Below, piece after piece: positions 1 to 64,000 of a DNA stretch of 64,000 nucleotides. The DNA is taken from the NCBI RefSeq assembly GCF_002795805.1, contig NZ_CP018799.1, positions 2,411,001 to 2,475,000 of the forward strand, written 5' to 3'. Below the pieces are notes generated by a model. The model was given only the letters and a program-made list of their open reading frames with translations, was not told the DNA's origin and ran no database searches. This DNA comes from Mariprofundus aestuarium. Lineage in GTDB: Bacteria; Pseudomonadota; Zetaproteobacteria; Mariprofundales; Mariprofundaceae. Position numbers and translations under genes: made by a program. Every line of letters begins with the position of its first letter. Position 1 is the first letter of the stretch.

Positions 1-1004
1 GTGAAACTGCAGGGCGGCTGGTTGCCGACATGAAACGCGACGGCGGCCTGATCCGCGAATCGGACATGGCAGCCTATCAAGTGATCGAGCGTGAACCGGT
101 AGTGTTCGACTACCAGAACTACCGTCTGATCTCCGCACCGTTGCCATCATCCGGCGGCATGACACTGGCCCATATCTTCGGGCAGCTGAAAGATGATGAT
201 CTTAAAAAATTGGATCGGGCTGATCGGGTTCACCTGCTGGTTGAAACGATGAAGCGGGCCTACATGGATCGCAATGGCCACCTGGGCGACAGCGATTTCG
301 TTGATATCCCCGACCTGCTCAATGCCGAGCGGCTACAAGGGATAAGAAATAGTGTTCGCATGGATCAGGCTACCCCGAGCAGCGAGCTTGGTAGTGCATC
401 CGAATCCATCGGAGCAGGAACCGACACCACCCACTTCTCAGTGATTGATGATGAGGGCAATATGGTTTCGGCCACCCTCTCGATAAACTACGCCTTCGGT
501 TCAGGTTATGTTTCTCCGTCCACTGGCATACTTCTCAATGACGAGATGGATGATTTCGCCACCCGCCCCGGCAAGCCCAATGCCTACGGCCTGGTGCAAG
601 GTTCAGCCAATGCGGTTGCACCGGGAAAACGCATGCTCAGCTCCATGTCGCCAACATTCGTGATTGGCCCCAAACGCACCTTTATCGTCGGCACCCCCGG
701 CGGCTCGCGCATTATCTCGATGGTACTGCTCGCCTCGCTCGGTTTCATGCTTGATGAGTCAGCTCCCGCCGAGTGGGTAAACGCTCCGCGTTTTCACCAC
801 CAGTTCCTGCCTGATCTCATCCAGCACGAACAAAATGCCTTCACACCTGAGGTGGCCGCTGAACTTCAGAAACGTGGCCACACATTCAAGTCGATGAATC
901 GTCAGTACGGCAATATGCATGCGATACTCCTTGATAGAGAGACCGGCAAGCTCATCGGCCTTACAGATGCACGCGGCGAAGGTGTTTCGGCTACCGCCAG
1001 ATAG
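1..1004 (+). CDS. ggt: gamma-glutamyltransferase, C-terminal part (cut by window edge)
   Basis: Partial gene; the reading frame is already open at the left edge (codons begin at base 3), so the N-terminal large subunit lies outside. The family cleaves the gamma-glutamyl bond of glutathione in the periplasm and self-processes at a Thr. The signature TTHFSV is present and the first Thr (426-428) is the expected new N-terminus and nucleophile. Downstream are the family's NDEMDDF segment and the MLSSMSPTF and GTPGGSRI motifs. The stop codon directly abuts the stop of the convergent deacetylase gene with no spacer. The family call is secure; the substrate is inferred from the family. Confidence 0.95.
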   Translation, partial: ETAGRLVADMKRDGGLIRESDMAAYQVIEREPVVFDYQNYRLISAPLPSSGGMTLAHIFGQLKDDDLKKLDRADRVHLLVETMKRAYMDRNGHLGDSDFVDIPDLLNAERLQGIRNSVRMDQATPSSELGSASESIGAGTDTTHFSVIDDEGNMVSATLSINYAFGSGYVSPSTGILLNDEMDDFATRPGKPNAYGLVQGSANAVAPGKRMLSSMSPTFVIGPKRTFIVGTPGGSRIISMVLLASLGFMLDESAPAEWVNAPRFHHQFLPDLIQHEQNAFTPEVAAELQKRGHTFKSMNRQYGNMHAILLDRETGKLIGLTDARGEGVSATAR

Positions 1005-1955
1005 TCAGCTGTCGATAAACGCTGAAAGCACAGCACACCATCCTTTAGCAAGGTTAGCGCGATTATAGCCGCCGCCACCAAGTGCGATGATACGGCCTTT
1101 GCTGAACTCATCGGCAATGCGACAGAGTGATGCTGCGGCATGGGCGTGAGCCTGCGGAGTGAATCGCATGTCAGTGATCGGATCGCCATCAATTGAATCG
1201 GCTCCGCACTGGAAAATGATAAACTCCGGTTTGAATAATGTGCGGATAAAGGATTCGGCCTCGGGCCAGGCGCGCAGGAAGTCATCATCATTTGCACCGG
1301 GGCGCATTGGCAGGTTCAGCTTGGTTCCTTTGGCTACACCTTTCCCCGTTTCATCGGTGAAACCCGTGCCGGGATAGAGGTGGGCGCCATCCTCATGAAT
1401 ATCGACAATGCAGAGATCAGGATCGGTCTCGAAGGCATAGAATACGCCATCACAGTGGTGGGCATCGATATCGACATAAGCGATACGTTTGATGCCATAT
1501 CTGCTGCGCAGAGTTTCAATCAGCACACCTGCATCGTTAAACACGCAGAAACCGGCGGCCATATTGCGGCGGGCGTGATGCAGGCCTGCAATGGGGATGA
1601 AACAGCGGCTATGGCTGCCGTTGATGGCCTCTTCCGCTGCTGCCAGTACGGTGCCCACCACCGTGGCTGCCGCCTTATAGATGCCTTTGAAGGCAGGGGT
1701 GTCGCCGTAGTCGAGATAACCACTGCCTGATTCGGAGCGTTCAATGACGCGATCAATATATTCAGGCGTATGAAAACACATGATGGCCTCGCGATCTGCC
1801 ATAACAGGAGCGCCAATTGATACCCTTTTGTCTAACTCCTGCCGCAGCGCCTCCTGCCAGAAGGCATCCATGCGATCCGGGCCGAAGGGGTGCCCTTCGC
1901 CGAATCCGTAACGGGCCAGCCCGGGGCCGAGAAATAACTGAACAGCGTGCTGCAT
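1005..1955 (-). CDS. histone deacetylase family protein, AcuC-like
   Basis: A 316-residue member of the arginase/deacetylase fold. Visible active-site pieces are GLHHAR (tandem His about 126-127), VDIDAHHCDG (zinc ligands Asp164 and His166), GADSIDGDP (zinc ligand Asp253) and GGGGYN near the C-terminus with the catalytic Tyr. Bacterial members deacetylate acetyl-lysine in proteins such as acetyl-CoA synthetase (AcuC) or small acetylated amines. An acs gene lies 3.7 kb away on the same strand, so an AcuC role is plausible but inferred. No Shine-Dalgarno sequence is seen; a TATAGT box ends 6 bases before the ATG. Confidence 0.9.
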   Translation of the reverse strand: MQHAVQLFLGPGLARYGFGEGHPFGPDRMDAFWQEALRQELDKRVSIGAPVMADREAIMCFHTPEYIDRVIERSESGSGYLDYGDTPAFKGIYKAAATVVGTVLAAAEEAINGSHSRCFIPIAGLHHARRNMAAGFCVFNDAGVLIETLRSRYGIKRIAYVDIDAHHCDGVFYAFETDPDLCIVDIHEDGAHLYPGTGFTDETGKGVAKGTKLNLPMRPGANDDDFLRAWPEAESFIRTLFKPEFIIFQCGADSIDGDPITDMRFTPQAHAHAAASLCRIADEFSKGRIIALGGGGYNRANLAKGWCAVLSAFIDS

Positions 1956-1961
1956 AGATCA

Positions 1962-1967
1962 ACTATA
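1962..1967 (-). promoter_or_regulatory. possible -10 box for a leaderless deacetylase mRNA
   Basis: Read on the minus strand the box is TATAGT, separated by 6 bases from the ATG of the deacetylase gene. Transcription starting about 7 bases past the box would begin at or next to the start codon. No good -35 hexamer is visible about 17 bases upstream, where the sequence is A-rich. Support is positional only. Confidence 0.3.
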
Positions 1968-2002
1968 GCAGGAAATATGCTGCTTTTTTTCAGGGAGAGG
2001 TT

Positions 2003-2185
2003 TTAAGCCGTGACGAAGAGGTAGCCCCAGGCGCCGAAGAGCAGGGCAGAGCCGAAACAGAGGAATGCAACCCAGGCCATCGCTAACACAATGCTTTTCC
2101 TTCCAGCTTGATGTGCCTTCCATCCAAACCATGCTGCAAAACAGCCGATCGGAATAGAGAATATAAGGAAGAGGGCAAGAACCAT
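2003..2185 (-). CDS. small membrane protein, unrecognised
   Basis: A 60-residue ORF with two hydrophobic stretches (about 1-21 and 31-58) separated by a short positively charged loop (KAHQAGRKS), as expected of a two-helix inner-membrane hairpin. It ends about 50 bases upstream of the deacetylase gene on the same strand. No family was recognised and no strong ribosome-binding site precedes the ATG, so it could be spurious. The composition and clean two-helix pattern favour a real small gene. Confidence 0.45.
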   Translation of the reverse strand: MVLALFLIFSIPIGCFAAWFGWKAHQAGRKSIVLAMAWVAFLCFGSALLFGAWGYLFVTA

Positions 2186-2309
2186 CCGCGCAGGCTAACC
2201 GCTATGGCTACATTGCCAAGCCGGATGACGGCGATAAGTTACATCTGAATCAGTGCTTCCTGCATCTCTTCAGGACATAAAGCCAAAAATGTGATTTTGA
2301 CTTTACTTA

Positions 2310-2360
2310 CGAAATCGATGACTTACGTTATTGATTTCGGCGGGCTTTCCGTAGCCCGCC
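2310..2360 (+). other. two adjoining hairpins in the terB-like leader
   Basis: First stem: CGAAATC (2310-2316) with GATTTCG (2333-2339). Second stem: GGCGGGCT (2339-2346) with AGCCCGCC (2353-2360), a perfect 8-bp GC-rich stem around a 6-base loop. Neither is followed by a T run on either strand, so they are not simple terminators. They lie 60-110 bases before the start of the TerB-like gene and would form a folded leader if transcription begins upstream. Confidence 0.4.
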
Positions 2361-2422
2361 CGAATACCCTGAACTTTTCAGTGTATCCGGCTTACTCGGC
2401 ATCAATCACCCAAGGGGCAGAC

Positions 2423-2869
2423 ATGATCAGAAAGCTTCAGACTTTGTGGAAAAAGGCAGCGGAGACACCGAAGGCAAAACGCGAGCATGAGGTCTCCCTT
2501 GCCGTGACAGCATTGATGGTCGAAGTGATGCGCATGGATGGAAAGCTTGATGAGGCCGAGCGCAGTGAGATTGTGCTGGCGGTGGAGAAGCGATTCGGCC
2601 TCTCCCAGGCAGAGGTGCATGAACTGATTGAGCTTGCCGCCATCGAGGTGGAGCAGGCGCTTGATCTGCATCAATTCACCTCGGCAATAGTTAAATCCTT
2701 CTCAACGGATGAGCGGATAAAAATCCTGACCGAGCTCTGGTGTGTCGCGATGGCCGATGGCCGTGTAGATCCTTATGAAGAGCAGCTGTTGCGACGTATG
2801 GCCGAACTGATGGGTTTGCATCACAGTCAGTTCATACAGGCCAAGATTGCCGCGGAGCTGATGTTTTAA
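2423..2869 (+). CDS. TerB-like protein (tellurite-resistance TerB / DjlA N-domain fold)
   Basis: A 148-residue, largely helical acidic protein. It has the two-repeat TerB pattern: LAVTALMVEVMRMDGKLDEAE and the mirrored ILTELWCVAMADGRVDPYEE, each an acidic DG/DE motif resembling the metal-binding turns of the fold. The start is set at MIRKLQ because AGGGGC precedes this ATG at good spacing. The frame is open further upstream to 2291, but that extension runs through hairpins and looks non-coding. The family often sits with membrane stress functions; a precise role cannot be assigned. It converges on the AsmA-like gene with a 1-base gap. Confidence 0.75.
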   Translation: MIRKLQTLWKKAAETPKAKREHEVSLAVTALMVEVMRMDGKLDEAERSEIVLAVEKRFGLSQAEVHELIELAAIEVEQALDLHQFTSAIVKSFSTDERIKILTELWCVAMADGRVDPYEEQLLRRMAELMGLHHSQFIQAKIAAELMF

Positions 2870-2870
2870 A

Positions 2871-5609
2871 TTATTTTCTGGTGCTGAGCACAACCCAGAT
2901 CGAAGCAATTTCGCCGGCATGATCCTGGGCAGTCGGCGCTGACGGAAAGACTCGCTGTTTACTGATGCCCCGATAATCGAAAAAACGTCCAATCAGATAG
3001 TGCGTATACTGGATGCGCTGCATCGATTCAAAATCAATCGCCTCTCCCGTCCATTTCGGAACCAGATCAACAACCAGCTTTGGGTTGGCCTTCATTTTTT
3101 TCACTACTTTGAGCAGGCGAATGCGCTCATTCAGGGAGAGGCCTCCCCTCTCATGAAGCCGAATGCGGGTTTCGACCCTTTTTTTACCACTTCTGGAGGT
3201 TGAGATAACGGTTGCTGACTTTTCGGCTGAGTCGCGCAGCACCTGCTGCAGCGAGAGACCGAGGAGCTGCAGGTCAAGCGGCTCACCGTTCCAGTTGCCA
3301 CTGACTGGAAACTGCAGGTTGATCTGCTCATTGCCTTCTGCCAGCCGGCTCAACAGATCAATCGTGTTGAATCCGGTACGACTGATCATTGGATCATTTG
3401 CGGTCACTTCATGCTCAGCCAGTGGCCTCTCTAGGTTGAGTGATACCTTGCCGGTGTAGTGACCGGGCTCTTCTCCATTTTCTACATTCAATGAAGCTGA
3501 GATGCGACCACGAACGGGTTTGGGCATGCCTGAGGCCGTCATCCATTCGCTGAGAAAAAGCGGGGTTGCACTCTCAAGGCTGATTTTCCCCAAAAACCGC
3601 ATTGGCTCAGAAAGTGGGCTCCACTTCCCATCCAGCATCAGTACTCCACCTCCCATCTCGCCTCGCAGCGAGACCCTGGATGGTCTGTTTGCGGCTAATG
3701 GAGAGAGGCCGAACTCAGCATTCGTTACCCAATACGAATCGGGCTGACCGACGCTGATTTTACCGTTCTTCCAGCGGATATCATCTATATCCCACTTTCC
3801 GGCAACCAGACTCTCAGTCCACCAGGTTTTTTCCTGGTCGCTACGCGCAGCAGCGTCCTGACCCGCTGTTTGCAACGACAAAGGTATAAGCGTTGCAATG
3901 TAGTGCCAGCCCTCAGCAGTAAGCGAATCAACATGCTGTTTTTTAAGTCCGGTTCCGACCGGCCCGAATCTGGTTGAGATGCTTTCTGCCATCCAGCGGT
4001 TACCGGCATGGGCAAGGTATGGGTTTTCACTGGTTGCCTTGCCGTGCAGTAACCACTCCCCTCTATTCAAGAGTGCATTGACCGACAGTGATGTTGTGCC
4101 ATCAAGGATAAGTGGTGAACTCTGAGAGCTCTTAAGTGGGAGCAACGGACGAAGCTGGGTTAACGGGATATGTTTGGCCTGAACATCCAGTTTCGCAGCA
4201 TTAAGAGTGCCGCCCTGTCGCAGAACCTCTCCCTGAATGGCCCATTCAGGGTCATCGCTGTCATTACCTGCAACGCTTTTCAGCTTAATATCTGTCATCC
4301 CTTTGGAGGTCAGTGTGCATGTGCCACTCAGCCCTGATAGCTGGATGTCGCCCTCAGGAAGATCAATTAGCACGTTGAGAGCATCAATATCAACCGCCTC
4401 GGCATGGATGCTCCATAACGGTGCTGGCGAACTTCTCCTGTTTTTCCGAATTAGCGGCTGAAGGGTGATGGCTGGCCTTGAAAGCTTCAGGGTTGTGACT
4501 GAGAGCTTGCGATGCTCGGAATCAAGTTTTGCATCGCGATAATACAGGCTTTCTACCCCCCAGTTTTCAGACTCTGAACCAGCGATGGGGGCATAGATAA
4601 TATTGTGCAGCACTCCCTTGCTGCTGCTGAACAGCAGTCCAGCATCACTTCTGTGCAGGAGAAGCTCGCCATCCAGCACTCCACCTTGCAGTTGTCGACC
4701 CTCAATCTCAGGCAGATAAGCACCCCAGGAGTCCAGCGGCCAGCCGCTGCTGTTGATGGCGACATCCCAGCTGTCATCAGATTGCGTGCCATTCAACTTA
4801 AGGGTGGAGACATAAGAAGCATCACCTTCCTCCTCGGGATCAAGGGTGACCTTTCCGCTCAGCGAAAGTGCTTCAGGTTTTTCTGCTTCGCTGCCACTGC
4901 TCCACTGCACCTCTCCTGAAAGGTAGCCGAAGCTTGGACCTGTCCCTATTGTGGCTGTGAGAAGCGAAGCATCAATCTCCTGCCAGCTCACCTCACCTTT
5001 GCTGCTCCAGTGCGACGTTCCGGACCTGATCCACTGCGCCTGAACAGGAGCGCCATGGAATTGCGATGAGAGGGAGATCGTCCTTACCTCCCCCTGAACC
5101 TGCTGTCTCAGCTGGATAGCATCGATAATCAGGGGTGCGGCACTCTCATCGGCCAGATAAAGCATCAGGGTACCGTCATCGACCTGCAGAGTGTTCGCAG
5201 CCTGCCAGATGCGCTGAAGTTTCTTGTCATGCTGCCACGCATTGAGTTGGCCTGAATGGTGCAGTTCAGCCTGCAGTCCGGAAATCACCACACTGCCGAG
5301 ACGCGGGGCTTCACCGGTAAGAAGGGTTGGGTTGGCGCTCACAAGTATGTGGTCGATACTAAGCGAGTCGTTGCCGCGTTTGATTTCTATCTTTTTGAGA
5401 ATAAGGCCGTTTCTTAGAAGGTGGTAGCGGACATCGCCGATTTTAACTTCTGCTGCATCCGCCCAGTTATGAATCGCCGCCTCTGCCTGTTTCTGGGCCT
5501 TAATCTGCAGCGAGAGATGCATCGCCACGCAGAGCAGCGCGAGGATGGCGATTGAGGCCAGATACCAGCGTGCGCCCGGCGGGAATATTCCCACCGGATG
5601 GCGAAACAA
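2871..5609 (-). CDS. AsmA-like / DUF748-type large envelope protein
   Basis: A 912-residue protein with one N-terminal membrane anchor (about 15-33) followed by a long beta-rich region (VKIGDVRYHLL, LSIDHILVSANP, repeated alternating segments). This is typical of AsmA-related proteins that span the periplasm and are linked to outer-membrane lipid homeostasis. The last roughly 110 residues differ: LSLNERIRLLKVVKKMKANP and a VDLVPKW segment followed by a helical QYTHYLIGRFFDYRGISK stretch. These recall an OmpA-like alpha/beta module, as in DUF748 proteins. The best start is a TTG; a GGAGG lies rather far upstream. Family-level call only. Confidence 0.65.
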   Translation of the reverse strand: MFRHPVGIFPPGARWYLASIAILALLCVAMHLSLQIKAQKQAEAAIHNWADAAEVKIGDVRYHLLRNGLILKKIEIKRGNDSLSIDHILVSANPTLLTGEAPRLGSVVISGLQAELHHSGQLNAWQHDKKLQRIWQAANTLQVDDGTLMLYLADESAAPLIIDAIQLRQQVQGEVRTISLSSQFHGAPVQAQWIRSGTSHWSSKGEVSWQEIDASLLTATIGTGPSFGYLSGEVQWSSGSEAEKPEALSLSGKVTLDPEEEGDASYVSTLKLNGTQSDDSWDVAINSSGWPLDSWGAYLPEIEGRQLQGGVLDGELLLHRSDAGLLFSSSKGVLHNIIYAPIAGSESENWGVESLYYRDAKLDSEHRKLSVTTLKLSRPAITLQPLIRKNRRSSPAPLWSIHAEAVDIDALNVLIDLPEGDIQLSGLSGTCTLTSKGMTDIKLKSVAGNDSDDPEWAIQGEVLRQGGTLNAAKLDVQAKHIPLTQLRPLLPLKSSQSSPLILDGTTSLSVNALLNRGEWLLHGKATSENPYLAHAGNRWMAESISTRFGPVGTGLKKQHVDSLTAEGWHYIATLIPLSLQTAGQDAAARSDQEKTWWTESLVAGKWDIDDIRWKNGKISVGQPDSYWVTNAEFGLSPLAANRPSRVSLRGEMGGGVLMLDGKWSPLSEPMRFLGKISLESATPLFLSEWMTASGMPKPVRGRISASLNVENGEEPGHYTGKVSLNLERPLAEHEVTANDPMISRTGFNTIDLLSRLAEGNEQINLQFPVSGNWNGEPLDLQLLGLSLQQVLRDSAEKSATVISTSRSGKKRVETRIRLHERGGLSLNERIRLLKVVKKMKANPKLVVDLVPKWTGEAIDFESMQRIQYTHYLIGRFFDYRGISKQRVFPSAPTAQDHAGEIASIWVVLSTRK

Positions 5610-5648
5610 GCGTAAACTCTTCAGATGCCCTCCGTGGCCGGTCTGATA

Positions 5649-7595
5649 CTACGGCCTGTCCTGCTGTATCTTCTGAACGACGGACTGATCTTCCAGCGTT
5701 GAGATATCGGATGTGATTTCGCGACCGGCTGCAATGTCCCTGAGCAGGCGGCGCATAATCTTACCCGAGCGTGTCTTCGGCAGGCTGTCGGCAAAACGGA
5801 TATCGTCCGGCTTGGCTATGGCACCGATCTCTTTTGAGACATGGGCGCGCAGCTCTTCGACCAGGCTATCATCGGGTTCGCACTTGAGTACGACAAATGC
5901 ACAGATCGCTTCGCCCTTGATCGCATCAGGGCGGCCAACCACGGCTGCTTCAGCGACTGCTTCGTGCGACACCAGGGCGGACTCGAGCTCCATCGTTCCC
6001 AGCCTGTGGCCGGATACATTCAGCACATCGTCAACACGGCCCATAACCCAGAAATAACCATCTTCATCGCGTCGTGCGCCATCACCGGCAAAGTAATAGC
6101 GCCCATCAAACTCTTTCCAGTAGGTATCAATGTAACGCTGATCATCACCCCATACGCCACGCAGCATTGATGGCCACGGTTTACGGATGATCAGTAAGCC
6201 ACCACCTTCGGTGATCGGCAAACCGGCTTCATCCACGATATCCGCATCAATACCGGGCAGTGGAAATGTGGCCGACCCCGGCTTGGTCGGGGTCGCAAAG
6301 GGTAGAGGTGCAAGCATGTGGCCGCCTGTTTCAGTCTGCCACCAGGTATCGACAATCGGGCAACGCCCTTTGCCAATCACATCGTGATACCACATCCACG
6401 CCTCCGGATTGATCGGCTCACCTACCGTGCCAAGCACGCGCAGGGATGAGAGGTCATGCTTGTTCGGCCACTCATCGCCTGCCTTATTCAGGGCCCGGAT
6501 AGCGGTCGGTGCAGTATAAAAGATGGTAACCCCGTGATCGGCACAGATTTTCCACAAACGCCCGGGATCGGGATAGGTGGGCACACCCTCATACATCAGA
6601 GTGGTGCCGCCATTGGCGAGAGGACCGTAAACCGAATAGGTATGGCCGGTAATCCAGCCCACATCAGCGGTGCACCAGAAGATGTCGGTCTCTGGCCGGA
6701 AGTCGAAACTCCAGCGCATGGTTACCCTTGCCCAGAGCAGGTAGCCGGCAGTTGAGTGCAGGATACCCTTGGGCTTGCCGGTGGAGCCGGAGGTATAAAG
6801 GATAAACAGCGGGTGCTCAGACTCAACGGCCAGTGGTTCACAATGGTCCGGCTGTACATTGAGAGCATCGTGCCAGTTGATATCACGCCCCTGGCTCCAC
6901 TCCACCTCATTGCCAGCATGGCGAACGACCAGCACATGGGCGACGCTGCGGCAGCCCTCAGAAAGCGCCTCGTCAACATTAGGCTTGAGCGCATGAACAC
7001 CGCCCCGGCGGCCACCGCCATCTGCAGTGATTACCAGTTTTGCCCCCGCATCTTCGATACGGTCGCGCAGTGCCAGCGGTGAGAAGGCACCGAAAACTAC
7101 CGAGTGCACAGCACCGATGCGGGTGCAGGCAAGCATGGCAATGGCAGCCTCCACGATCATCGGCATATAGATAATTACACGGTCACCAGACTCAACACCA
7201 AGCTCCCGCATGGCATTGGCAGCACGGCACACCTCCGAGAGAAGTTTGTTGTAGCTGTAGCGGCGTACCTCTCCGGCTTCGGATTCCCAGATAATGGCGG
7301 TACGTTCGCCCAGGCCAGCCTCGACATGACGATCAAGGCAGTTTTCAGAGAGATTGAGTTTTCCATCCTCAAACCAGCGGAAGAAAGGGGCATTCTCGCT
7401 GTTGAGCACGCGGGTGAATGGTTCGCGCCAAGACAGATGCTCACGGGCCAGTTCCCTCCATGTTGTGTCGAAGTCCGTCTCGAACTGCTGCCTCAGAGTG
7501 CGATACTCCTGCATCGAAGCAATATGCCCCTGATGCCCTTGTGGCGGATTAAATATACGGGTTTCATCCAGAACAGTGGTGATCGCTTCAGACAT
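5649..7595 (-). CDS. acs: acetyl-CoA synthetase
   Basis: A 648-residue AMP-forming enzyme converting acetate, ATP and CoA to acetyl-CoA in the cytoplasm. Motifs: phosphate-binding [11 protein letters not shown] in the middle, the WWQTETGG core motif, the hinge region [13 protein letters not shown], and C-terminal [11 protein letters not shown] with the catalytic Lys that is acetylated in the family. The length is standard. The start is supported by GGAGGA 6 bases upstream. It is divergent from cutA. A deacetylase of the AcuC type in the same neighbourhood suggests control by reversible lysine acetylation. In an autotroph it would allow acetate assimilation or scavenging. Confidence 0.97.
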
Positions 7596-7668
7596 GGGCT
7601 CCTCCAGTGACCTTTCTAGCAGGCTAAAGATATGACGACAACACGCTTTCGCTGATGTGTGAATACGT

Positions 7669-7674
7669 TATGAT
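7669..7674 (+). promoter_or_regulatory. possible -10 box for a leaderless cutA mRNA
   Basis: TATGAT ends 5 bases before the cutA ATG and no Shine-Dalgarno-like sequence lies between the acs and cutA start regions on this strand. The distance would place a transcript start at or beside the initiation codon. The -35 region is poor, so this is tentative. Confidence 0.3.
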
Positions 7675-7679
7675 AGCGA

Positions 7680-8024
7680 ATGCAGAAAATTTGTCTTATC
7701 AAAACCAGTGTCAACTCACTGCAAGAGGCGGAGGAACTGGCAGCAAACCTTGTTAAAACACACTTGGCCGCCTGCATTCAGATCAGTGGCCCGGGAAAAT
7801 CGGTTTATCACTGGCAGGGAAAACTCGAGATGGAGGAAGAGTATTACCTTTCCATCAAAACAGCTCCGGCTCTTCGCGAAACAGCAATTGCACAGCTGGC
7901 CCGCTCTCACCCTTACGAGGTTCCGGAGATCATATGGTCTGAATTCGATACGACAGGTGATTATGGCAGTTGGGTCTACAGTGAGGTCGGTGCTAGCCTA
8001 GCAGCGACAGATACACAGGAGTGA
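7680..8024 (+). CDS. cutA: CutA-like divalent cation tolerance protein
   Basis: A 114-residue protein of the CutA1 family, a small trimeric PII-like fold. It carries the diagnostic HPYEVPEI motif (about 80-87), the ACIQI segment after HLAA, and SVYHWQGKLE. The family was named from copper tolerance in E. coli, but its molecular function remains debated. It lies 3 bases upstream of ccdA, an order also seen in enterobacteria (cutA with a DsbD-family gene), which suggests co-transcription and a link to thiol/metal chemistry in the envelope. Confidence 0.93.
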   Translation: MQKICLIKTSVNSLQEAEELAANLVKTHLAACIQISGPGKSVYHWQGKLEMEEEYYLSIKTAPALRETAIAQLARSHPYEVPEIIWSEFDTTGDYGSWVYSEVGASLAATDTQE

Positions 8025-8027
8025 TCA

Positions 8028-8783
8028 ATGATTGAAGTTACATATGCTGGAGCACTGATAGCGGGATTGCTCTCCTTTCTCTCCCCCTGCGTACTGCCAC
8101 TGGTTCCAGCTTACCTCTCCTACATATCAGGGGTTTCGGTCAATGAGCTGCGTCATCATGATGGTCAGACTGCTTCGGTGCGCAGGCATGCGCTGGCACA
8201 ATCGCTATGGTTCATTGCCGGTTTCAGCCTGGTCTTTATTCTGCTCGGCGCATCGGCATCGCTAATCGGCCAGTGGATGCTGACCAATATGGCGATTCTC
8301 GGAAAGATCGCCGGTGTTATCATCGTTATTTTCGGCCTTCACTATGCAGGCATTATTCGCATCTCCTTCCTGATGATGGAGGCGCGCTTTGAAGCCGGCG
8401 GCGTGAATGCCAAACATGGTGTCGGAGCCCTTGTGCTTGGCGCCGCCTTTGCCTTTGGCTGGACGCCCTGCATAGGCCCTATTCTCGGAGCGATTCTGGC
8501 TGTGGCGGGCGCGCAGGCTGAACTCATGCGCGGGGTATCGCTGCTGGCGGTCTACTCCCTTGGCCTGGCGATTCCATTCCTTCTGGCTGCGCTTGCGACC
8601 GATAGCTTCCTGCGTTGGTCACAGAGCTTTAAACACCACTTCGATCTGATTGAGAAGATTTCGGGGCTACTGCTGATTCTGGTGGGCGCCATGATATTCC
8701 TCGGCAGCTTCAGTGTTGTTTCCGGCTGGCTGATCGAATGGTTTCCGGCCCTTGCCGACATCGAAGGTACATTTTCGCAATGA
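8028..8783 (+). CDS. ccdA: cytochrome c biogenesis protein CcdA (DsbD core family)
   Basis: A 251-residue integral membrane protein with six predicted helices. The two Cys-Pro sites of the family are visible: FLSPCVLPLVPAYLSYISG near the N-terminus and FGWTPCIGPILGAIL in the second half. CcdA moves reducing equivalents from cytoplasmic thioredoxin across the membrane to reduce apocytochrome c haem-binding cysteines. AGGAG precedes the ATG. This function is directly relevant to an organism encoding a c-type outer-membrane cytochrome (24.7-25.9 kb), although the two genes are not linked. Confidence 0.93.
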   Translation: MIEVTYAGALIAGLLSFLSPCVLPLVPAYLSYISGVSVNELRHHDGQTASVRRHALAQSLWFIAGFSLVFILLGASASLIGQWMLTNMAILGKIAGVIIVIFGLHYAGIIRISFLMMEARFEAGGVNAKHGVGALVLGAAFAFGWTPCIGPILGAILAVAGAQAELMRGVSLLAVYSLGLAIPFLLAALATDSFLRWSQSFKHHFDLIEKISGLLLILVGAMIFLGSFSVVSGWLIEWFPALADIEGTFSQ

Positions 8784-8848
8784 TTTATTCAGGCTCAGAA
8801 TTTCTAACTGTTGACCCTGATTCACTCTGGTGATTCAATATCAGCGTT

Positions 8849-9133
8849 ATGCAGGAATCTCCCCAACAAGCACTTGAAAGCCGCATCGAGCAATTGACAG
8901 AGCACCTGTCAGTGATTCGTCGCAATATGGAAAAAATCATTGCCGACAATCATCGCATGCGTGAAGTGGTGCGCATCGCCGAAAGCGAGTTGCGCAAACG
9001 CCGCGATCAGGTGCAGAAGCTTGAGGGAGAACTGGAAGGGCTACAGAACAGTCGCCTTGAGGCCAAGGCGCGGGTCGAACATGCCATGGAAAAACTGGAT
9101 GACCTGATTTCCAGCCAGGGAGAAGCATCGTGA
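8849..9133 (+). CDS. short coiled-coil protein upstream of zapA (ZapB-like / TIGR02449 type)
   Basis: A 94-residue, almost wholly helical protein with continuous heptad character (IEQLTEHLSVIRRNMEKII, RKRRDQVQKLEGELEGLQ). Small coiled-coil proteins of this type commonly sit immediately before zapA in proteobacteria and are presumed division-associated. The stop overlaps the GTG start of zapA by 4 bases (GTGA), indicating translational coupling. No recognisable Shine-Dalgarno sequence precedes its ATG. TTGACC about 35 bases upstream could be a -35 element. Family placement rests on size, structure and position. Confidence 0.75.
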   Translation: MQESPQQALESRIEQLTEHLSVIRRNMEKIIADNHRMREVVRIAESELRKRRDQVQKLEGELEGLQNSRLEAKARVEHAMEKLDDLISSQGEAS

Positions 9134-9423
9134 GCCAGCATGTTGAGATCAACCTGATGGGACGCTCTTTTACGATCATGACCGATGAAGACCCTGATCA
9201 GGTAACGGCTGCGGCAAACCTTGTGCAGGAACATATTGACGAGATCAGACAGATGGGCGTCACCGTCGGCTCAGACCGTCTTTTGACCCTTGTTGCTCTG
9301 AATCTGGCTGGTGAACTACTTAAGGGCAATGAGGCCAAGGTGGACGGCCTAGATGGCTTGCTCTCGGCACTGGACGGAGTAGTCTCACAAGCAGAAGGTT
9401 TAGCAAAAGCGCCCCTGCGTTGA
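9130..9423 (+). CDS. zapA: cell division protein ZapA
   Basis: A 97-residue protein starting at GTG, overlapping the previous stop. ZapA binds FtsZ and bundles protofilaments at the Z ring. Typical features: VEINLMGRSFTI beta-strand start, EHIDEIRQM helix and SDRLLTLVALNLAGELL, the conserved dimer/tetramer helix. The 3' end of the gene also forms the 5' arm of the 6S RNA closing stem, so the last codons are constrained by two functions. Confidence 0.93.
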   Translation: MSQHVEINLMGRSFTIMTDEDPDQVTAAANLVQEHIDEIRQMGVTVGSDRLLTLVALNLAGELLKGNEAKVDGLDGLLSALDGVVSQAEGLAKAPLR

Positions 9424-9595
9424 TCGAATGGCAGTAATGTTGCCTGAGCCGATACTTGTCGAATGGGAGCCTACCTACTCTGGCCGTGCGCGTCCCCTCA
9501 CCGGGATACCTGACGTCAGGGTGCAGCGCCCACCTCTTGTTAGAGGGTTCGCCGACTGTCTGCTATTACGCCAACGCGGGGGCGCCCTTTTTTTT
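9409..9595 (+). ncRNA. ssrS: 6S RNA
   Basis: It lies exactly where 6S RNA is found in many proteobacteria: after zapA and before the 5-formyl-THF cyclo-ligase gene. The conserved block CCTGAGCCGATA (9443-9454) matches enterobacterial 6S. A long closing stem forms from GCGCCCCTGCGTTG (9409-9422) with CAACGCGGGGGCGC (9572-9585), extended by GGCAGTAAT with ATTACGCC. It is followed by eight T residues (9588-9595), so the stem doubles as a terminator. The span of about 180 bases equals the usual size. 6S binds housekeeping RNA polymerase holoenzyme by mimicking an open promoter and damps transcription in stationary phase. Confidence 0.92.
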
Positions 9596-9624
9596 GATAC
9601 GCTGAAATCGCCGGCTCAAACTCC

Positions 9625-10209
9625 ATGAGATCCAATCCCATTAACAAACAGGCATTAAGGGCTTCGGCTCTTGCGTCTCGACAGCAACTCTCTGTTGTGC
9701 AGCGAGAAGAGTTCTCTGCAACTATCATGGCGAGGCTACAAAGCCACCTGAGCGAGCAGGCGGAGCCTTCCGGGGCACTGCTTGCTTATCGCGCCATGCC
9801 TTCGGAAGTGAATGCCGACCTTCTGTTTGAACTGCCTGAATTCCAGCTTTTTGCGCCGGTCACGCATCATCACGAACACATGGAGTGGCGAGAGGTCGCT
9901 GCCGGCACCGGCTGGAGTCATGGTGTCTTCGGCATTCTCGAACCCGATAGCGAGAGAACATGGCAGGGTGGAGATGGCATCACCACCCTGCTCTGTCCGT
10001 TGAGTGCGTTTGACAGGATGGGGAATCGCCTCGGCATGGGCAAAGGATGTTTCGACTTCTGGCTTGCCTCCCACCGCAAGGATATTTATCAGGTGATCGG
10101 ACTGGCTTTTGCCTGCCAGGAGGTCGCTGAAATACCTGCAGAAGGGCATGATGTGCCCATGGATTTTGTTATTACAGAGAAGGAGATTATCAGGTGTCCG
10201 AAACGCTGA
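9625..10209 (+). CDS. 5-formyltetrahydrofolate cyclo-ligase
   Basis: A 194-residue enzyme (YgfA/Fau family) converting 5-formyl-THF and ATP to 5,10-methenyl-THF. Visible: N-terminal basic helix (KQALRASALASRQQLS), LAYRAMPSEVNADLLF, and the ATP/folate-binding loop NRLGMGKGCFDFWL, here with GKGCFD instead of the usual GGGYYD. It sits 3' of 6S RNA as in E. coli and overlaps the next gene by 16 bases. Its product feeds the same one-carbon pool as folD and gcvT at 33-35 kb. Confidence 0.9.
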   Translation: MRSNPINKQALRASALASRQQLSVVQREEFSATIMARLQSHLSEQAEPSGALLAYRAMPSEVNADLLFELPEFQLFAPVTHHHEHMEWREVAAGTGWSHGVFGILEPDSERTWQGGDGITTLLCPLSAFDRMGNRLGMGKGCFDFWLASHRKDIYQVIGLAFACQEVAEIPAEGHDVPMDFVITEKEIIRCPKR

Positions 10210-10988
10210 ATGTACTGGTTATCGGTGATATTATTGGCAAGGCTGGGCGCACCGCGCTCGCCAACCACCTGCCGGCCCTGATTGACCGCCATCAGGTTGA
10301 TTTCACCGTGGCCAATGGCGAGAACCTTGCCCATGGCTTTGGCCTGACCAAAAAAGTAGCTGATGAGATGTTCAAGATCGGCGTGGATGTACTGACCAAC
10401 GGCAATCACTGCTGGGACCAGCGTGAATTTATGAGCTTTATTGATCAGGATGATCGTTATGTGCGGCCCATGAACTTCACAACATATGCACCAGGTCGTG
10501 GCTGGACGATTAAGCAGACAGCCTCAGGGCATAAAATTGCCGTCATCAATTTGATCGGCCAGGTATTTATGGGACCGTGGGACTGTCCATTTGCAGCTGC
10601 CGATAGAGCATTGAAAGAGATCCCTGAAGATGTCGCTATCGTACTGGTGGATATGCATGCTGAAGCGACCAGTGAAAAGATGGGCATGGGCTGGCATCTT
10701 GATGGGCGCGCGTCGTTTGTTTACGGAACCCATACCCACGTCCCGACCTGTGATGAAACGGTACACGCCAGCGGCACGGCCTATCAGACTGATGTTGGCA
10801 TGACCGCTTCTTATCAGTCGATCATCGGCATGAAGGTGGAGGGAGCTCTATATCGCATGGTGCAGCGGCTGCCGCAGCGTTTTGAGGCTGTAGAGAAGGG
10901 CGGCAGTATTTTTGCCACACTGGTTTCTATTGATGCTTTAAGCGGCAAGGCGACCTCCATTGAGAGGATACACGTACCAGCGAGCTGA
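10194..10988 (+). CDS. YmdB-family metallophosphoesterase (TIGR00282)
   Basis: A 264-residue protein of the YmdB calcineurin-like phosphoesterase family; characterised members hydrolyse cyclic nucleotides. Metal-binding motifs: VIGDIIGKAGR, VANGENLAHGFG, LTNGNHCWDQ, VDMHAEATSEK and GTHTHVPT. The start is GTG at 10194, preceded by AAGGAG and lying inside the end of the cyclo-ligase gene. Length matches the family. It is followed by a strong bidirectional terminator shared with rpoD. Confidence 0.93.
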   Translation: MSETLNVLVIGDIIGKAGRTALANHLPALIDRHQVDFTVANGENLAHGFGLTKKVADEMFKIGVDVLTNGNHCWDQREFMSFIDQDDRYVRPMNFTTYAPGRGWTIKQTASGHKIAVINLIGQVFMGPWDCPFAAADRALKEIPEDVAIVLVDMHAEATSEKMGMGWHLDGRASFVYGTHTHVPTCDETVHASGTAYQTDVGMTASYQSIIGMKVEGALYRMVQRLPQRFEAVEKGGSIFATLVSIDALSGKATSIERIHVPAS

Positions 10989-11003
10989 CTTTATTCAGAC
11001 ATA

Positions 11004-11032
11004 AAAAAAGGGGCCCGAAAAGGCCCCTTTTT
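11004..11032. terminator. bidirectional intrinsic terminator between ymdB-like gene and rpoD
   Basis: A hairpin with 5' arm AAAAAGGGGCC (11004-11014), loop CGAAAA and a 3' arm beginning GGCCCC, flanked by A and T runs, so it works in both directions. It separates two convergent transcription units. Confidence 0.93.
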
Positions 11033-11045
11033 ATTTTGTCTCACT

Positions 11046-13028
<1,983 letters not shown>

Positions 13029-13032
13029 ACGG

Positions 13033-14766
13033 TTATGCTCCCGTTTCGTTCAACTGTTCAGTGAGTTTACGTTGTTGGCTTTGCAGCTCTGTTAAGCGTT
13101 TCTGCAGCAGTACCGATTCACTCAGATCCGGCCCGCGCTTTAAACGCCAACGAATACCATTGGCTTCCATATCCAACAGCAGACTTTCGTATTCAATATC
13201 CTGAACGGTTGCCTGATTCACCCAGCGAGAAATCATTGCTTGGTCATCAGGGAGTTCCTGTACCAGCTGTCTCGCGATGTCGGTATTACTATCTTTGGCA
13301 TCCGTAATTATCGAAAAAGCCCGCATGTATAACGATTTTACCCCGGCATTGTCAATAAAAAAGTTTTTTGCAACTTCAGGAAGGTGGCGAAAGCGCTCTG
13401 GTTTTTGCATCAGTCCGGCAAGGAATCGCTCTTCAATTGTGTTCAGCTTTACACTGCGACTTTCGGCTGCAGATGATGGTGTGGCTGAAGCGTGGCGTAA
13501 ATGCCGTTTTAGTGAAATCCCTGTGGCCTGCTCAACCTCCTGCCTCCACGCCTGCGAGAGGTAGGTGTCAGTCATGGTCGCCAGCATGGTATCGGCCTTT
13601 TTGGCCATGCGTGCCCGCCCTTCAGCTCCCTGGCCTGCAAGCAGCTTCAGCCCCATCAGCCAGGTTTCAAGTACAGGCTTTGCCTCGCTGTTCATTCTAT
13701 TGCGGAATGGTTCTTCCCCCTCTTTAGAGAGCAGGGAGTCAGGGTCCTCACCGTCGGGAAGGTACAAAAACTTTGGTGAAAGCTCCGACTTCAGGATTGG
13801 CATCATCCTTTCCAATGCTCGCCATGCCGCCTGCCGACCAGCGCGATCGCCATCAAAGCAGAATACAGGAGAGTCACAGAGGCGGAAGATTTCACTGATC
13901 TGACGTTCGCCGATAGCTGTGCCCAGTGGAGCCAGACCGATCTTCAGTCCATAGGCCGCCAGTGCCAGCACATCCATGTAACCTTCGACTACAATCAGTT
14001 GCTTCTCTTTTCTGATCGTGTCCCGATGTTCGGAAAAGCCGTAAAGCAGGTCAGACTTGTGGAACCAGTTGGTTTCAGGGGAGTTGAGGTATTTGGGTTC
14101 ACCCTCTCCAATAATGCGTCCGCCAAAGCCAACCACCCGGCCACGCCGATCACGGATGGTGAACATCAGTCGGTCACGAAAACGATCACCGTAGCCATGG
14201 TCACCCTTGAACAGCAGGCCGATCGCCTCAAGCTGGGCATTGGTTCGGTTATCGTTGCCGATCACCTTCTGCATAAAGCCGTAGCCGGCGGGAGCGTAAC
14301 CCACACCATAACTGCGCACGATAGATTCAGGCATGCCGCGCTGCTTGATATAGGCCAGCGCCTTTTCACCACCCTGATTATACAGCGCGCGGGAAAAAGC
14401 ATCAGCGGCACGGGACAACAGGTCATACGCCTTTTTCTGGCGTTCCTCATCACCGGGTTGCCGCTGTGTGTCCCTAGGTACTTCCAGACCCGCTTTTTCA
14501 GCCAGGTATTCGACTGCCTCGGGAAAAGGATAGCCATCATGCTCCATCAGGAACTGGAAGGCGCCGCCGCCCTTGCCACAGCCAAAGCAGTAGTAGAGCT
14601 GCTTATCGGCAGAGACAGAGAAGGAGGGTGATTTTTCGTGGTGGAAAGGACAGAGCCCCATCAGGTTGGAGCCGGACTTTTTCAGTTCGACATGGCGCGC
14701 GATGATCTCAACGATATCCGTGCGCGAAAGCACCTCATCAAGAAATGAAGGTGGAAAGTTAGCCAT
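13033..14766 (-). CDS. dnaG: DNA primase
   Basis: A 577-residue primase that makes RNA primers at the fork. The N-terminal zinc site is Cys39, His42, Cys60, Cys63 (CPFH ... [11 protein letters not shown]). The catalytic core holds [37 protein letters not shown] and the TOPRIM motifs [11 protein letters not shown] and [15 protein letters not shown]. The C-terminal DnaB-interacting helicase-binding domain follows a polar linker near residue 420. Classical macromolecular-synthesis operon position between yqeY and rpoD. Confidence 0.98.
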
Positions 14767-14818
14767 AGGTTATTATGTAGTGTGTTACGGCTTGATTTGC
14801 AAGGGAGTACAGAGCCAT

Positions 14819-15256
14819 TCAGCTCAGGCGGGATTTCACAATACCGGAAAGTTTCCCCATATCGGCGCGCCCCTGTGCCTTGGCTTTTACAATACCCATC
14901 ACCTTGCCCATATCACGCATGCTGGTCGCACCACTGTCGGCAATAGCCTGGTCAATCAAATCTGTAAGCGCTTCATCAGAAAGTGGCTCCGGCAGATATG
15001 CCTGGAAGATAGCCGCTTCAGCCAGCTCTTTATCACGCAAGTCTTCGCGACCCGCCGTCTCATACTGGTTGGCGGCATCCAGACGCTGCTTCACAATTTT
15101 GCCTGCAACCTCCAGCGCTTCTGTTTCATCCAGCGGGTGGCCGACTTCGATCTCCCTGTTCTTGATCGCCGCGCGCAACATGCGGATTGAGGAGAGTTTG
15201 AGCTTGTCTCCTGATTTCATGGCGGCTTTCATATCATCGGTTAGCTGTTGCAGCAT
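14819..15256 (-). CDS. GatB/YqeY domain protein
   Basis: A 145-residue helical protein of the YqeY family, related to the tail domain of the GatB tRNA amidotransferase subunit. Typical segments: MKAAMKSGDKLKLSSIRMLR, EVAGKIVKQRLDAANQYETAG and MGKVMGIVKAKAQGRADM. It often lies between rpsU and dnaG in bacteria, as here. A role in tRNA-related metabolism is suggested by the domain but unproven. Confidence 0.93.
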   Translation of the reverse strand: MLQQLTDDMKAAMKSGDKLKLSSIRMLRAAIKNREIEVGHPLDETEALEVAGKIVKQRLDAANQYETAGREDLRDKELAEAAIFQAYLPEPLSDEALTDLIDQAIADSGATSMRDMGKVMGIVKAKAQGRADMGKLSGIVKSRLS

Positions 15257-15285
15257 CGGATTCTCCAGAGAATAAACTTACTATA

Positions 15286-15320
15286 AAAAAAATGCCGGTC
15301 CCTAAGGCCCGGCATTTTAA
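15286..15320 (-). terminator. intrinsic terminator after rpsU
   Basis: Stem AAAATGCCGG (15289-15298) with CCGGCATTTT (15309-15318); on the minus strand the hairpin is followed by a T run. It separates rpsU from yqeY-dnaG-rpoD, so the latter depend on read-through or their own promoter. Confidence 0.88.
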
Positions 15321-15345
15321 TTGCTTTACATACACAAGCCTGTGT

Positions 15346-15561
15346 TTAGTAGTCGCGGTTCTCGCGCATACGTACACGGCGAAGGCGCTTCATCAAACGC
15401 TTGCGTGCAGCGGCTTCCTTACGCTTTTTAGCGATAGAAGGCTTCTCATAGGCTTCGCGACGACGGCACTCGGAAATGACGCCACCTTTTTCAACCTGTT
15501 TACGAAAACGCTTAAGTGCGATCTCAAAAGGCTCTTCAGAATTAACTCTAATTCCTGGCAT
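15346..15561 (-). CDS. rpsU: 30S ribosomal protein S21
   Basis: A 71-residue basic protein with typical S21 features: [20 protein letters not shown] at the N-terminus, the [18 protein letters not shown] core and an Arg/Lys-rich C-terminal helix. It is the first gene of the macromolecular-synthesis cluster and has its own terminator, allowing much higher expression than dnaG and rpoD. AAGGGGG lies upstream of the ATG, at rather long spacing. Confidence 0.97.
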
Positions 15562-15631
15562 GTAAAAACATCACCCCCTTGGGTTCATTCCCAAAAAACT
15601 GTGGCCTTTAACGACGGGTTAGCGTCAGGCT

Positions 15632-15694
15632 CGCCCTTCTCTCATTGCGGCGCTAGGCTCGCTGCGCACCATTTCGGGTGCAGAGAAAAGGGCG
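15632..15694 (+). other. hairpin covering the murJ ribosome-binding region
   Basis: Inverted repeat CGCCCTTCTCTC (15632-15643) and GAGAAAAGGGCG (15683-15694), 11 of 12 positions pairing, with a smaller inner GCACC/GGTGC stem. The 3' arm contains the AAAGGG that is the only Shine-Dalgarno-like sequence before the murJ ATG at 15702, so the fold would mask it. Confidence 0.5.
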
Positions 15695-15701
15695 ACGGAT
15701 T

Positions 15702-17297
15702 ATGGCGATAGAACAGGACAAGTCAAATCAGGCTGAAAGCAGCCGTTCCTCCGGTCTTATTCGGGCCGCATCCAAGGTGGGTGGCTGGACCATGCTCTCC
15801 CGTATTCTCGGTTTTATACGCGATATTTTTCTTGCGCGTGCGCTCGGTGCGGGGCCACTGGCTGATGCTTTTTTTGTTGCCTTCAAACTACCTAACTTTT
15901 TCCGCCGCATGTTTGCCGAGGGCACACTGACCGTAGCGCTGGTGCCGGTGCTCTCGGATGAGCTTCAGAAATCAGAGGAGGGAGCACACCGTTTCCTCAA
16001 TGCACTGGCCACACTTCTGCTGATAGTGCTCACACTGTTCACCCTGCTCGGCATGCTGTTAATGCCGTGGCTGCTTTATCTTTTCGCCCCCGGCTTTGCT
16101 GATGAGCCGGACCGCTGGAATATGGCGCTGGAACTGGCCCGCTGGATGTTCCCCTATCTGGCCATGATCTCTCTGGCCGCCATGGCGTGGGCGGTACTTA
16201 ACACGCACAAACAGTTCTCTGTGCCTGCTGCCAGTCCCGCCCTGCTCAATGTGGCCATTATATTTGCTGCGATAGTGCTCGCCCCCTCGTTCGAAAACCC
16301 GGCAGTGGCTCTCGCCATAGGTGTACTGCTGGGAGGCTTTCTGCAGCTGGCAATCCAGTTTCCGGCCCTTAAGCGAATCGGCTGGGTGCCTCGCATCAGC
16401 TTTGACTTTAAGCAGGATGCGATCACTGAAACGCTACGCCTGTTCGGCCCGGCCGTGCTCGCTATTGCTGCGGTACAGATCAATATTCTTGTCGGCACGA
16501 TTCTCGCCACCCTTCTGGATAGTGGTGCGGTATCCTATCTCTACTACTCCGACCGTATTGTGCAGCTGCCATTCGCGCTGTTTGGCATTGCGATGGGCAC
16601 AGCACTACTTCCAACCCTATCCGGCCACCTCTCCAAAGGTGATCAGGCTTCAGCGGGAGAGGACCTTCGTTCAGGCCTTGCCTGGCTGACATGGATTACG
16701 CTGCCGTGCGTGGTCGGCATCATCTATCTGGCTGAACCGATCATTGTGACGTTGTTCGAACGCGGCGCTTTCACCCATGCCGACAGTGTTGCAACCGCGA
16801 TGACTCTGCAGGCCTATGCCGTGGGGCTGATCGCTTTCTGCTGGGCACGGCTGCTCGCTTCCGCCTGTTATGCAGGTAAGGATGCCAAAGCACCCATGCG
16901 CTATGCCGCTATCAGTGTGGCTGTAAACATCGTGCTGGCGTTGGTCTTTATGCAGCTCTGGGCCTATGTAGGACTGGCGCTGGCCACTTCACTGGCCGCA
17001 TTCGTGAATGTTGCCCTGCTCTACCTCAGGCTCACCAAAACCTACGGTTCGCTGCTAAATGCCGAAAACACACGTCGTCTGGCTACTGCGGCGATCGCCA
17101 GCCTGATGATGCTTTTCGGCCTGTACGTGCTAAACAACCTTATATGGTCTTTTCCTGCTGAGGGGGAAGTCAGCCGCTTTGCATGGATGGCCGCCGCGGT
17201 CGGTGGCGGTATCGCACTCTTCTTTGTCTCTGCTTTAATACTGGGTGAGCGGGAGTTGCTGATGCGCTTCCTGAAAAGGAGAAAGCATGCGTCGTGA
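15702..17297 (+). CDS. murJ: lipid II flippase MurJ
   Basis: A 531-residue polytopic membrane protein of the MOP/MviN family that flips lipid II across the inner membrane for peptidoglycan synthesis. Recognisable: GWTMLSRILGFIRDIFLARALG, AFFVAFKLPNFFRRMFAEGTL (split by the family's characteristic PNFFRR), and about 14 hydrophobic segments. The start at 15702 gives the usual length; an upstream in-frame Met at 15678 lies inside the leader hairpin and is less likely. The next gene overlaps its 3' end by 11 bases, so the two are probably co-expressed. Confidence 0.95.
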   Translation: MAIEQDKSNQAESSRSSGLIRAASKVGGWTMLSRILGFIRDIFLARALGAGPLADAFFVAFKLPNFFRRMFAEGTLTVALVPVLSDELQKSEEGAHRFLNALATLLLIVLTLFTLLGMLLMPWLLYLFAPGFADEPDRWNMALELARWMFPYLAMISLAAMAWAVLNTHKQFSVPAASPALLNVAIIFAAIVLAPSFENPAVALAIGVLLGGFLQLAIQFPALKRIGWVPRISFDFKQDAITETLRLFGPAVLAIAAVQINILVGTILATLLDSGAVSYLYYSDRIVQLPFALFGIAMGTALLPTLSGHLSKGDQASAGEDLRSGLAWLTWITLPCVVGIIYLAEPIIVTLFERGAFTHADSVATAMTLQAYAVGLIAFCWARLLASACYAGKDAKAPMRYAAISVAVNIVLALVFMQLWAYVGLALATSLAAFVNVALLYLRLTKTYGSLLNAENTRRLATAAIASLMMLFGLYVLNNLIWSFPAEGEVSRFAWMAAAVGGGIALFFVSALILGERELLMRFLKRRKHAS

Positions 17298-18099
17298 TGT
17301 GATCGTATTCGATATCGAAACCGTGGTGGATGCTGATAGTGCCCGCCGCATCCTTCGACTCCCCGAGCTCTCTGATTTCGAGGCGCGCGATGCACTCTCC
17401 GACTACTTTTTAGAAAGGACCGATGGCCGCAATGATTTTCCACGCCAGCCATTTCACCGCGTGGTGGCCATCTCCTATGGCCACCTGATTCGTGAACCGG
17501 GAGAGGAGGGAAACGAGCTGGTGATACGCCGACTTGCCTCCGGCGGCGATAAAAACAGCAGCGAAAAAGAGTTGCTGGAAGGCTTCTTCCACCTGATTGA
17601 AACGCGTTCTCCGCAGCTGGTCAGCTTCAACGGCCGCGGCTTTGATATGCCGGTATTGAAATACCGCGCCATGGCGCACGGCCTCTCCTCGCCTCGCTGG
17701 TTCAAGGAGGGGGACAAGTGGAACAACTACGAATCCCGCTACTCGCACGATTACCACTGCGACCTGCTGGAGCTGCTCTCTGACTTCGGCGCATCAGCCC
17801 GCTGCTCAATGGATGAGGTGGCAGCTGTCTTCAATGTACCGGGCAAACTGGAGACCGCAGGTGATAATGTGCGTGAAATGTTTGAGAGCGGCCAGATCGA
17901 TGCGATCCGTAACTATTGCGAAACCGACGTATTGTCGACCATGCTGATCTTCCTGCGCCACCAGCTCTTCAGCGGAGCCATCTCCGACGGTGCTTATGCT
18001 CGCGCCATTCTAGGCATCCGTAACTACCTCGAAGTAGAATCCGAATCCCACCCGCATCTCTGCGAATACATTCAAGTCTGGGATCAAACGGACCACTGA
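17287..18099 (+). CDS. predicted 3'-5' exonuclease, PolB-exonuclease-like (DEDD fold)
   Basis: A 270-residue protein with DnaQ-like exonuclease motifs in order: VFDIETV (Asp9, Glu11), SFNGRGFDMPVLKYR with the second Asp, and NYCETDVLST with the last Asp (YxxxD-type motif III). It matches the family annotated as related to the exonuclease domain of DNA polymerase B. No polymerase domain is attached. The start overlaps murJ by 11 bases. A DNA repair or RNA trimming role is inferred from the family; the substrate is unknown. Confidence 0.85.
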   Translation: MRRDVIVFDIETVVDADSARRILRLPELSDFEARDALSDYFLERTDGRNDFPRQPFHRVVAISYGHLIREPGEEGNELVIRRLASGGDKNSSEKELLEGFFHLIETRSPQLVSFNGRGFDMPVLKYRAMAHGLSSPRWFKEGDKWNNYESRYSHDYHCDLLELLSDFGASARCSMDEVAAVFNVPGKLETAGDNVREMFESGQIDAIRNYCETDVLSTMLIFLRHQLFSGAISDGAYARAILGIRNYLEVESESHPHLCEYIQVWDQTDH

Positions 18100-18111
18100 C
18101 TTGAATGGCGG

Positions 18112-18249
18112 AGCTTTACCTATAGTTCTTATAGTTTTTTTAATTCCCCACTTGTTATTAAATGTTGATCGGAGGAATTCGGGTATAGCCCGACGATAGT
18201 AATAAATATATTGTTCGCTGCGATGAATATAGAGCTGGTTTTGAGACAT
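18112..18249 (-). pseudogene. remnant of a tyrosine-integrase N-terminus beside tRNA-Ala
   Basis: From the ATG at 18249 the minus strand encodes MSQNQLYIHRSEQYIYYYRR, then AIPEFLRSTFNNK and KKTIRT. This resembles the N-terminal part of phage/island integrases, where a [YF]YxRRxxPxxLR motif is followed by a K.SLxT strand. After about 45 residues similarity ends and the frame runs into the convergent exonuclease gene and a stop at 18010; no catalytic domain is present. The position, 108 bases past the 3' end of a tRNA on the same strand, is where integrated elements place their integrase. Interpreted as the scar of a lost element. Confidence 0.5.
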
Positions 18250-18317
18250 TATGGGCAGGCCTTTGGCCGTTTCTTGTACAACTACACTGTACAGGCAGCT
18301 GCCGACCTGACTACCAA

Positions 18318-18347
18318 AAAGAAAAAGCCCCTGCAAAGCAAGGGCTT
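18318..18347 (-). terminator. intrinsic terminator after tRNA-Ala
   Basis: On the minus strand the AAGCCCT ... GGGGCTT hairpin (18325-18347) is followed by TTTTTCTTTTT, about 10 bases past the tRNA 3' end. Confidence 0.85.
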
Positions 18348-18356
18348 ATCTATAAT

Positions 18357-18432
18357 TGGTGGAGCCAAGCGGGATCGAACCGCTGACCTCCACACTGCCA
18401 GTGTGGCGCTCTCCCAGCTGAGCTATGGCCCC
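18357..18432 (-). tRNA. tRNA-Ala (anticodon GGC)
   Basis: A full cloverleaf reads on the minus strand. Acceptor GGGGCCA pairs TGGCTCC with one G-U. The D arm is GCTC...GAGC, the anticodon stem CCACA/TGTGG with loop CTGGCAG (anticodon GGC), and the T arm AGCGG-TTCGATC-CCGCT. Discriminator A is followed by an encoded CCA. Length is 76 bases including CCA. It reads GCC/GCU alanine codons. It is divergent from trpE and flanked on its 3' side by a terminator and an integrase remnant. Confidence 0.98.
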
Positions 18433-18494
18433 AATCCTTCAGCGCTGTTCTGCGAAGGCGGCGCATTTCGCCACAGCCAAGTGAGCTTGTCAAT

Positions 18495-19928
18495 ATGAGT
18501 TCATCGGTCTGTCTCTTTCTGCGCACCCTTTCCGCCGACTGCTTGACGCCACCGGGTGTCTTTTCGCGACTTGTGAATCGTGGCGACTGCTTCCTGTTTG
18601 AATCCGCCGAAGGCGGCGAGCAATGGGGCCGCTACAGCATTCTCGGCATTAATCCGGCCTGTCGCGCCACATCAAATGGCGACACGACCCACCTGAAACA
18701 CCGCGACGGCACCGAAGAGACTTTCGATGGGGGCATCCTCGACTGGCTGCGCAGTGCGGTACTGGATCAGGAGTTCATTCCTGAGAACGACCTGCCATTT
18801 GCAGGCGGTGCCGTCGGCTATTTCGGTTACCAGCTGGTTTCACATTTCGAGGATATCCCTGCCGACCTGCCTGACCCTGTCGGTGCCCCTGAGTCTGCCT
18901 ACCTGCTGGTCGACCGCTTTATGGTGTTCGACAATCTCAAGGGAACACTGACCTGCTGTATACGCCTGCCTGAAGATGAAGCGGAAGAGGCAGAGAGGCA
19001 ACTCAACCGCATGGAGGCCAGCCTCTATGAGGGTGAGATGGCTCAGGTGCTCAAGCTCGATGCAGACACATCAGACTCCACACCTCCGACACCGCAGACT
19101 ACACAGGCCGACTTTGAGGCATCCGTCAGTAAAGCACGTGAATACATTCTGGCCGGTGACATCTTCCAGGTGGTACTTTCTCAGCGCTTCAGTAAACCGC
19201 TGAATTGTGCGCCATTCGATATCTATCGCGCTGTACGTCATATCAACCCGTCGCCCTATCTCTTCTACCTGCATATCGACGATACTATTCTGGTCGGTTC
19301 CTCCCCTGAAATTCTGGTTCGCCGGGAGATGGAGAAAGCCGTGGTGCGCCCGATCGCCGGCACGCGCCCACGCGGTAAAACAACCGAAGAGGACAAGGCT
19401 CTGGAAACCGATCTTCTGGCCGATGCCAAGGAGCTGGCTGAGCATGTGATGCTGGTTGATCTCGGCCGCAATGACCTTGGCCGTGTTTGTGATTACGGGT
19501 CTGTACGCCTCACCGAATCGATGACCATCGAGCGCTACAGCCATGTGATGCATATCGTTTCACAGGTGGAAGGCGACTTGAGAAAGGATGCCGACAGCCT
19601 TGATCTGCTGGCTGCCACATTCCCGGCAGGTACAGTTTCAGGCGCTCCGAAGGTGCGCGCTATGGAGATCATCCACGAACTGGAGCCGGTAGCACGCGGC
19701 CCCTATGCTGGCACAGTCGGCTATATCGGTTTTGGTGGCCAACGCCTTGATACAGCCATTGCGATCCGTACTGCGGTGATTCATGGCGGAGAGGTTCATA
19801 TTCAAGCAGGCGCAGGCATTGTGGCCGATTCAGTGCCCGAACGGGAACATGTAGAGTGCGTCAATAAGGCGACAGCTATGTTCCGTGCCGTAGCCCTGGC
19901 TGAAGCGCAACAAGGAAAGGAATCATGA
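18495..19928 (+). CDS. trpE: anthranilate synthase component I
   Basis: A 477-residue chorismate-utilising enzyme producing anthranilate with ammonia supplied by TrpG. Conserved C-terminal motifs: [51 protein letters not shown] and [17 protein letters not shown]. It is the first gene of trpEGDC and overlaps trpG by 4 bases. The 62-base leader between tRNA-Ala and trpE has no obvious Trp-rich leader peptide or attenuator. Confidence 0.97.
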
Positions 19929-20491
19929 TCCTCGTTATCGACAACTACGATTCATTCACCTTCAATCTGGTGCAGTATCTCGGCGAACTGGGTGAAACCC
20001 CGCTGGTGTACCGTAATGATAAAATCACCCTTGATGAGATCGCCGAGCTTGCGCCTGACCACATTCTCGTATCACCCGGCCCACGCACACCATATGAAGC
20101 AGGCATTTCGATGGAGCTGATCAAGCGCTTCTCCGGGCAGATCCCGATCCTCGGCGTCTGCCTTGGCCATCAGTCGATATCTGCTGTCTTCGGCGGCGAG
20201 GTGATCCGCGCTCCTCGCCTGATGCACGGTAAAACAAGCCCGATCGAACACAATGGTGAAGGCGTTTTCAAAGGGCTGCCGTCACCGTTCATCGCCACAC
20301 GCTACCACTCCTTAATTGTGCCCGAGCCACTGCCCGACTGCCTGGTTAAAACAGCATGGACGCAAGAGGGTGAGTTGATGGGACTCCGTCACCGCGAACA
20401 CCCTACCTTCGGCCTCCAGTTTCACCCGGAATCGATCCTTACCGAACACGGCCACGATATGTTGAAGAACTTTCTTGAGGTGCAGGTATGA
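19925..20491 (+). CDS. trpG: anthranilate synthase component II (glutamine amidotransferase)
   Basis: A 188-residue class I amidotransferase supplying ammonia to TrpE. The Cys nucleophile lies in GVCLGHQSI (about residue 79), with the catalytic His-Glu in [12 protein letters not shown]; the oxyanion segment is SPGPRTP. The ATGA overlap with trpE indicates coupled translation. In some bacteria such a subunit also serves PabB; no pabB is in the window, so dual use cannot be judged. Confidence 0.96.
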
Positions 20492-20516
20492 TCTCTGTAG
20501 CGACGAGGAGCATACG

Positions 20517-21545
20517 ATGAGCTCAGGTATAGAACGGATGATCCAGCAACTGCAGGACGATGAACACATCTGCGGCAGGCTTGCCGAACTGGTATTTTCC
20601 GAGATTATGGCTGGTGAAGCCACCCCGGCTCAGATCAGCGCGGTACTTATGGGACTTTCCATCCGTGGTGAATCTGCGGAGGTGGTTGCAGGTGCGGCCA
20701 GGGCGATGCGGGCCGCGGCCACAAAGATTACCCCGAAATCAACCGGCCTGATCGACACCTGCGGAACCGGTGGCGATGGTGCCAAAACATTCAATATCTC
20801 TACTGCCGTGTCGTTTGTGGTAGCTGCCTGCGGTGTGCCGGTCGCCAAGCATGGCAATCGTGCCATGTCCTCCAAATCCGGTGCTGCAGACGTCCTTGAA
20901 GCTTTGGGTGTAAACCTGAACATCAGCCCCGAAAAGGTGGCTGAATGCATTGATGAAACCGGTATCGGCTTTCTCTTTGCCCAGCAGCTGCACCCGGCGA
21001 TGAAATATGCGGGGCCGGTTCGCCGCGAACTTGGCGTACGCACCGTTTTCAACATCCTTGGCCCCCTGACCAACCCTGCCGGTGCCGAATACCAGGTGCT
21101 TGGTGTCTTTGCCAAAGAGAAGCTGGAGCTGGTTGCAGGCGCCCTCAATGAGCTTGGCAGTTACCGCGCACTGGTCGTACATGGCCGCGACGGACTGGAT
21201 GAGATCACCACGACAAATATTACCGATGCGGTCCTGATTCAGGCTGGCCAGGAGCCAATCCGTTTTGAGATCGATCCGGCCGCCTTTGGCATGCCTTATA
21301 GCACGCCTGAAGCACTGGCCGGTGACGATGCAGAAACCAATGCCGCGATTTTGAAACATATTTTTGCAGGCCAGGCCGGTGCCGGCCGCGACATCGTACT
21401 GCTCAATGCGGCAGCAGCCCTCTGGGTGGCGGGCAAAGTAGATGGCATCGGCGATGGCATCGCCATGGCTGCTAACGCCATTGATTCTGGCCGCGTCACT
21501 GAAACACTGAACAAACTGATCGCCTTCACCCAGAGCGCAACATGA
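20517..21545 (+). CDS. trpD: anthranilate phosphoribosyltransferase
   Basis: A 342-residue enzyme joining anthranilate to PRPP. Motifs: the glycine-rich DTCGTGGDG for pyrophosphate, KHGNRAMSSKSGAADVLEALG, NILGPLTNPA and VVHGRDGLDEI. The start at 20517 is preceded by GAGGAG; the frame is open to 20475 but that region overlaps trpG. The 3' end overlaps trpC by 4 bases. Confidence 0.97.
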   Translation: MSSGIERMIQQLQDDEHICGRLAELVFSEIMAGEATPAQISAVLMGLSIRGESAEVVAGAARAMRAAATKITPKSTGLIDTCGTGGDGAKTFNISTAVSFVVAACGVPVAKHGNRAMSSKSGAADVLEALGVNLNISPEKVAECIDETGIGFLFAQQLHPAMKYAGPVRRELGVRTVFNILGPLTNPAGAEYQVLGVFAKEKLELVAGALNELGSYRALVVHGRDGLDEITTTNITDAVLIQAGQEPIRFEIDPAAFGMPYSTPEALAGDDAETNAAILKHIFAGQAGAGRDIVLLNAAAALWVAGKVDGIGDGIAMAANAIDSGRVTETLNKLIAFTQSAT

Positions 21546-22327
21546 GCTCAATCCTTAACGAAATCGCCGAATACAAACGCGGCTGGGTATCCGCATGCAA
21601 ACAGCAGCGCTCCGAAACAGAGCTTTTGCAGCTGGCTGCTGCTCGTAAACCCATCGACTTTGCCGGCGCGCTAGTAGACAAGATTTCAGCGCATAATAAC
21701 GCCGTAATCGCCGAGGTGAAAAAAGCGAGTCCCTCCAAGGGCATCATCCGCCCCGACTTCGATCCGGTTGCCATTGCCAGAAGCTATGATGATGGTGGTG
21801 CAACCTGCCTCTCCGTACTCACCGATGTGAAATATTTCCAGGGTGATGATGCCTATGTGACGGCCATTCGGAATGCGGTGTCAATACCGATCCTGCGCAA
21901 GGACTTCATGCTTGATACCTACCAGGTCATCGAAGCCAAGGCGATGGGTGCCGATGCGATTCTGGTGATTCTGGCCATGCTCGATGATGCACTGGCTGCA
22001 GAACTGACTGCCTGTGCGCATGAATTGGGACTAAGTGTGCTGCCGGAAGTACACAATGGTGAAGAGCTTGAACGCGCCCTGAAACTTGATACACAGCTGA
22101 TCGGCATCAATAACCGCAACCTGCACACCTTCGACACCACACTGGATACGACTATCTCACTGCTGGATCAGATTGATGGGGAGAGAACAGTCATTACCGA
22201 ATCCGGCATCTTCACACCGAATGACATCCGACTGATGAATGAAAACAGTGTCTACGGATTTCTGATCGGCGAGTCACTGATGCGCCAGACTGATCCAGGC
22301 AAGGCACTCGCAACTCTTATCGCATAA
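21542..22327 (+). CDS. trpC: indole-3-glycerol phosphate synthase
   Basis: A 261-residue TIM-barrel enzyme of tryptophan synthesis. Motifs: VIAEVKKASPSKG with the catalytic Lys, LSVLTDVKYFQG, PILRKDFMLDTYQV, IGINNRNLHTF, and TESGIFTPNDI with the late Glu-Ser-Gly phosphate site. It is not fused to TrpF. It ends the trpEGDC run; trpF, trpB and trpA are not adjacent and must lie elsewhere. Confidence 0.97.
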   Translation: MSSILNEIAEYKRGWVSACKQQRSETELLQLAAARKPIDFAGALVDKISAHNNAVIAEVKKASPSKGIIRPDFDPVAIARSYDDGGATCLSVLTDVKYFQGDDAYVTAIRNAVSIPILRKDFMLDTYQVIEAKAMGADAILVILAMLDDALAAELTACAHELGLSVLPEVHNGEELERALKLDTQLIGINNRNLHTFDTTLDTTISLLDQIDGERTVITESGIFTPNDIRLMNENSVYGFLIGESLMRQTDPGKALATLIA

Positions 22328-22371
22328 CTATTTTTACAGGCCAATGAGGAGGGATCAGCTGCGGGCTTCCC

Positions 22372-23025
22372 TTATGGGTTGCCAGCTGGATTCCGCATCA
22401 GTTGTTCACCAACAGCCGCAAACAACTCTTCTGATACATTACGCTTGAGCTTCCTGTCCACCCACTGGCTGTTTTCATACTCCTGCCCAATGACACGCAC
22501 CTCAAGCCCAGCCTTGTCTCCAGAATCAACCAGAACACGCAAGAGGAACCTGTGGCGCGTATAACCTACGATGGAGGGTACGAGGCTCGGGTTATTGTCT
22601 CCTGCACGAACCCAGTCTGATGTGATAATGCCATTGGGTGAATCCACTATATCAACAGGAATGTTCAGCGAATACATCGCATCCGCGGATGCCGAAAAAA
22701 GTTGACCCGGTTGTGCAGAGTAAAAACGGTTCTCCAGAGTTACCGCTCTGCCCTCCAGCATCCGGCTAAACTTATCTGGAAGTGCTCCTGCACGGGCTCC
22801 AACTCTCCCAGCCATAGGTATTTCATACTCAGTCTTAGCTACCTGCGACACCTTTTGAGGCTTTACAGCTTCGGTGTCCGACACCTCTAAAGCATGATCC
22901 TGTTGAGTCTGGCCACCGCCAGTCTCCCACAGCAGTTTCGGCATACTGCTGCACGCAGTGAGCGTCAAAACAATTAGTGATAATAGAAGGCCGTGAACTG
23001 TATATCTCATAGCTGTGGATTCCAT
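22372..23025 (-). CDS. BamC/NlpB-like lipoprotein, paralogue A
   Basis: A 217-residue lipoprotein with a hydrophobic leader and lipobox LTAC, mature start CSSMPKLLW. The following domain has the BamC-like pattern: a Pro-rich linker, a helix-grip start (ENRFYSAQPGQLFSASADAM), PNGIITSDWVRAGD, then RHRFLLRVLVDSG and LEVRVIGQEY strands, and a closing amphipathic helix. E. coli BamC, a BAM-complex lipoprotein, has the same T-T-D-W-V pattern but two such domains; this protein has one. GGAGG precedes the ATG at 23025. An inner Met at 23010 aligns with the start of paralogue C, so the exact start is uncertain. Confidence 0.75.
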   Translation of the reverse strand: MESTAMRYTVHGLLLSLIVLTLTACSSMPKLLWETGGGQTQQDHALEVSDTEAVKPQKVSQVAKTEYEIPMAGRVGARAGALPDKFSRMLEGRAVTLENRFYSAQPGQLFSASADAMYSLNIPVDIVDSPNGIITSDWVRAGDNNPSLVPSIVGYTRHRFLLRVLVDSGDKAGLEVRVIGQEYENSQWVDRKLKRNVSEELFAAVGEQLMRNPAGNP

Positions 23026-23130
23026 CCACTCATAGCCTCCGGGTCAAGGGGCGCATAACAAGCAAAAGCATGTTGGAGAACAAATACCAGAGTGGCACCA
23101 TGCTGTAGTAATGAGAAAACCATACTCCAG

Positions 23131-23838
23131 TTACCTGGCTGGCTCTGCCTCAGCAGAGACTGTCGGAGGCGGAATTCGGCCGACCTGCTTCTCGACTGCA
23201 CCGAAGAGCTCATCACTTCTATTAGGGAGACTTCGCTTATTGACCCAATGACTGTTCTGATATCCTTGGGTAAGCAGGCGCACCTCAAGCCTGCTGCGGT
23301 ATGCCTCCCCCCCTTTCAACTTGAAGACACGCACAATAAATCGGTATCGGATCACCTTGATAGCACCACTCATCCCAATAGAGCCCATCATCACGTCCGA
23401 AAAGCCTTCCTGACCCTTCCTGACCCAGTCCGTGGTGATAATTCCGCTTGGTGAATCTACCGAATTGACCGGCAGGTTCAGCAGGGTCATCGCATCGACT
23501 ACCGACGATAGCAGCTGCCCCGGTTGTATTTTATAAAGGCGTGCACTCAGCGCTACTGGCTTGCCAGCTACCGCCTCAGCATACCTCTCAGGAAGCGGAG
23601 CAGCACTTGCAGTCAACTCGACACCCTTCTCGGCCACGGGCAAGTCAAGCTCACCCTTAAGCTCAGGAGGAAGTTCAAGTGGAGCGCGAGTTGCAACCTT
23701 TCCGGATGTGGTGGCTACGCCGCTGCTCTCATCAGTATCCCAGAACATCTTGGGCATACTGCTGCATGCAGAAAGGGAGATAAGCATAGAACATAACAGG
23801 AGGTAGCGATCAAAATGTCTCATAAATTCGGATTCCAT
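23131..23838 (-). CDS. BamC/NlpB-like lipoprotein, paralogue B
   Basis: A 235-residue paralogue of the neighbours on both sides, with lipobox LSAC and mature start CSSMPKMFW. The core reads ARLYKIQPGQLLSSVVDAM, SPSGIITTDWVRKG, RYRFIVRVFKLKGG, LEVRLLTQGYQNSHWV. Relative to paralogue A it has an insertion before the RYRF strand. The sequence just upstream (TTGACCCGGAGGC ... TGGATGGAATCC) is nearly the same as upstream of paralogue A, so the duplication included the translation-initiation region. Ser at +2 predicts outer-membrane sorting by the Lol rule. Confidence 0.75.
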   Translation of the reverse strand: MESEFMRHFDRYLLLCSMLISLSACSSMPKMFWDTDESSGVATTSGKVATRAPLELPPELKGELDLPVAEKGVELTASAAPLPERYAEAVAGKPVALSARLYKIQPGQLLSSVVDAMTLLNLPVNSVDSPSGIITTDWVRKGQEGFSDVMMGSIGMSGAIKVIRYRFIVRVFKLKGGEAYRSRLEVRLLTQGYQNSHWVNKRSLPNRSDELFGAVEKQVGRIPPPTVSAEAEPAR

Positions 23839-23912
23839 CCATTCGTCGCCTCCGGGTCAAGCGACACATTGCATTGACAGCAGTCAATCATGACTTAGAG
23901 CATCATATCCGG

Positions 23913-24548
23913 CTATCTGGGGGAGATCCGCCCTGTTTTGCCATGCATGCGGCCAAGCTGTAGTTCAACCTCGCCAAACAGGCCTGCCCCATCCGACATA
24001 TGTGTTCGCGTATTAACCCAGCTCTGGCCTTGATACGCCTGGTTGAGTATACGCACCTCAAGCCGGCTTTTCTGCTGCCCCCCCTGCAGACTAAAGATTC
24101 GCAGAATATAGCGGTGGCGCGTCGCCTTCGGTGAAGAGTCACCCAGAAGATTCTCTAAAATGCCTTTACCTTCCGGCATCTTCCTGATCCAGCCCGAGAT
24201 AATAGTACCACTAGGCAAATCAGCTGAGGTTACTGGAATATTCAATGATGCCATCGCCTTATCTGCTACTGAGAAGAGATGACGAGCATCTACATTGTAT
24301 TGACGTGCGTGAACTGCAACCGCATTACCCGCCACAGCCTGACTATAACCATCCGGTATCTGGCTTGTATCCGTACTGGTTGCTTCTATCAGTGTCGGCG
24401 GCACATCGAGAGGGAGATCATCACCCGATGCATAATCGGGCCGGCCTGTCCCTTCATCATGGCTCCAGAATAGCTTGGGCATGCTGTCGCAGCCTGCCAT
24501 TGAAAATAGCAGCGAAATGATAAGAAGGGGGCGAACGATGTTTTTCAT
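23913..24548 (-). CDS. BamC/NlpB-like lipoprotein, paralogue C (Asp at +2)
   Basis: A 211-residue paralogue, nearest to cyc2. Lipobox MAGC and mature start CDSMPKLFW, so Asp follows the lipidated Cys; in E. coli Asp+2 retains lipoproteins in the inner membrane. A BamC-like Pro-rich segment DLPLDVPPTL precedes the domain: ARQYNVDARHLFSVADKAM, PSGTIISGWIRK, RHRYILRIFSLQGG, LEVRILNQAYQGQSWVNTR. In place of TTDWV it has ISGWI, the most diverged of the three. It starts 160 bases beyond the cyc2 stop, behind two terminators, so it probably has its own promoter or relies on read-through. Confidence 0.75.
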   Translation of the reverse strand: MKNIVRPLLIISLLFSMAGCDSMPKLFWSHDEGTGRPDYASGDDLPLDVPPTLIEATSTDTSQIPDGYSQAVAGNAVAVHARQYNVDARHLFSVADKAMASLNIPVTSADLPSGTIISGWIRKMPEGKGILENLLGDSSPKATRHRYILRIFSLQGGQQKSRLEVRILNQAYQGQSWVNTRTHMSDGAGLFGEVELQLGRMHGKTGRISPR

Positions 24549-24610
24549 GGAGCGGGATTCCAGCCCATGGCTTGCGATAGGTCAAGCATGGCCTCATCGG
24601 CATTTTGAAA

Positions 24611-24647
24611 TAAAAAAAAAAGAGGAGGGCCGAAGCCCCCCTCTCTT
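24611..24647 (-). terminator. second of two tandem UUCG-loop terminators after cyc2
   Basis: On the minus strand the arms AGAGGGGGGC and GCCCTCCTCT close a TTCG tetraloop (stem 24621-24644 region) and are followed by a long T run. One pair is a G-U wobble on the minus strand but a mismatch on the plus strand, which fixes the direction. Confidence 0.9.
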
Positions 24648-24650
24648 AGA

Positions 24651-24681
24651 GAAAAAAAGAGGGAGGCCGAAGCCTCCCTCT
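24651..24681 (-). terminator. first of two tandem UUCG-loop terminators after cyc2
   Basis: Perfect 10-bp stem: on the minus strand AGAGGGAGGC, loop TTCG, GCCTCCCTCT (24681 down to 24658), then seven T residues. It lies 28 bases past the cyc2 stop. The UUCG loop makes it unusually stable. Confidence 0.93.
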
Positions 24682-24708
24682 CTAGACACTAGACTTTGAA
24701 GTCCGCTA

Positions 24709-25926
24709 TTACAGCAGTGCTTCGATGTCGATAGTAGTAGTCTTCGTAGTAGAAGAACCACCAGCTACGAGAGTAGTCTTAGCATTCTTGTAGATCAGAG
24801 CCAGTACGAAGTTCTGATAAACTTCATATTCAGCACCAACAGTCCACTGCGCCAGTTTACGAGCGCCGTTTTTCAGCTGACCAATACCAGCCATAGCAAC
24901 GATTGTGTGGGTAGGCTTAACGTGTGCACGGAAAGAGTAACCCTTATCAGCAGTCAGAGCTGGGTTGAACAGGTTAAGCTTAGTTGCAGTAGACGCAGCA
25001 GCGTTTGCATAGTCAGCATAAACACCGATACCGATGTCGCCGATTTCGCCCTGAAGCTGTCCATCAATCATCCATTTCTTCATAGCTAGGGTATTACCAG
25101 GTGCGGCCAGTGCAGTAGTAGTCTGCAGGTTACCGGTATTACCGCTAGTGATGCCGAAACCAATACCTGCTTCCATGCCGCCAACTTCAGGAGTTACGAA
25201 CACACGTGCAGATGGAGCCAGTTTCCAACCGTTACCAACACCACCGACTGCAGCTGCAGTACCAGTGATCAGGGAAACAGAAGCGTTAACCAGTTCGTTA
25301 CCATAGTAGAAGCCTACGCCGCCAGTACCGCCAGCGTTACCAGAAAGCTGGTTAGAAGCTGAGATAGACTTGCCGCCCAGAAGGCCACCGTGCTGACCGA
25401 AAGTAGAACCACCTTCCAGAGCATAAGTTTCGCCGAAGCCAGAGTTAAAGATAGAAACACCAACTTTACCGCCACCAGCATCGATAGCGTGAGACAGCTT
25501 GAAGTTAGCGAAAGTTCCGTCGTATTCTACGAAAGTACCAGTGTTGGTGCCAACACGGCCACCGAAGATCAGTACAGCATCAGCTGGGATGGTTGCAGTC
25601 TTAGTCGTAGTAGATGCGCCACCAGTAGTGGAAGTGGTGCTAGATACGAAGTTAGGACGCAGAACCAGAGTCATGTTTACTGATGAAGTGATAGACATGT
25701 GGTCATCTTCAACCAGAGCCTGCTCACCAACGTCAGTCAGTGCGCCCTGTTTGAATGAGCGACCGAACGCGTTCAGCGCTGGGAAGCTAAGGTGGTGACA
25801 TGCCAAGCAAGCAGCACCAGTCTGGCGTGCAAACGCCGGAATTGCTTCAGAAGTGGTTGGAGCAACTGCAACAGCAGAAACAGCAACAACAGCGAAAGCA
25901 GCAGCAGAAAGAAGCATCTTCTTCAT
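24709..25926 (-). CDS. cyc2: Cyc2-like outer-membrane cytochrome-porin fusion
   Basis: A 405-residue protein with a signal peptide (cleavage about SEA-28/IPAF) and one haem c site, CLACH at residues 40-44, set in IPAFARQTGAACLACHH followed by FPALNAFGRSFK. This arrangement is typical of Cyc2-family iron oxidases of acidophilic and neutrophilic iron oxidisers. The rest (about 60-405) is Gly/Ala/Thr/Ser-rich with alternating amphipathic strands, consistent with a 14-18 strand beta-barrel. Only one CxxCH is present and there is no large multihaem region, unlike MtoA/MtrA. Expected role: accept electrons from Fe(II) at the cell surface and pass them inward. Codon use is visibly more biased than in neighbours and a double terminator follows, suggesting very high expression. 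Confidence 0.85.
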   Translation of the reverse strand: MKKMLLSAAAFAVVAVSAVAVAPTTSEAIPAFARQTGAACLACHHLSFPALNAFGRSFKQGALTDVGEQALVEDDHMSITSSVNMTLVLRPNFVSSTTSTTGGASTTTKTATIPADAVLIFGGRVGTNTGTFVEYDGTFANFKLSHAIDAGGGKVGVSIFNSGFGETYALEGGSTFGQHGGLLGGKSISASNQLSGNAGGTGGVGFYYGNELVNASVSLITGTAAAVGGVGNGWKLAPSARVFVTPEVGGMEAGIGFGITSGNTGNLQTTTALAAPGNTLAMKKWMIDGQLQGEIGDIGIGVYADYANAAASTATKLNLFNPALTADKGYSFRAHVKPTHTIVAMAGIGQLKNGARKLAQWTVGAEYEVYQNFVLALIYKNAKTTLVAGGSSTTKTTTIDIEALL

Positions 25927-26045
25927 GTTGTGATATCCTCGTAAAAAATTATTTGACCCCGTGGAGCCAGTGCAAATGTTTCCATCCTTTAGTGTAGAAG
26001 CAGTGTTATCCGCTTCCCCCCACGGGATGATGTTGCGAACATTGC

Positions 26046-26059
26046 GTGATCCAGGTCAC
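26046..26059. promoter_or_regulatory. CRP/FNR-type dyad GTGA-N6-TCAC
   Basis: GTGATCCAGGTCAC has the half-site arrangement recognised by CRP-family regulators, though the outer TG/CA bases of the full consensus are not both present. It lies 120 bases upstream of the cyc2 start codon. Confidence 0.35.
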
Positions 26060-26083
26060 TGGGTCAACACGGCACACCCAACG

Positions 26084-26100
26084 TGTGTCATTTTGACACA
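26084..26100. promoter_or_regulatory. perfect 17-base palindromic operator candidate
   Basis: TGTGTCA-TTT-TGACACA is a perfect 7-base inverted repeat with a 3-base centre, in the intergenic region 158 bases before cyc2 and 223 bases before the sulfotransferase. The right half contains TTGACA, a consensus -35, on the plus strand, so a bound protein could block that promoter. Confidence 0.5.
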
Positions 26101-26322
26101 AACAATCAAGTTCAGATATCTGGGCTTGTGCGTTATGCCTTCTCAAACATGGAAAAAAACCATGGGTGCGCATTCACTGGGGCGATTTAGTGCCTTGTAT
26201 ATATAAATGGAGCACTTTGATTGGGAGCATCTAATAAGTACTCTGTTACGCATTCGGGTCCTCTCTGTTAATTAGTTGATGCGTTTGAAACAAGCAGTAA
26301 AGTTACCAACGCGAGGGACAAC

Positions 26323-28014
26323 ATGGCTGTAACAATCAAACTTTCAAATAACAAGAAGCGGCAACTGACTGCTTTAGCCGAACAGGCGGTTGGCCTTGCA
26401 AAAAATGGCCATCATCCTGCCGCCCTCAAAATTTGCGCCAAGGCCGATGTGCTGTACAGGGATCATCCAGACACCATGTATGCACGTGGATTAATCGCCG
26501 CCCTGCAACGCGACAACACCAAAGCCATCGAGTGGTTTGAGCGTGCCTGTCACGCCGCGCCAAAACGACTGGAATTTATGGTAAATTACGCCGGCTGTTT
26601 GTTAATGAATGAGCAGGAAGAACAAGCAGCCGAGATTTACCCTAAGATACTGGCTAAATCACCGCGCCTGTTTGAGGCAGTCTACGGATATGGCGTGGCA
26701 CTCGAGGCCATTGGGGAATTCCAGCATGCTTTACAGGTATTTGAAAAGGCACTGAGCCTGGACCCACGAAATATTAAGCTGATTCAAAAAGTGGCAGACA
26801 TGCGCAATGACTTCGCTGAAACCAAAGACACAATGACATTGCTTGAAAAAGCGCACTCTATAGCACCAGACAATGCCCAAATACTGTATGATATGGGTAT
26901 ATATCTTGTTCAGCAGGGTGAGCTTAAAGCAGCCCGGATTCATTTTCGCAAAGCACTGACTCTCGATCCTGAGTACGTTAAAGCATTGGGAGTTCTGATC
27001 AACAGCGGTCGTTATGACCAGCGGGATGAAGACCTAGCACAGATGCGTAAACTCTATAGTCAGTCAGAGCACATGAGTGAACAACAGGCAATTTCTGCCT
27101 TTGTACTCGGCAAAGCAGCCGATAGCGCCAAGGAGTACGATCAAGCCTTTGCCTATTGGGCGGAAGCCAATCATCTGCATAGACAGTTTATACGCTATGA
27201 TGAAGCAGAACAGGAAACCATGCACCAAGCGGCCATGGAAGCATTCACTGCCCAACGTTTCAGCGAACCCGTCAGTATAGAGACAAGTAAAGCGGCCCCA
27301 ATATTTATCGCTGGCACGCCTCGCTGTGGCTCCACTTTGCTGGAACAAGCACTATCTCGCCATCCGGCATTACAGGCTTCAGGTGAAATGTATGCCATGC
27401 AGCAATCCATCGTCGGTCGAAAACGTAAAGTATGCAATGCCGATCTTATCAAAAAACTGAAAACATTGGATGATAAGGAAATGGCGGATGTAGGCAAAGA
27501 GTACGAGCGGCGAATATTACACGAGTACGGACTCCAAGGGAGAGTGCTCGACAAAACACTGAACAATTATATGTATGCAGGTCTGATTGCCAGAGCCCTG
27601 CCACGGGCTCGCATTATCCACATCAAGCGAGAACCCATGGCCGCCTGCCTCTCCATGTACCAAGAGAACTTCGCAGGCTCTTTACCATATGCATTTGATC
27701 TCGATGAATTGGGACGTCAGTACATTCGATATCAAAAACTGATGCAGCACTGGCGCGAGGTATTGCCTGCCGGGGTGATGCTGGAGACAAGCTATGAAGA
27801 TCTGGTAAGCACACCAGAAGCAGAACTGCGCCGCCTGCTGGAAGGGTGTGGTCTGGAATGGCATGAGGATTGCCTGAGTTCACATAAATCCAAAGGCGTG
27901 GTAACCACAGCTAGCATATTCCAGGTACGTAAGCCTATGCATCAGAAATCTGTGGCGCGCTGGAAGCACTATGAAAAGCAGCTGGCACCACTCAGAAAAC
28001 TTATTAACGGGTAG
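26323..28014 (+). CDS. TPR-repeat sulfotransferase, paralogue 1
   Basis: A 563-residue fusion. Residues about 1-260 are tetratricopeptide-like helices (PAALKICAKADVLYRDHPDT, ALQVFEKALSLDPRNIKL, AARIHFRKALTLDPEYVKAL). Residues about 325-560 are a sulfotransferase domain with the PAPS 5'-phosphosulfate loop GTPRCGSTLLEQ (from residue 331), the 3'-phosphate segment IIHIKREPMAACLSMY and a C-terminal KPMHQKSVARWKHYEKQLAP. Such proteins transfer sulfate from PAPS to a carbohydrate or protein hydroxyl; the acceptor is unknown. No signal peptide, so cytoplasmic. It is divergent from cyc2 and followed by a paralogue. The GAGGG upstream supports the start. Confidence 0.85.
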   Translation: MAVTIKLSNNKKRQLTALAEQAVGLAKNGHHPAALKICAKADVLYRDHPDTMYARGLIAALQRDNTKAIEWFERACHAAPKRLEFMVNYAGCLLMNEQEEQAAEIYPKILAKSPRLFEAVYGYGVALEAIGEFQHALQVFEKALSLDPRNIKLIQKVADMRNDFAETKDTMTLLEKAHSIAPDNAQILYDMGIYLVQQGELKAARIHFRKALTLDPEYVKALGVLINSGRYDQRDEDLAQMRKLYSQSEHMSEQQAISAFVLGKAADSAKEYDQAFAYWAEANHLHRQFIRYDEAEQETMHQAAMEAFTAQRFSEPVSIETSKAAPIFIAGTPRCGSTLLEQALSRHPALQASGEMYAMQQSIVGRKRKVCNADLIKKLKTLDDKEMADVGKEYERRILHEYGLQGRVLDKTLNNYMYAGLIARALPRARIIHIKREPMAACLSMYQENFAGSLPYAFDLDELGRQYIRYQKLMQHWREVLPAGVMLETSYEDLVSTPEAELRRLLEGCGLEWHEDCLSSHKSKGVVTTASIFQVRKPMHQKSVARWKHYEKQLAPLRKLING

Positions 28015-28244
28015 TAATACAAATTCTGATATTCACCCGATTCAAACCGCCAGATACCTTGCTAACAGCCTTCTGGACTCAGATGACCCATATGACGCTA
28101 GGGGCAAAGATGGCAACATGTCGGGGCATATAGTCATCGTTATTTCGCAGCCATGATTAACATGCTCGTTAAGCTACCTACCCTTAAGAATTAAGATTGA
28201 TGCGATTGCAATCAAGCAGTAACGTAGGCGAAGAGAGGAGCAAC

Positions 28245-29942
28245 ATGGCAGCAATGAAAATTTCCAACAACAAGAAACGGAAGCTGATAACCCTCACCAG
28301 CCAGGCCATAGATTTGGCCAAAAAAGGGAAGCTGGAAATGGCCCTGCGGATCTGTGATCGGGCGGATCGCGAACACAAGAACTTTCCCGACATCATGTAT
28401 GCCCGCGGTTTGATTGCCGCCTTACAACAGGATTATGTCACTGCTATCACATGGATGGGGCAAGCCTGTCAGGCCGCGCCGAAATCCCAGCAATTTCAGA
28501 TCAATTATGCCAGCTGTCTGCTTTTAAATCATCAGGAAGAGGATGCGGCCAAACTTTATTCGAAGATACTCGCACACTCACCACGCCTGTTCGAATCTGC
28601 CAATGGATATGAGTCATATGGTTCAGCACTTGAGGCCATCGGAGAATTCAGGCACGCCATTCAACTTTTTGAAAAAGGTCTAAACATCAACCCAAACAAT
28701 TTAGCACTGCTCCAGAAACTCATCTCACTGCGTAACAACTTGCAGGAAAGCAAAACAGTACTGCCTATGCTTGAAGGTTTACATGCAGTTGATCCCAGCA
28801 ATGCCGATCTACTCTTCAGCATTGGCGTATGTCTTGTCCGCGAGGGGAATATGGAATCTGCGAAAGCACGCTTCAAGGAAGCACTGTCCCTTAACCAGCA
28901 TCATGCAAAGGCACTCAGCATGTTACTGCGCAACGATCCCGATGCTGAATGGGAAACAAACCTTGCCACCATGCGTGAGATTTACGATCAAGCAGGCTCA
29001 ACCATTGAATCGCAAATTACAGCCGCCTTTGCGCTGGGACGGGCGGCTGACAGAAACTCACAATACGAACAGGCTTTTACCTGTTATGCCAAGGGAAACC
29101 GCTTGCGGCGAGAGTTTGTAAACTATGATGAAAGCGAGCAGGAGAACTTGCATCAGACCGCTTCAGGTTCGTTCCCTGCCACGCGTTTTATTGACCCGGT
29201 CAGCACAGAGGCCAATGCAGCAGCCCCGATATTTATTATTGGAATGCCCCGGTGCGGTTCAACATTATTGGAACAGGCGTTGTCACGCCACCCTGCATTG
29301 AAACCGTCCGGAGAAACTGATGCCATGCAGCAATCCATCGCTGGTCGCAAGCGCAAGGTGAGTAATCCGCTGCTCATCGAAAGATTGGCATCTCTGAATA
29401 ATGCAGAACTCCTGACTGTCGGACAGGAGTACTCACGAAGACTGCAACAGGAATATCTCCTTGATGGGCGGGTAATTGATAAAACCCTGAACAACTATCT
29501 GTATGCTGGCGCTATTGCCAAAGCCCTGCCCCAAGCACGCATCATCCATGTCAGGCGTGAGGCAATGGCCTCCTGTCTCTCCATGTTTCAGGAGGATTTT
29601 GCCGATGCCGTGCCTTACTCCCTTGAAATTGGCGAGCTCGGGCGCCAATACGCACGTTATCAGCGACTGATGCAGCATTGGCGCGAAGTTCTTCCGGAGG
29701 GAGTCATGCTGGAAGTGAGCTATGAGGATCTTGTGACTAATCCTGAAAGCGAACTGCGTCGACTGCTCGAAGGTTGCAACCTAGAGTGGTACGAGGAGTG
29801 CATAGCTACGCATAAGGCTACAGGTTCGGTAGCCACCGCCAGCCTCGTCCAAGTACGCAAACCGATTCATCAAAAATCAGTGGCGCGTTGGAAGCACTAC
29901 GAAAAACAACTAGAACCTATCAAACAGCACCTTCTGGCGTGA
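28245..29942 (+). CDS. TPR-repeat sulfotransferase, paralogue 2
   Basis: A 565-residue paralogue of the previous gene with the same order: TPR helices, then a sulfotransferase domain (GMPRCGSTLLEQ at about 333, IIHVRREAMASCLSMF, KPIHQKSVARWKHYEKQLEP). The start MAAMKISNNKK aligns with MAVTIKLSNNKK of paralogue 1 and has GAGGAG upstream; the open frame extends to 28197 but is not supported. A few extra residues occur in the third TPR (GYESYGSALEAIGEF against GYGVALEAIGEF). The 50 bases before both starts share GATGCG, CAAGCAGTAA and CAACATGGC blocks. The tandem copy is therefore a local duplication including the leader. Confidence 0.85.
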   Translation: MAAMKISNNKKRKLITLTSQAIDLAKKGKLEMALRICDRADREHKNFPDIMYARGLIAALQQDYVTAITWMGQACQAAPKSQQFQINYASCLLLNHQEEDAAKLYSKILAHSPRLFESANGYESYGSALEAIGEFRHAIQLFEKGLNINPNNLALLQKLISLRNNLQESKTVLPMLEGLHAVDPSNADLLFSIGVCLVREGNMESAKARFKEALSLNQHHAKALSMLLRNDPDAEWETNLATMREIYDQAGSTIESQITAAFALGRAADRNSQYEQAFTCYAKGNRLRREFVNYDESEQENLHQTASGSFPATRFIDPVSTEANAAAPIFIIGMPRCGSTLLEQALSRHPALKPSGETDAMQQSIAGRKRKVSNPLLIERLASLNNAELLTVGQEYSRRLQQEYLLDGRVIDKTLNNYLYAGAIAKALPQARIIHVRREAMASCLSMFQEDFADAVPYSLEIGELGRQYARYQRLMQHWREVLPEGVMLEVSYEDLVTNPESELRRLLEGCNLEWYEECIATHKATGSVATASLVQVRKPIHQKSVARWKHYEKQLEPIKQHLLA

Positions 29943-29995
29943 TAGCGCTACTATAGCCTGAGTAATCGGTTCATCTATCATCTACTCTATCTATA

Positions 29996-30001
29996 TATAA
30001 T
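29996..30001 (+). promoter_or_regulatory. -10 box before gshA
   Basis: A consensus TATAAT lies 16 bases upstream of the gshA ATG. The -35 region is not convincing. Confidence 0.4.
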
Positions 30002-30017
30002 AGGATAACCTGTCGCT

Positions 30018-31361
30018 ATGACTTCACACCTTACCCTGGATGATCTGACCAACTGGTTTGCCGAAGGCAATAAACCTCGCGACCAATGGCACATCGGCAC
30101 TGAACATGAGAAAATCGGCTTCTGCATGGATACGCTCAGGCCTATCCCTTATGAGGGGGAGAGAAGCATCCAGAGCCTGCTGACCCTTCTGGCAGACAAG
30201 GACTGGCAACCGGTAGAGGAGAGTGGAAAAATCATCGCCCTGAAAAAGGGAATGGCTTCGATCACACTTGAGCCTGGAGGCCAGCTCGAACTCTCCGGCG
30301 CGCCCCTTGAAACCATCCACCAGACCTGCGAGGAGACCACCAGCTATCACAGAATCCTCAAAACGATCACTGACGAACTTCGTATCGGTTTTCTTGCCAT
30401 GGGTTTCCAGCCGAAGTGGCAACGCAGTGATATCCCGCTAATGCCGAAAGCGCGTTACAACATCATGCGCAACTACATGCCGCAGGTCGGCAGTGGCGGA
30501 CTGGATATGATGATGCGCACAGCTACGGTACAGGCTAACCTCGATTACGGCTCCGAAGCGGACATGGCGCAAAAGATGCGCATCGCCCTCTGCCTGCAGC
30601 CACTGGTCACCTCCCTCTATGCCGCAAGCCCGTTTGAAAACGGCAAACCATCCGGTTTCCTTTCCCGTCGCGGGGCCTGCTGGCTCGACACCGACACAAA
30701 ACGCACCGGTATCCCGGCTTGCGCCTTTGAAAATGACTTCGGCTTCGCGGCTTACACTGAATGGGCGCTGGATGCACCGATGTACTTCGTTATTCGCGAT
30801 CATATATATATAGATTGTGCCGGCGCCAGCTTCCGCGACTTTATGGATGGCAAGCTTGAGCAGCTGCCCGGTGAGTTCCCGGGCATCGAAGATTGGGAGC
30901 TGCATATATCCACCCTATTCCCCGACGTTCGCCTGAAACAGTACATGGAGATGCGCGGTGCAGATGCGGGCCCCTGGCCATGGATCTGCTCACTCTCCGC
31001 CCTCTGGAAAGGGCTTCTTTACGATGAACAGGCCCAGCAAAAGGCATGGGAGATGATTGCCGACTGGTCTCATGCCGAGGTGGTTCAGCTCAGGGAAGAG
31101 GTTCCAAAAAGCGCCTTGGCAACTCCTTTCAGGAAGACAACCGTCCTGCAGCTTTGCAAACAGATGCTTCAGATCAGCCGAAGTGGCCTTGAACGTATTG
31201 ATGCCAGCAACAGTGCCGGAGAGAATGAAACCATCTTCCTCAAGCCGCTCGAAAGCGCAGTCGCATCAGGCCAGACGCAGGCTGAGTTCTGGCTGAAGCT
31301 CTATAACGGCGCCTGGAATAAAAATATCGACCGCGTCTTCTTCGAGGCAATGCATATTTGA
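30018..31361 (+). CDS. gshA: glutamate-cysteine ligase (plant/proteobacterial type)
   Basis: A 447-residue enzyme for the first step of glutathione synthesis. It matches the plant-like GshA group rather than E. coli GshA: WHIGTEHEKIGF, GASITLEPGGQLELSGAP in the form MASITLEPGGQLELSG, MPKARYNIMRNYMP and TATVQANLDYGSEADM are all present. Cytoplasmic. Glutathione made here would be the substrate of GloA (58.9 kb) and gamma-glutamyltransferase (left edge). Confidence 0.92.
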   Translation: MTSHLTLDDLTNWFAEGNKPRDQWHIGTEHEKIGFCMDTLRPIPYEGERSIQSLLTLLADKDWQPVEESGKIIALKKGMASITLEPGGQLELSGAPLETIHQTCEETTSYHRILKTITDELRIGFLAMGFQPKWQRSDIPLMPKARYNIMRNYMPQVGSGGLDMMMRTATVQANLDYGSEADMAQKMRIALCLQPLVTSLYAASPFENGKPSGFLSRRGACWLDTDTKRTGIPACAFENDFGFAAYTEWALDAPMYFVIRDHIYIDCAGASFRDFMDGKLEQLPGEFPGIEDWELHISTLFPDVRLKQYMEMRGADAGPWPWICSLSALWKGLLYDEQAQQKAWEMIADWSHAEVVQLREEVPKSALATPFRKTTVLQLCKQMLQISRSGLERIDASNSAGENETIFLKPLESAVASGQTQAEFWLKLYNGAWNKNIDRVFFEAMHI

Positions 31362-31458
31362 TTCATATGGCTGCGGGCTTACTCTCTGGCCTAATAAACA
31401 CTCCGCAAGGCGTGCCCTTGCTACGCTTACGAATTCGTTCCACCTGAATTTGCCGAAG

Positions 31459-31815
31459 TTAAGCTGTAATCTCGATGGTATTGCCATCCGGATCTCGGCA
31501 GAAGAGTGCCTGCCTGCCTGATCTGCTCAGGGTGAATGGGATCTTCGCAGCATCTAGCCTCTGGCGAACCTGATCAAATTCTTCACTTTGCAGGGCGATA
31601 TGGTTATCGCGTCCGCCGTGGGCAGGCCTTTCACATCCGGCATAGGGATTCTCAAGTTGCATCAGGTGGATTTGCTGCCCCTCTTCCAGCCCGTACCACA
31701 ACCCGTCAAAGCCAAGGTCTGGCCGCGCAACCCTTTTCAGGCCCAGAATGTTCTCGTAATAAAGCGCTGCTCGTTCCAGATCAGAAACTATCAAGCCTGC
31801 ATGTACTATCCTCAT
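31459..31815 (-). CDS. VOC-family (glyoxalase/bleomycin-resistance fold) protein
   Basis: About 118 residues. Two beta-alpha-beta-beta-beta modules of the VOC fold: [20 protein letters not shown] with ENILGLKRV, and HIALQSEEFDQVRQRL with CRDPDGNTIEIT. The metal-ligand-like His near the start and the closing Glu are present. The substrate cannot be told; the class includes lyases, dioxygenases and isomerases. The ATG overlaps the stop of the ROK kinase gene by 4 bases, so the two are coupled; a longer frame to 31833 lies inside the kinase gene. Confidence 0.85.
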   Translation of the reverse strand: MRIVHAGLIVSDLERAALYYENILGLKRVARPDLGFDGLWYGLEEGQQIHLMQLENPYAGCERPAHGGRDNHIALQSEEFDQVRQRLDAAKIPFTLSRSGRQALFCRDPDGNTIEITA

Positions 31816-32747
31816 TCGTGCCCCCATAACCACGCAGCCCCACGAACACCGGACGAGTCACCGTGCTTCGGAGGCAGCAGGCGCGTACGCACCTCGTCAG
31901 AAAAGATATAGGAGCCCCACAGCTTCGGCACTTCATCATAAAGCCGCTTGATATTCGACATGCCGCCCCCCAATACAATGACGTCCGGATCAAGGATATT
32001 GATTACTCCCGCCAGCGCACGTGCCAATCGGTCAGAGTAGCGCTCCAGCGTAAACCGGCAGAGAGAGTCACCTTTCTCGACTCCGGCAAAGATCTCCTCC
32101 GCTGTCATCAGCCCGCCGCCTGAGCGCAGGTGATCATCGGCCATGGCAGGCCCAGAAAGCCAAGTCTCGATACACCCTTTGCGGCCACAGTAACAGTCAT
32201 GCCCGGAGAGCTCGCTGCCGAATGGCGATGGCAGCGGATTATGTCCCCATTCACCTGCGATACTGTTCACACCGCTAATCACATGTCCGTTTGCAACGAT
32301 ACCACCGCCAACCCCGGTACCAAGAATCACGCCAAACACAACACCTGCTCCGGCAGCTGCGCCATCCATCGCCTCTGAGAGCGCAAAACAGTTGGCATCG
32401 TTGCTCATCTTCACCTGCTGTCCAAGCAGCCTCTCCAGATCCTCTTTCAGAGGCTGCCCGTTCAGACAGGTGGAGTTACAGTTTTTCATCAAACCGCTTT
32501 TCAGCGAAATCGCGCCGGGCGTACCGACACCAACCGTTGCCTGCAGTCCTAGGCTTGCCTCTGCTTCTGCAACCATGCTCCCGATCAGCGCACCGATTGC
32601 CCGGTAATCCCCGGCCGGTGTAGAACGCCGGAAACGGAGCAACTCATGCCCCGTTGCATCCAGGGCAATCAGTTCGATTTTAGTGCCGCCAAGATCGATC
32701 CCTATGCGCACACCGGTTTCAGAAACGTTGTTCATGCAGCTTATCAT
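31812..32747 (-). CDS. ROK-family sugar kinase
   Basis: A 311-residue kinase of the ROK group (fructokinase/glucokinase/N-acetylhexosamine kinase). Visible: ATP-binding [32 protein letters not shown], catalytic [24 protein letters not shown], the ROK zinc motif [18 protein letters not shown] with preceding EWGHNPLP, and [10 protein letters not shown]. The sugar is not decided by sequence; the SGPA after the zinc motif resembles fructokinase-type members. Met at 32735 is an alternative start. It is divergent from folD. Confidence 0.88.
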
Positions 32748-32785
32748 TGTCTGTTCCGAGGCTTACTGCAACAATGCGCAGCCAT

Positions 32786-33655
32786 ATGGACACACATACT
32801 GCAAACATCCTCGACGGCAAAGCCCTTTCCGATCGCCTGCGTGGCGAAATCGGTAAAGAGGCTGCCGAACTGACACAAAAACATGGCCGGGCTCCGGGCC
32901 TTGCCGTGATTATTGTCGGCAATGACCCCGCTTCGCACGTCTATGTCAAAAACAAGAAACTGGGCTGCGAAAAGGCAGGGATTCACTCCTTCTCGCACGA
33001 GCTTCCTGCCGATACCTCCCAGCAGCACCTGCTCGGACTGATCTCTGAACTTAATCAGAATCCAAAGGTGGATGGCATTCTGGTACAGCTTCCAGCTCCC
33101 AAACACATTGACCCTGAGACGATCATTGAAGCGATTGATCCGGGCAAGGATGTCGACGGCTTTCATCCGTATAACGTCGGACGACTTGCTGCACGTCAAC
33201 CCTCACTGCGCTCCTGTACGCCATACGGCTGCATGAAGCTGCTGGCTGAAACCGGCCTTGACCTGCACGGCATGGAGTGCGTGATTGTCGGCGCCTCCAA
33301 TATCGTCGGTCGTCCGATGGCGCTCGAGCTGCTGCTGGCCGGAGCAACCGTTACTATCTGCCACCGCTTCACTGAAAACCTGCAGAGCCATATTGAGCGC
33401 GCTGAGATTGTTATTGCCGCAGCAGGCAAACGCGGCCTGATCAAAGGTGAATGGATTAAACAAGGGGCCATCGTTATCGATGTTGGCATCCACCGGCTTG
33501 AGGATGGCTCGCTGACTGGCGATGTCGAATTTGATGAGGCAAGCAAGAAGGCCGGCTGGATTACGCCGGTACCGGGCGGTGTCGGACCTATGACGATCAC
33601 CATGCTACTGGCTAACACCGTGCAGGCATTCAAAATACACGTAGGGGACGAGTAA
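32786..33655 (+). CDS. folD: methylenetetrahydrofolate dehydrogenase / cyclohydrolase
   Basis: A 289-residue bifunctional enzyme interconverting 5,10-methylene-, methenyl- and 10-formyl-THF with NADP. Motifs: [20 protein letters not shown] with the catalytic Lys, [30 protein letters not shown], the NADP loop [15 protein letters not shown] and [15 protein letters not shown]. The start at 32786 is chosen because upstream codons overlap the divergent kinase start. Its TAA overlaps the gcvT ATG (TAATG), placing the C1-carrier enzyme at the head of the glycine cleavage operon. Confidence 0.97.
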
Positions 33656-34746
33656 TGTCAGAGCTGGCAAAAACACCGATGTTTGATGAACACGTGAGCC
33701 TCGGCGGCAAGATGGTTCCCTTCGCCGGCTTTGAGATGCCGGTGCAGTACAAAAATGGCGCTCTGAAAGAGTACACCTTTGTGCGCGAAGGTGGCGCAGG
33801 CATATTTGACATCACCCATATGGGACAGGTGCGCGTATCAGGGTCTGATGCTCGACCTTTCCTGCAGTATGTTACCACCAATGATCTGGCAAAACTCGCC
33901 TGTGGGCAGGTGCACTACTCCGCCCTTCTCAATGATTCAGGCACCTTCATCGATGATATCACTACTTACAAGATTTCAGATAGCGAATACTACCTCTGCA
34001 TCAATGCCGCCAACCGCTTTAAGGATGTGGCGCACCTTCAGAACGAAGCAAAATCCTTCGATGTGAATGTGTCCGATGAGTCGGATGACACCACGCTGCT
34101 GGCACTGCAGGGGGGCGCCGCACAGACTGCTCTGCAACCCTTGGTTGATACCGACCTTGAGAAGATCGGCTACTACAAATTTGCGCAGGTGAAAGTAGCA
34201 GGTACAAACGGCATTGTGTCGCGCACCGGCTACACCGGCGAAGATGGCTTCGAGATCTATATTCCGAATGCCATTGCGGTGGCCGTCTGGAAACAGCTGC
34301 TGGCCAACGGCGCTGAGCCGATTGGCCTTGCCGCCCGCGACATGCTTCGCACCGAGATGGGCTATGCGCTCTACGGCCATGAAATATCGGACAGCGTCAC
34401 GCCCGTAGAGGCGAAGCTGATGTGGATTACCAAGCTCGATAAGGGTGACTTTATCGGCAAGGCTGCTGTTGAAATGCGTCGGGCCGAAGGTCCAGAACAG
34501 CGTCTGATCGCCATCAAGCTGACCGGCCGCGGCATTCCGCGTGAGCACTACAAGGTGTTTGCCGATGGTGTCGAAACCGGCAAGATCACCTCGGGCATGT
34601 TCAGCCCCATGGCTGGCGGTGTTGCGCTGGCCTATGTCAAACCGGAACACGCCGATGCTGGCGCGTTGAGTGTTGAGATTCGCGGCAAAGCCGTTCCTGC
34701 CGAGCGTACAACTTTACCGTTTGTGCGCAGCAACGTCCGGCGCTAA
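33655..34746 (+). CDS. gcvT: glycine cleavage system T protein (aminomethyltransferase)
   Basis: A 363-residue protein that moves the aminomethyl group from lipoyl-GcvH to THF, giving methylene-THF and ammonia. Typical motifs: FDITHMGQVRVSG, GQVHYSALLNDSGTFIDDI, RTGYTGEDGFEIY, GLAARDMLRTEMGYALYG and TSGMFSPM. It follows folD without a gap and precedes gcvH by 40 bases. Confidence 0.97.
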   Translation: MSELAKTPMFDEHVSLGGKMVPFAGFEMPVQYKNGALKEYTFVREGGAGIFDITHMGQVRVSGSDARPFLQYVTTNDLAKLACGQVHYSALLNDSGTFIDDITTYKISDSEYYLCINAANRFKDVAHLQNEAKSFDVNVSDESDDTTLLALQGGAAQTALQPLVDTDLEKIGYYKFAQVKVAGTNGIVSRTGYTGEDGFEIYIPNAIAVAVWKQLLANGAEPIGLAARDMLRTEMGYALYGHEISDSVTPVEAKLMWITKLDKGDFIGKAAVEMRRAEGPEQRLIAIKLTGRGIPREHYKVFADGVETGKITSGMFSPMAGGVALAYVKPEHADAGALSVEIRGKAVPAERTTLPFVRSNVRR

Positions 34747-34786
34747 ATTTAACGCCGAAGTTTTTTCAAACAATTGAGGAGAGACC

Positions 34787-35161
34787 ATGACTATTCCTGC
34801 TGACCTGAAATATACCAAAGACCATGAGTGGGTACGTATTGATGGCGATATCGCCACTTTCGGCATTAGTGACCATGCGCAGGAAGCACTGGGTGACATC
34901 GTATTCGTTGAACTGCCGGAGGTTGGCCGCAGCGTTGATGCCGGTGAAGCCTATGCCGTGGTTGAATCGGTCAAAGCCGTTTCCGACGTCTACGCACCGG
35001 TAGCGGGCGAAGTGATCGAGGTAAATGAAGAGCTCGAAGGCGAGCCCGAAAAGGTCAACAGTGATGCCTACGGTGCAGGCTGGATCGCCAAGGTTAAAAT
35101 GAGCGGCGCCACACTCGAGTTGATGAGTGATGATGAGTACAACACCTTCCTTGAAGAGTAA
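34787..35161 (+). CDS. gcvH: glycine cleavage system H protein
   Basis: A 124-residue lipoyl carrier. The lipoylated residue is Lys63 in [14 protein letters not shown]; the N-terminal [11 protein letters not shown] and [13 protein letters not shown]-type segment (here [14 protein letters not shown]) are standard. GAGGAGA precedes the ATG. It is followed by a hairpin terminator, so the upstream genes can be expressed in excess over the P-protein genes. Confidence 0.97.
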
Positions 35162-35180
35162 CCATCAGCTGCTGTGATAG

Positions 35181-35218
35181 AAAAAGCTCGGAAGGCCACA
35201 CCGCTTTCCGGGCTTTTT
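35181..35218 (+). terminator. intrinsic terminator between gcvH and gcvPA
   Basis: Stem AAAAAGCTCGGAA (35181-35193) with TTCCGGGCTTTTT (35206-35218), one G-U pair, ending in a T run. It is probably partial, since gcvPA starts 33 bases later. Confidence 0.85.
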
Positions 35219-35250
35219 ACTTTTAATTCAATAGATAAACCGGGAATAAA

Positions 35251-36597
35251 ATGAGATTTTTGCCGCATACGGATACCGATAGAAAAGCGATGCTGGAGAC
35301 GATGGGAGTTTCCACCCTCCGCGATCTTTTTACTGATATTCCAGCTGAGTTCCAGATTGACAAGGGCAGCCTAGAGATTGCCAGTACACTCTCCGAAGCG
35401 GGCATCGTGCGCAAGTTCACCCGGGCTTCCGAGAAGAATCGCAACGCCACCAATAGCGCCTATTTTCTCGGTGGCGGCACCTATCACCACTTCGTCCCTG
35501 CAGTCGTTGATTATGTCATCTCGCGCGGCGAGTTCCTGACCGCCTACACCCCCTACCAGCCGGAGATCTCACAGGGCACGCTGCAGGCACTGTTTGAATT
35601 CCAGACCATGATCGCACGACTGACCGGCATGGATGTATCCAACGCCTCGATGTATGAGGCTGCTACGGCAACAGCAGAAGCGGCCCTTATGGCGCGCCGC
35701 GTGACCCGCAAAACACGCGTGGTAATGGCCGGATCGGTAAATCCGCGCTACCGCAGCGTCACGGCTAACTATCTATCCCGCCTGGACGGTGAATATGTCG
35801 AAGTCGACATGGGCGCCTTCGGCACCGACCTGGAAAAGGTGATTGCCGCCATTGATGCAACTACCGCCTGTGTGATCGTACAGTACCCGGACTTCTACGG
35901 ATCAGTTTATGATCTGGCTCCACTACGTGCTGCATGTGATGCCGCCAAGTGCCTGATGGTGGTCGCCTTCTCCGACATCTCCGCCTTCGCACTGATCGAG
36001 TCCCCCGGCGCCATGGGTGCCGACATTGCGGTCGGCTCCGGCCAGTCGCTCGGGATCCCGATGGGATTCGGTGGCCCACACCTGGGACTGTTCACCTGCA
36101 AACAGAAGTACCTTCGGCAGATGCCCGGACGTGTCTGTGGCCTGACCACTGATGTGAATGGCAAGCGCGGTTTCGTACTCACCCTCTCCACCCGTGAACA
36201 GCATATCCGCCGTGAAAAGGCGACCAGCAACATCTGCTCTAATCAGGGACTTATGTGTACGGCAGCGGCTACATACATGGCACTGATGGGGGATGCGGGT
36301 CTTGAAAAGGTAGCTATGCACTCGGCCGCTGCCCTGCAATCGTTGATCTCACAACTGCCTGCACATGTGAGTGCGGCCAGTGGCGCACGTTACAACGAAA
36401 CCGTATTAAGCTTTGTCGATAATGCGGCGCGCGACCGCTTCCTCGCTGCAGCTCGTGAAAAGGATATCTTTGCCGGCATTCCGCTGGAGCAGGTTGACCC
36501 GGCCGCAGAAACCAACCACCTACTGGTCGCCACCACCGAAATGGTGGAAGAGGCCGATATCACCGGCTTCCTGTCAGCTTTGGAGGTAGCAAAATGA
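35251..36597 (+). CDS. gcvPA: glycine dehydrogenase (decarboxylating) subunit 1
   Basis: A 448-residue N-terminal half of the two-gene P protein. Motifs: MRFLPHTDTDRKAMLETMG, SAYFLGGGTYHHFVPAVVD, TAYTPYQPEISQGTLQALFE, NASMYEAATATAEA and GFGGPHLGLF. It pairs with GcvPB to make the PLP enzyme that decarboxylates glycine and loads GcvH. Its 3' end overlaps gcvPB by 4 bases, keeping subunits 1:1. Confidence 0.97.
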   Translation: MRFLPHTDTDRKAMLETMGVSTLRDLFTDIPAEFQIDKGSLEIASTLSEAGIVRKFTRASEKNRNATNSAYFLGGGTYHHFVPAVVDYVISRGEFLTAYTPYQPEISQGTLQALFEFQTMIARLTGMDVSNASMYEAATATAEAALMARRVTRKTRVVMAGSVNPRYRSVTANYLSRLDGEYVEVDMGAFGTDLEKVIAAIDATTACVIVQYPDFYGSVYDLAPLRAACDAAKCLMVVAFSDISAFALIESPGAMGADIAVGSGQSLGIPMGFGGPHLGLFTCKQKYLRQMPGRVCGLTTDVNGKRGFVLTLSTREQHIRREKATSNICSNQGLMCTAAATYMALMGDAGLEKVAMHSAAALQSLISQLPAHVSAASGARYNETVLSFVDNAARDRFLAAAREKDIFAGIPLEQVDPAAETNHLLVATTEMVEEADITGFLSALEVAK

Positions 36598-38081
36598 GCA
36601 ACCCAGACTACAGATACTCGGGCACCAACGGCATCCAGCATGAGGAGCCACTTCTCTTTGAACACGCCCACGAAGCACCTGAGTCGCTCAACCTTCCGGG
36701 TGTAGTAGGTCCGATTTCAGATGCGTTGAAGAGCTTTGCGCGTAAAAAACCTGCCAATATTCCAGGCCTTTCCGAACCGGAAACGGTTCGTCATTTCGTG
36801 CGCATGTCGCAGTGGAATCACGGCATCGAGACCGGCTTCTATCCACTGGGCTCCTGCACGATGAAATATAACCCGCGCGTTAACGAGCAGGTGGTTCGCC
36901 TGCCTGGTCTGGCTCACATCCACCCGGATCAGCCCGAGGACACAACGCAGGGTGTACTTGAACTGCTTTATGAGACGCAACAGTGGCTGGGTGACATTTC
37001 AGGCCTGCCGCATGTTACCCTACAGCCTGCAGCCGGTGCCCACGGCGAGCTGGTTGGACTGATGATGATTCGCGCCTGTCTGGACGCGCGAGGAGAAACC
37101 AATCGCCGTAAGGTACTGGTTCCCGATTCCGCCCACGGCACCAACCCTGCATCCGCCGCACTCTGCGGCATGCAGACGGTAGAACTGAAGTCAGGAGCGG
37201 ATGGACGCATCGATCTGGATGAGCTGAAAGCACATCTGGATGGTGATACCGCAGCTCTGATGATGACCAACCCGAACACCGCCGGCGCCTTTGAATCCGA
37301 TATCAAGGAGATCTGCCAGTTGGTTCACGATGCCGGCGGCATGGTTTATGGAGATGGTGCCAATCTCAATGCACTGGTCGGCGTGGCGCGCCCCGGCGAT
37401 ATGGGCATCGACTGCCTGCATATCAATGTGCATAAAACCTTCTCCACCCCGCATGGTGGTGGCGGCCCTGGTGGTGGCCCTGTGGCTGTCAATGAAACGC
37501 TGGCCCCTTATCTGCCGGTGCCGCGCATTGAAAAGCATGAAGACCGTTACGCGCTGGTACATAGCGATGACAACTCTATCGGCCCTGTGCTCGGATCAGC
37601 AGGCCAGATTGGTGTGCTGTTGCGTGCCAATGCCTACATCTCCGCCTTTGGCCGTGAACATCTACACCAGATTGCCGAGGATGCGGTACTCAATGCCAAC
37701 TATGTACTGCACCGCCTGAAGGATCGTTATCACGTGCCGTTTGCAGGCCTGTGCAAACATGAGTGCCTGCTCACCGATGAGTATCAGAACAGCCACGGTG
37801 TCAAAACGCTCGATATCGCCAAGCGACTGATTGATCTCGGCTTCCATCCGATGACCGTCTACTTCCCGCTGATTGTACATGGTGCAATGCTGATCGAACC
37901 GACAGAAACCGAATCCCGTGAAACCCTGGATGCCTTCTGTGATGCGATGCTGGAGATTGCCGATGCATGCGAAGCGGGAGACACCGATATGCTTCACGAA
38001 GCCCCGGTCAAGCCGTTCCGCCGCAGGCTCGATGAGACCAAGGCAGCAAGATCCCCTGTGCTGGTGTGGCAGGAGCAGTAA
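36594..38081 (+). CDS. gcvPB: glycine dehydrogenase (decarboxylating) subunit 2
   Basis: A 495-residue C-terminal half of the P protein, with the PLP-binding Lys in NVHKTFSTPHGGGGPG. Others: HYTRLSQ-type segment replaced by FVRMSQWNHGIETGFYPLGS, TMKYNPRVNEQ, QPAAGAHGELVGL and VPDSAHGTNPASA. ATGA overlap with gcvPA. Together with folD, gcvT and gcvH it forms a complete glycine-to-one-carbon route; the shared L protein (lpd) is not in the window. Confidence 0.97.
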   Translation: MSNPDYRYSGTNGIQHEEPLLFEHAHEAPESLNLPGVVGPISDALKSFARKKPANIPGLSEPETVRHFVRMSQWNHGIETGFYPLGSCTMKYNPRVNEQVVRLPGLAHIHPDQPEDTTQGVLELLYETQQWLGDISGLPHVTLQPAAGAHGELVGLMMIRACLDARGETNRRKVLVPDSAHGTNPASAALCGMQTVELKSGADGRIDLDELKAHLDGDTAALMMTNPNTAGAFESDIKEICQLVHDAGGMVYGDGANLNALVGVARPGDMGIDCLHINVHKTFSTPHGGGGPGGGPVAVNETLAPYLPVPRIEKHEDRYALVHSDDNSIGPVLGSAGQIGVLLRANAYISAFGREHLHQIAEDAVLNANYVLHRLKDRYHVPFAGLCKHECLLTDEYQNSHGVKTLDIAKRLIDLGFHPMTVYFPLIVHGAMLIEPTETESRETLDAFCDAMLEIADACEAGDTDMLHEAPVKPFRRRLDETKAARSPVLVWQEQ

Positions 38082-38181
38082 CCATAGATCAGGAGAAGCA
38101 CCTGTAGCGTAAACGTGAATGCCTGCTATTAATAAGGGTGTTGCAGCTTTTGCTTCATCATCATTAACAGGGCGGAAACAT

Positions 38182-38652
38182 ATGGGCATTCACATCACTC
38201 TTCATTCAAGTCGGAACTTTGTTCTCGCCATATTTCATGGCCCAGTGAAGCCTCATGAATTGGAAAGCTTCGTAGATGAGCTACTTCTGGATAAGTATGA
38301 CAACGAGGGGAAGGTGCGATTGGCCATCCTGAGTGAAGGCGCATCCGCCTCCCTGCTAAGATATCAGACAATATGCGCCGCTGGAAAAAGGATGCGCCAG
38401 GGAAGGTTGAGGCAACACCGTGGAAAACTGGCCATTTTCGCGAGAAGCAGGGTGGGCTTTGGCCTTGCCAAGATGTACCAGATGGCGACTGAAAAGATTG
38501 ACCCCAGCGAGGTTCGAGTGCTGCATGGTGATGGCTTAGAGTCAGCGACTCAATGGCTTGGCATCAGCGACCTTTCAGAAAATATCCAGCAGCTTCTAGA
38601 GGCCGTAGAACAGAGTGCAGCAAAAGGATTATCTATTCAGGTAGTGCATTAA
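38182..38652 (+). CDS. unrecognised cytoplasmic protein, possibly SpoIIAA/SEC14-like
   Basis: About 156 residues from MGIHITLH, chosen because GCGGA precedes this ATG, while the longer frame to 38119 has none. Alternating strands and helices (NFVLAIFHGPVKPHELESFV, LAILSEGASASLLRYQ, KLAIFARSRVGFGLAKMYQM, EVRVLHGDGLESATQWLGI) recall the SpoIIAA/SEC14-like group, but this is a fold-level impression. No signal peptide or membrane segment. It follows the gcv operon by 100 bases and overlaps the convergent lipoprotein gene by 20 bases. Confidence 0.6.
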   Translation: MGIHITLHSSRNFVLAIFHGPVKPHELESFVDELLLDKYDNEGKVRLAILSEGASASLLRYQTICAAGKRMRQGRLRQHRGKLAIFARSRVGFGLAKMYQMATEKIDPSEVRVLHGDGLESATQWLGISDLSENIQQLLEAVEQSAAKGLSIQVVH

Positions 38653-39073
38653 AACAGCGCTTTTCAACCATAAAGTAGCCATGGGTAGAGCCTTTCTCCC
38701 GGTAAATCACGCGAATCCGCTCGTTTGAACTGAAGGTCTGGCTGGTACCGAATATGACATTCTCAATATGGGTCAGAACGGAGTCCTCAGGATAGGTAAC
38801 CTCCAGTTGATCATCGGCAGACCATTGAATAATCGCATCGTAGCCATGGCGCATGGAGAAGCTAAACATATCACCGTCAAATGAAGCGGATACAGGGCGC
38901 ACGTTGAGCTTTGTCTCCCTATCAATAGCCCTGTCACCATCGGAAACGCGGTAAAGGGTGGCAACTTTACTGCCATCGGGTGACGGACATTCGAACAGCA
39001 GATCGGTTTTCTCACCCCCGCAGGCTGTAACGAACAGTAGTGATGCCCCTGCCAGAAGCTGTTTCAGTTTCAT
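38633..39073 (-). CDS. putative lipoprotein of unknown function
   Basis: A 146-residue protein with a lipoprotein leader (MKLKQLLAGASLLFVTAC, Gly at +2). The mature part is beta-rich with FECPSPDGSKVATLYRVSDG and EDSVLTHIENVIFGTSQTF; two further Cys residues could form a disulfide. No family recognised. Its ATG overlaps the stop of the upstream flavoprotein gene by 4 bases, so it is translated with it. The 3' end overlaps the convergent gene by 20 bases. Confidence 0.7.
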   Translation of the reverse strand: MKLKQLLAGASLLFVTACGGEKTDLLFECPSPDGSKVATLYRVSDGDRAIDRETKLNVRPVSASFDGDMFSFSMRHGYDAIIQWSADDQLEVTYPEDSVLTHIENVIFGTSQTFSSNERIRVIYREKGSTHGYFMVEKRCFNALPE

Positions 39074-40263
39074 CTGATTTGAGAAAGGCGCTTAAACTCA
39101 CTCTCCACGCGTGCCAGACAGTCCTCGACGGCAACCCCTTCGAAGTAGTTGCCGATCAATGCCAGCGGTTTCTCTGCCAGCAACTCATCCACCTTATGCA
39201 TCAGCACATGATGTCCCATGTCCGGGCTCGGCAGGCGATTGGTCTTGTGATAGATCTGAATAAGCTGGTGGCGCTGAAGCTGCAGCAGCGTGCAGATGCG
39301 CTCAATCTTCTGGTTTTCATCCAGGAGACCCGGCTTGAAATGGAATGCCATGCCGCGAAACTGCGCATGCTCAACGATATCGCGTGACACAGACGAATAG
39401 AAATCGCCATCGGCCGCAATAATGCCTGCTACCGGTTCAAGCGGCAGGTCATCTTTACTCACCACGATACCTACTGTCTCAATCTCCACCTCATTCACCC
39501 AGCCAAGCTGCTCTGCGAGCTCAGGGAACGCGCCCTTCAACAGGCGCGATGCCGCCAGCACCGGTGTAGCGACAACCAGCTGATCGGCATGCACGGAGCT
39601 ATCGGCAAGTGTCACCGAGAAACCATTGTTCTCATCATATGCGACAAGCTCAATGGCCTGCCCCTTCCTGCACTCCACGCGCTTTTCCAGCTCGGCAATA
39701 ATGTTATTCAACCCTTCGGGGAAGGTGTAGCTGCGCATAACGTTTTTGTCACGGGGACGCTTGCGAAACAGCATCCCAGCAGGCACATCATCCGCCTGCT
39801 GGCAGAGCACGGCGTTAAAGGCGTGACTGAATACATTGGCATAGTTGTTCGGGCCAACAATGGCGCGGTAGTACTCCTGCACCGACTTGCCGTCCTTTGT
39901 GGTCGAGAAAATTCGCCACGCGTTGGCGAAGAGCTCGACGAATTTCAGGCGCGACGGGATCGACACAAGCTTGCCGTCGGCCAGCATCTTGTAGCGCAGC
40001 TTCTGGCGCGCCCCCATCCGATCCATCAGGCCGACTTTTTTGAGAATCCTGAGAAGGCGCCCATAGGAGTTAAAGCAGGTGTGCGTGCCCATCTCCAGCC
40101 AGAACGGTTCATCGCCTTCGATCGTAGGCGAATCGAAGCAGCCGCCGGCCCGCTCCTCCTTCTCTAGCACTAGCACTTTCATTCCGGCCTGCTTTGCTTC
40201 AAATGCCATCGCAAGGCCTGAGATGCCTGCCCCAATCACAATAAGATCGTATCTTTCACTCAT
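39070..40263 (-). CDS. FAD-dependent protoporphyrinogen oxidase-like amine oxidase
   Basis: A 397-residue flavoprotein of the amine oxidase/HemY group. The dinucleotide site is LIVIGAGISGLAMAFEAKQAG with the ending Glu in VLVLEKEERAGG, the substrate domain centres on EYYRAIVGPNNYANVFSHAF, and the C-terminal FAD contact is LALIGNYFEGVAVEDCL. This last motif is close to that of HemY-type protoporphyrinogen IX oxidases (GNYxxGVAVGDCI-like), so a haem biosynthesis role is plausible, which would suit a cytochrome-rich iron oxidiser. Other oxidoreductase roles are not excluded. Confidence 0.75.
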   Translation of the reverse strand: MSERYDLIVIGAGISGLAMAFEAKQAGMKVLVLEKEERAGGCFDSPTIEGDEPFWLEMGTHTCFNSYGRLLRILKKVGLMDRMGARQKLRYKMLADGKLVSIPSRLKFVELFANAWRIFSTTKDGKSVQEYYRAIVGPNNYANVFSHAFNAVLCQQADDVPAGMLFRKRPRDKNVMRSYTFPEGLNNIIAELEKRVECRKGQAIELVAYDENNGFSVTLADSSVHADQLVVATPVLAASRLLKGAFPELAEQLGWVNEVEIETVGIVVSKDDLPLEPVAGIIAADGDFYSSVSRDIVEHAQFRGMAFHFKPGLLDENQKIERICTLLQLQRHQLIQIYHKTNRLPSPDMGHHVLMHKVDELLAEKPLALIGNYFEGVAVEDCLARVESEFKRLSQIR

Positions 40264-40344
40264 GCCGGGACTCTAGGTCAATTGCACTGACAGGCCAACG
40301 CAAAGCGTCAGGACAAACAGGAATGCATCGTTTAAGCTGCCGGG

Positions 40345-41490
40345 ATGCGAAGAATTGACCAGATCGAACCATTCCGCGTCATGCAGCTGCTGGAGCGAGC
40401 TAAGGAGCTGGAGGCCGAAGGTCGCAAGATTATCCACATGGAGATCGGCGAACCCGATTTCCCAACACCGGCCTCGGTAATTGAAGCAGCTAAAGCTGCG
40501 CTTGATAGCGGCGACAATTTCTATACCCCCTCCACCGGCAATCCCGAGCTGCAAAAAGCTTTAAGCCGTTGGTATGCGGATGAATACGGCGTGAGTATTG
40601 CAGCCGAACGCATCCTGATCACCCCCGGCACATCCGGTGCTTTTAGCCTGATCTATGCCGCCCTTCTCGAAGATGGGGAGTCGGTGCTTCTCTCCGATCC
40701 CGGCTACCCCTGCCAGCGCAATTTTATTCGCCTTTCAGGCGCTGAGCCACTCAATATCCCGGTTGGGCCTGAAACGCGCTATCACCTCTCTGCCGACCTG
40801 ATTGAGAAGAACTGGCGGCTGGGCACACGTGCCGCCCTGGTGATTAACCCATCAAATCCAACCGGCACCCTGATTGCAGATGATGAACTCAAAAAGGTTG
40901 CTGCAGCCTGTCGCAGGCTGGGTGGTTATCTGATCTCGGATGAGATCTACCACGGTCTCACCTACGGCACTAAAGCCCGTAGTGCACTGGAGTTCGACGA
41001 TCATGCCATTGTCGTCAACGGCTTCTCCAAACGCTGGGCCATGACCGGCTGGCGCATCGGCTGGATCATCGTTCCCGATGAGCTGATCGATGCCTGCCGG
41101 CGTGTGATGCAGAACATCTTTATTGCAGCCCCCACCCTCTCCCAGAACGCGGCGCTCGCGGCAATTGCTGCGACCGATGAGATCGAAGTCATGCGCAAAG
41201 CATATGGCGAGCGGCGTAACTACCTGCTGAGTGAGCTGCCGAAACTCGGTTTTGATATTGTCGTAGAGCCACAGGGGGCATTCTATATCTATGCCGATGT
41301 CAGCAGGATTACCGGTGATTCACGCCGTTTCTGCTGGGATATGCTCGAAAAATCCGGCGTGGCCATCACGCCGGGTGAGGATTTCGGACGTTACAAATCC
41401 AATCAGCATCTGCGCTTCTCTTATGCCACAAGCCTGGATGATATCCGCGAAGGTATCGCGCGGATCCGGAAGCACCTGGAAAGCGCCTGA
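40345..41490 (+). CDS. class I/II PLP-dependent aminotransferase
   Basis: A 381-residue fold-type I aminotransferase. Visible: IIHMEIGEPDFPTPASV, YTPSTGNPELQKAL, NPSNPTGTLI, SDEIYHGLTYG, and the PLP Lys in NGFSKRWAMTGWRIGW; the carboxylate-binding Arg lies in LRFSYATSLDDI. The group contains aspartate, alanine and N-succinyl-DAP aminotransferases; the amino donor cannot be read from the sequence. A single-gene unit between the flavoprotein and secA. Confidence 0.9.
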   Translation: MRRIDQIEPFRVMQLLERAKELEAEGRKIIHMEIGEPDFPTPASVIEAAKAALDSGDNFYTPSTGNPELQKALSRWYADEYGVSIAAERILITPGTSGAFSLIYAALLEDGESVLLSDPGYPCQRNFIRLSGAEPLNIPVGPETRYHLSADLIEKNWRLGTRAALVINPSNPTGTLIADDELKKVAAACRRLGGYLISDEIYHGLTYGTKARSALEFDDHAIVVNGFSKRWAMTGWRIGWIIVPDELIDACRRVMQNIFIAAPTLSQNAALAAIAATDEIEVMRKAYGERRNYLLSELPKLGFDIVVEPQGAFYIYADVSRITGDSRRFCWDMLEKSGVAITPGEDFGRYKSNQHLRFSYATSLDDIREGIARIRKHLESA

Positions 41491-41706
41491 CTCACCGGCA
41501 AAAGCGGCAATTGACCCTGTTCCATCTTTATTTGCGCCCTGCTATGGCTGCATCGTTCATTCCGGTTACGCTGACAGATGCCTTTTTAGCCCGATTTTCT
41601 TCGTCTTTTCTGTTGTCAGTGTTATGCTGCGCATCCTCAATGCCCACTGGTAAAGCTGGTGAAGCATCGGGTGCAGTATCGAGATTCTATCGGAGTACAC
41701 ACCATC

Positions 41707-44355
<2,649 letters not shown>

Positions 44356-44400
44356 TCCATGCTAACGGGGTATCGGGCCTTCCCGCCCTCTACCCTTCAC

Positions 44401-44425
44401 GCCAGACAAACTTGGTCTGGCTTAT
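44401..44425 (+). terminator. weak hairpin between secA and argJ
   Basis: Perfect 7-bp stem GCCAGAC (44401-44407) and GTCTGGC (44415-44421) with a 7-base loop, followed by TTATT rather than a clean T run. It may attenuate rather than terminate. Confidence 0.5.
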
Positions 44426-44440
44426 TAAAAAGGTCCATCC

Positions 44441-45685
44441 ATGGACGAGGAAACAGCGCTTATGCCAGTAAATCAGCCTGAGCTTTCACCACCTCTTGCA
44501 GTACCCGGCTTTAAAGTCGGAACGGCATCCTGCGGCGTCAAATCACCGGCCCTGAAAGGTAAACGTCAGGATCTGACGTTGATCCTCTCCGATGTCGATT
44601 GCCATGCTGCAGGCGTATTCACCCAGAACCGCTTTCGTGCCGCCTGCGTGCGCTGGGGTGAACAGACACTGGTTACCCATGCTGACAAAATCCGCGCCAT
44701 CGTCGCAAATGCCGGCAATGCCAATGCCGGTCTCGGAGAGATGGAAACGATCTGGGCAAAACAACTTATTGAGTCCGGCGCCTCTGCAGCATGTGTTGGT
44801 GCCGACTCTGTACTCTCTGCCTCCACCGGCGTAATCGGCACGCCTTTCCCCATCGAACGCATTCAGGCCAACATGCATGAAGCTGCCGATTCACTCGCAG
44901 CCGACAACTGGGAGGCTGCTGCCCATGCCATCCGCACCACTGATACCTTTGCCAAGTGGTCATCGGCGCAAATCGAGATGGATGGCACCACCTACACCCT
45001 GACCGGCATCTCCAAGGGCAGCGGCATGATTCACCCCAACATGGCAACCATGCTCGGCTTCGTCGCTACAGACGCTCCGATCAGCGCCCCAGAGCTGCAG
45101 GTCATGCTTAAGCGCGTTGCCAACCGCTCTTTCAACTGCATCAGCGTTGATGGCGACACCTCGACCAACGATACCCTATACGTGCTCTCCTCCGGTCTCG
45201 GCCTTGGCCATGCACCGCTCTCCGACACGGCACTTTTTGAGCAGGCACTTACAGAACTCTGTATTGAGTTGGCTCAGCAGATTGTGCGCGATGGCGAAGG
45301 CGTCTCGAAGTTTGTCACCATCGAAGTAAGCGGTGGTGCAACGGAAAGCGATGCACGCACGGTGGGTCGCGCCATTGCCGTATCCCCACTGGTTAAAACC
45401 GCCTTTGCCGGAAGCGATGCCAACTGGGGCCGCATTCTCTCTGCAGTCGGCAACTCCGGTGTGGCGATCGATACCAACCGCATCACCCTCTCCGCCGATG
45501 ACCTGCTGATGTTCGAGAAGGGCAACCTGCACCCGGACTACAGGGATGAGGAGGGCATGGCGATCTTTGGTAATGATGAATTCACTATCTCGCTTGATCT
45601 CGGTATGGGTGAATCATCAGCCACCATCTGGACCGGCGATCTGACTCACGAATACATCACCATCAACGCCGAGTACCGCACCTGA
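44441..45685 (+). CDS. argJ: bifunctional glutamate N-acetyltransferase / N-acetylglutamate synthase
   Basis: A 414-residue ornithine acetyltransferase. The autocatalytic cleavage site is present as [10 protein letters not shown], with the Thr becoming the N-terminal nucleophile of the beta chain; [46 protein letters not shown] and [13 protein letters not shown] are conserved. It recycles the acetyl group in arginine synthesis. The stop overlaps the presumed CTG start of mutT. Confidence 0.97.
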
Positions 45686-46086
45686 AGAACACTGCCATCG
45701 CACTTGTTGTCCCATTCGATGGCGATGGCAAGGTGCTGCTGCTAAAACGCAGTGCCGATCTGCACTGCGGTGACCTCTGGTCATTCCCTGGCGGTAAAAT
45801 CAAAGCTGGCGAAACACCCAAAGTAGCTGCCAAACGCGAACTTACAGAGGAGACAGGGCTTGAAGGCTGTGACTGGAAGTTTCTCGGCGACTCCACTTTC
45901 GAGTATCCGGATCGCCTGCTTCACTTCCTGCTGTTCAGTTGCCTGTGTGACAACATCGAATCACTCGTATGTGAGTCTACCCATGCCTGGGCTGAATTCG
46001 ATCAACTATCCAACTATCCCATGCCGGATGCCAATGAAGAACTGATCAATATGCTTATCACGAAGCTTGAGGATGAACTGAAATAA
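45682..46086 (+). CDS. mutT: MutT-like Nudix hydrolase, CTG start proposed
   Basis: The Nudix box is complete: [25 protein letters not shown], of form GxnExxxxAxxRELxEExG. Read from the CTG at 45682 the protein is 134 residues and begins (M)[13 protein letters not shown], then KVLLLKRS, supplying the first two beta strands of the Nudix fold. The only canonical start in this frame after the upstream stop at 45610 is GTG 45733, which would delete the first strand. CTG overlaps the argJ stop as CTGA, mimicking the usual ATGA coupling. Family role: hydrolysis of 8-oxo-dGTP or other NDP-X compounds. The position after secA-argJ supports MutT. Confidence 0.8.
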
Positions 46087-46114
46087 CTTATTTCTAACGC
46101 TTATCCACACCCTT

Positions 46115-46532
46115 TTACTCACTCCGCAAATATTCGATGTAGCGAGTGTCCTCGCACAAAACATGGCTTACCAATAACTCCCTGATTGTCATCCCCATTT
46201 CAATCCATTCACGGCTGAACTCACTGCCTCGGATCTCTTTCAAAACCAGCTTAAACTTATCGATAAGTTCCGAGTGGATTTGAGCATGTTCCTGTCTGTC
46301 GGGATAAGATTTTTCGATAAATAGCCGCTCCTCATGTGCGAAATGGGCAATGGCATCATCCAATATAAGGTTCATGATACGCTCAACAACTGCTTTATCC
46401 CGTTGCTGACTCATGATTTCGTTAATTTAGCTCGTTGACCAGTTTGATGAAATGCTGATGCTCGGCATCAATCTCTGCATTCGACATACTGAGCTCATCT
46501 GACCACTCAATTTTCCAGGGTAATGAATCCAT
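46115..46532 (-). pseudogene. bacteriohemerythrin split by a one-base frameshift
   Basis: A strong AAGGAGGGG ribosome site precedes the ATG at 46532. The first frame reads MDSLPWKIEWSDELSMSNAE then IDAEHQHFIKLVNELN and stops at TAA 46422-46424. The remainder continues in another frame as NEIMSQQRDKAVV..., with HFAHEERLF, HAQIHSEL and HVLCEDTRYIEYL, the other iron-ligand motifs (H, HxxxE, HxxxH, HxxxxD). Removing one T from the AAATT stretch rejoins both parts into a normal protein of about 139 residues. Intact relatives bind O2 at a di-iron site. It could be an inactivated gene, a sequencing error or a frameshifting product; the second part alone (ATG 46414) lacks the first His ligand. Confidence 0.85.
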
Positions 46533-46561
46533 AGTGCCCCTCCTTCTCGCCTCTTAGTATG

Positions 46562-46567
46562 AGTATA
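46562..46567 (-). promoter_or_regulatory. -10 box before the hemerythrin gene
   Basis: TATACT on the minus strand lies about 30 bases upstream of the hemerythrin ATG; no clear -35 partner. Confidence 0.4.
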
Positions 46568-46601
46568 GCAGGCTCTCTGAGTATCTGCTTTTAGCCGTCA
46601 T

Positions 46602-47552
46602 TCAACCGCTTTTCTTTTTCGCTCTTGGGTGGGTTTTATCGTAAACCTCGGTGAGCTTGGCGATGTCGAGGTGGGTGTAGCGTTCGGTGGTAGCCAGCGA
46701 TGCATGGCCAAGAAGCTCCTGAATAGCACGCAGATCAACACCGCCTGCCAGCAGATGGGTGGCGAAGGAGTGGCGGAGCCTATGCGGAGTGACCGATACA
46801 TCGGCACCATTCTCCAACGCCCGCTCTTTGAGCATTCGCTGCACGCTGCGGGCAGTTAAACGCTTGCCGAACCGGTTGAGAAATACCGCCTTCTCCTCCA
46901 TCGCCGAAACGCGTTCGGCCAGGTAAGCCTGCAAACAGTGCACAGCACCTTGCGGCAGTGGCACGATACGCTCCTTGCGCCCTTTTCCGAACACGCGAAG
47001 TTCAAACTGCTGCAGATCGATGTCATGAAGATCCAGCCCCACGACCTCTGAAACACGCAGGCCACAACCATACATCACGGCCACCAATGCCATATCACGA
47101 AGCTCACTGGCTCGATCAGTACTGTTCATCAGGGCTGCTGTCTGTTCCGGTGGCATGGTGCGAGGCAACCGCTTCGACTGCCTGGGTGGGCGCACGCCAG
47201 CAGCGACATTGGCACTGCACCAGTGAGCCTGAACAGCGGCATCGAAAAAGCTTGAGAGAGCAGAGAGTCGCCTTGCCAGTGTGGAGGCGGCAAGACCAGA
47301 GGCGTGGCAACTGACCAGCCAGTCCTGCACCTGCAGGCGTGTTACCTGCTGCAGCGGTTTATCTCCGCAGAACTCCACAAAACGAGCGAGGTCACGGCGA
47401 TATGCGGCAACCGTATGTTCAGAGGCCAGGCGCACATCGGCAAGCTCATGAAGAAATCGTCCGACAGCCTCGCCAAGGCCCAGATCAGTGGCCGCTGTCT
47501 TCACCTGAGTCGGCCACCTCGAATCGGTTTCCTCCCAGTGCTTTGGCAACAT
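46602..47552 (-). CDS. xerC: tyrosine recombinase XerC
   Basis: A 316-residue recombinase for chromosome dimer resolution with XerD at dif. Catalytic residues: Arg in GCGLRVSEVVGL, Lys in GKGRKERIVPL, His-x-x-Arg in PHRLRHSFATHLL, His in LLGHASLATTERYTHLD, followed by the Tyr nucleophile. The N-terminal SAM-like domain reads EHTVAAYRRDLARFVEFCG. The first Met overlaps the upstream DUF484-GGDEF gene by 68 bases; a GTG at 47504 is a possible start with a shorter overlap. No integrative element surrounds it, so a housekeeping role is likely. Confidence 0.92.
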   Translation of the reverse strand: MLPKHWEETDSRWPTQVKTAATDLGLGEAVGRFLHELADVRLASEHTVAAYRRDLARFVEFCGDKPLQQVTRLQVQDWLVSCHASGLAASTLARRLSALSSFFDAAVQAHWCSANVAAGVRPPRQSKRLPRTMPPEQTAALMNSTDRASELRDMALVAVMYGCGLRVSEVVGLDLHDIDLQQFELRVFGKGRKERIVPLPQGAVHCLQAYLAERVSAMEEKAVFLNRFGKRLTARSVQRMLKERALENGADVSVTPHRLRHSFATHLLAGGVDLRAIQELLGHASLATTERYTHLDIAKLTEVYDKTHPRAKKKSG

Positions 47553-48603
47553 ACATCGCCTGATCGGCCAATGCGATCAGCTCTTTCACCGCCAGGTCCC
47601 GATTAGCAGACGAGAATGCCACACCGACACTGGCTGTGATCTGCTCACCTTCAACCACACCGCTCTCGGCAATGGCCTGGATGGTAAGCGCTGCGATATC
47701 ACGAGCCTTCTCCTCCCCACAGCCAGGCAGAAGCAATACGAATTCATCGCCTCCCATGCGAATCAATGGATCGCTGGACCGGACATGCTTATGCAACGCC
47801 TTGCTAACCATGTTCAAGACATTATCACCGACCTCTTCTCCCAAGCGCTCACTCAGTCCCTTGAACTGATCCACATCAGCATACAGACATGAGACCTGTG
47901 TTACGTTACCAAACCACTGTGACAACGGGTGATGACTGTGTGGCTGTAAAAAGCGCCGGTTCTGGCTGCCTGTTAATGTATCTGTAACTGAAAGGCGGGC
48001 TAGGTGTTCACGGGCCACAGCATGTTCAAGGGTTAGCCCAACCACCTGTGCCAGGTGCTGAAGAAAATCGCTGCTTTGATCGGGCGCGAAGCGGTCACGG
48101 TCAATCGAACCCACACCGAGTACGCCGAAGGGCCTATCCAGGTCACCCAGTGTCAGTAACGCAATCGAACCAAGGTGCTGATCCTGCGATCCAAGCCAGT
48201 CGAACGCATGCTCGGGTGAGAGCTGAATCAGCCACGCCTGTTTGCGTGAAATCCCCATCTCCCTGATCTCATCCTTCTCCACCCAGACCAGGTCGCGTTC
48301 GGAAAGTGAGCCCAGCTTATGCCCGCCAATAAAACTGGAACGATCCAGCCAGAAGCGGACAAAATCGAGTTCAAAGCTTGAACGCAGGCCGCGCAACAGG
48401 GTAAAACAGAGATCCTCAGGATCGGTGGATTTAAGCACCTGCGACTCCAGGTCAAACATGCGCGAGAAGAGCCGTTCGTTCTGGCGCAGACGCTGCATCA
48501 CATCAGCGACATAAACTTTTAGTTCCCGGTTCTCATCTGCCATCTGCTGAAAGCGTCGACTGGAGAGATCCTCCACCTTTGAGGCTTTTTCTTTCTTACT
48601 CAT
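47485..48603 (-). CDS. DUF484-GGDEF fusion, putative diguanylate cyclase
   Basis: About 372 residues from MSKKEKAS. The N-terminal part (coiled-coil ENRELKVYVADVMQRLRQNE, FSRMFDLESQVLKSTDPEDL, then a GAF-like region) matches DUF484, which normally stands alone beside xerC. The C-terminal part is GGDEF: LSVTDTLTGSQNRRFL, CLYADVDQFKGLSERLGEEV, IRMGGDEFVLLLPG, and an inhibitory-site motif RSSD exactly five residues before GGDEF. The catalytic motif and the product-inhibition site are intact, so it probably makes cyclic di-GMP. The longer frame to 48696 lacks a ribosome site. Confidence 0.85.
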   Translation of the reverse strand: MSKKEKASKVEDLSSRRFQQMADENRELKVYVADVMQRLRQNERLFSRMFDLESQVLKSTDPEDLCFTLLRGLRSSFELDFVRFWLDRSSFIGGHKLGSLSERDLVWVEKDEIREMGISRKQAWLIQLSPEHAFDWLGSQDQHLGSIALLTLGDLDRPFGVLGVGSIDRDRFAPDQSSDFLQHLAQVVGLTLEHAVAREHLARLSVTDTLTGSQNRRFLQPHSHHPLSQWFGNVTQVSCLYADVDQFKGLSERLGEEVGDNVLNMVSKALHKHVRSSDPLIRMGGDEFVLLLPGCGEEKARDIAALTIQAIAESGVVEGEQITASVGVAFSSANRDLAVKELIALADQAMYVAKALGGNRFEVADSGEDSGH

Positions 48604-48705
48604 CACTTCTGTCTCCCCTCCAGCACAGCTTGATCCTCGTGAGCCCAATAGGTCGATCCCACGTAACCATCGTAACGGGATTGAAGAGAGGGACAATATC
48701 CATCT

Positions 48706-49317
48706 CTACTCCGGTTTTTCTCTATTCCCGGCAAGCAGAGTGCCGCCGGATAGAACCAGCTTCATACCCTCTTCCACACTCATATCCATATAGACGATTT
48801 CCGATGGTTCGATAAACAGCAGCCAACCGGTCGTAGGCATAGGCGTAGAGGGCACAAATACGGAAATCCTTATTTCATCCGAGCCATGAATTGCAACAGC
48901 AGTTTCACCTGTAACAAACCCGATCACCATTGTTCCTTTATTGGGAAACGGAACCATTACCACTTTCTGAAATGCCTTGGAACTGTCACTTAGTGTGGCC
49001 TCGAGAAGCTGGCGAGTCGCTTTGTAAATCGTACGCACCAGTGGAATGCGCTCCATAACCCGATCCACCAGGCGCATCAGGTAATTGCCGATAAAGTGGG
49101 TGGTCAGCATGCCGATCACAATGATCAGCAGCAGGGCCAGAATGATACCCAGTCCGGGAATATCGACACCGAACAGTATCTCCGGCCTGTATTGTGGCGG
49201 CAACAAACCTACGGCACTGTCGGAGAGCTCAATCAGCCAGTTGATCAGCGCTACCGTGACAAGAAATGGTGCCAGGGCAACGATCCCTGCCAGCAGGTAT
49301 TTACGTAACGATACCAC
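48706..49317 (-). CDS. DUF502 family membrane protein
   Basis: A 203-residue protein with two transmembrane helices (about 7-28 and 55-77) and a soluble C-terminal beta domain. DUF502 hallmarks: RKYLLAGIVALAPFLVTV, IPGLGIILALLLIIVIGMLT, RIPLVRTIYKATRQL, VMVPFPNKGTMVIGFVTGE and VFVPSTPMPTTGW. The function of the family is unsettled. It shares a stop/start base with the next gene upstream, within a long co-directional series of envelope genes. Confidence 0.9.
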   Translation of the reverse strand: MVSLRKYLLAGIVALAPFLVTVALINWLIELSDSAVGLLPPQYRPEILFGVDIPGLGIILALLLIIVIGMLTTHFIGNYLMRLVDRVMERIPLVRTIYKATRQLLEATLSDSSKAFQKVVMVPFPNKGTMVIGFVTGETAVAIHGSDEIRISVFVPSTPMPTTGWLLFIEPSEIVYMDMSVEEGMKLVLSGGTLLAGNREKPE

Positions 49318-50234
49318 TACAAAAGCACCTCCGGTTTTATCTTCGCATGACGCACAGAATCACCGCCACGCAGTAACTGCTGAACAGGAACAAGCGTGGC
49401 TGACTTCTGCTTGCTCAGCTGCTTCTCCAGAAATGCTACTGTCTCCTTGTGCGGATGAGCAATCACCACACAGCGGTAGCCCTTCTCCAGGCAGCGCTCT
49501 GCACTCTTCCATGCCCGCTGCATCGCCTCAGGATTAAGGTCATGATCGAGGAACACCTCTCTGGAGGCCCACGGCACATCCATCAACTCAGCAGCCTCTG
49601 CCGCCACACTCTTATGGCTCGTTTTGGAGTCGACAAAAAAGAATCCCTGCTCCCGGCAGACCTGCATCACCCAGCGCATAGGCTCCATCTGTTCACTCAG
49701 GTGGGAGCCCATATGATTGTTCACCCCTTCGACAAAGGGAACCTTGTCCAGGCCGCGCTGGAATGTTTCCCGCAACTCTTCCCTGCCCATCTTTTCATGC
49801 AGAAAATAGGGGGTCATCTTATTGCGATATTTCTCCGAAGTCGGCTCCATAGGCAGGTGCAGCATAACCATCTGCCCCTGCTCATGCGCCATCGTTGCAG
49901 ATGCCTGTGCATATGGTGCATCCGGTATCACAGCGATTGCCACAGGAATGGAGAGCGCGAGGATGCGCTTCAAGGCTGGCAGATCGTAACCAACATCATC
50001 AAGAACCAGAGCAAGCCCCGACGCCACACGTGGCAGCGCATCGGGTTGCGTTTCATGCTGATCCCCCGGCTTGGCCACCTCTGGAGCTACTGGCGGAATA
50101 CTCTTCTCCACCATCTTTTCAACATGCCCCCTCTGCTGCGAAGGTTTGGTGAGTGTTGCGATCACCAGCAACAGGCATAACAGCAGCAGAAAGAGCAGCG
50201 CCAGCCACGGCGGCAGTTGTTTTTTTCGAATCAT
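49317..50234 (-). CDS. divergent polysaccharide deacetylase family protein (YibQ-like)
   Basis: A 305-residue protein with an N-terminal signal anchor (about 9-26) and a NodB-like barrel of the divergent group: LALVLDDVGYDLPAL, IAVIPDAPYAQASATMAHEQ, MLHLPMEP, VNNHMGSHLSEQ, FFVDSKTSHKSVAAEAA, HPHKETVAFLEK. The Asp-Asp and HxxxS-type metal residues are recognisable. Homologues next to envC and ctpA genes are common, pointing to cell-wall or surface-glycan processing; the substrate is unknown. Confidence 0.9.
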   Translation of the reverse strand: MIRKKQLPPWLALLFLLLLCLLLVIATLTKPSQQRGHVEKMVEKSIPPVAPEVAKPGDQHETQPDALPRVASGLALVLDDVGYDLPALKRILALSIPVAIAVIPDAPYAQASATMAHEQGQMVMLHLPMEPTSEKYRNKMTPYFLHEKMGREELRETFQRGLDKVPFVEGVNNHMGSHLSEQMEPMRWVMQVCREQGFFFVDSKTSHKSVAAEAAELMDVPWASREVFLDHDLNPEAMQRAWKSAERCLEKGYRCVVIAHPHKETVAFLEKQLSKQKSATLVPVQQLLRGGDSVRHAKIKPEVLL

Positions 50235-50255
50235 GATTTGATCAATGTAAGCGCA

Positions 50256-51581
50256 TTAGCCGCGCAGGGCATGTAGTCCCCTGAGCAGATCCAGTGCCCG
50301 CTGCAGCTGGGTATCCAGTTCAAGGCGCTCTTTCATGGCATCGCTCGGCCCTTCACCAGCTTCAGCCTTTTTACTCTTATTGCCTTTCTTGCCATTACCG
50401 TTTTCCAGATGCCCTTTCAGGTTGCGCTCTGAAACTGAAGGCAGGCTACTTTTCGCCTGATCATCCTTCTTCAACGCCACCTGCTCTACCAGAATGTCGG
50501 GGTCGATGCCGGTAGCCTGGATGGAGCGCCCACTTGGCGTGTAATAGAGTGCAGTTGTCACCTTGATCGCGGTTCCATCATTAAGCGGTACCACCGACTG
50601 CACTGAACCCTTACCGAAACTTTTGGTGCCCATAACAATCGCGCGGTGATGATCCTGCAGTGCGCCACCAACAATTTCCGACGCAGAAGCTGAACCATTG
50701 TTCATCAGTACGATCAGCGGCAGGCCTTGCAGAATATCACCCGGCTGGGCGTCAAATGAGAGGCTTTTGCCTGCCCGGGACTTGGTGCTGACAATATTGC
50801 CCTTTTCAAGGAAGAGGTCGGAGACGGCCACCGCCTGATTAAGCAGGCCACCCGGATTGTTGCGAAGATCCAGTACTGCGCCGGAAAGGTTTCCACCCGC
50901 ACGCTTCTTCAACTCCCTGATCTTCTTGGAGAGCAGGGTTACCGTTGGCTGCTGAAACTGTGTTACGCGCAGGTAGGCGTAACCGGGAGCCAGCATATCG
51001 CCCTTCACCGACTTCACTTCGATGATCGCGCGGGTGATCTTCACCTCCATGGGCGCATTTTCACCTTCGCGGAAAATAGTCAGCACAATGCTTGTGCCTG
51101 GCTTGCCGCGCATTAACTTCACTGCTTCAAACAGCGACATATCGCGTGCCAGTTCGTCATCGATCTTAATGATCAGGTCGCCAGCTTTGATGCCAGCTCG
51201 ATCAGCAGGTGTATCCTCGATAGGAGAGACAATTCGGATACCCCCCTCAGCCGCCTGAATCTCAATTCCCAGGCCACCGAACTCACCCTTGGTGTCCACG
51301 TTCATCTGCTTGTACATATCCTTGTCGAGATAGGTGGAGTGGGGATCAAGGCTTGAGAGCATGCCGGAAAGCGCGCCCCCGATTAGCTTCTCATCGCTGA
51401 CCTCTTCAACATAAGCCTGGCGTACCATCTCCATCACCTGCGAAAACTTCTGCAGCTGCTGATAGTCGGTGGCTGCATCGGCCTGCCGGTAACCTGTGCC
51501 CGGCTGCCAGGCCATCACGCCCGCACTCAGCAGGGCAACAGCGCCTGCTCCCAATAAGACTCGACGAAACTTTAAAGACAT
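50256..51581 (-). CDS. carboxyl-terminal processing protease (S41 family)
   Basis: A 441-residue periplasmic protease from MSLKFRRVLL, with a signal peptide, preceded by GGAGAAAGG. It has a PDZ domain (KGEFGGLGIEIQAAEGGIRI, IEDTPADRAGIKAGDLIIKI) and the S41 core: YLRVTQFQQPT, LDLRNNPGGLLNQA and the catalytic Ser/Lys in NGSASASEIVGG and GTKSFGKGSVQ. A Lys-rich tail follows. Such CtpA enzymes cut C-termini of envelope proteins and often need a partner; position beside envC links it to peptidoglycan remodelling. Confidence 0.95.
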   Translation of the reverse strand: MSLKFRRVLLGAGAVALLSAGVMAWQPGTGYRQADAATDYQQLQKFSQVMEMVRQAYVEEVSDEKLIGGALSGMLSSLDPHSTYLDKDMYKQMNVDTKGEFGGLGIEIQAAEGGIRIVSPIEDTPADRAGIKAGDLIIKIDDELARDMSLFEAVKLMRGKPGTSIVLTIFREGENAPMEVKITRAIIEVKSVKGDMLAPGYAYLRVTQFQQPTVTLLSKKIRELKKRAGGNLSGAVLDLRNNPGGLLNQAVAVSDLFLEKGNIVSTKSRAGKSLSFDAQPGDILQGLPLIVLMNNGSASASEIVGGALQDHHRAIVMGTKSFGKGSVQSVVPLNDGTAIKVTTALYYTPSGRSIQATGIDPDILVEQVALKKDDQAKSSLPSVSERNLKGHLENGNGKKGNKSKKAEAGEGPSDAMKERLELDTQLQRALDLLRGLHALRG

Positions 51582-51720
51582 ACCTTTCTCCATAAACCCG
51601 TTCGAGGGTGGGCTGCCAGATTCATGAACAACCGAGGCATAACACTCGCAAAGGTTAAGTGACTTCTTCAGGACCACATGCCTGCAACCCTTTATTCAGC
51701 TCCTGCAGCATGCCAGCGCA

Positions 51721-52884
51721 TCAGCGCCGACACCAGCGTTTCGGGTTTACCGCTTTGCCACGGTCCCTGATTTCAAAATAGACTGCAACACGATTAATCC
51801 AGCCGGTACTTCCGGCCTCGGCAATCGTCTCATTCTCTTCTACCCAGTCGCCCACCTGCTTGAATAGAACATTGTTATGGGCGTAGACACCAAGCACACC
51901 ATCACCGTAATCAACGATGGTCATCAGCCCGAAACCACCGAACCAGTCGGCATAACGCACCTGCCCCGAAGCCATGGCTCGCACCTCGCGAAAATTCGCT
52001 TTCGGTTTTAGCTGAACACCCTGCAGGGTCGGCATCGATGGTGATGGCCGTGAACCGAAACTTGCCACAACAGTACCCGGAAGCGGCCATTGCAGTCGCC
52101 CTTTGCGCTTGCGTACATTCTGACCCACGCTCGATTTGTCGGTAGCAAGCAGCCCCTCGCTCATATCATTCAACAGCCGCAGAAGCGCCTTCTCTTCCCG
52201 GGCCAGCTGCAGGTCACGCCCCTTCTTGGAGGTAACCTGCTTGCGCACTCGATTAATCATTCCCTGCTTGTCGTTGACGCGGGATGAAAGCTCCCGTTCT
52301 GCCTGCTGCTTCTCCTTGCGCACCACCTCGAGTCGATCACGCTGCTCCCGCAACTCCGTTTCCACGCGCTCCAGATCCTGCACAGACTTGGCATAGAGGT
52401 GACGGTCCTCCTCCTGAGAGCGCATCACCACGTTCAAAAGATGGCGACGGTGTGGAATGTCACTAACCGGAACACCGGTGAATATCCCCATCCACTCGGA
52501 TGAGTGGCTGCTGCGCTGCCATGCGGCAACAGCCTCATCCACCATCTGCTTTTTCAGCGCCTTGATGCGCGACTGCAAACGAACGCGTTGGCGCTGCAAC
52601 TCAGCAAGGCGCCTGTCCGCTTCCCGAGCCTGTTGTGTCGCAGCCCTGCTCGCCTTGCGCGCCGTAATCAAAGCAGAATCGAGCTTCCGAAGTTCTTTAC
52701 CGAGCTCGCCCATCTGCCCTTCGAGCTGGCCGCGCACCTTGCTCAAGCGCTGACGTTCAGCCTTGATTTTATCTATTCTGATCTGGGTATCCGGATTCGC
52801 AGCTATCGCCTCAGGAGCGCCCCACGACAGAAGTGCAACAAACAGCAGCAGGAGAAGAGGTCGCAAATGACTACTGAATCTCAT
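51721..52884 (-). CDS. envC: EnvC-like murein hydrolase activator
   Basis: A 387-residue protein from MRFSSHLRPL with a signal peptide (ends near AIAA), a long coiled coil (about 35-250) and a C-terminal LytM domain (LQWPLPGTVVASFGSRPSPS ... VYFEIRDRGKAVNPKRW). The LytM zinc ligands of active endopeptidases are not conserved (no HxxxD after the first strand; YAHNN in place of HxH), as in EnvC, which activates amidases at the septum rather than cutting itself. ATGA overlap with rlmH. The longer frame to 52995 lies inside rlmH. Confidence 0.9.
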   Translation of the reverse strand: MRFSSHLRPLLLLLFVALLSWGAPEAIAANPDTQIRIDKIKAERQRLSKVRGQLEGQMGELGKELRKLDSALITARKASRAATQQAREADRRLAELQRQRVRLQSRIKALKKQMVDEAVAAWQRSSHSSEWMGIFTGVPVSDIPHRRHLLNVVMRSQEEDRHLYAKSVQDLERVETELREQRDRLEVVRKEKQQAERELSSRVNDKQGMINRVRKQVTSKKGRDLQLAREEKALLRLLNDMSEGLLATDKSSVGQNVRKRKGRLQWPLPGTVVASFGSRPSPSMPTLQGVQLKPKANFREVRAMASGQVRYADWFGGFGLMTIVDYGDGVLGVYAHNNVLFKQVGDWVEENETIAEAGSTGWINRVAVYFEIRDRGKAVNPKRWCRR

Positions 52885-53330
52885 ACGCGATGGTAAGGGT
52901 GTCCCTGAATAATGGTGAAACCACGATACAGCTGCTCCAGCACTACAGCGCGCACCAACTGATGAGGCAGTGTCAATTTGGAGAGGCTCCAACATGCTCC
53001 GGCGGCCCTGCGGACCTCATCGGAGATACCATCAGCGCCGCCGATGACAAAGTCCTGCTGCGCATCACCGGACAACGTGGAGAGAAAGCCAGCCCATTGC
53101 TTACTGCTGTTGAGCGATCCACGCTCGTCGAACAGTACAAAGCCGGCAGCCGCATGCTTGAGAATCTGCTTTGCCTCCTCCTGCTTACGCTGGGAGACCT
53201 GCTTGCCACGCCCCTCTGGCAACTCGACAACCTGACAGGGCGCAAACGGTTTCAGCCGTTCGATAAAACGATCCTCGAAGTCGGAGAGCTCTCGCGAACC
53301 CCGCCCGACCACCAGCAGCCTTAGCTTCAC
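52881..53330 (-). CDS. rlmH: 23S rRNA pseudouridine-1915 N3-methyltransferase
   Basis: A 149-residue SPOUT methyltransferase starting at GTG 53330, which overlaps the rsfS stop (GTGA). Motifs: LLVVGRGS, EEAKQILKHAAAGFVLFDER, FVIGGADGISDEV with the SAM knot glycines, LSKLTLPHQLVRAVVLEQLY and the closing GHPYHR. Standard companion of rsfS. Confidence 0.95.
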   Translation of the reverse strand: MKLRLLVVGRGSRELSDFEDRFIERLKPFAPCQVVELPEGRGKQVSQRKQEEAKQILKHAAAGFVLFDERGSLNSSKQWAGFLSTLSGDAQQDFVIGGADGISDEVRRAAGACWSLSKLTLPHQLVRAVVLEQLYRGFTIIQGHPYHRV

Positions 53331-53698
53331 GACGTCGCGTCCGCTCCCTGGTGAGGAACACGCCACAGGCGCTCAAGCTGGAAGCTCTCGCGTATTTCTG
53401 GAAGAAAGAGGTGCACCACAATATCACCCAGATCAACCAACAGCCACTCCATCGCCTCCAACCCTTCAACCTTGGCTGGCAGGTCGTACTCATGTGCCAC
53501 TTCGGAAATCGACTGGGACAATGCCTTGATCTGGCGGTCTGATCGGCCGCTGGCCACGATAAAGCGATCGGTAAAGTCGCAACGTCCACGCACATCAATC
53601 ACCAGGATATCCTGTGCCTTTTTATCTTCCAGCGCCGTAACCAGCGCTTCAGTCATCTTCTCAAACCTTTCGTTATCTTTAGCAACTACATCAACCAC
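53327..53698 (-). CDS. rsfS: ribosomal silencing factor RsfS
   Basis: A 123-residue protein that binds L14 and blocks subunit joining in starvation. Typical: ALEDKKAQDILVIDVRG, CDFTDRFIVASGRSDRQIKAL, AMEWLLVDLGDIVVHLFLPE and the RESFQLERLW end. It lies in the conserved nadD-rsfS-rlmH order. Confidence 0.96.
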   Translation of the reverse strand: MVDVVAKDNERFEKMTEALVTALEDKKAQDILVIDVRGRCDFTDRFIVASGRSDRQIKALSQSISEVAHEYDLPAKVEGLEAMEWLLVDLGDIVVHLFLPEIRESFQLERLWRVPHQGADATS

Positions 53699-53738
53699 AA
53701 CTTCTCCTTAATAGAAATCCTGACTTTGTCAGTATTCC

Positions 53739-54392
53739 TCAATCAACTTTCTGATAATTCATCTCAATCTGGCTTTGCACCTGCTCCGGCACCCTGCCTG
53801 CAAGCGACCTTCCCATCCCCGCATCCTGCCGCAGTCCGGAGGCTGAGATATCCGGCAAACTCACCGGGAAATAGCACCAGTGACCGGAACTATCGTATTC
53901 ACGCCAGCGTTTTTCATCCACTTTCTGCCAGCCTTCATGCTCTGGAAGCTGCGTAGCGTGCGACCCCGTACGGGCAAAGACTGCCACGTTGCAGAGCTCC
54001 CTGTGTGCCGGGTATTCGCGCCAGCTTTCAAGCCCCATCCAGGCATCGGCCCCCAGCATCAGCCAAGGCACAACATCCGGATAGTGCTGATGGAAGTCAC
54101 GCAGTGTCTCCACCGCTGCAACTGGCCTGCCATGACCAATCTCCCAGTCGAGAACCTGTACATCCTGCTGCTTCTCGAAAACCGCCTGTAACCAGTCGAA
54201 CCGAGTCTTCCCATCAGCATTCCCCGAGAGATTTCGGTGCACCGGTTCTGCCGGAATCACCCACACCTCATCCAGCCCCATCACCTTCAACCCCGCCTCT
54301 ACCAGCGCCACATGACCGTTGTGCGGTGGATCAAACGTTCCGCCGAACAATCCAATCTTCTTACTGCCAGAATGCACACTCATACCGCACAC
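53739..54392 (-). CDS. nadD: nicotinate-nucleotide adenylyltransferase
   Basis: A 217-residue enzyme of NAD synthesis. The nucleotidyltransferase signature GLFGGTFDPPHNGHV is near the N-terminus, followed by VWVIPAEPVHR and MLGADAWMGLESWRE; the ISxxxxR motif is present as DISASGLRQ. Met at 54383 is an alternative start. It sits 14 bases after proA and 40 before rsfS in one transcription direction. Confidence 0.93.
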   Translation of the reverse strand: MCGMSVHSGSKKIGLFGGTFDPPHNGHVALVEAGLKVMGLDEVWVIPAEPVHRNLSGNADGKTRFDWLQAVFEKQQDVQVLDWEIGHGRPVAAVETLRDFHQHYPDVVPWLMLGADAWMGLESWREYPAHRELCNVAVFARTGSHATQLPEHEGWQKVDEKRWREYDSSGHWCYFPVSLPDISASGLRQDAGMGRSLAGRVPEQVQSQIEMNYQKVD

Positions 54393-54407
54393 CCAAACGA
54401 CACAGAG

Positions 54408-55676
54408 TTATCCCCGCACCTCGCCGTGGCCGTATACAATCCACTTCTGCGTGGTCAAACCTTCAAGCCCAACCGGTCCACGCACATGCAAGCGGTCCGT
54501 TGAGATACCAATTTCAGCACCCAATCCGTATTCAAAACCATCAGCAAAGCGGGTACTTGCATTCCACATCACCGAGGATGAATCCACCTCGCGCAGGAAG
54601 CGACTGCCCGCCTCGTAATCCTCGGTCACAATCGTCTCGGTATGATCAGAGCTGTAGGTGGCGATGTGATCCACTGCCGCATCCAATGAATCGACAATGC
54701 GTACCGAGAGTACCGGCGCCAGATACTCTGTCGCCCAGTCCTCTTCACTCGCCAGCTTCACATCCATGCCGTTGCAGCGCTGGCGCGTGACGTCACAGCC
54801 GCGCACCTCGACACCCTTATCAAGCATCGCCTGAACGATTACCTGTACAACTTCAACCGCAACATCACAGTGAATCAGCAGTGTTTCCATTGCATTGCAG
54901 ACCCCATAACGATGGGTCTTGGCGTTCACCGCAATCTTGAGCGCCATCTCGCTATTGGCTGCCGCATCAATATAGACATGGCAGATGCCATCCAGATGTT
55001 TGATCACCGGCACACGCGACTCGGCGGAGACGCGCTCAATCAGTGATTTTCCACCTCGCGGAATAATCACATCAACATACTGCTCACTCTTCAGCAGCGC
55101 TCCGACCAGCGCACGATCAGTTGAATCCACCAGCTGCACTGCATCCTGAGAAAGCCCTTTATCTACCAGCGCTCGCCGCAGACAGGCTGCAATCGCACGG
55201 TTGGAGTGTATTGCCTCGGAACCACCGCGCAGAATCACCGCATTGCCTGATTTCAGACAGAGGCCCGCCGCATCCGCAGTCACGTTGGGACGGGACTCAT
55301 AGATAATGCCGATCACACCGAGGGGTACCCGCATATGACCTACCTGAATTCCTGAAGGGCGATAACGCAAACCATCAATTGCACCGACCGGGTCAGGAAG
55401 AGCGGCAATCTGCTCCAGCCCATCAGCCATCGCCTCAATGCGGTCGCCATTGAGCATCAGGCGATCCTTCATCGCATCATCAAGCCCATTCTCATCCGCC
55501 GCCTTCATATCAAGCGCATTGGCAGCGAGAATCTCATTCATTTCACGGCGCATCACTGCCGCGGCCAGAACCAGTGCTTCATCCTTGGAGCGGGTATTGG
55601 CCATGCGCATCGCTTTGGCCGCAGCTCTAGCCTGCCTGCCCAGGGTATTCATGATGGTTGCCGCATCTACTTCCAT
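54408..55676 (-). CDS. proA: gamma-glutamyl phosphate reductase
   Basis: A 422-residue NADPH-dependent enzyme making glutamate semialdehyde for proline. Motifs: [53 protein letters not shown], catalytic Cys in [13 protein letters not shown], and [20 protein letters not shown]. Located 6 bases downstream of proB; the pair acts together because the intermediate is labile. Confidence 0.97.
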
Positions 55677-55682
55677 GCTTCT

Positions 55683-56816
55683 CTACTCCTCTTTACACAG
55701 TACAAGATTGTCGCGATGAATCACCGATGAAAAATCGAGATAGCCCAGTATTTCTGCGACATCACCGCTACCATGCCCCATAATCCGGCGCATCTCTTCA
55801 GCAGTATAATTACAGAGGCCGCGCGCAATCACGCCATCAGGCCCTACAATCTCAACACAGGCACCTTTATCGAATACGCCGATAACATCTTTCACACCAA
55901 TGGGAAGCAGGCTGCTTCCCTGGTTCACAATAGCTCTTTGTGCTCCTACATCGACATGAATCTCCCCCTTGGGCGAGAGCACCTCCAGAATCCAGTGCTT
56001 GCGCCGCGTCTGCCTGTCTACACCGCAAAGAAACAGCGTGCCCTCATCCTCTCCAGCCAGCAATCGACTAAGCCTGCCGCTCTCTTTACCGCTGATTATT
56101 GCGGCGGATACGCCGCCGCTGGTCGCTACGCGAGCCGCCGAAAGCTTACTGGCCATGCCCCCGGTACCGAATGCGGAGCCGGCATCACCAGCCATCTCCA
56201 CATGCTCCTCGTTCAGATGTTCAACCACACCGATACGCTTGGCATCGGCATGTTTTGTTGGGTTTTTATCGTAGAGGCCTTCAACATCGGTCAACATCAC
56301 CAACAGGTCGGCATCAACAACCAGACTGACAAGTGCGCCGAGGGAGTCATTGTCACCGAATTTTATCTCGGCCACCACCACCGTGTCGTTCTCGTTCACA
56401 ATCGGCACGACACCTGCGGAGAAGAGTGTTTCACTGGTATTGCTGGCATTGAGGTAACGGCGCCTGTTCCTGAGGTCGTCCTTGGTAAGCAGCATCTGCG
56501 CCACTGTCCGCCCATGCCGGGCAAAGGCTCTGGCGTATGCACTCATCAGTACCGGCTGGCCAATGGCAGCCGCAGCCTGTTTTTCATGAACCGAGAGGGT
56601 GCGATTCAGCCAACCCAGCTGCACACGTCCGAGTGCCACTGATCCGGAGGTCACAATCACCACATCCATGCCTGCTTTCATTACACCTTGTAGCTCATCC
56701 ACCAGATGATCGATTACATCCTGACGAATACCGTGATCGACATCAGCCAGCAGAGAGCTACCGATCTTCACCACCACGCGGCGGGCATGGCTCAGATCAC
56801 TTCTCGAACGAATCAT
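55683..56816 (-). CDS. proB: glutamate 5-kinase with PUA domain
   Basis: A 377-residue enzyme committing glutamate to proline. Kinase motifs: RRVVVKIGSSLLAD, VIVTSGSVALGRVQLGW, EKQAAAAIGQPVLM, VPIVNENDTVVV, FGDNDSLGALVS, and GTGGMASKLSAARVA. Residues about 280-370 are a PUA domain (QGSSLLPIGVKDVIGVFDKG). Its start overlaps the obgE end by 20 bases. Confidence 0.97.
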   Translation of the reverse strand: MIRSRSDLSHARRVVVKIGSSLLADVDHGIRQDVIDHLVDELQGVMKAGMDVVIVTSGSVALGRVQLGWLNRTLSVHEKQAAAAIGQPVLMSAYARAFARHGRTVAQMLLTKDDLRNRRRYLNASNTSETLFSAGVVPIVNENDTVVVAEIKFGDNDSLGALVSLVVDADLLVMLTDVEGLYDKNPTKHADAKRIGVVEHLNEEHVEMAGDAGSAFGTGGMASKLSAARVATSGGVSAAIISGKESGRLSRLLAGEDEGTLFLCGVDRQTRRKHWILEVLSPKGEIHVDVGAQRAIVNQGSSLLPIGVKDVIGVFDKGACVEIVGPDGVIARGLCNYTAEEMRRIMGHGSGDVAEILGYLDFSSVIHRDNLVLCKEE

Positions 56817-57876
56817 TTAACTCCTCAATCATGTCTGCTTTCTCTACTTCCTTATCTGCAGCTTCTTTCGCCAGCTTCGCACGAAGCTGTAGCACCTGAT
56901 CATAAATACGGTGAAGAAGTTGCTTAACGCCCTCACCACTTACTGCCGAGATAAAATAGGTCTCAAGCCCCATCGTTGCAATCTCTTCTTCGATGGCTGT
57001 GCGCTCTTCATCGAGCAGTGCATCACACTTATTGAACACCAGCAGTCGTGGCTTCTCAACCAGCGTCTTACCATAACCTTCCAGCTCACCGTTGATCTCC
57101 TCAATCTGCTCGCGAACTGACTTACCATCCTCACAGGCCGCATCCACCATATGCAGCAGCACGGCGGTGCGCTCAATGTGACGCAGAAAGCGATGCCCCA
57201 GCCCTTTGCCCTCATGGGCGCCTTCAATCAACCCCGGAATATCAGCAACGACAAAGCCATCGCCATCGTCCATGAACACCTGACCCAGCATCGGCTTGAT
57301 CGTTGTAAAGGGGTAATCGGCGATTTTAGGGCGGGCGTTAGAGATGCGTGCAAGTAGCGTGGATTTCCCCGCATTGGGAAGCCCTACCAGACCAACGTCG
57401 GCCATCAGCTTCAGCTCGAGGTAGCGAATACCCTGTTCGCCCTCCATGCCTGGCTGACAATAACGTGGCGCACGGTTGGTGCTGGTGGCAAAACGGGCAT
57501 TACCCATGCCGCCTGCGCCACCACGGGCAACAAAGAACTCTTCACCATCCTCTGACAAGTCAGCCAGAATATGGCCATCCTCATCCTTCACGATGGTGCC
57601 AATCGGAACCTCGATGACCACATCGGCACCGTATTTACCATGACAGTCAGAACCCATGCCCGACTGGCCGTTTTTGGCGATCAGTCGCTTGCGAAGATAG
57701 AGCTCCTGAAGGGTGTTTTTCCGCTCAGAGGCGACAAAGATAACATGGCCACCGCGACCACCATCACCCCCATCGGGGCCGCCCCTGGGAACGTATTTTT
57801 CTCGCCGAAATGAGCTGCAACCTTTGCCACCGTTACCGGCGCGCACTTCAACCTTTACTTCATCAATAAAACGCAT
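56797..57876 (-). CDS. obgE: Obg-family GTPase CgtA
   Basis: A 359-residue GTPase involved in 50S maturation and stress response. It has the Gly-rich Obg fold (RAGNGGKGCSSFRREKYVP, GGDGGRGGHV) and a GTPase domain with G1 GLPNAGKSTLL, G2 in PFTT, G3 DIPGLIEGAHEGKG, G4 FNKCD and G5 SAVSGEG. The tail is short and acidic, ending in EELNDSFEK. It follows rpmA, the usual partner, across an intrinsic terminator and a structured leader. Confidence 0.97.
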   Translation of the reverse strand: MRFIDEVKVEVRAGNGGKGCSSFRREKYVPRGGPDGGDGGRGGHVIFVASERKNTLQELYLRKRLIAKNGQSGMGSDCHGKYGADVVIEVPIGTIVKDEDGHILADLSEDGEEFFVARGGAGGMGNARFATSTNRAPRYCQPGMEGEQGIRYLELKLMADVGLVGLPNAGKSTLLARISNARPKIADYPFTTIKPMLGQVFMDDGDGFVVADIPGLIEGAHEGKGLGHRFLRHIERTAVLLHMVDAACEDGKSVREQIEEINGELEGYGKTLVEKPRLLVFNKCDALLDEERTAIEEEIATMGLETYFISAVSGEGVKQLLHRIYDQVLQLRAKLAKEAADKEVEKADMIEELNDSFEK

Positions 57877-57907
57877 GCTGTATTACACCATATTTAACCT
57901 GAACCAC

Positions 57908-57958
57908 AAAGGCATCAGGAGAGAAGTCTCGAAAACGAGAGCATCGCCTGATGCCTTT
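57908..57958 (-). other. stable stem-loop in the obgE leader
   Basis: Perfect 12-bp inverted repeat AAAGGCATCAGG (57908-57919) and CCTGATGCCTTT (57947-57958). Inside it is a second perfect hairpin TCTCG-AAAA-CGAGA (57927-57940). It lies after the rpmA terminator and 32 bases before the obgE start; no T run follows it on the minus strand. Confidence 0.65.
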
Positions 57959-57969
57959 GCAGTAAAATT

Positions 57970-58003
57970 TCCAAAAAAAAAGGGGTGCGACAAGCGCACC
58001 CCT
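57970..58003 (-). terminator. intrinsic terminator after rpmA
   Basis: Perfect 9-bp stem AGGGGTGCG (57981-57989) with CGCACCCCT (57995-58003); on the minus strand a run of T residues follows. Confidence 0.93.
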
Positions 58004-58027
58004 TTAAACATTAAGAGCTAACTACCC

Positions 58028-58276
58028 TTAGGCAGTAATGCGGACAGTTGTGCGTCCAGCACTCTTATAATATTCAACCTTGCCGTCGGTCAGAGCGAAC
58101 AGGGTGTAGTCGCGACCACAACCTACATTATCGCCCGGGCGGATTTTAGTGCCGCGCTGACGCACAATGATGTTGCCAGCAATGACAGCTTCGCCACCGT
58201 ACTTTTTAACGCCAAGGCGCTTGGAATTGGAATCGCGTCCATTGCGACTGGAACCACCTGCTTTCTTATGTGCCAT
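58028..58276 (-). CDS. rpmA: 50S ribosomal protein L27
   Basis: An 82-residue basic protein, [20 protein letters not shown] at the N-terminus, then LGVKKYGGE and [17 protein letters not shown]. The unprocessed N-terminus reaching the peptidyl-transferase centre is of the Gram-negative type. Four bases after rplU. Confidence 0.98.
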
Positions 58277-58279
58277 GGT

Positions 58280-58588
58280 TTACTCCTTGATCTTTTCGAT
58301 ACGCACAGAGGTGAAACTCTGGCGATGACCCTGGGTCAAACGATAGTTTTTACGGCGACGTTTCTTGAAGACAACAATCTTCTGACCACGGCCGGACTCA
58401 GTTACTACGCCTGTCACAGTTGCTTTTGCAGCATCAGCGCCAGCCTTGATGGAATCGCCTTCGCCAACCATCAGAACATCGTCAAATTTTACTTTATTAC
58501 CGGTCTCAGCATCCAGTTTCTCAACGCGCAGGACATCACCTTCCTGAACACGGTACTGTTTGCCACCAGTTTTGATTACAGCGTACAT
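58280..58588 (-). CDS. rplU: 50S ribosomal protein L21
   Basis: A 102-residue protein beginning [20 protein letters not shown], with [11 protein letters not shown] and [18 protein letters not shown] conserved. It is in an rpmE-rplU-rpmA unit; L21 and L27 are normally paired, while rpmE in front is less usual. Confidence 0.98.
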
Positions 58589-58605
58589 CTAAAACTCCAA
58601 TAGCC

Positions 58606-58818
58606 TTACGCAGCTTTCGCAGGCTTGCCGTATTTCTTATAGAAGCGCTCAACACGACCTTCCGTGTCCATGATCTTCTGCTTACCAGTATAGAACGGGT
58701 GGCAGGAAGAACAGATTTCCACGTGGATATCGCCTTTAGTCGAACGCGTCTCAAATGTGTTTCCGCAAGAACAAGTTACCTTGGATGCGAGATATTCTGG
58801 ATGAATGTCTGCTTTCAC
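58606..58818 (-). CDS. rpmE: 50S ribosomal protein L31, zinc-binding form
   Basis: A 70-residue protein with the zinc Cys set Cys16, Cys18, Cys36, Cys39 ([24 protein letters not shown]). Presence of all four marks the zinc-containing (C+) type, the form made when zinc is plentiful. The start is GTG, with GGAG 7 bases upstream. First gene of the cluster with rplU and rpmA. Confidence 0.96.
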
Positions 58819-58932
58819 GTCATTTCTCCGTCAATTTTTAAGGGGCGCGATTTCTAGCGTCCTTCCCCCGGTTAATCAAGTACTAAAACACGGTTTTTCT
58901 CTGATTGATCAAATATATGCCAAACGGATGTC

Positions 58933-59319
58933 CTATATGCCCGTTTCAATCAACTCAATGGCATAGCCGTCCGGATCTTTAATGAAAGCGATCACCGTTG
59001 TGCTGTGCTTCATGGGACCCGGTTCACGTGTCACCGAACCACCAGCGGCGCGAATACTATCACATACCCTGTAGATATCACCCACTCCGATAGCCATATG
59101 GCCAAAACCATTACCCAGATCGTAAGTTTCAGTACCCCAGTTGTGGGTCAGCTCGATTACAGATGTCTCGGTCTCATCGCCATAACCGACAAAGGCGAGT
59201 GTAAACTTTCCTTGAGGGTAATCCTTGCGACGAAGAAGTCGCATGCCCAGCACGCGGGTATAGAAGTCGATCGATCGGTCCAGATCACCGACCCGGATCA
59301 TGGTGTGCAATAGCCGCAT
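58933..59319 (-). CDS. gloA: lactoylglutathione lyase (glyoxalase I)
   Basis: A 128-residue metalloenzyme converting the methylglyoxal-glutathione hemithioacetal to S-lactoylglutathione. Metal ligands His5, Glu56, His74 and Glu122 are all in place ([33 protein letters not shown]). The short form without extra loops is the Ni/Co-type of bacteria. Depends on glutathione from gshA (30 kb). Confidence 0.95.
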
Positions 59320-59377
59320 GAGGCTCCCTCCTGAACAACAGTACTATATATAGATACAGCGGCCCGAACTTGGGCCT

Positions 59378-60796
59378 TTAAAATGCCATTCCCGATATCC
59401 AGTAGTGGGTTCCGATAGATGCGGCGTACCCCAGGAAAATCGCCCATGTCCATTTCAGGTGGCTAAAGAATGTGTAAATACCGCGCGCCTGCCCCATCAG
59501 TGCAACACCTGCAGCGGAACCGATGGAGAGCAGGGAACCGCCAACGCCGGCCGTCAGCGTCACCAGCAGCCACTGGTTCACATCCATATCCGGCGCCATG
59601 CTCAACACGGCAAACATCACCGGAATATTATCGACGATGGCCGAAAGGAATCCAACCAGAATGTTCGCCCAGCTCGCGCCCAGCTGATCATACATCAGAT
59701 GCGAGGTGAGGTTCAGGTAACCGAGCGCTCCCAGGCCACCCACGCAGAGAATCACGCCATAGAAAAACATCAGCGTATCCCACTCCGAGCGCTGCAGTTG
59801 ATGGAAGATATCGAAGGGCGCACCCTGAGGTGAGCTGTCGAGCTGGGTATTTCCGGAAAACGGCTCTTCGAAGTTGATAGCGGACTTCTTCAACCAGTAA
59901 CCATAGAACTTCAGAACGCCAAGGCCAGTCATCATGCCGAGCATCGATGGCAGGTGAAGCACACTGTGGAAAGAGACAGCAAGTGCAATGGTAGCCAGGA
60001 ACATTGCGATAATAATGTAACCACCCTGCTTCACATAAACATCTTCGCTCACCTTAGGCGGCACTGAATTAGGCAGGAACATCACCATAATCGCAGCGGG
60101 CACGAGCCAGTTCACCAACGAAGGGACAAACAGCACAAAGAACCCCTGAAAAGAAACCATTCCCTTCTGCCACACCATCAGGGTGGTGATATCACCGAAC
60201 GGACTGAATGCGCCTCCGGCATTGGCCGCAATCACGATATTAATGCAGCCGAGCGTAACAAATTTCACATTGTCCTTGGCGACAGCCATCACAACAGCAG
60301 CCATCACAAGGGCAGTGGTCAGGTTGTCAGCGATCGGGGAGATAAAGAAAGCCAGCAGGCCTGTCAGCCAGAAGATTGCCCTCAGCGAGAGCCCCTTTGA
60401 AACCAGAAATGCCCTTAGTGCCGAGAACACATTGCGCTCTTCCATCGTATTTACATAGGTCATGGCAGCAAGCAGGAACAGCAAAAGCTCCGCATACTCA
60501 AGTATATTGTGCTGAACCAGCTTATGGGCACTGGTTGTATCACCATTACCATTAAATGCGATGGCTACCAAAATCCAGATTAATCCCGCAGCAACCATCA
60601 CCGGCTTGGATTTACGCAGGTGCAGGGACTCTTCGCCGATTACCAGCGCATAGGCAAAGACAAAAATAATTAGGGCTGAAATGCCAAGCCAGGTGGTCGT
60701 AAAGTCCACTGGATTTACAATATCTCCCGATGCAAATACCGCACTTGGCAGCAGCAACGCAGCCAGCGTTGATAACAACAATATGATTCGTTTCAT
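59378..60796 (-). CDS. nhaD: NhaD-type Na+/H+ antiporter
   Basis: A 472-residue membrane protein with a cleavable-looking N-terminal signal (MKRIILLLSTLAALLLPSAV) and about 12 further helices. NhaD/ion-transporter motifs: FFISPIADNLTTALVMAAV, AANAGGAFSPFGDITTLMVW, GALGYLN, FLSAIVDNIPVMFAVLSM and VGGSLLSIGSAAGVALMG. It exports Na+ for H+, typical of marine and alkaliphilic bacteria. An imperfect inverted repeat lies 56-78 bases upstream of its start. Confidence 0.93.
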   Translation of the reverse strand: MKRIILLLSTLAALLLPSAVFASGDIVNPVDFTTTWLGISALIIFVFAYALVIGEESLHLRKSKPVMVAAGLIWILVAIAFNGNGDTTSAHKLVQHNILEYAELLLFLLAAMTYVNTMEERNVFSALRAFLVSKGLSLRAIFWLTGLLAFFISPIADNLTTALVMAAVVMAVAKDNVKFVTLGCINIVIAANAGGAFSPFGDITTLMVWQKGMVSFQGFFVLFVPSLVNWLVPAAIMVMFLPNSVPPKVSEDVYVKQGGYIIIAMFLATIALAVSFHSVLHLPSMLGMMTGLGVLKFYGYWLKKSAINFEEPFSGNTQLDSSPQGAPFDIFHQLQRSEWDTLMFFYGVILCVGGLGALGYLNLTSHLMYDQLGASWANILVGFLSAIVDNIPVMFAVLSMAPDMDVNQWLLVTLTAGVGGSLLSIGSAAGVALMGQARGIYTFFSHLKWTWAIFLGYAASIGTHYWISGMAF

Positions 60797-60851
60797 AATT
60801 TAGATTCCTTTGGCAGCATATTAGACAAGAGTGATTACAATTTGAACCTTT

Positions 60852-60874
60852 CTGAGTGACCGCTCCTCACTGAG
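60852..60874. promoter_or_regulatory. inverted repeat upstream of nhaD
   Basis: CTGAGTGA (60852-60859), a 7-base spacer, then TCACTGAG (60867-60874); 7 of 8 positions are symmetric. Located 56-78 bases before the nhaD start. Possible operator. Confidence 0.3.
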
Positions 60875-60912
60875 ATGGCCCTATACAGCGGCAACTAGGG
60901 TGCCAACTACCC

Positions 60913-62082
60913 CTATCCAGCTTTCGGCAACATACCATCCCTGCGTGCAAGCCACTTAACCATAACCATCCAGACCGGGCTGAACAGCAGCGTCATGGCA
61001 ATCACAATCACTGTCAGCTCATGCAACTCGGGTGACAGAATGCCGGCAAAAGCACCTACAGTTGCCAGCAGGAATGAGAACTCACCAATCTGGCTCAAGA
61101 GCCCGCCGGTAATTAGTGCGTGCGCCCAATCTTCTCCCAGCGCCCGCATTACAAAAACATTCACGCCCGAGTTGAAGAGAAACACCAGCATCGTTGCACC
61201 AACAACCAGAAGCAGGTGCGACTGAAGGTAGTCGACATTCACCATCATTCCTACAGAGAGGAAAAAGATCATCACAAAAATCACATAAACCGACTCCAGG
61301 TGCTCATGTACCCATTCGGACTGGTCACTGGATGCCAGCAACATGCCTGCAAGAAATGCACCCAGGCCTGGAGAAAGCCCCAGCCACGAGGTCAGGGTGG
61401 CCGCCCCCAGGCAGAGAAAGAGCCCGAGCAATACACGTTTTTCCAGACTCCCCTTCAGGTACTCCGGGATATGAAAACTTCCGGTCCGCATCAGCAAAAC
61501 CACCAGCCCCAGGACAGCAATTCCGCCAACCACCTGCTTGACCAGTTCTGCCGCATGCAGCTCTGCATCACCCATCAGGCTAAGGACAATCATCATCGGT
61601 ACGATCGCCATATCCTGTACCAGCAAGACACCCACGGCATTCTGGCCGAATGGCTCATCCATCTCACCTGAGTCCTGCAACTCCTTGAGAACCACGGCCG
61701 TACTGGATAATGAAATGACAAAACCGAACAGGATGCCAAGGCTGACCGGCATTGAAAAAACCCATACAAGAGCTACGCAGGCCACTACACTCACCAATAC
61801 CTGCACGGCTGTTCCGATGACAGCGATTCGCCAGCGCTCCATCAACCTCGGGACAGAAACCTCCATGCCTACGAAGAACAGCAGCATCACCACACCGATC
61901 TCACCGACCCGAATCACCACCTGCTGGTCATCGATAACCCCCAGCACCGACGGGCCGAGCATGATGCCGGTGATAATATAGGCCACCACAATCGGCAGCC
62001 CCATTCGCACGGTGAGGTACCCCATCGCCAGTGCAAGCGAGAGGACAATCGTGATATTCATCATCATGGGGTCCAAGTGCAT
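60913..62082 (-). CDS. CPA2-family monovalent cation:proton antiporter
   Basis: A 389-residue protein with about 12 membrane helices, matching the transport domain of Kef/CPA2 antiporters: [72 protein letters not shown] and [15 protein letters not shown]. There is no C-terminal RCK/TrkA-N domain, so it is not glutathione-gated KefB/C. Ion (K+ or Na+) unknown. Adjacent to nhaD in the same direction, about 115 bases apart. Confidence 0.92.
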
Positions 62083-62284
62083 AGCATTATCCTTTATTAA
62101 TCAGCCTATTTTCCAAGCCTGCCCTGCCAGTCTCTGGTTCGCAATACGAGCAGGCCTCATGTTGAAACAGATAACATATCGACTCTCCCTGTGGCAGACT
62201 TCACCTAGTTTACCTTGTCTGTTTTACACTGTTCGGGCATTTTTCGCCGCTTTCATAAACAAGACACCCTCAGGAGAACCAACC

Positions 62285-63166
62285 ATGGAAGCCATGATGC
62301 ATGCCGACATCAAAAACCTGAAACTACTGCACAGCGGCAAGGTCCGCGATATGTATGAGATTGATGACAATCACCTTCTCATCGTCACCACCGATCGCCT
62401 CTCCGCTTTCGACGTTATTTTGCCAACCCCTATTCCGGGCAAAGGCGTGGTACTCAACGCAGTTTCCGATTTCTGGTTTAAAAAGCTCGCCCATATCGTG
62501 CCGAATCATGCTGCAACCATGACGCTGGAAGAGGCGATCCCCGATGCCGAAGAGCGTGAACGCGTCCGCTCCCATGCCATTATCGTGAAGCGCCTGAAGC
62601 CACTGCCTATCGAAGCAATTGTACGCGGTTATCTGATCGGCTCAGGCTGGAAGGAGTACCAGAAACAGGGTTCGGTCTGTGGCATTGACCTGCCGGATGG
62701 ACTGATTCTCGCCGATCAGCTGCCGGAGCCGATTTTCACCCCGTCCACCAAAGCCGCAGTTGGCGATCACGATGAAAACATCGATTTCGAAAGCATGTGC
62801 GCAATTATCGGCACCGATCTGGCGACTCAGGTTCGCGATGTAAGCCTCCAGCTCTACAGGGAAGCTGCCGCCTTCGCACTGGAGAAGGGCATCATTATTG
62901 CCGACACCAAGTTTGAATTCGGCCTTGACCACAATGGCACCCTGGCATTGATTGATGAGGTGCTGACCCCCGACTCCTCACGCTTCTGGCCAGTATCCGA
63001 GTATCAGCCCGGCATTAGCCCGCCGAGCTTCGACAAACAGATTGTACGCGACTGGCTGGAGACACTGGATTGGGATAAGAGCGCACCTGGACCCGAGATT
63101 CCGGATGCGATCAAAAATAAAACTGCTGAAAAATATCTCGAAGCACTCAACACACTTACGACCTGA
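62285..63166 (+). CDS. purC: SAICAR synthetase
   Basis: A 293-residue enzyme of purine synthesis (phosphoribosylaminoimidazole-succinocarboxamide synthase). Motifs: [71 protein letters not shown] and [12 protein letters not shown], then [13 protein letters not shown]. The start at 62285 has AGGAG upstream; longer in-frame extensions run into the divergent antiporter promoter and are rejected. This is the longer SAICAR synthetase form. Confidence 0.96.
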
Positions 63167-63261
63167 GTCTCTAAGGTCGTAAACGCCCTTTATTCGGCAT
63201 CATCGTGAGTGCCGCCGTTGCGCAGTCATAGCGGGACAAACTGGTGAGAGGATAGTTTTTT

Positions 63262-64000
63262 ATGTTACTGGCAACTGCAGCCATAGTCATCGGCGTAGCA
63301 CTTTTGATCTGGGGAGCAGACCGATTTGTGGATGGTGCCGCTTCGGTGGCCAAAAACCTGCGTGTGCCACCGATGGTGATCGGCCTGACCATTGTCAGCC
63401 TCGGCACCAGCCTGCCGGAGATGATTGTGGCGGCCATGGCGGCCCTCGATGGCAACCGCGACCTCGGCATCGGTAATGTGCTCGGCTCCAATATCGCCAA
63501 CATCGGACTGGTACTTGGCATTACAGCCCTGATCATGCCGTTGGCTGTTCAATCGATGACCTTAAGGCGCGAAATTCCGGTGCTGCTGCTGGTCACCTTT
63601 CTTGCCTTTGCCCTGTTTGCCGATGGTGAACTGAGCCGGATAGACGGCATTGTCCTATTGATTGGACTGGTGCTCATGCTGGCATGGATTACCCGCATCG
63701 GCATGAAGGATCGTCATGATCCAATGGTCGAAGAATTTACCGAATCGATCCCCGAGCAGATGAGCATGAAGAGCTCCATCCTCTGGTTTATCGTTGGCCT
63801 GATCCTGCTGATTATCAGCTCCCGCATGGTGGTCTGGGGCGCGGTTGAGATCGCCCACTACCTTGGCGTCAGCGACTTAATCATCGGCCTGACTATTGTC
63901 GCGATCGGCACCAGCCTGCCTGAGCTGGTTGCATCGGTTGCAAGCGCCCTTAAAGGCGAAGCCGATATAGCACTCGGCAACGTTATCGGCTCCAACATGT
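63262..64000 (+). CDS. Ca2+/Na+ antiporter of the CaCA family (YrbG-like), 3' end cut by window
   Basis: An open frame of 246 codons from ATG 63262 to the window edge. Two inverted alpha repeats are visible: VPPMVIGLTIVSLGTSLPEM with GNVLGSNIANIG, and IGLTIVAIGTSLPELVASV with GNVIGSNM. These GxSLPE and GSN motifs bind the exchanged ion. Several hydrophobic helices separate them. It follows purC by 95 bases with no clear terminator. Confidence 0.92.
   Translation, partial: MLLATAAIVIGVALLIWGADRFVDGAASVAKNLRVPPMVIGLTIVSLGTSLPEMIVAAMAALDGNRDLGIGNVLGSNIANIGLVLGITALIMPLAVQSMTLRREIPVLLLVTFLAFALFADGELSRIDGIVLLIGLVLMLAWITRIGMKDRHDPMVEEFTESIPEQMSMKSSILWFIVGLILLIISSRMVVWGAVEIAHYLGVSDLIIGLTIVAIGTSLPELVASVASALKGEADIALGNVIGSNM

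Follow-up and report, generated by a model that had tools for sequence, protein, structure and literature searches.

A probable Cyc2 Fe(II) oxidase of Mariprofundus aestuarium and the conserved region in front of its gene

The open reading frame at 24709..25926 on the minus strand of the window, a stretch of 64,000 nucleotides (bases 2411001-2475000) from the single closed contig of 2,537,610 bases that makes up the host genome, very probably (a probability of about 0.94) encodes a Mariprofundus Cyc2, an Fe(II) oxidase that belongs to the type widespread among Zetaproteobacteria (Cluster 1). The gene encodes a fused monohaem cytochrome-porin of 405 amino acids and starts with ATG; the sequence-only reading had its limits exactly right, stop codon included, and gave no strand. 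Neutrophilic iron oxidisers take in electrons through Cyc2, and its gene has been proposed as a marker for iron oxidation; a correct call therefore fixes the metabolism of the organism. The cyc2 gene itself is already known, having been reported in the strains CP-5 and CP-8, which grow obligately on Fe(II) (PMC5513912), and what looks new is a conserved control region before the gene.

Haem segment, barrel and relatives of the gene product

Searches of Pfam, NCBIfam and PDB sequences gave no family match for the gene product, which is a gap in these libraries and not evidence against Cyc2, and therefore the published criteria for Cyc2 were applied. These are the motif AXPXFAR[Q/K][T/Y], a CXXCH with PXL four residues on, a length of at least 365 amino acids, a 16-strand OprO/OprP-like outer-membrane porin domain, a signal peptide, and a haem domain that plugs the barrel at its periplasmic mouth (PMC8406198). 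The signature AIPAFARQT, as the motif is defined in PMC8406198, is found at residues 28-36 (25819..25845, minus) upstream of the haem site. The haem-binding CLACH (C40-L-A-C-H44; 25795..25809, minus) lies inside IPAFARQTGAACLACHH (residues 29-45), is the sole CxxCH of the product, and is followed by H45 and, four residues past the site, by P49-A-L51; the FGRSFK segment occupies residues 54-59, and the length of 405 residues compares with the required 365. By inspection, residues 1-28 (25843..25926, minus) form a typical signal peptide that begins with MKK, has a hydrophobic core, would be cleaved between SEA and IPAF, and is conserved across the alignment. The haem site, the FGRSFK segment and the signal peptide had all been named in the sequence-only reading; the first two are confirmed, and the third looks typical.

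That reading had also proposed a long beta-barrel-like region. An AlphaFold2 model built from an alignment of 30 sequences contains a confident barrel at residues 81-405 (24712..25686, minus), with a mean pLDDT of 79 and a pTM of 0.79; the haem domain has a pLDDT below 60. DSSP assigns 18 strand segments to the model, or 16 if the two broken strands flanking loop 1 are merged, and the latter reading would give the modelled barrel 16 strands. The top structural matches of the barrel are OprO (4rjw, Z 22.4) and OprP (2o4v, Z 22.1), with 3.4 Å over about 300 residues and 12-13% identity, and these are the porins named for the Cyc2 of M. ferrooxydans PV-1 (PMC8406198). Q178-H179, a loop pair invariant in the 30-row alignment, was considered as a distal ligand or Fe site and rejected as a general Cyc2 ligand because 36 of the 55 sequences have H179 and the other clusters lack it.

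Chance is excluded by 30 full-length homologues (window gene included), which are 44-75% identical to the window protein and have invariant haem and porin positions. P30, R34, G37, C40, C43, H44, P49, G55 and F58 are invariant across the 55 full-length homologues. The residue after CxxCH is His (CHH) in the window protein as against the usual Phe (CHF) of Cyc2 homologues; residue 45 is His in 5/55 sequences, all of the nearest clade, and Phe in most others. A protein with 75% identity is encoded by a congener (G008; one contig of 2.3 Mb), and that of M. micogutta ET2 is 69-72% identical to the window Cyc2. Within the host genome the window gene is the sole full-length Cyc2 found by genome search; the third match, at C1:2100842 (E 0.23), overlies an unrelated open reading frame without a haem site and was dismissed as chance.

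In a tree of the 55 full-length sequences, the window Cyc2 joins the genes of the nearest Mariprofundus, and together with 34 other zetaproteobacterial-type sequences and L091 it forms a group with 99/99 support that includes no named Cyc2 reference. L091, a Cyc2 on a long branch, comes from a different family of the phylum; two cytochrome c genes, each encoding two haem sites, stand behind its gene. Separate branches are formed by the FARKY-type sequences of Zetaproteobacteria and by the other FARQT-type sequences. We infer that these branches match the published Clusters 1 (zetaproteobacterial and Gallionellaceae-type Cyc2), 3 (FARKY) and 2 (other FARQT), which would place the window gene in Cluster 1. 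Cluster 1 is present in all zetaproteobacterial OTUs (PMC7029218). Five Cyc2 variants (L092, L093, L094, L095 and L067) combine the usual N-terminus with a strongly diverged barrel, mostly have CHFQAIPR..FGR.F after the haem site, and form a branch of their own with 98/97 support. Two adjacent cyc2 genes with identical scores (G055:C314:4817-6034 and 7043-8260), about 1 kb apart in the genome of one relative, represent either a tandem duplication or an assembly artefact.

The Cyc2-type reading of the gene thus stands on the tested sequence features, on fold matches to the porins named for Cyc2, and on a place in the tree among zetaproteobacterial Cyc2s. Two of its phrases need revision. The protein had been called a surface Fe(II) oxidase, and outer-membrane is the safer word because the one haem should lie close to where the barrel opens to the periplasm. 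Cyc2 had also been called the leading candidate for the iron oxidase; the role holds and the wording is outdated, since the standing of Cyc2 has been stronger than that since 2021, when Fe(II) was shown to reduce the M. ferrooxydans PV-1 protein (PMC8406198). It is improbable that the window protein, as a cytochrome-porin of the Cyc2 family, takes its electrons in the cell not from Fe(II) but from a different metal or a small organic compound. Function is untested across much of the Cyc2 tree (PMC8406198), and homologues of the haem domain occur far beyond iron oxidisers, for example on Caballeronia plasmids (61% identity over 39 residues); however, the gene is the only full-length cyc2 of its genome, all indirect evidence assigns its product to the type of the PV-1 protein, which Fe(II) reduces, and the host, if it is CP-5, used Fe(II) alone among the tested growth substrates (PMC5513912). 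That the product is an ordinary porin bearing a degenerate haem motif is scarcely credible, even though the barrel and its fold matches are those of general porins and the haem domain is poorly modelled, since the haem segment is the best conserved part of the 55 full-length homologues and it is the barrel that diverges.

Codon use and the region upstream of cyc2

The biased codon use suspected from the sequence is real. The effective number of codons of cyc2 is 32.2, the lowest among the 44 open reading frames of the window, the others having values of 42.6-61. Its codon adaptation index (CAI) is 0.813, against a mean of 0.72 for 21 reference genes (ribosomal genes, elongation factors and rpoA) under leave-one-out scoring, and is higher than that of every one of them, EF-Tu (0.77) and EF-G (0.79) included. 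This agrees with published Mariprofundaceae metatranscriptomes, where the top-expressed gene is often a Cluster 1 cyc2 (PMC7029218). Behind the gene, two intrinsic terminators with TTCG loops, each a hairpin with a T tract, lie at 24656..24683 and 24618..24647 (minus), and the fold z of this region is -5.4. The double terminator had been taken as a sign of high expression; it is present, and it fits such expression without being evidence for it. The relatives examined all keep one TTCG-type hairpin after cyc2, and the doubling is not general.

A common layout emerges from 41 cyc2 upstream regions: a TGTG-N9-CACA dyad, 15-17 bp, TTGAC, about 17 bp, and a -10-like CANNGT, often with TCGC. In the window these elements are a perfect 17-bp dyad TGTGTCA-AAA-TGACACA (26084..26100, minus), a putative -35 TTGACC (26062..26067, minus) 16 bp downstream of it, recognised by comparison of upstream regions, and a putative -10 CAATGT (26039..26044, minus) followed by the conserved TCGC. 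The spacer between the two putative promoter elements carries a second dyad, GTGA-N6-TCAC (26046..26059, minus), which is present in 20/41 upstream regions and which we take to resemble sites of the CRP/FNR family. The TGTG-N9-CACA dyad, a feature of nearly all zetaproteobacterial cyc2 genes, scores at least 8/10 in 38 of the 41 regions, against 0.011 per sequence in composition shuffles, and it holds its position while the flanking DNA diverges. Every other site in the host genome differs from the 17-bp dyad at two or more positions; a copy with two mismatches at C1:1271257 belongs to a repeat near unrelated genes and was set aside. A search with the dyad-plus-promoter pattern matched cyc2 alone in the host genome and in two others (G020 and G038), while in each of G008 and G010 it matched cyc2 and one further site; there were no matches in the controls and no exact match in three further genomes. 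It is proposed that the TGTG-N9-CACA dyad may bind a regulator.

Closer to the gene, a stem-loop TGGCTC-CACG-GGGTCA (25954..25969, minus) lies in the 5'-UTR about 27 nucleotides ahead of the start codon and before the ribosome-binding site GAGG (25937..25940, minus; by inspection), and it is common to most zetaproteobacterial cyc2 genes. Covariation was tested on 29 of 42 sequences, picked mainly for showing the stem-loop; most of the 13 omitted have no evident stem-loop there. The stem pairs in 98.3% of cells, a percentage inflated by this choice of sequences, as against 10-52% in slid-partner controls; the choice does not inflate the compensatory changes, 18 cells being altered on both sides with pairing kept, at 5/6 stem pairs. 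The length of the loop varies from 3 to 8 nt across relatives. Rfam matches in the upstream region are all far under thresholds, and an alternative long 5'-UTR pairing in the window was dropped as showing no apparent conservation. The stem-loop is proposed to protect the mRNA or to keep the ribosome-binding site open.

These observations lead to the hypothesis, to which we give an even chance, that a family-wide cis module controls zetaproteobacterial cyc2, with a putative TGTG-N9-CACA operator that keeps a set distance to a TTGAC promoter and occurs at no gene of the genome but cyc2, a regulator that binds this operator and responds to Fe(II) or to redox state, and a 5'-UTR stem-loop that keeps the transcript abundant. 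It is considerably less likely that the upstream repeats have no function and owe their conservation to descent, or that the one ahead of the ribosome-binding site acts as a DNA operator and not as an RNA stem-loop. All the compared sequences are orthologous upstream regions, and the 13 left out of the covariation test, mostly without an evident stem-loop, also speak for such an explanation; but the two-sided changes that keep the stem paired, the variable loop, which is unlike an operator, and an upstream dyad that stays in place amid diverging DNA stand against it. Expression of cyc2 rises after addition of Fe(II) (PMC7029218). No named cyc2 regulator was noticed in that paper, and no published account of the dyad, the promoter layout or the stem-loop was found in the part of the literature covered by the search. 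The dyad and stem-loop of the proposed control module offer a concrete start on how, or whether, these bacteria regulate cyc2, and a handle for spotting highly expressed cyc2 in metagenomes.

If the protein follows its family, the Cyc2 precursor would be exported, haem c would be attached to C40 and C43, and the barrel would insert into the outer membrane, the N-terminal haem domain lying at the mouth that faces the periplasm. Fe2+ in solution would then enter the pore and pass one electron to the haem, from which a periplasmic cytochrome would take it to a terminal oxidase or uphill to NADH. A dedicated promoter with its upstream dyad would give high Cyc2 output, together with optimal codons and the stem-loop that precedes the ribosome-binding site.

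Neighbouring genes and free-standing haem proteins

Downstream of the cyc2 terminators lie three co-directional tandem paralogues encoding BamC-like lipoproteins, A (23913..24548), B (23131..23838) and C (22372..23025), all on the minus strand. They carry a lipobox (e.g. LSACSS) and are the sole BamC-like genes found in the host genome, most relatives having a single copy, to which B is the closest paralogue. One of the three reaches 16.3 bits against the Pfam Lipoprotein_18 cut-off of 25, and the other two matched DUF3576 alone, under its cut-off. Foldseek ranks BamC at the top (6lys_C, E 3e-6, and 2yh6_A), and VIA gives Z 10.8 for BamC with comparable Z for other folds. Each lipoprotein has one such domain, whereas E. 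coli BamC has two. Lipoprotein A has its own putative promoter (TTGACC 24585..24580, 17 bp, TGGAAT 24562..24557; minus), and some 8 bp separate this conserved element from the ATG, suggesting leaderless mRNAs.

The lipoproteins were considered as a dedicated assembly factor for Cyc2, and this idea is weakened. In Mariprofundus and some further genera, though not everywhere, the lipoprotein genes are linked to cyc2; a dedicated functional tie is unsupported because several lineages have the lipoproteins on contigs other than that of cyc2, and because two tested genomes of genus g9 keep cyc2 while the lipoprotein was not found in them. The whole gshA-cyc2-lipoprotein-trpC stretch is conserved in many relatives, which was also counted against such a role. 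On the other side, and divergent from cyc2, are two tandem genes (26323-28014 and 28197-29942) encoding TPR repeats fused to a sulfotransferase domain, homologues of which occur near cyc2 in several relatives.

The second match of the genome search, at C1:19301, was rejected as a second Cyc2. It is a Cyc2-type haem protein of 77 residues (C1:19253-19483; L004 7251-7484, minus) with a signal peptide and the haem segment AIPSFSRQ..CRTCH...LNKFGREFK, and without a barrel. Such proteins, of about 76-98 residues and without a Pfam family, are found in nine of the zetaproteobacterial genomes searched (L004, also L052-L058). In five Mariprofundus genomes the gene stands directly behind a MerR-like regulator gene, with a glutathione-peroxidase-like gene beyond the regulator (Pfam checked on one), and in 3 of these 5 a photolyase-like gene follows it, a setting that looks as if it were a light or oxidative stress group. 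The barrel-less protein may be a Cyc2-derived electron carrier, or may resemble the cytochrome ancestor of Cyc2.

Comparison with known Cyc2 proteins and porins

The phosphate porins OprO and OprP share the barrel fold with Cyc2 (Z 22) and, unlike it, have no cytochrome domain. The Cluster 3-type (FARKY) Cyc2 of other Zetaproteobacteria, partly of the same organisms, is also a cytochrome-porin fusion, but it forms a separate, fully supported branch, has the motif VFARKYG and is 446-483 residues long; the genome search found none in the host. A biochemically studied counterpart is the Cyc2 of M. ferrooxydans PV-1 (AKN78226; PMC8406198), which is the same fusion of a monohaem cytochrome with an OprO/OprP-like porin, has the same signature motifs and comes from the same genus; the PV-1 and window genomes have one recognised cyc2-type oxidase gene each. 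The PV-1 protein is reduced by Fe(II) (PMC8406198) and has been tested biochemically, whereas the window Cyc2 is known here from sequence and model, and H45 after CxxCH, a trait of its nearest clade, is named as a difference from PV-1 Cyc2. The genomes of CP-5 and CP-8 are closed and measure 2.54 and 2.30 Mb (PMC5513912); the cyc2 of M. aestuarium CP-5 (PMC5513912) is very probably the gene described here, and that of M. ferrinatatus CP-8 (PMC5513912) is very probably the gene of the relative G008.
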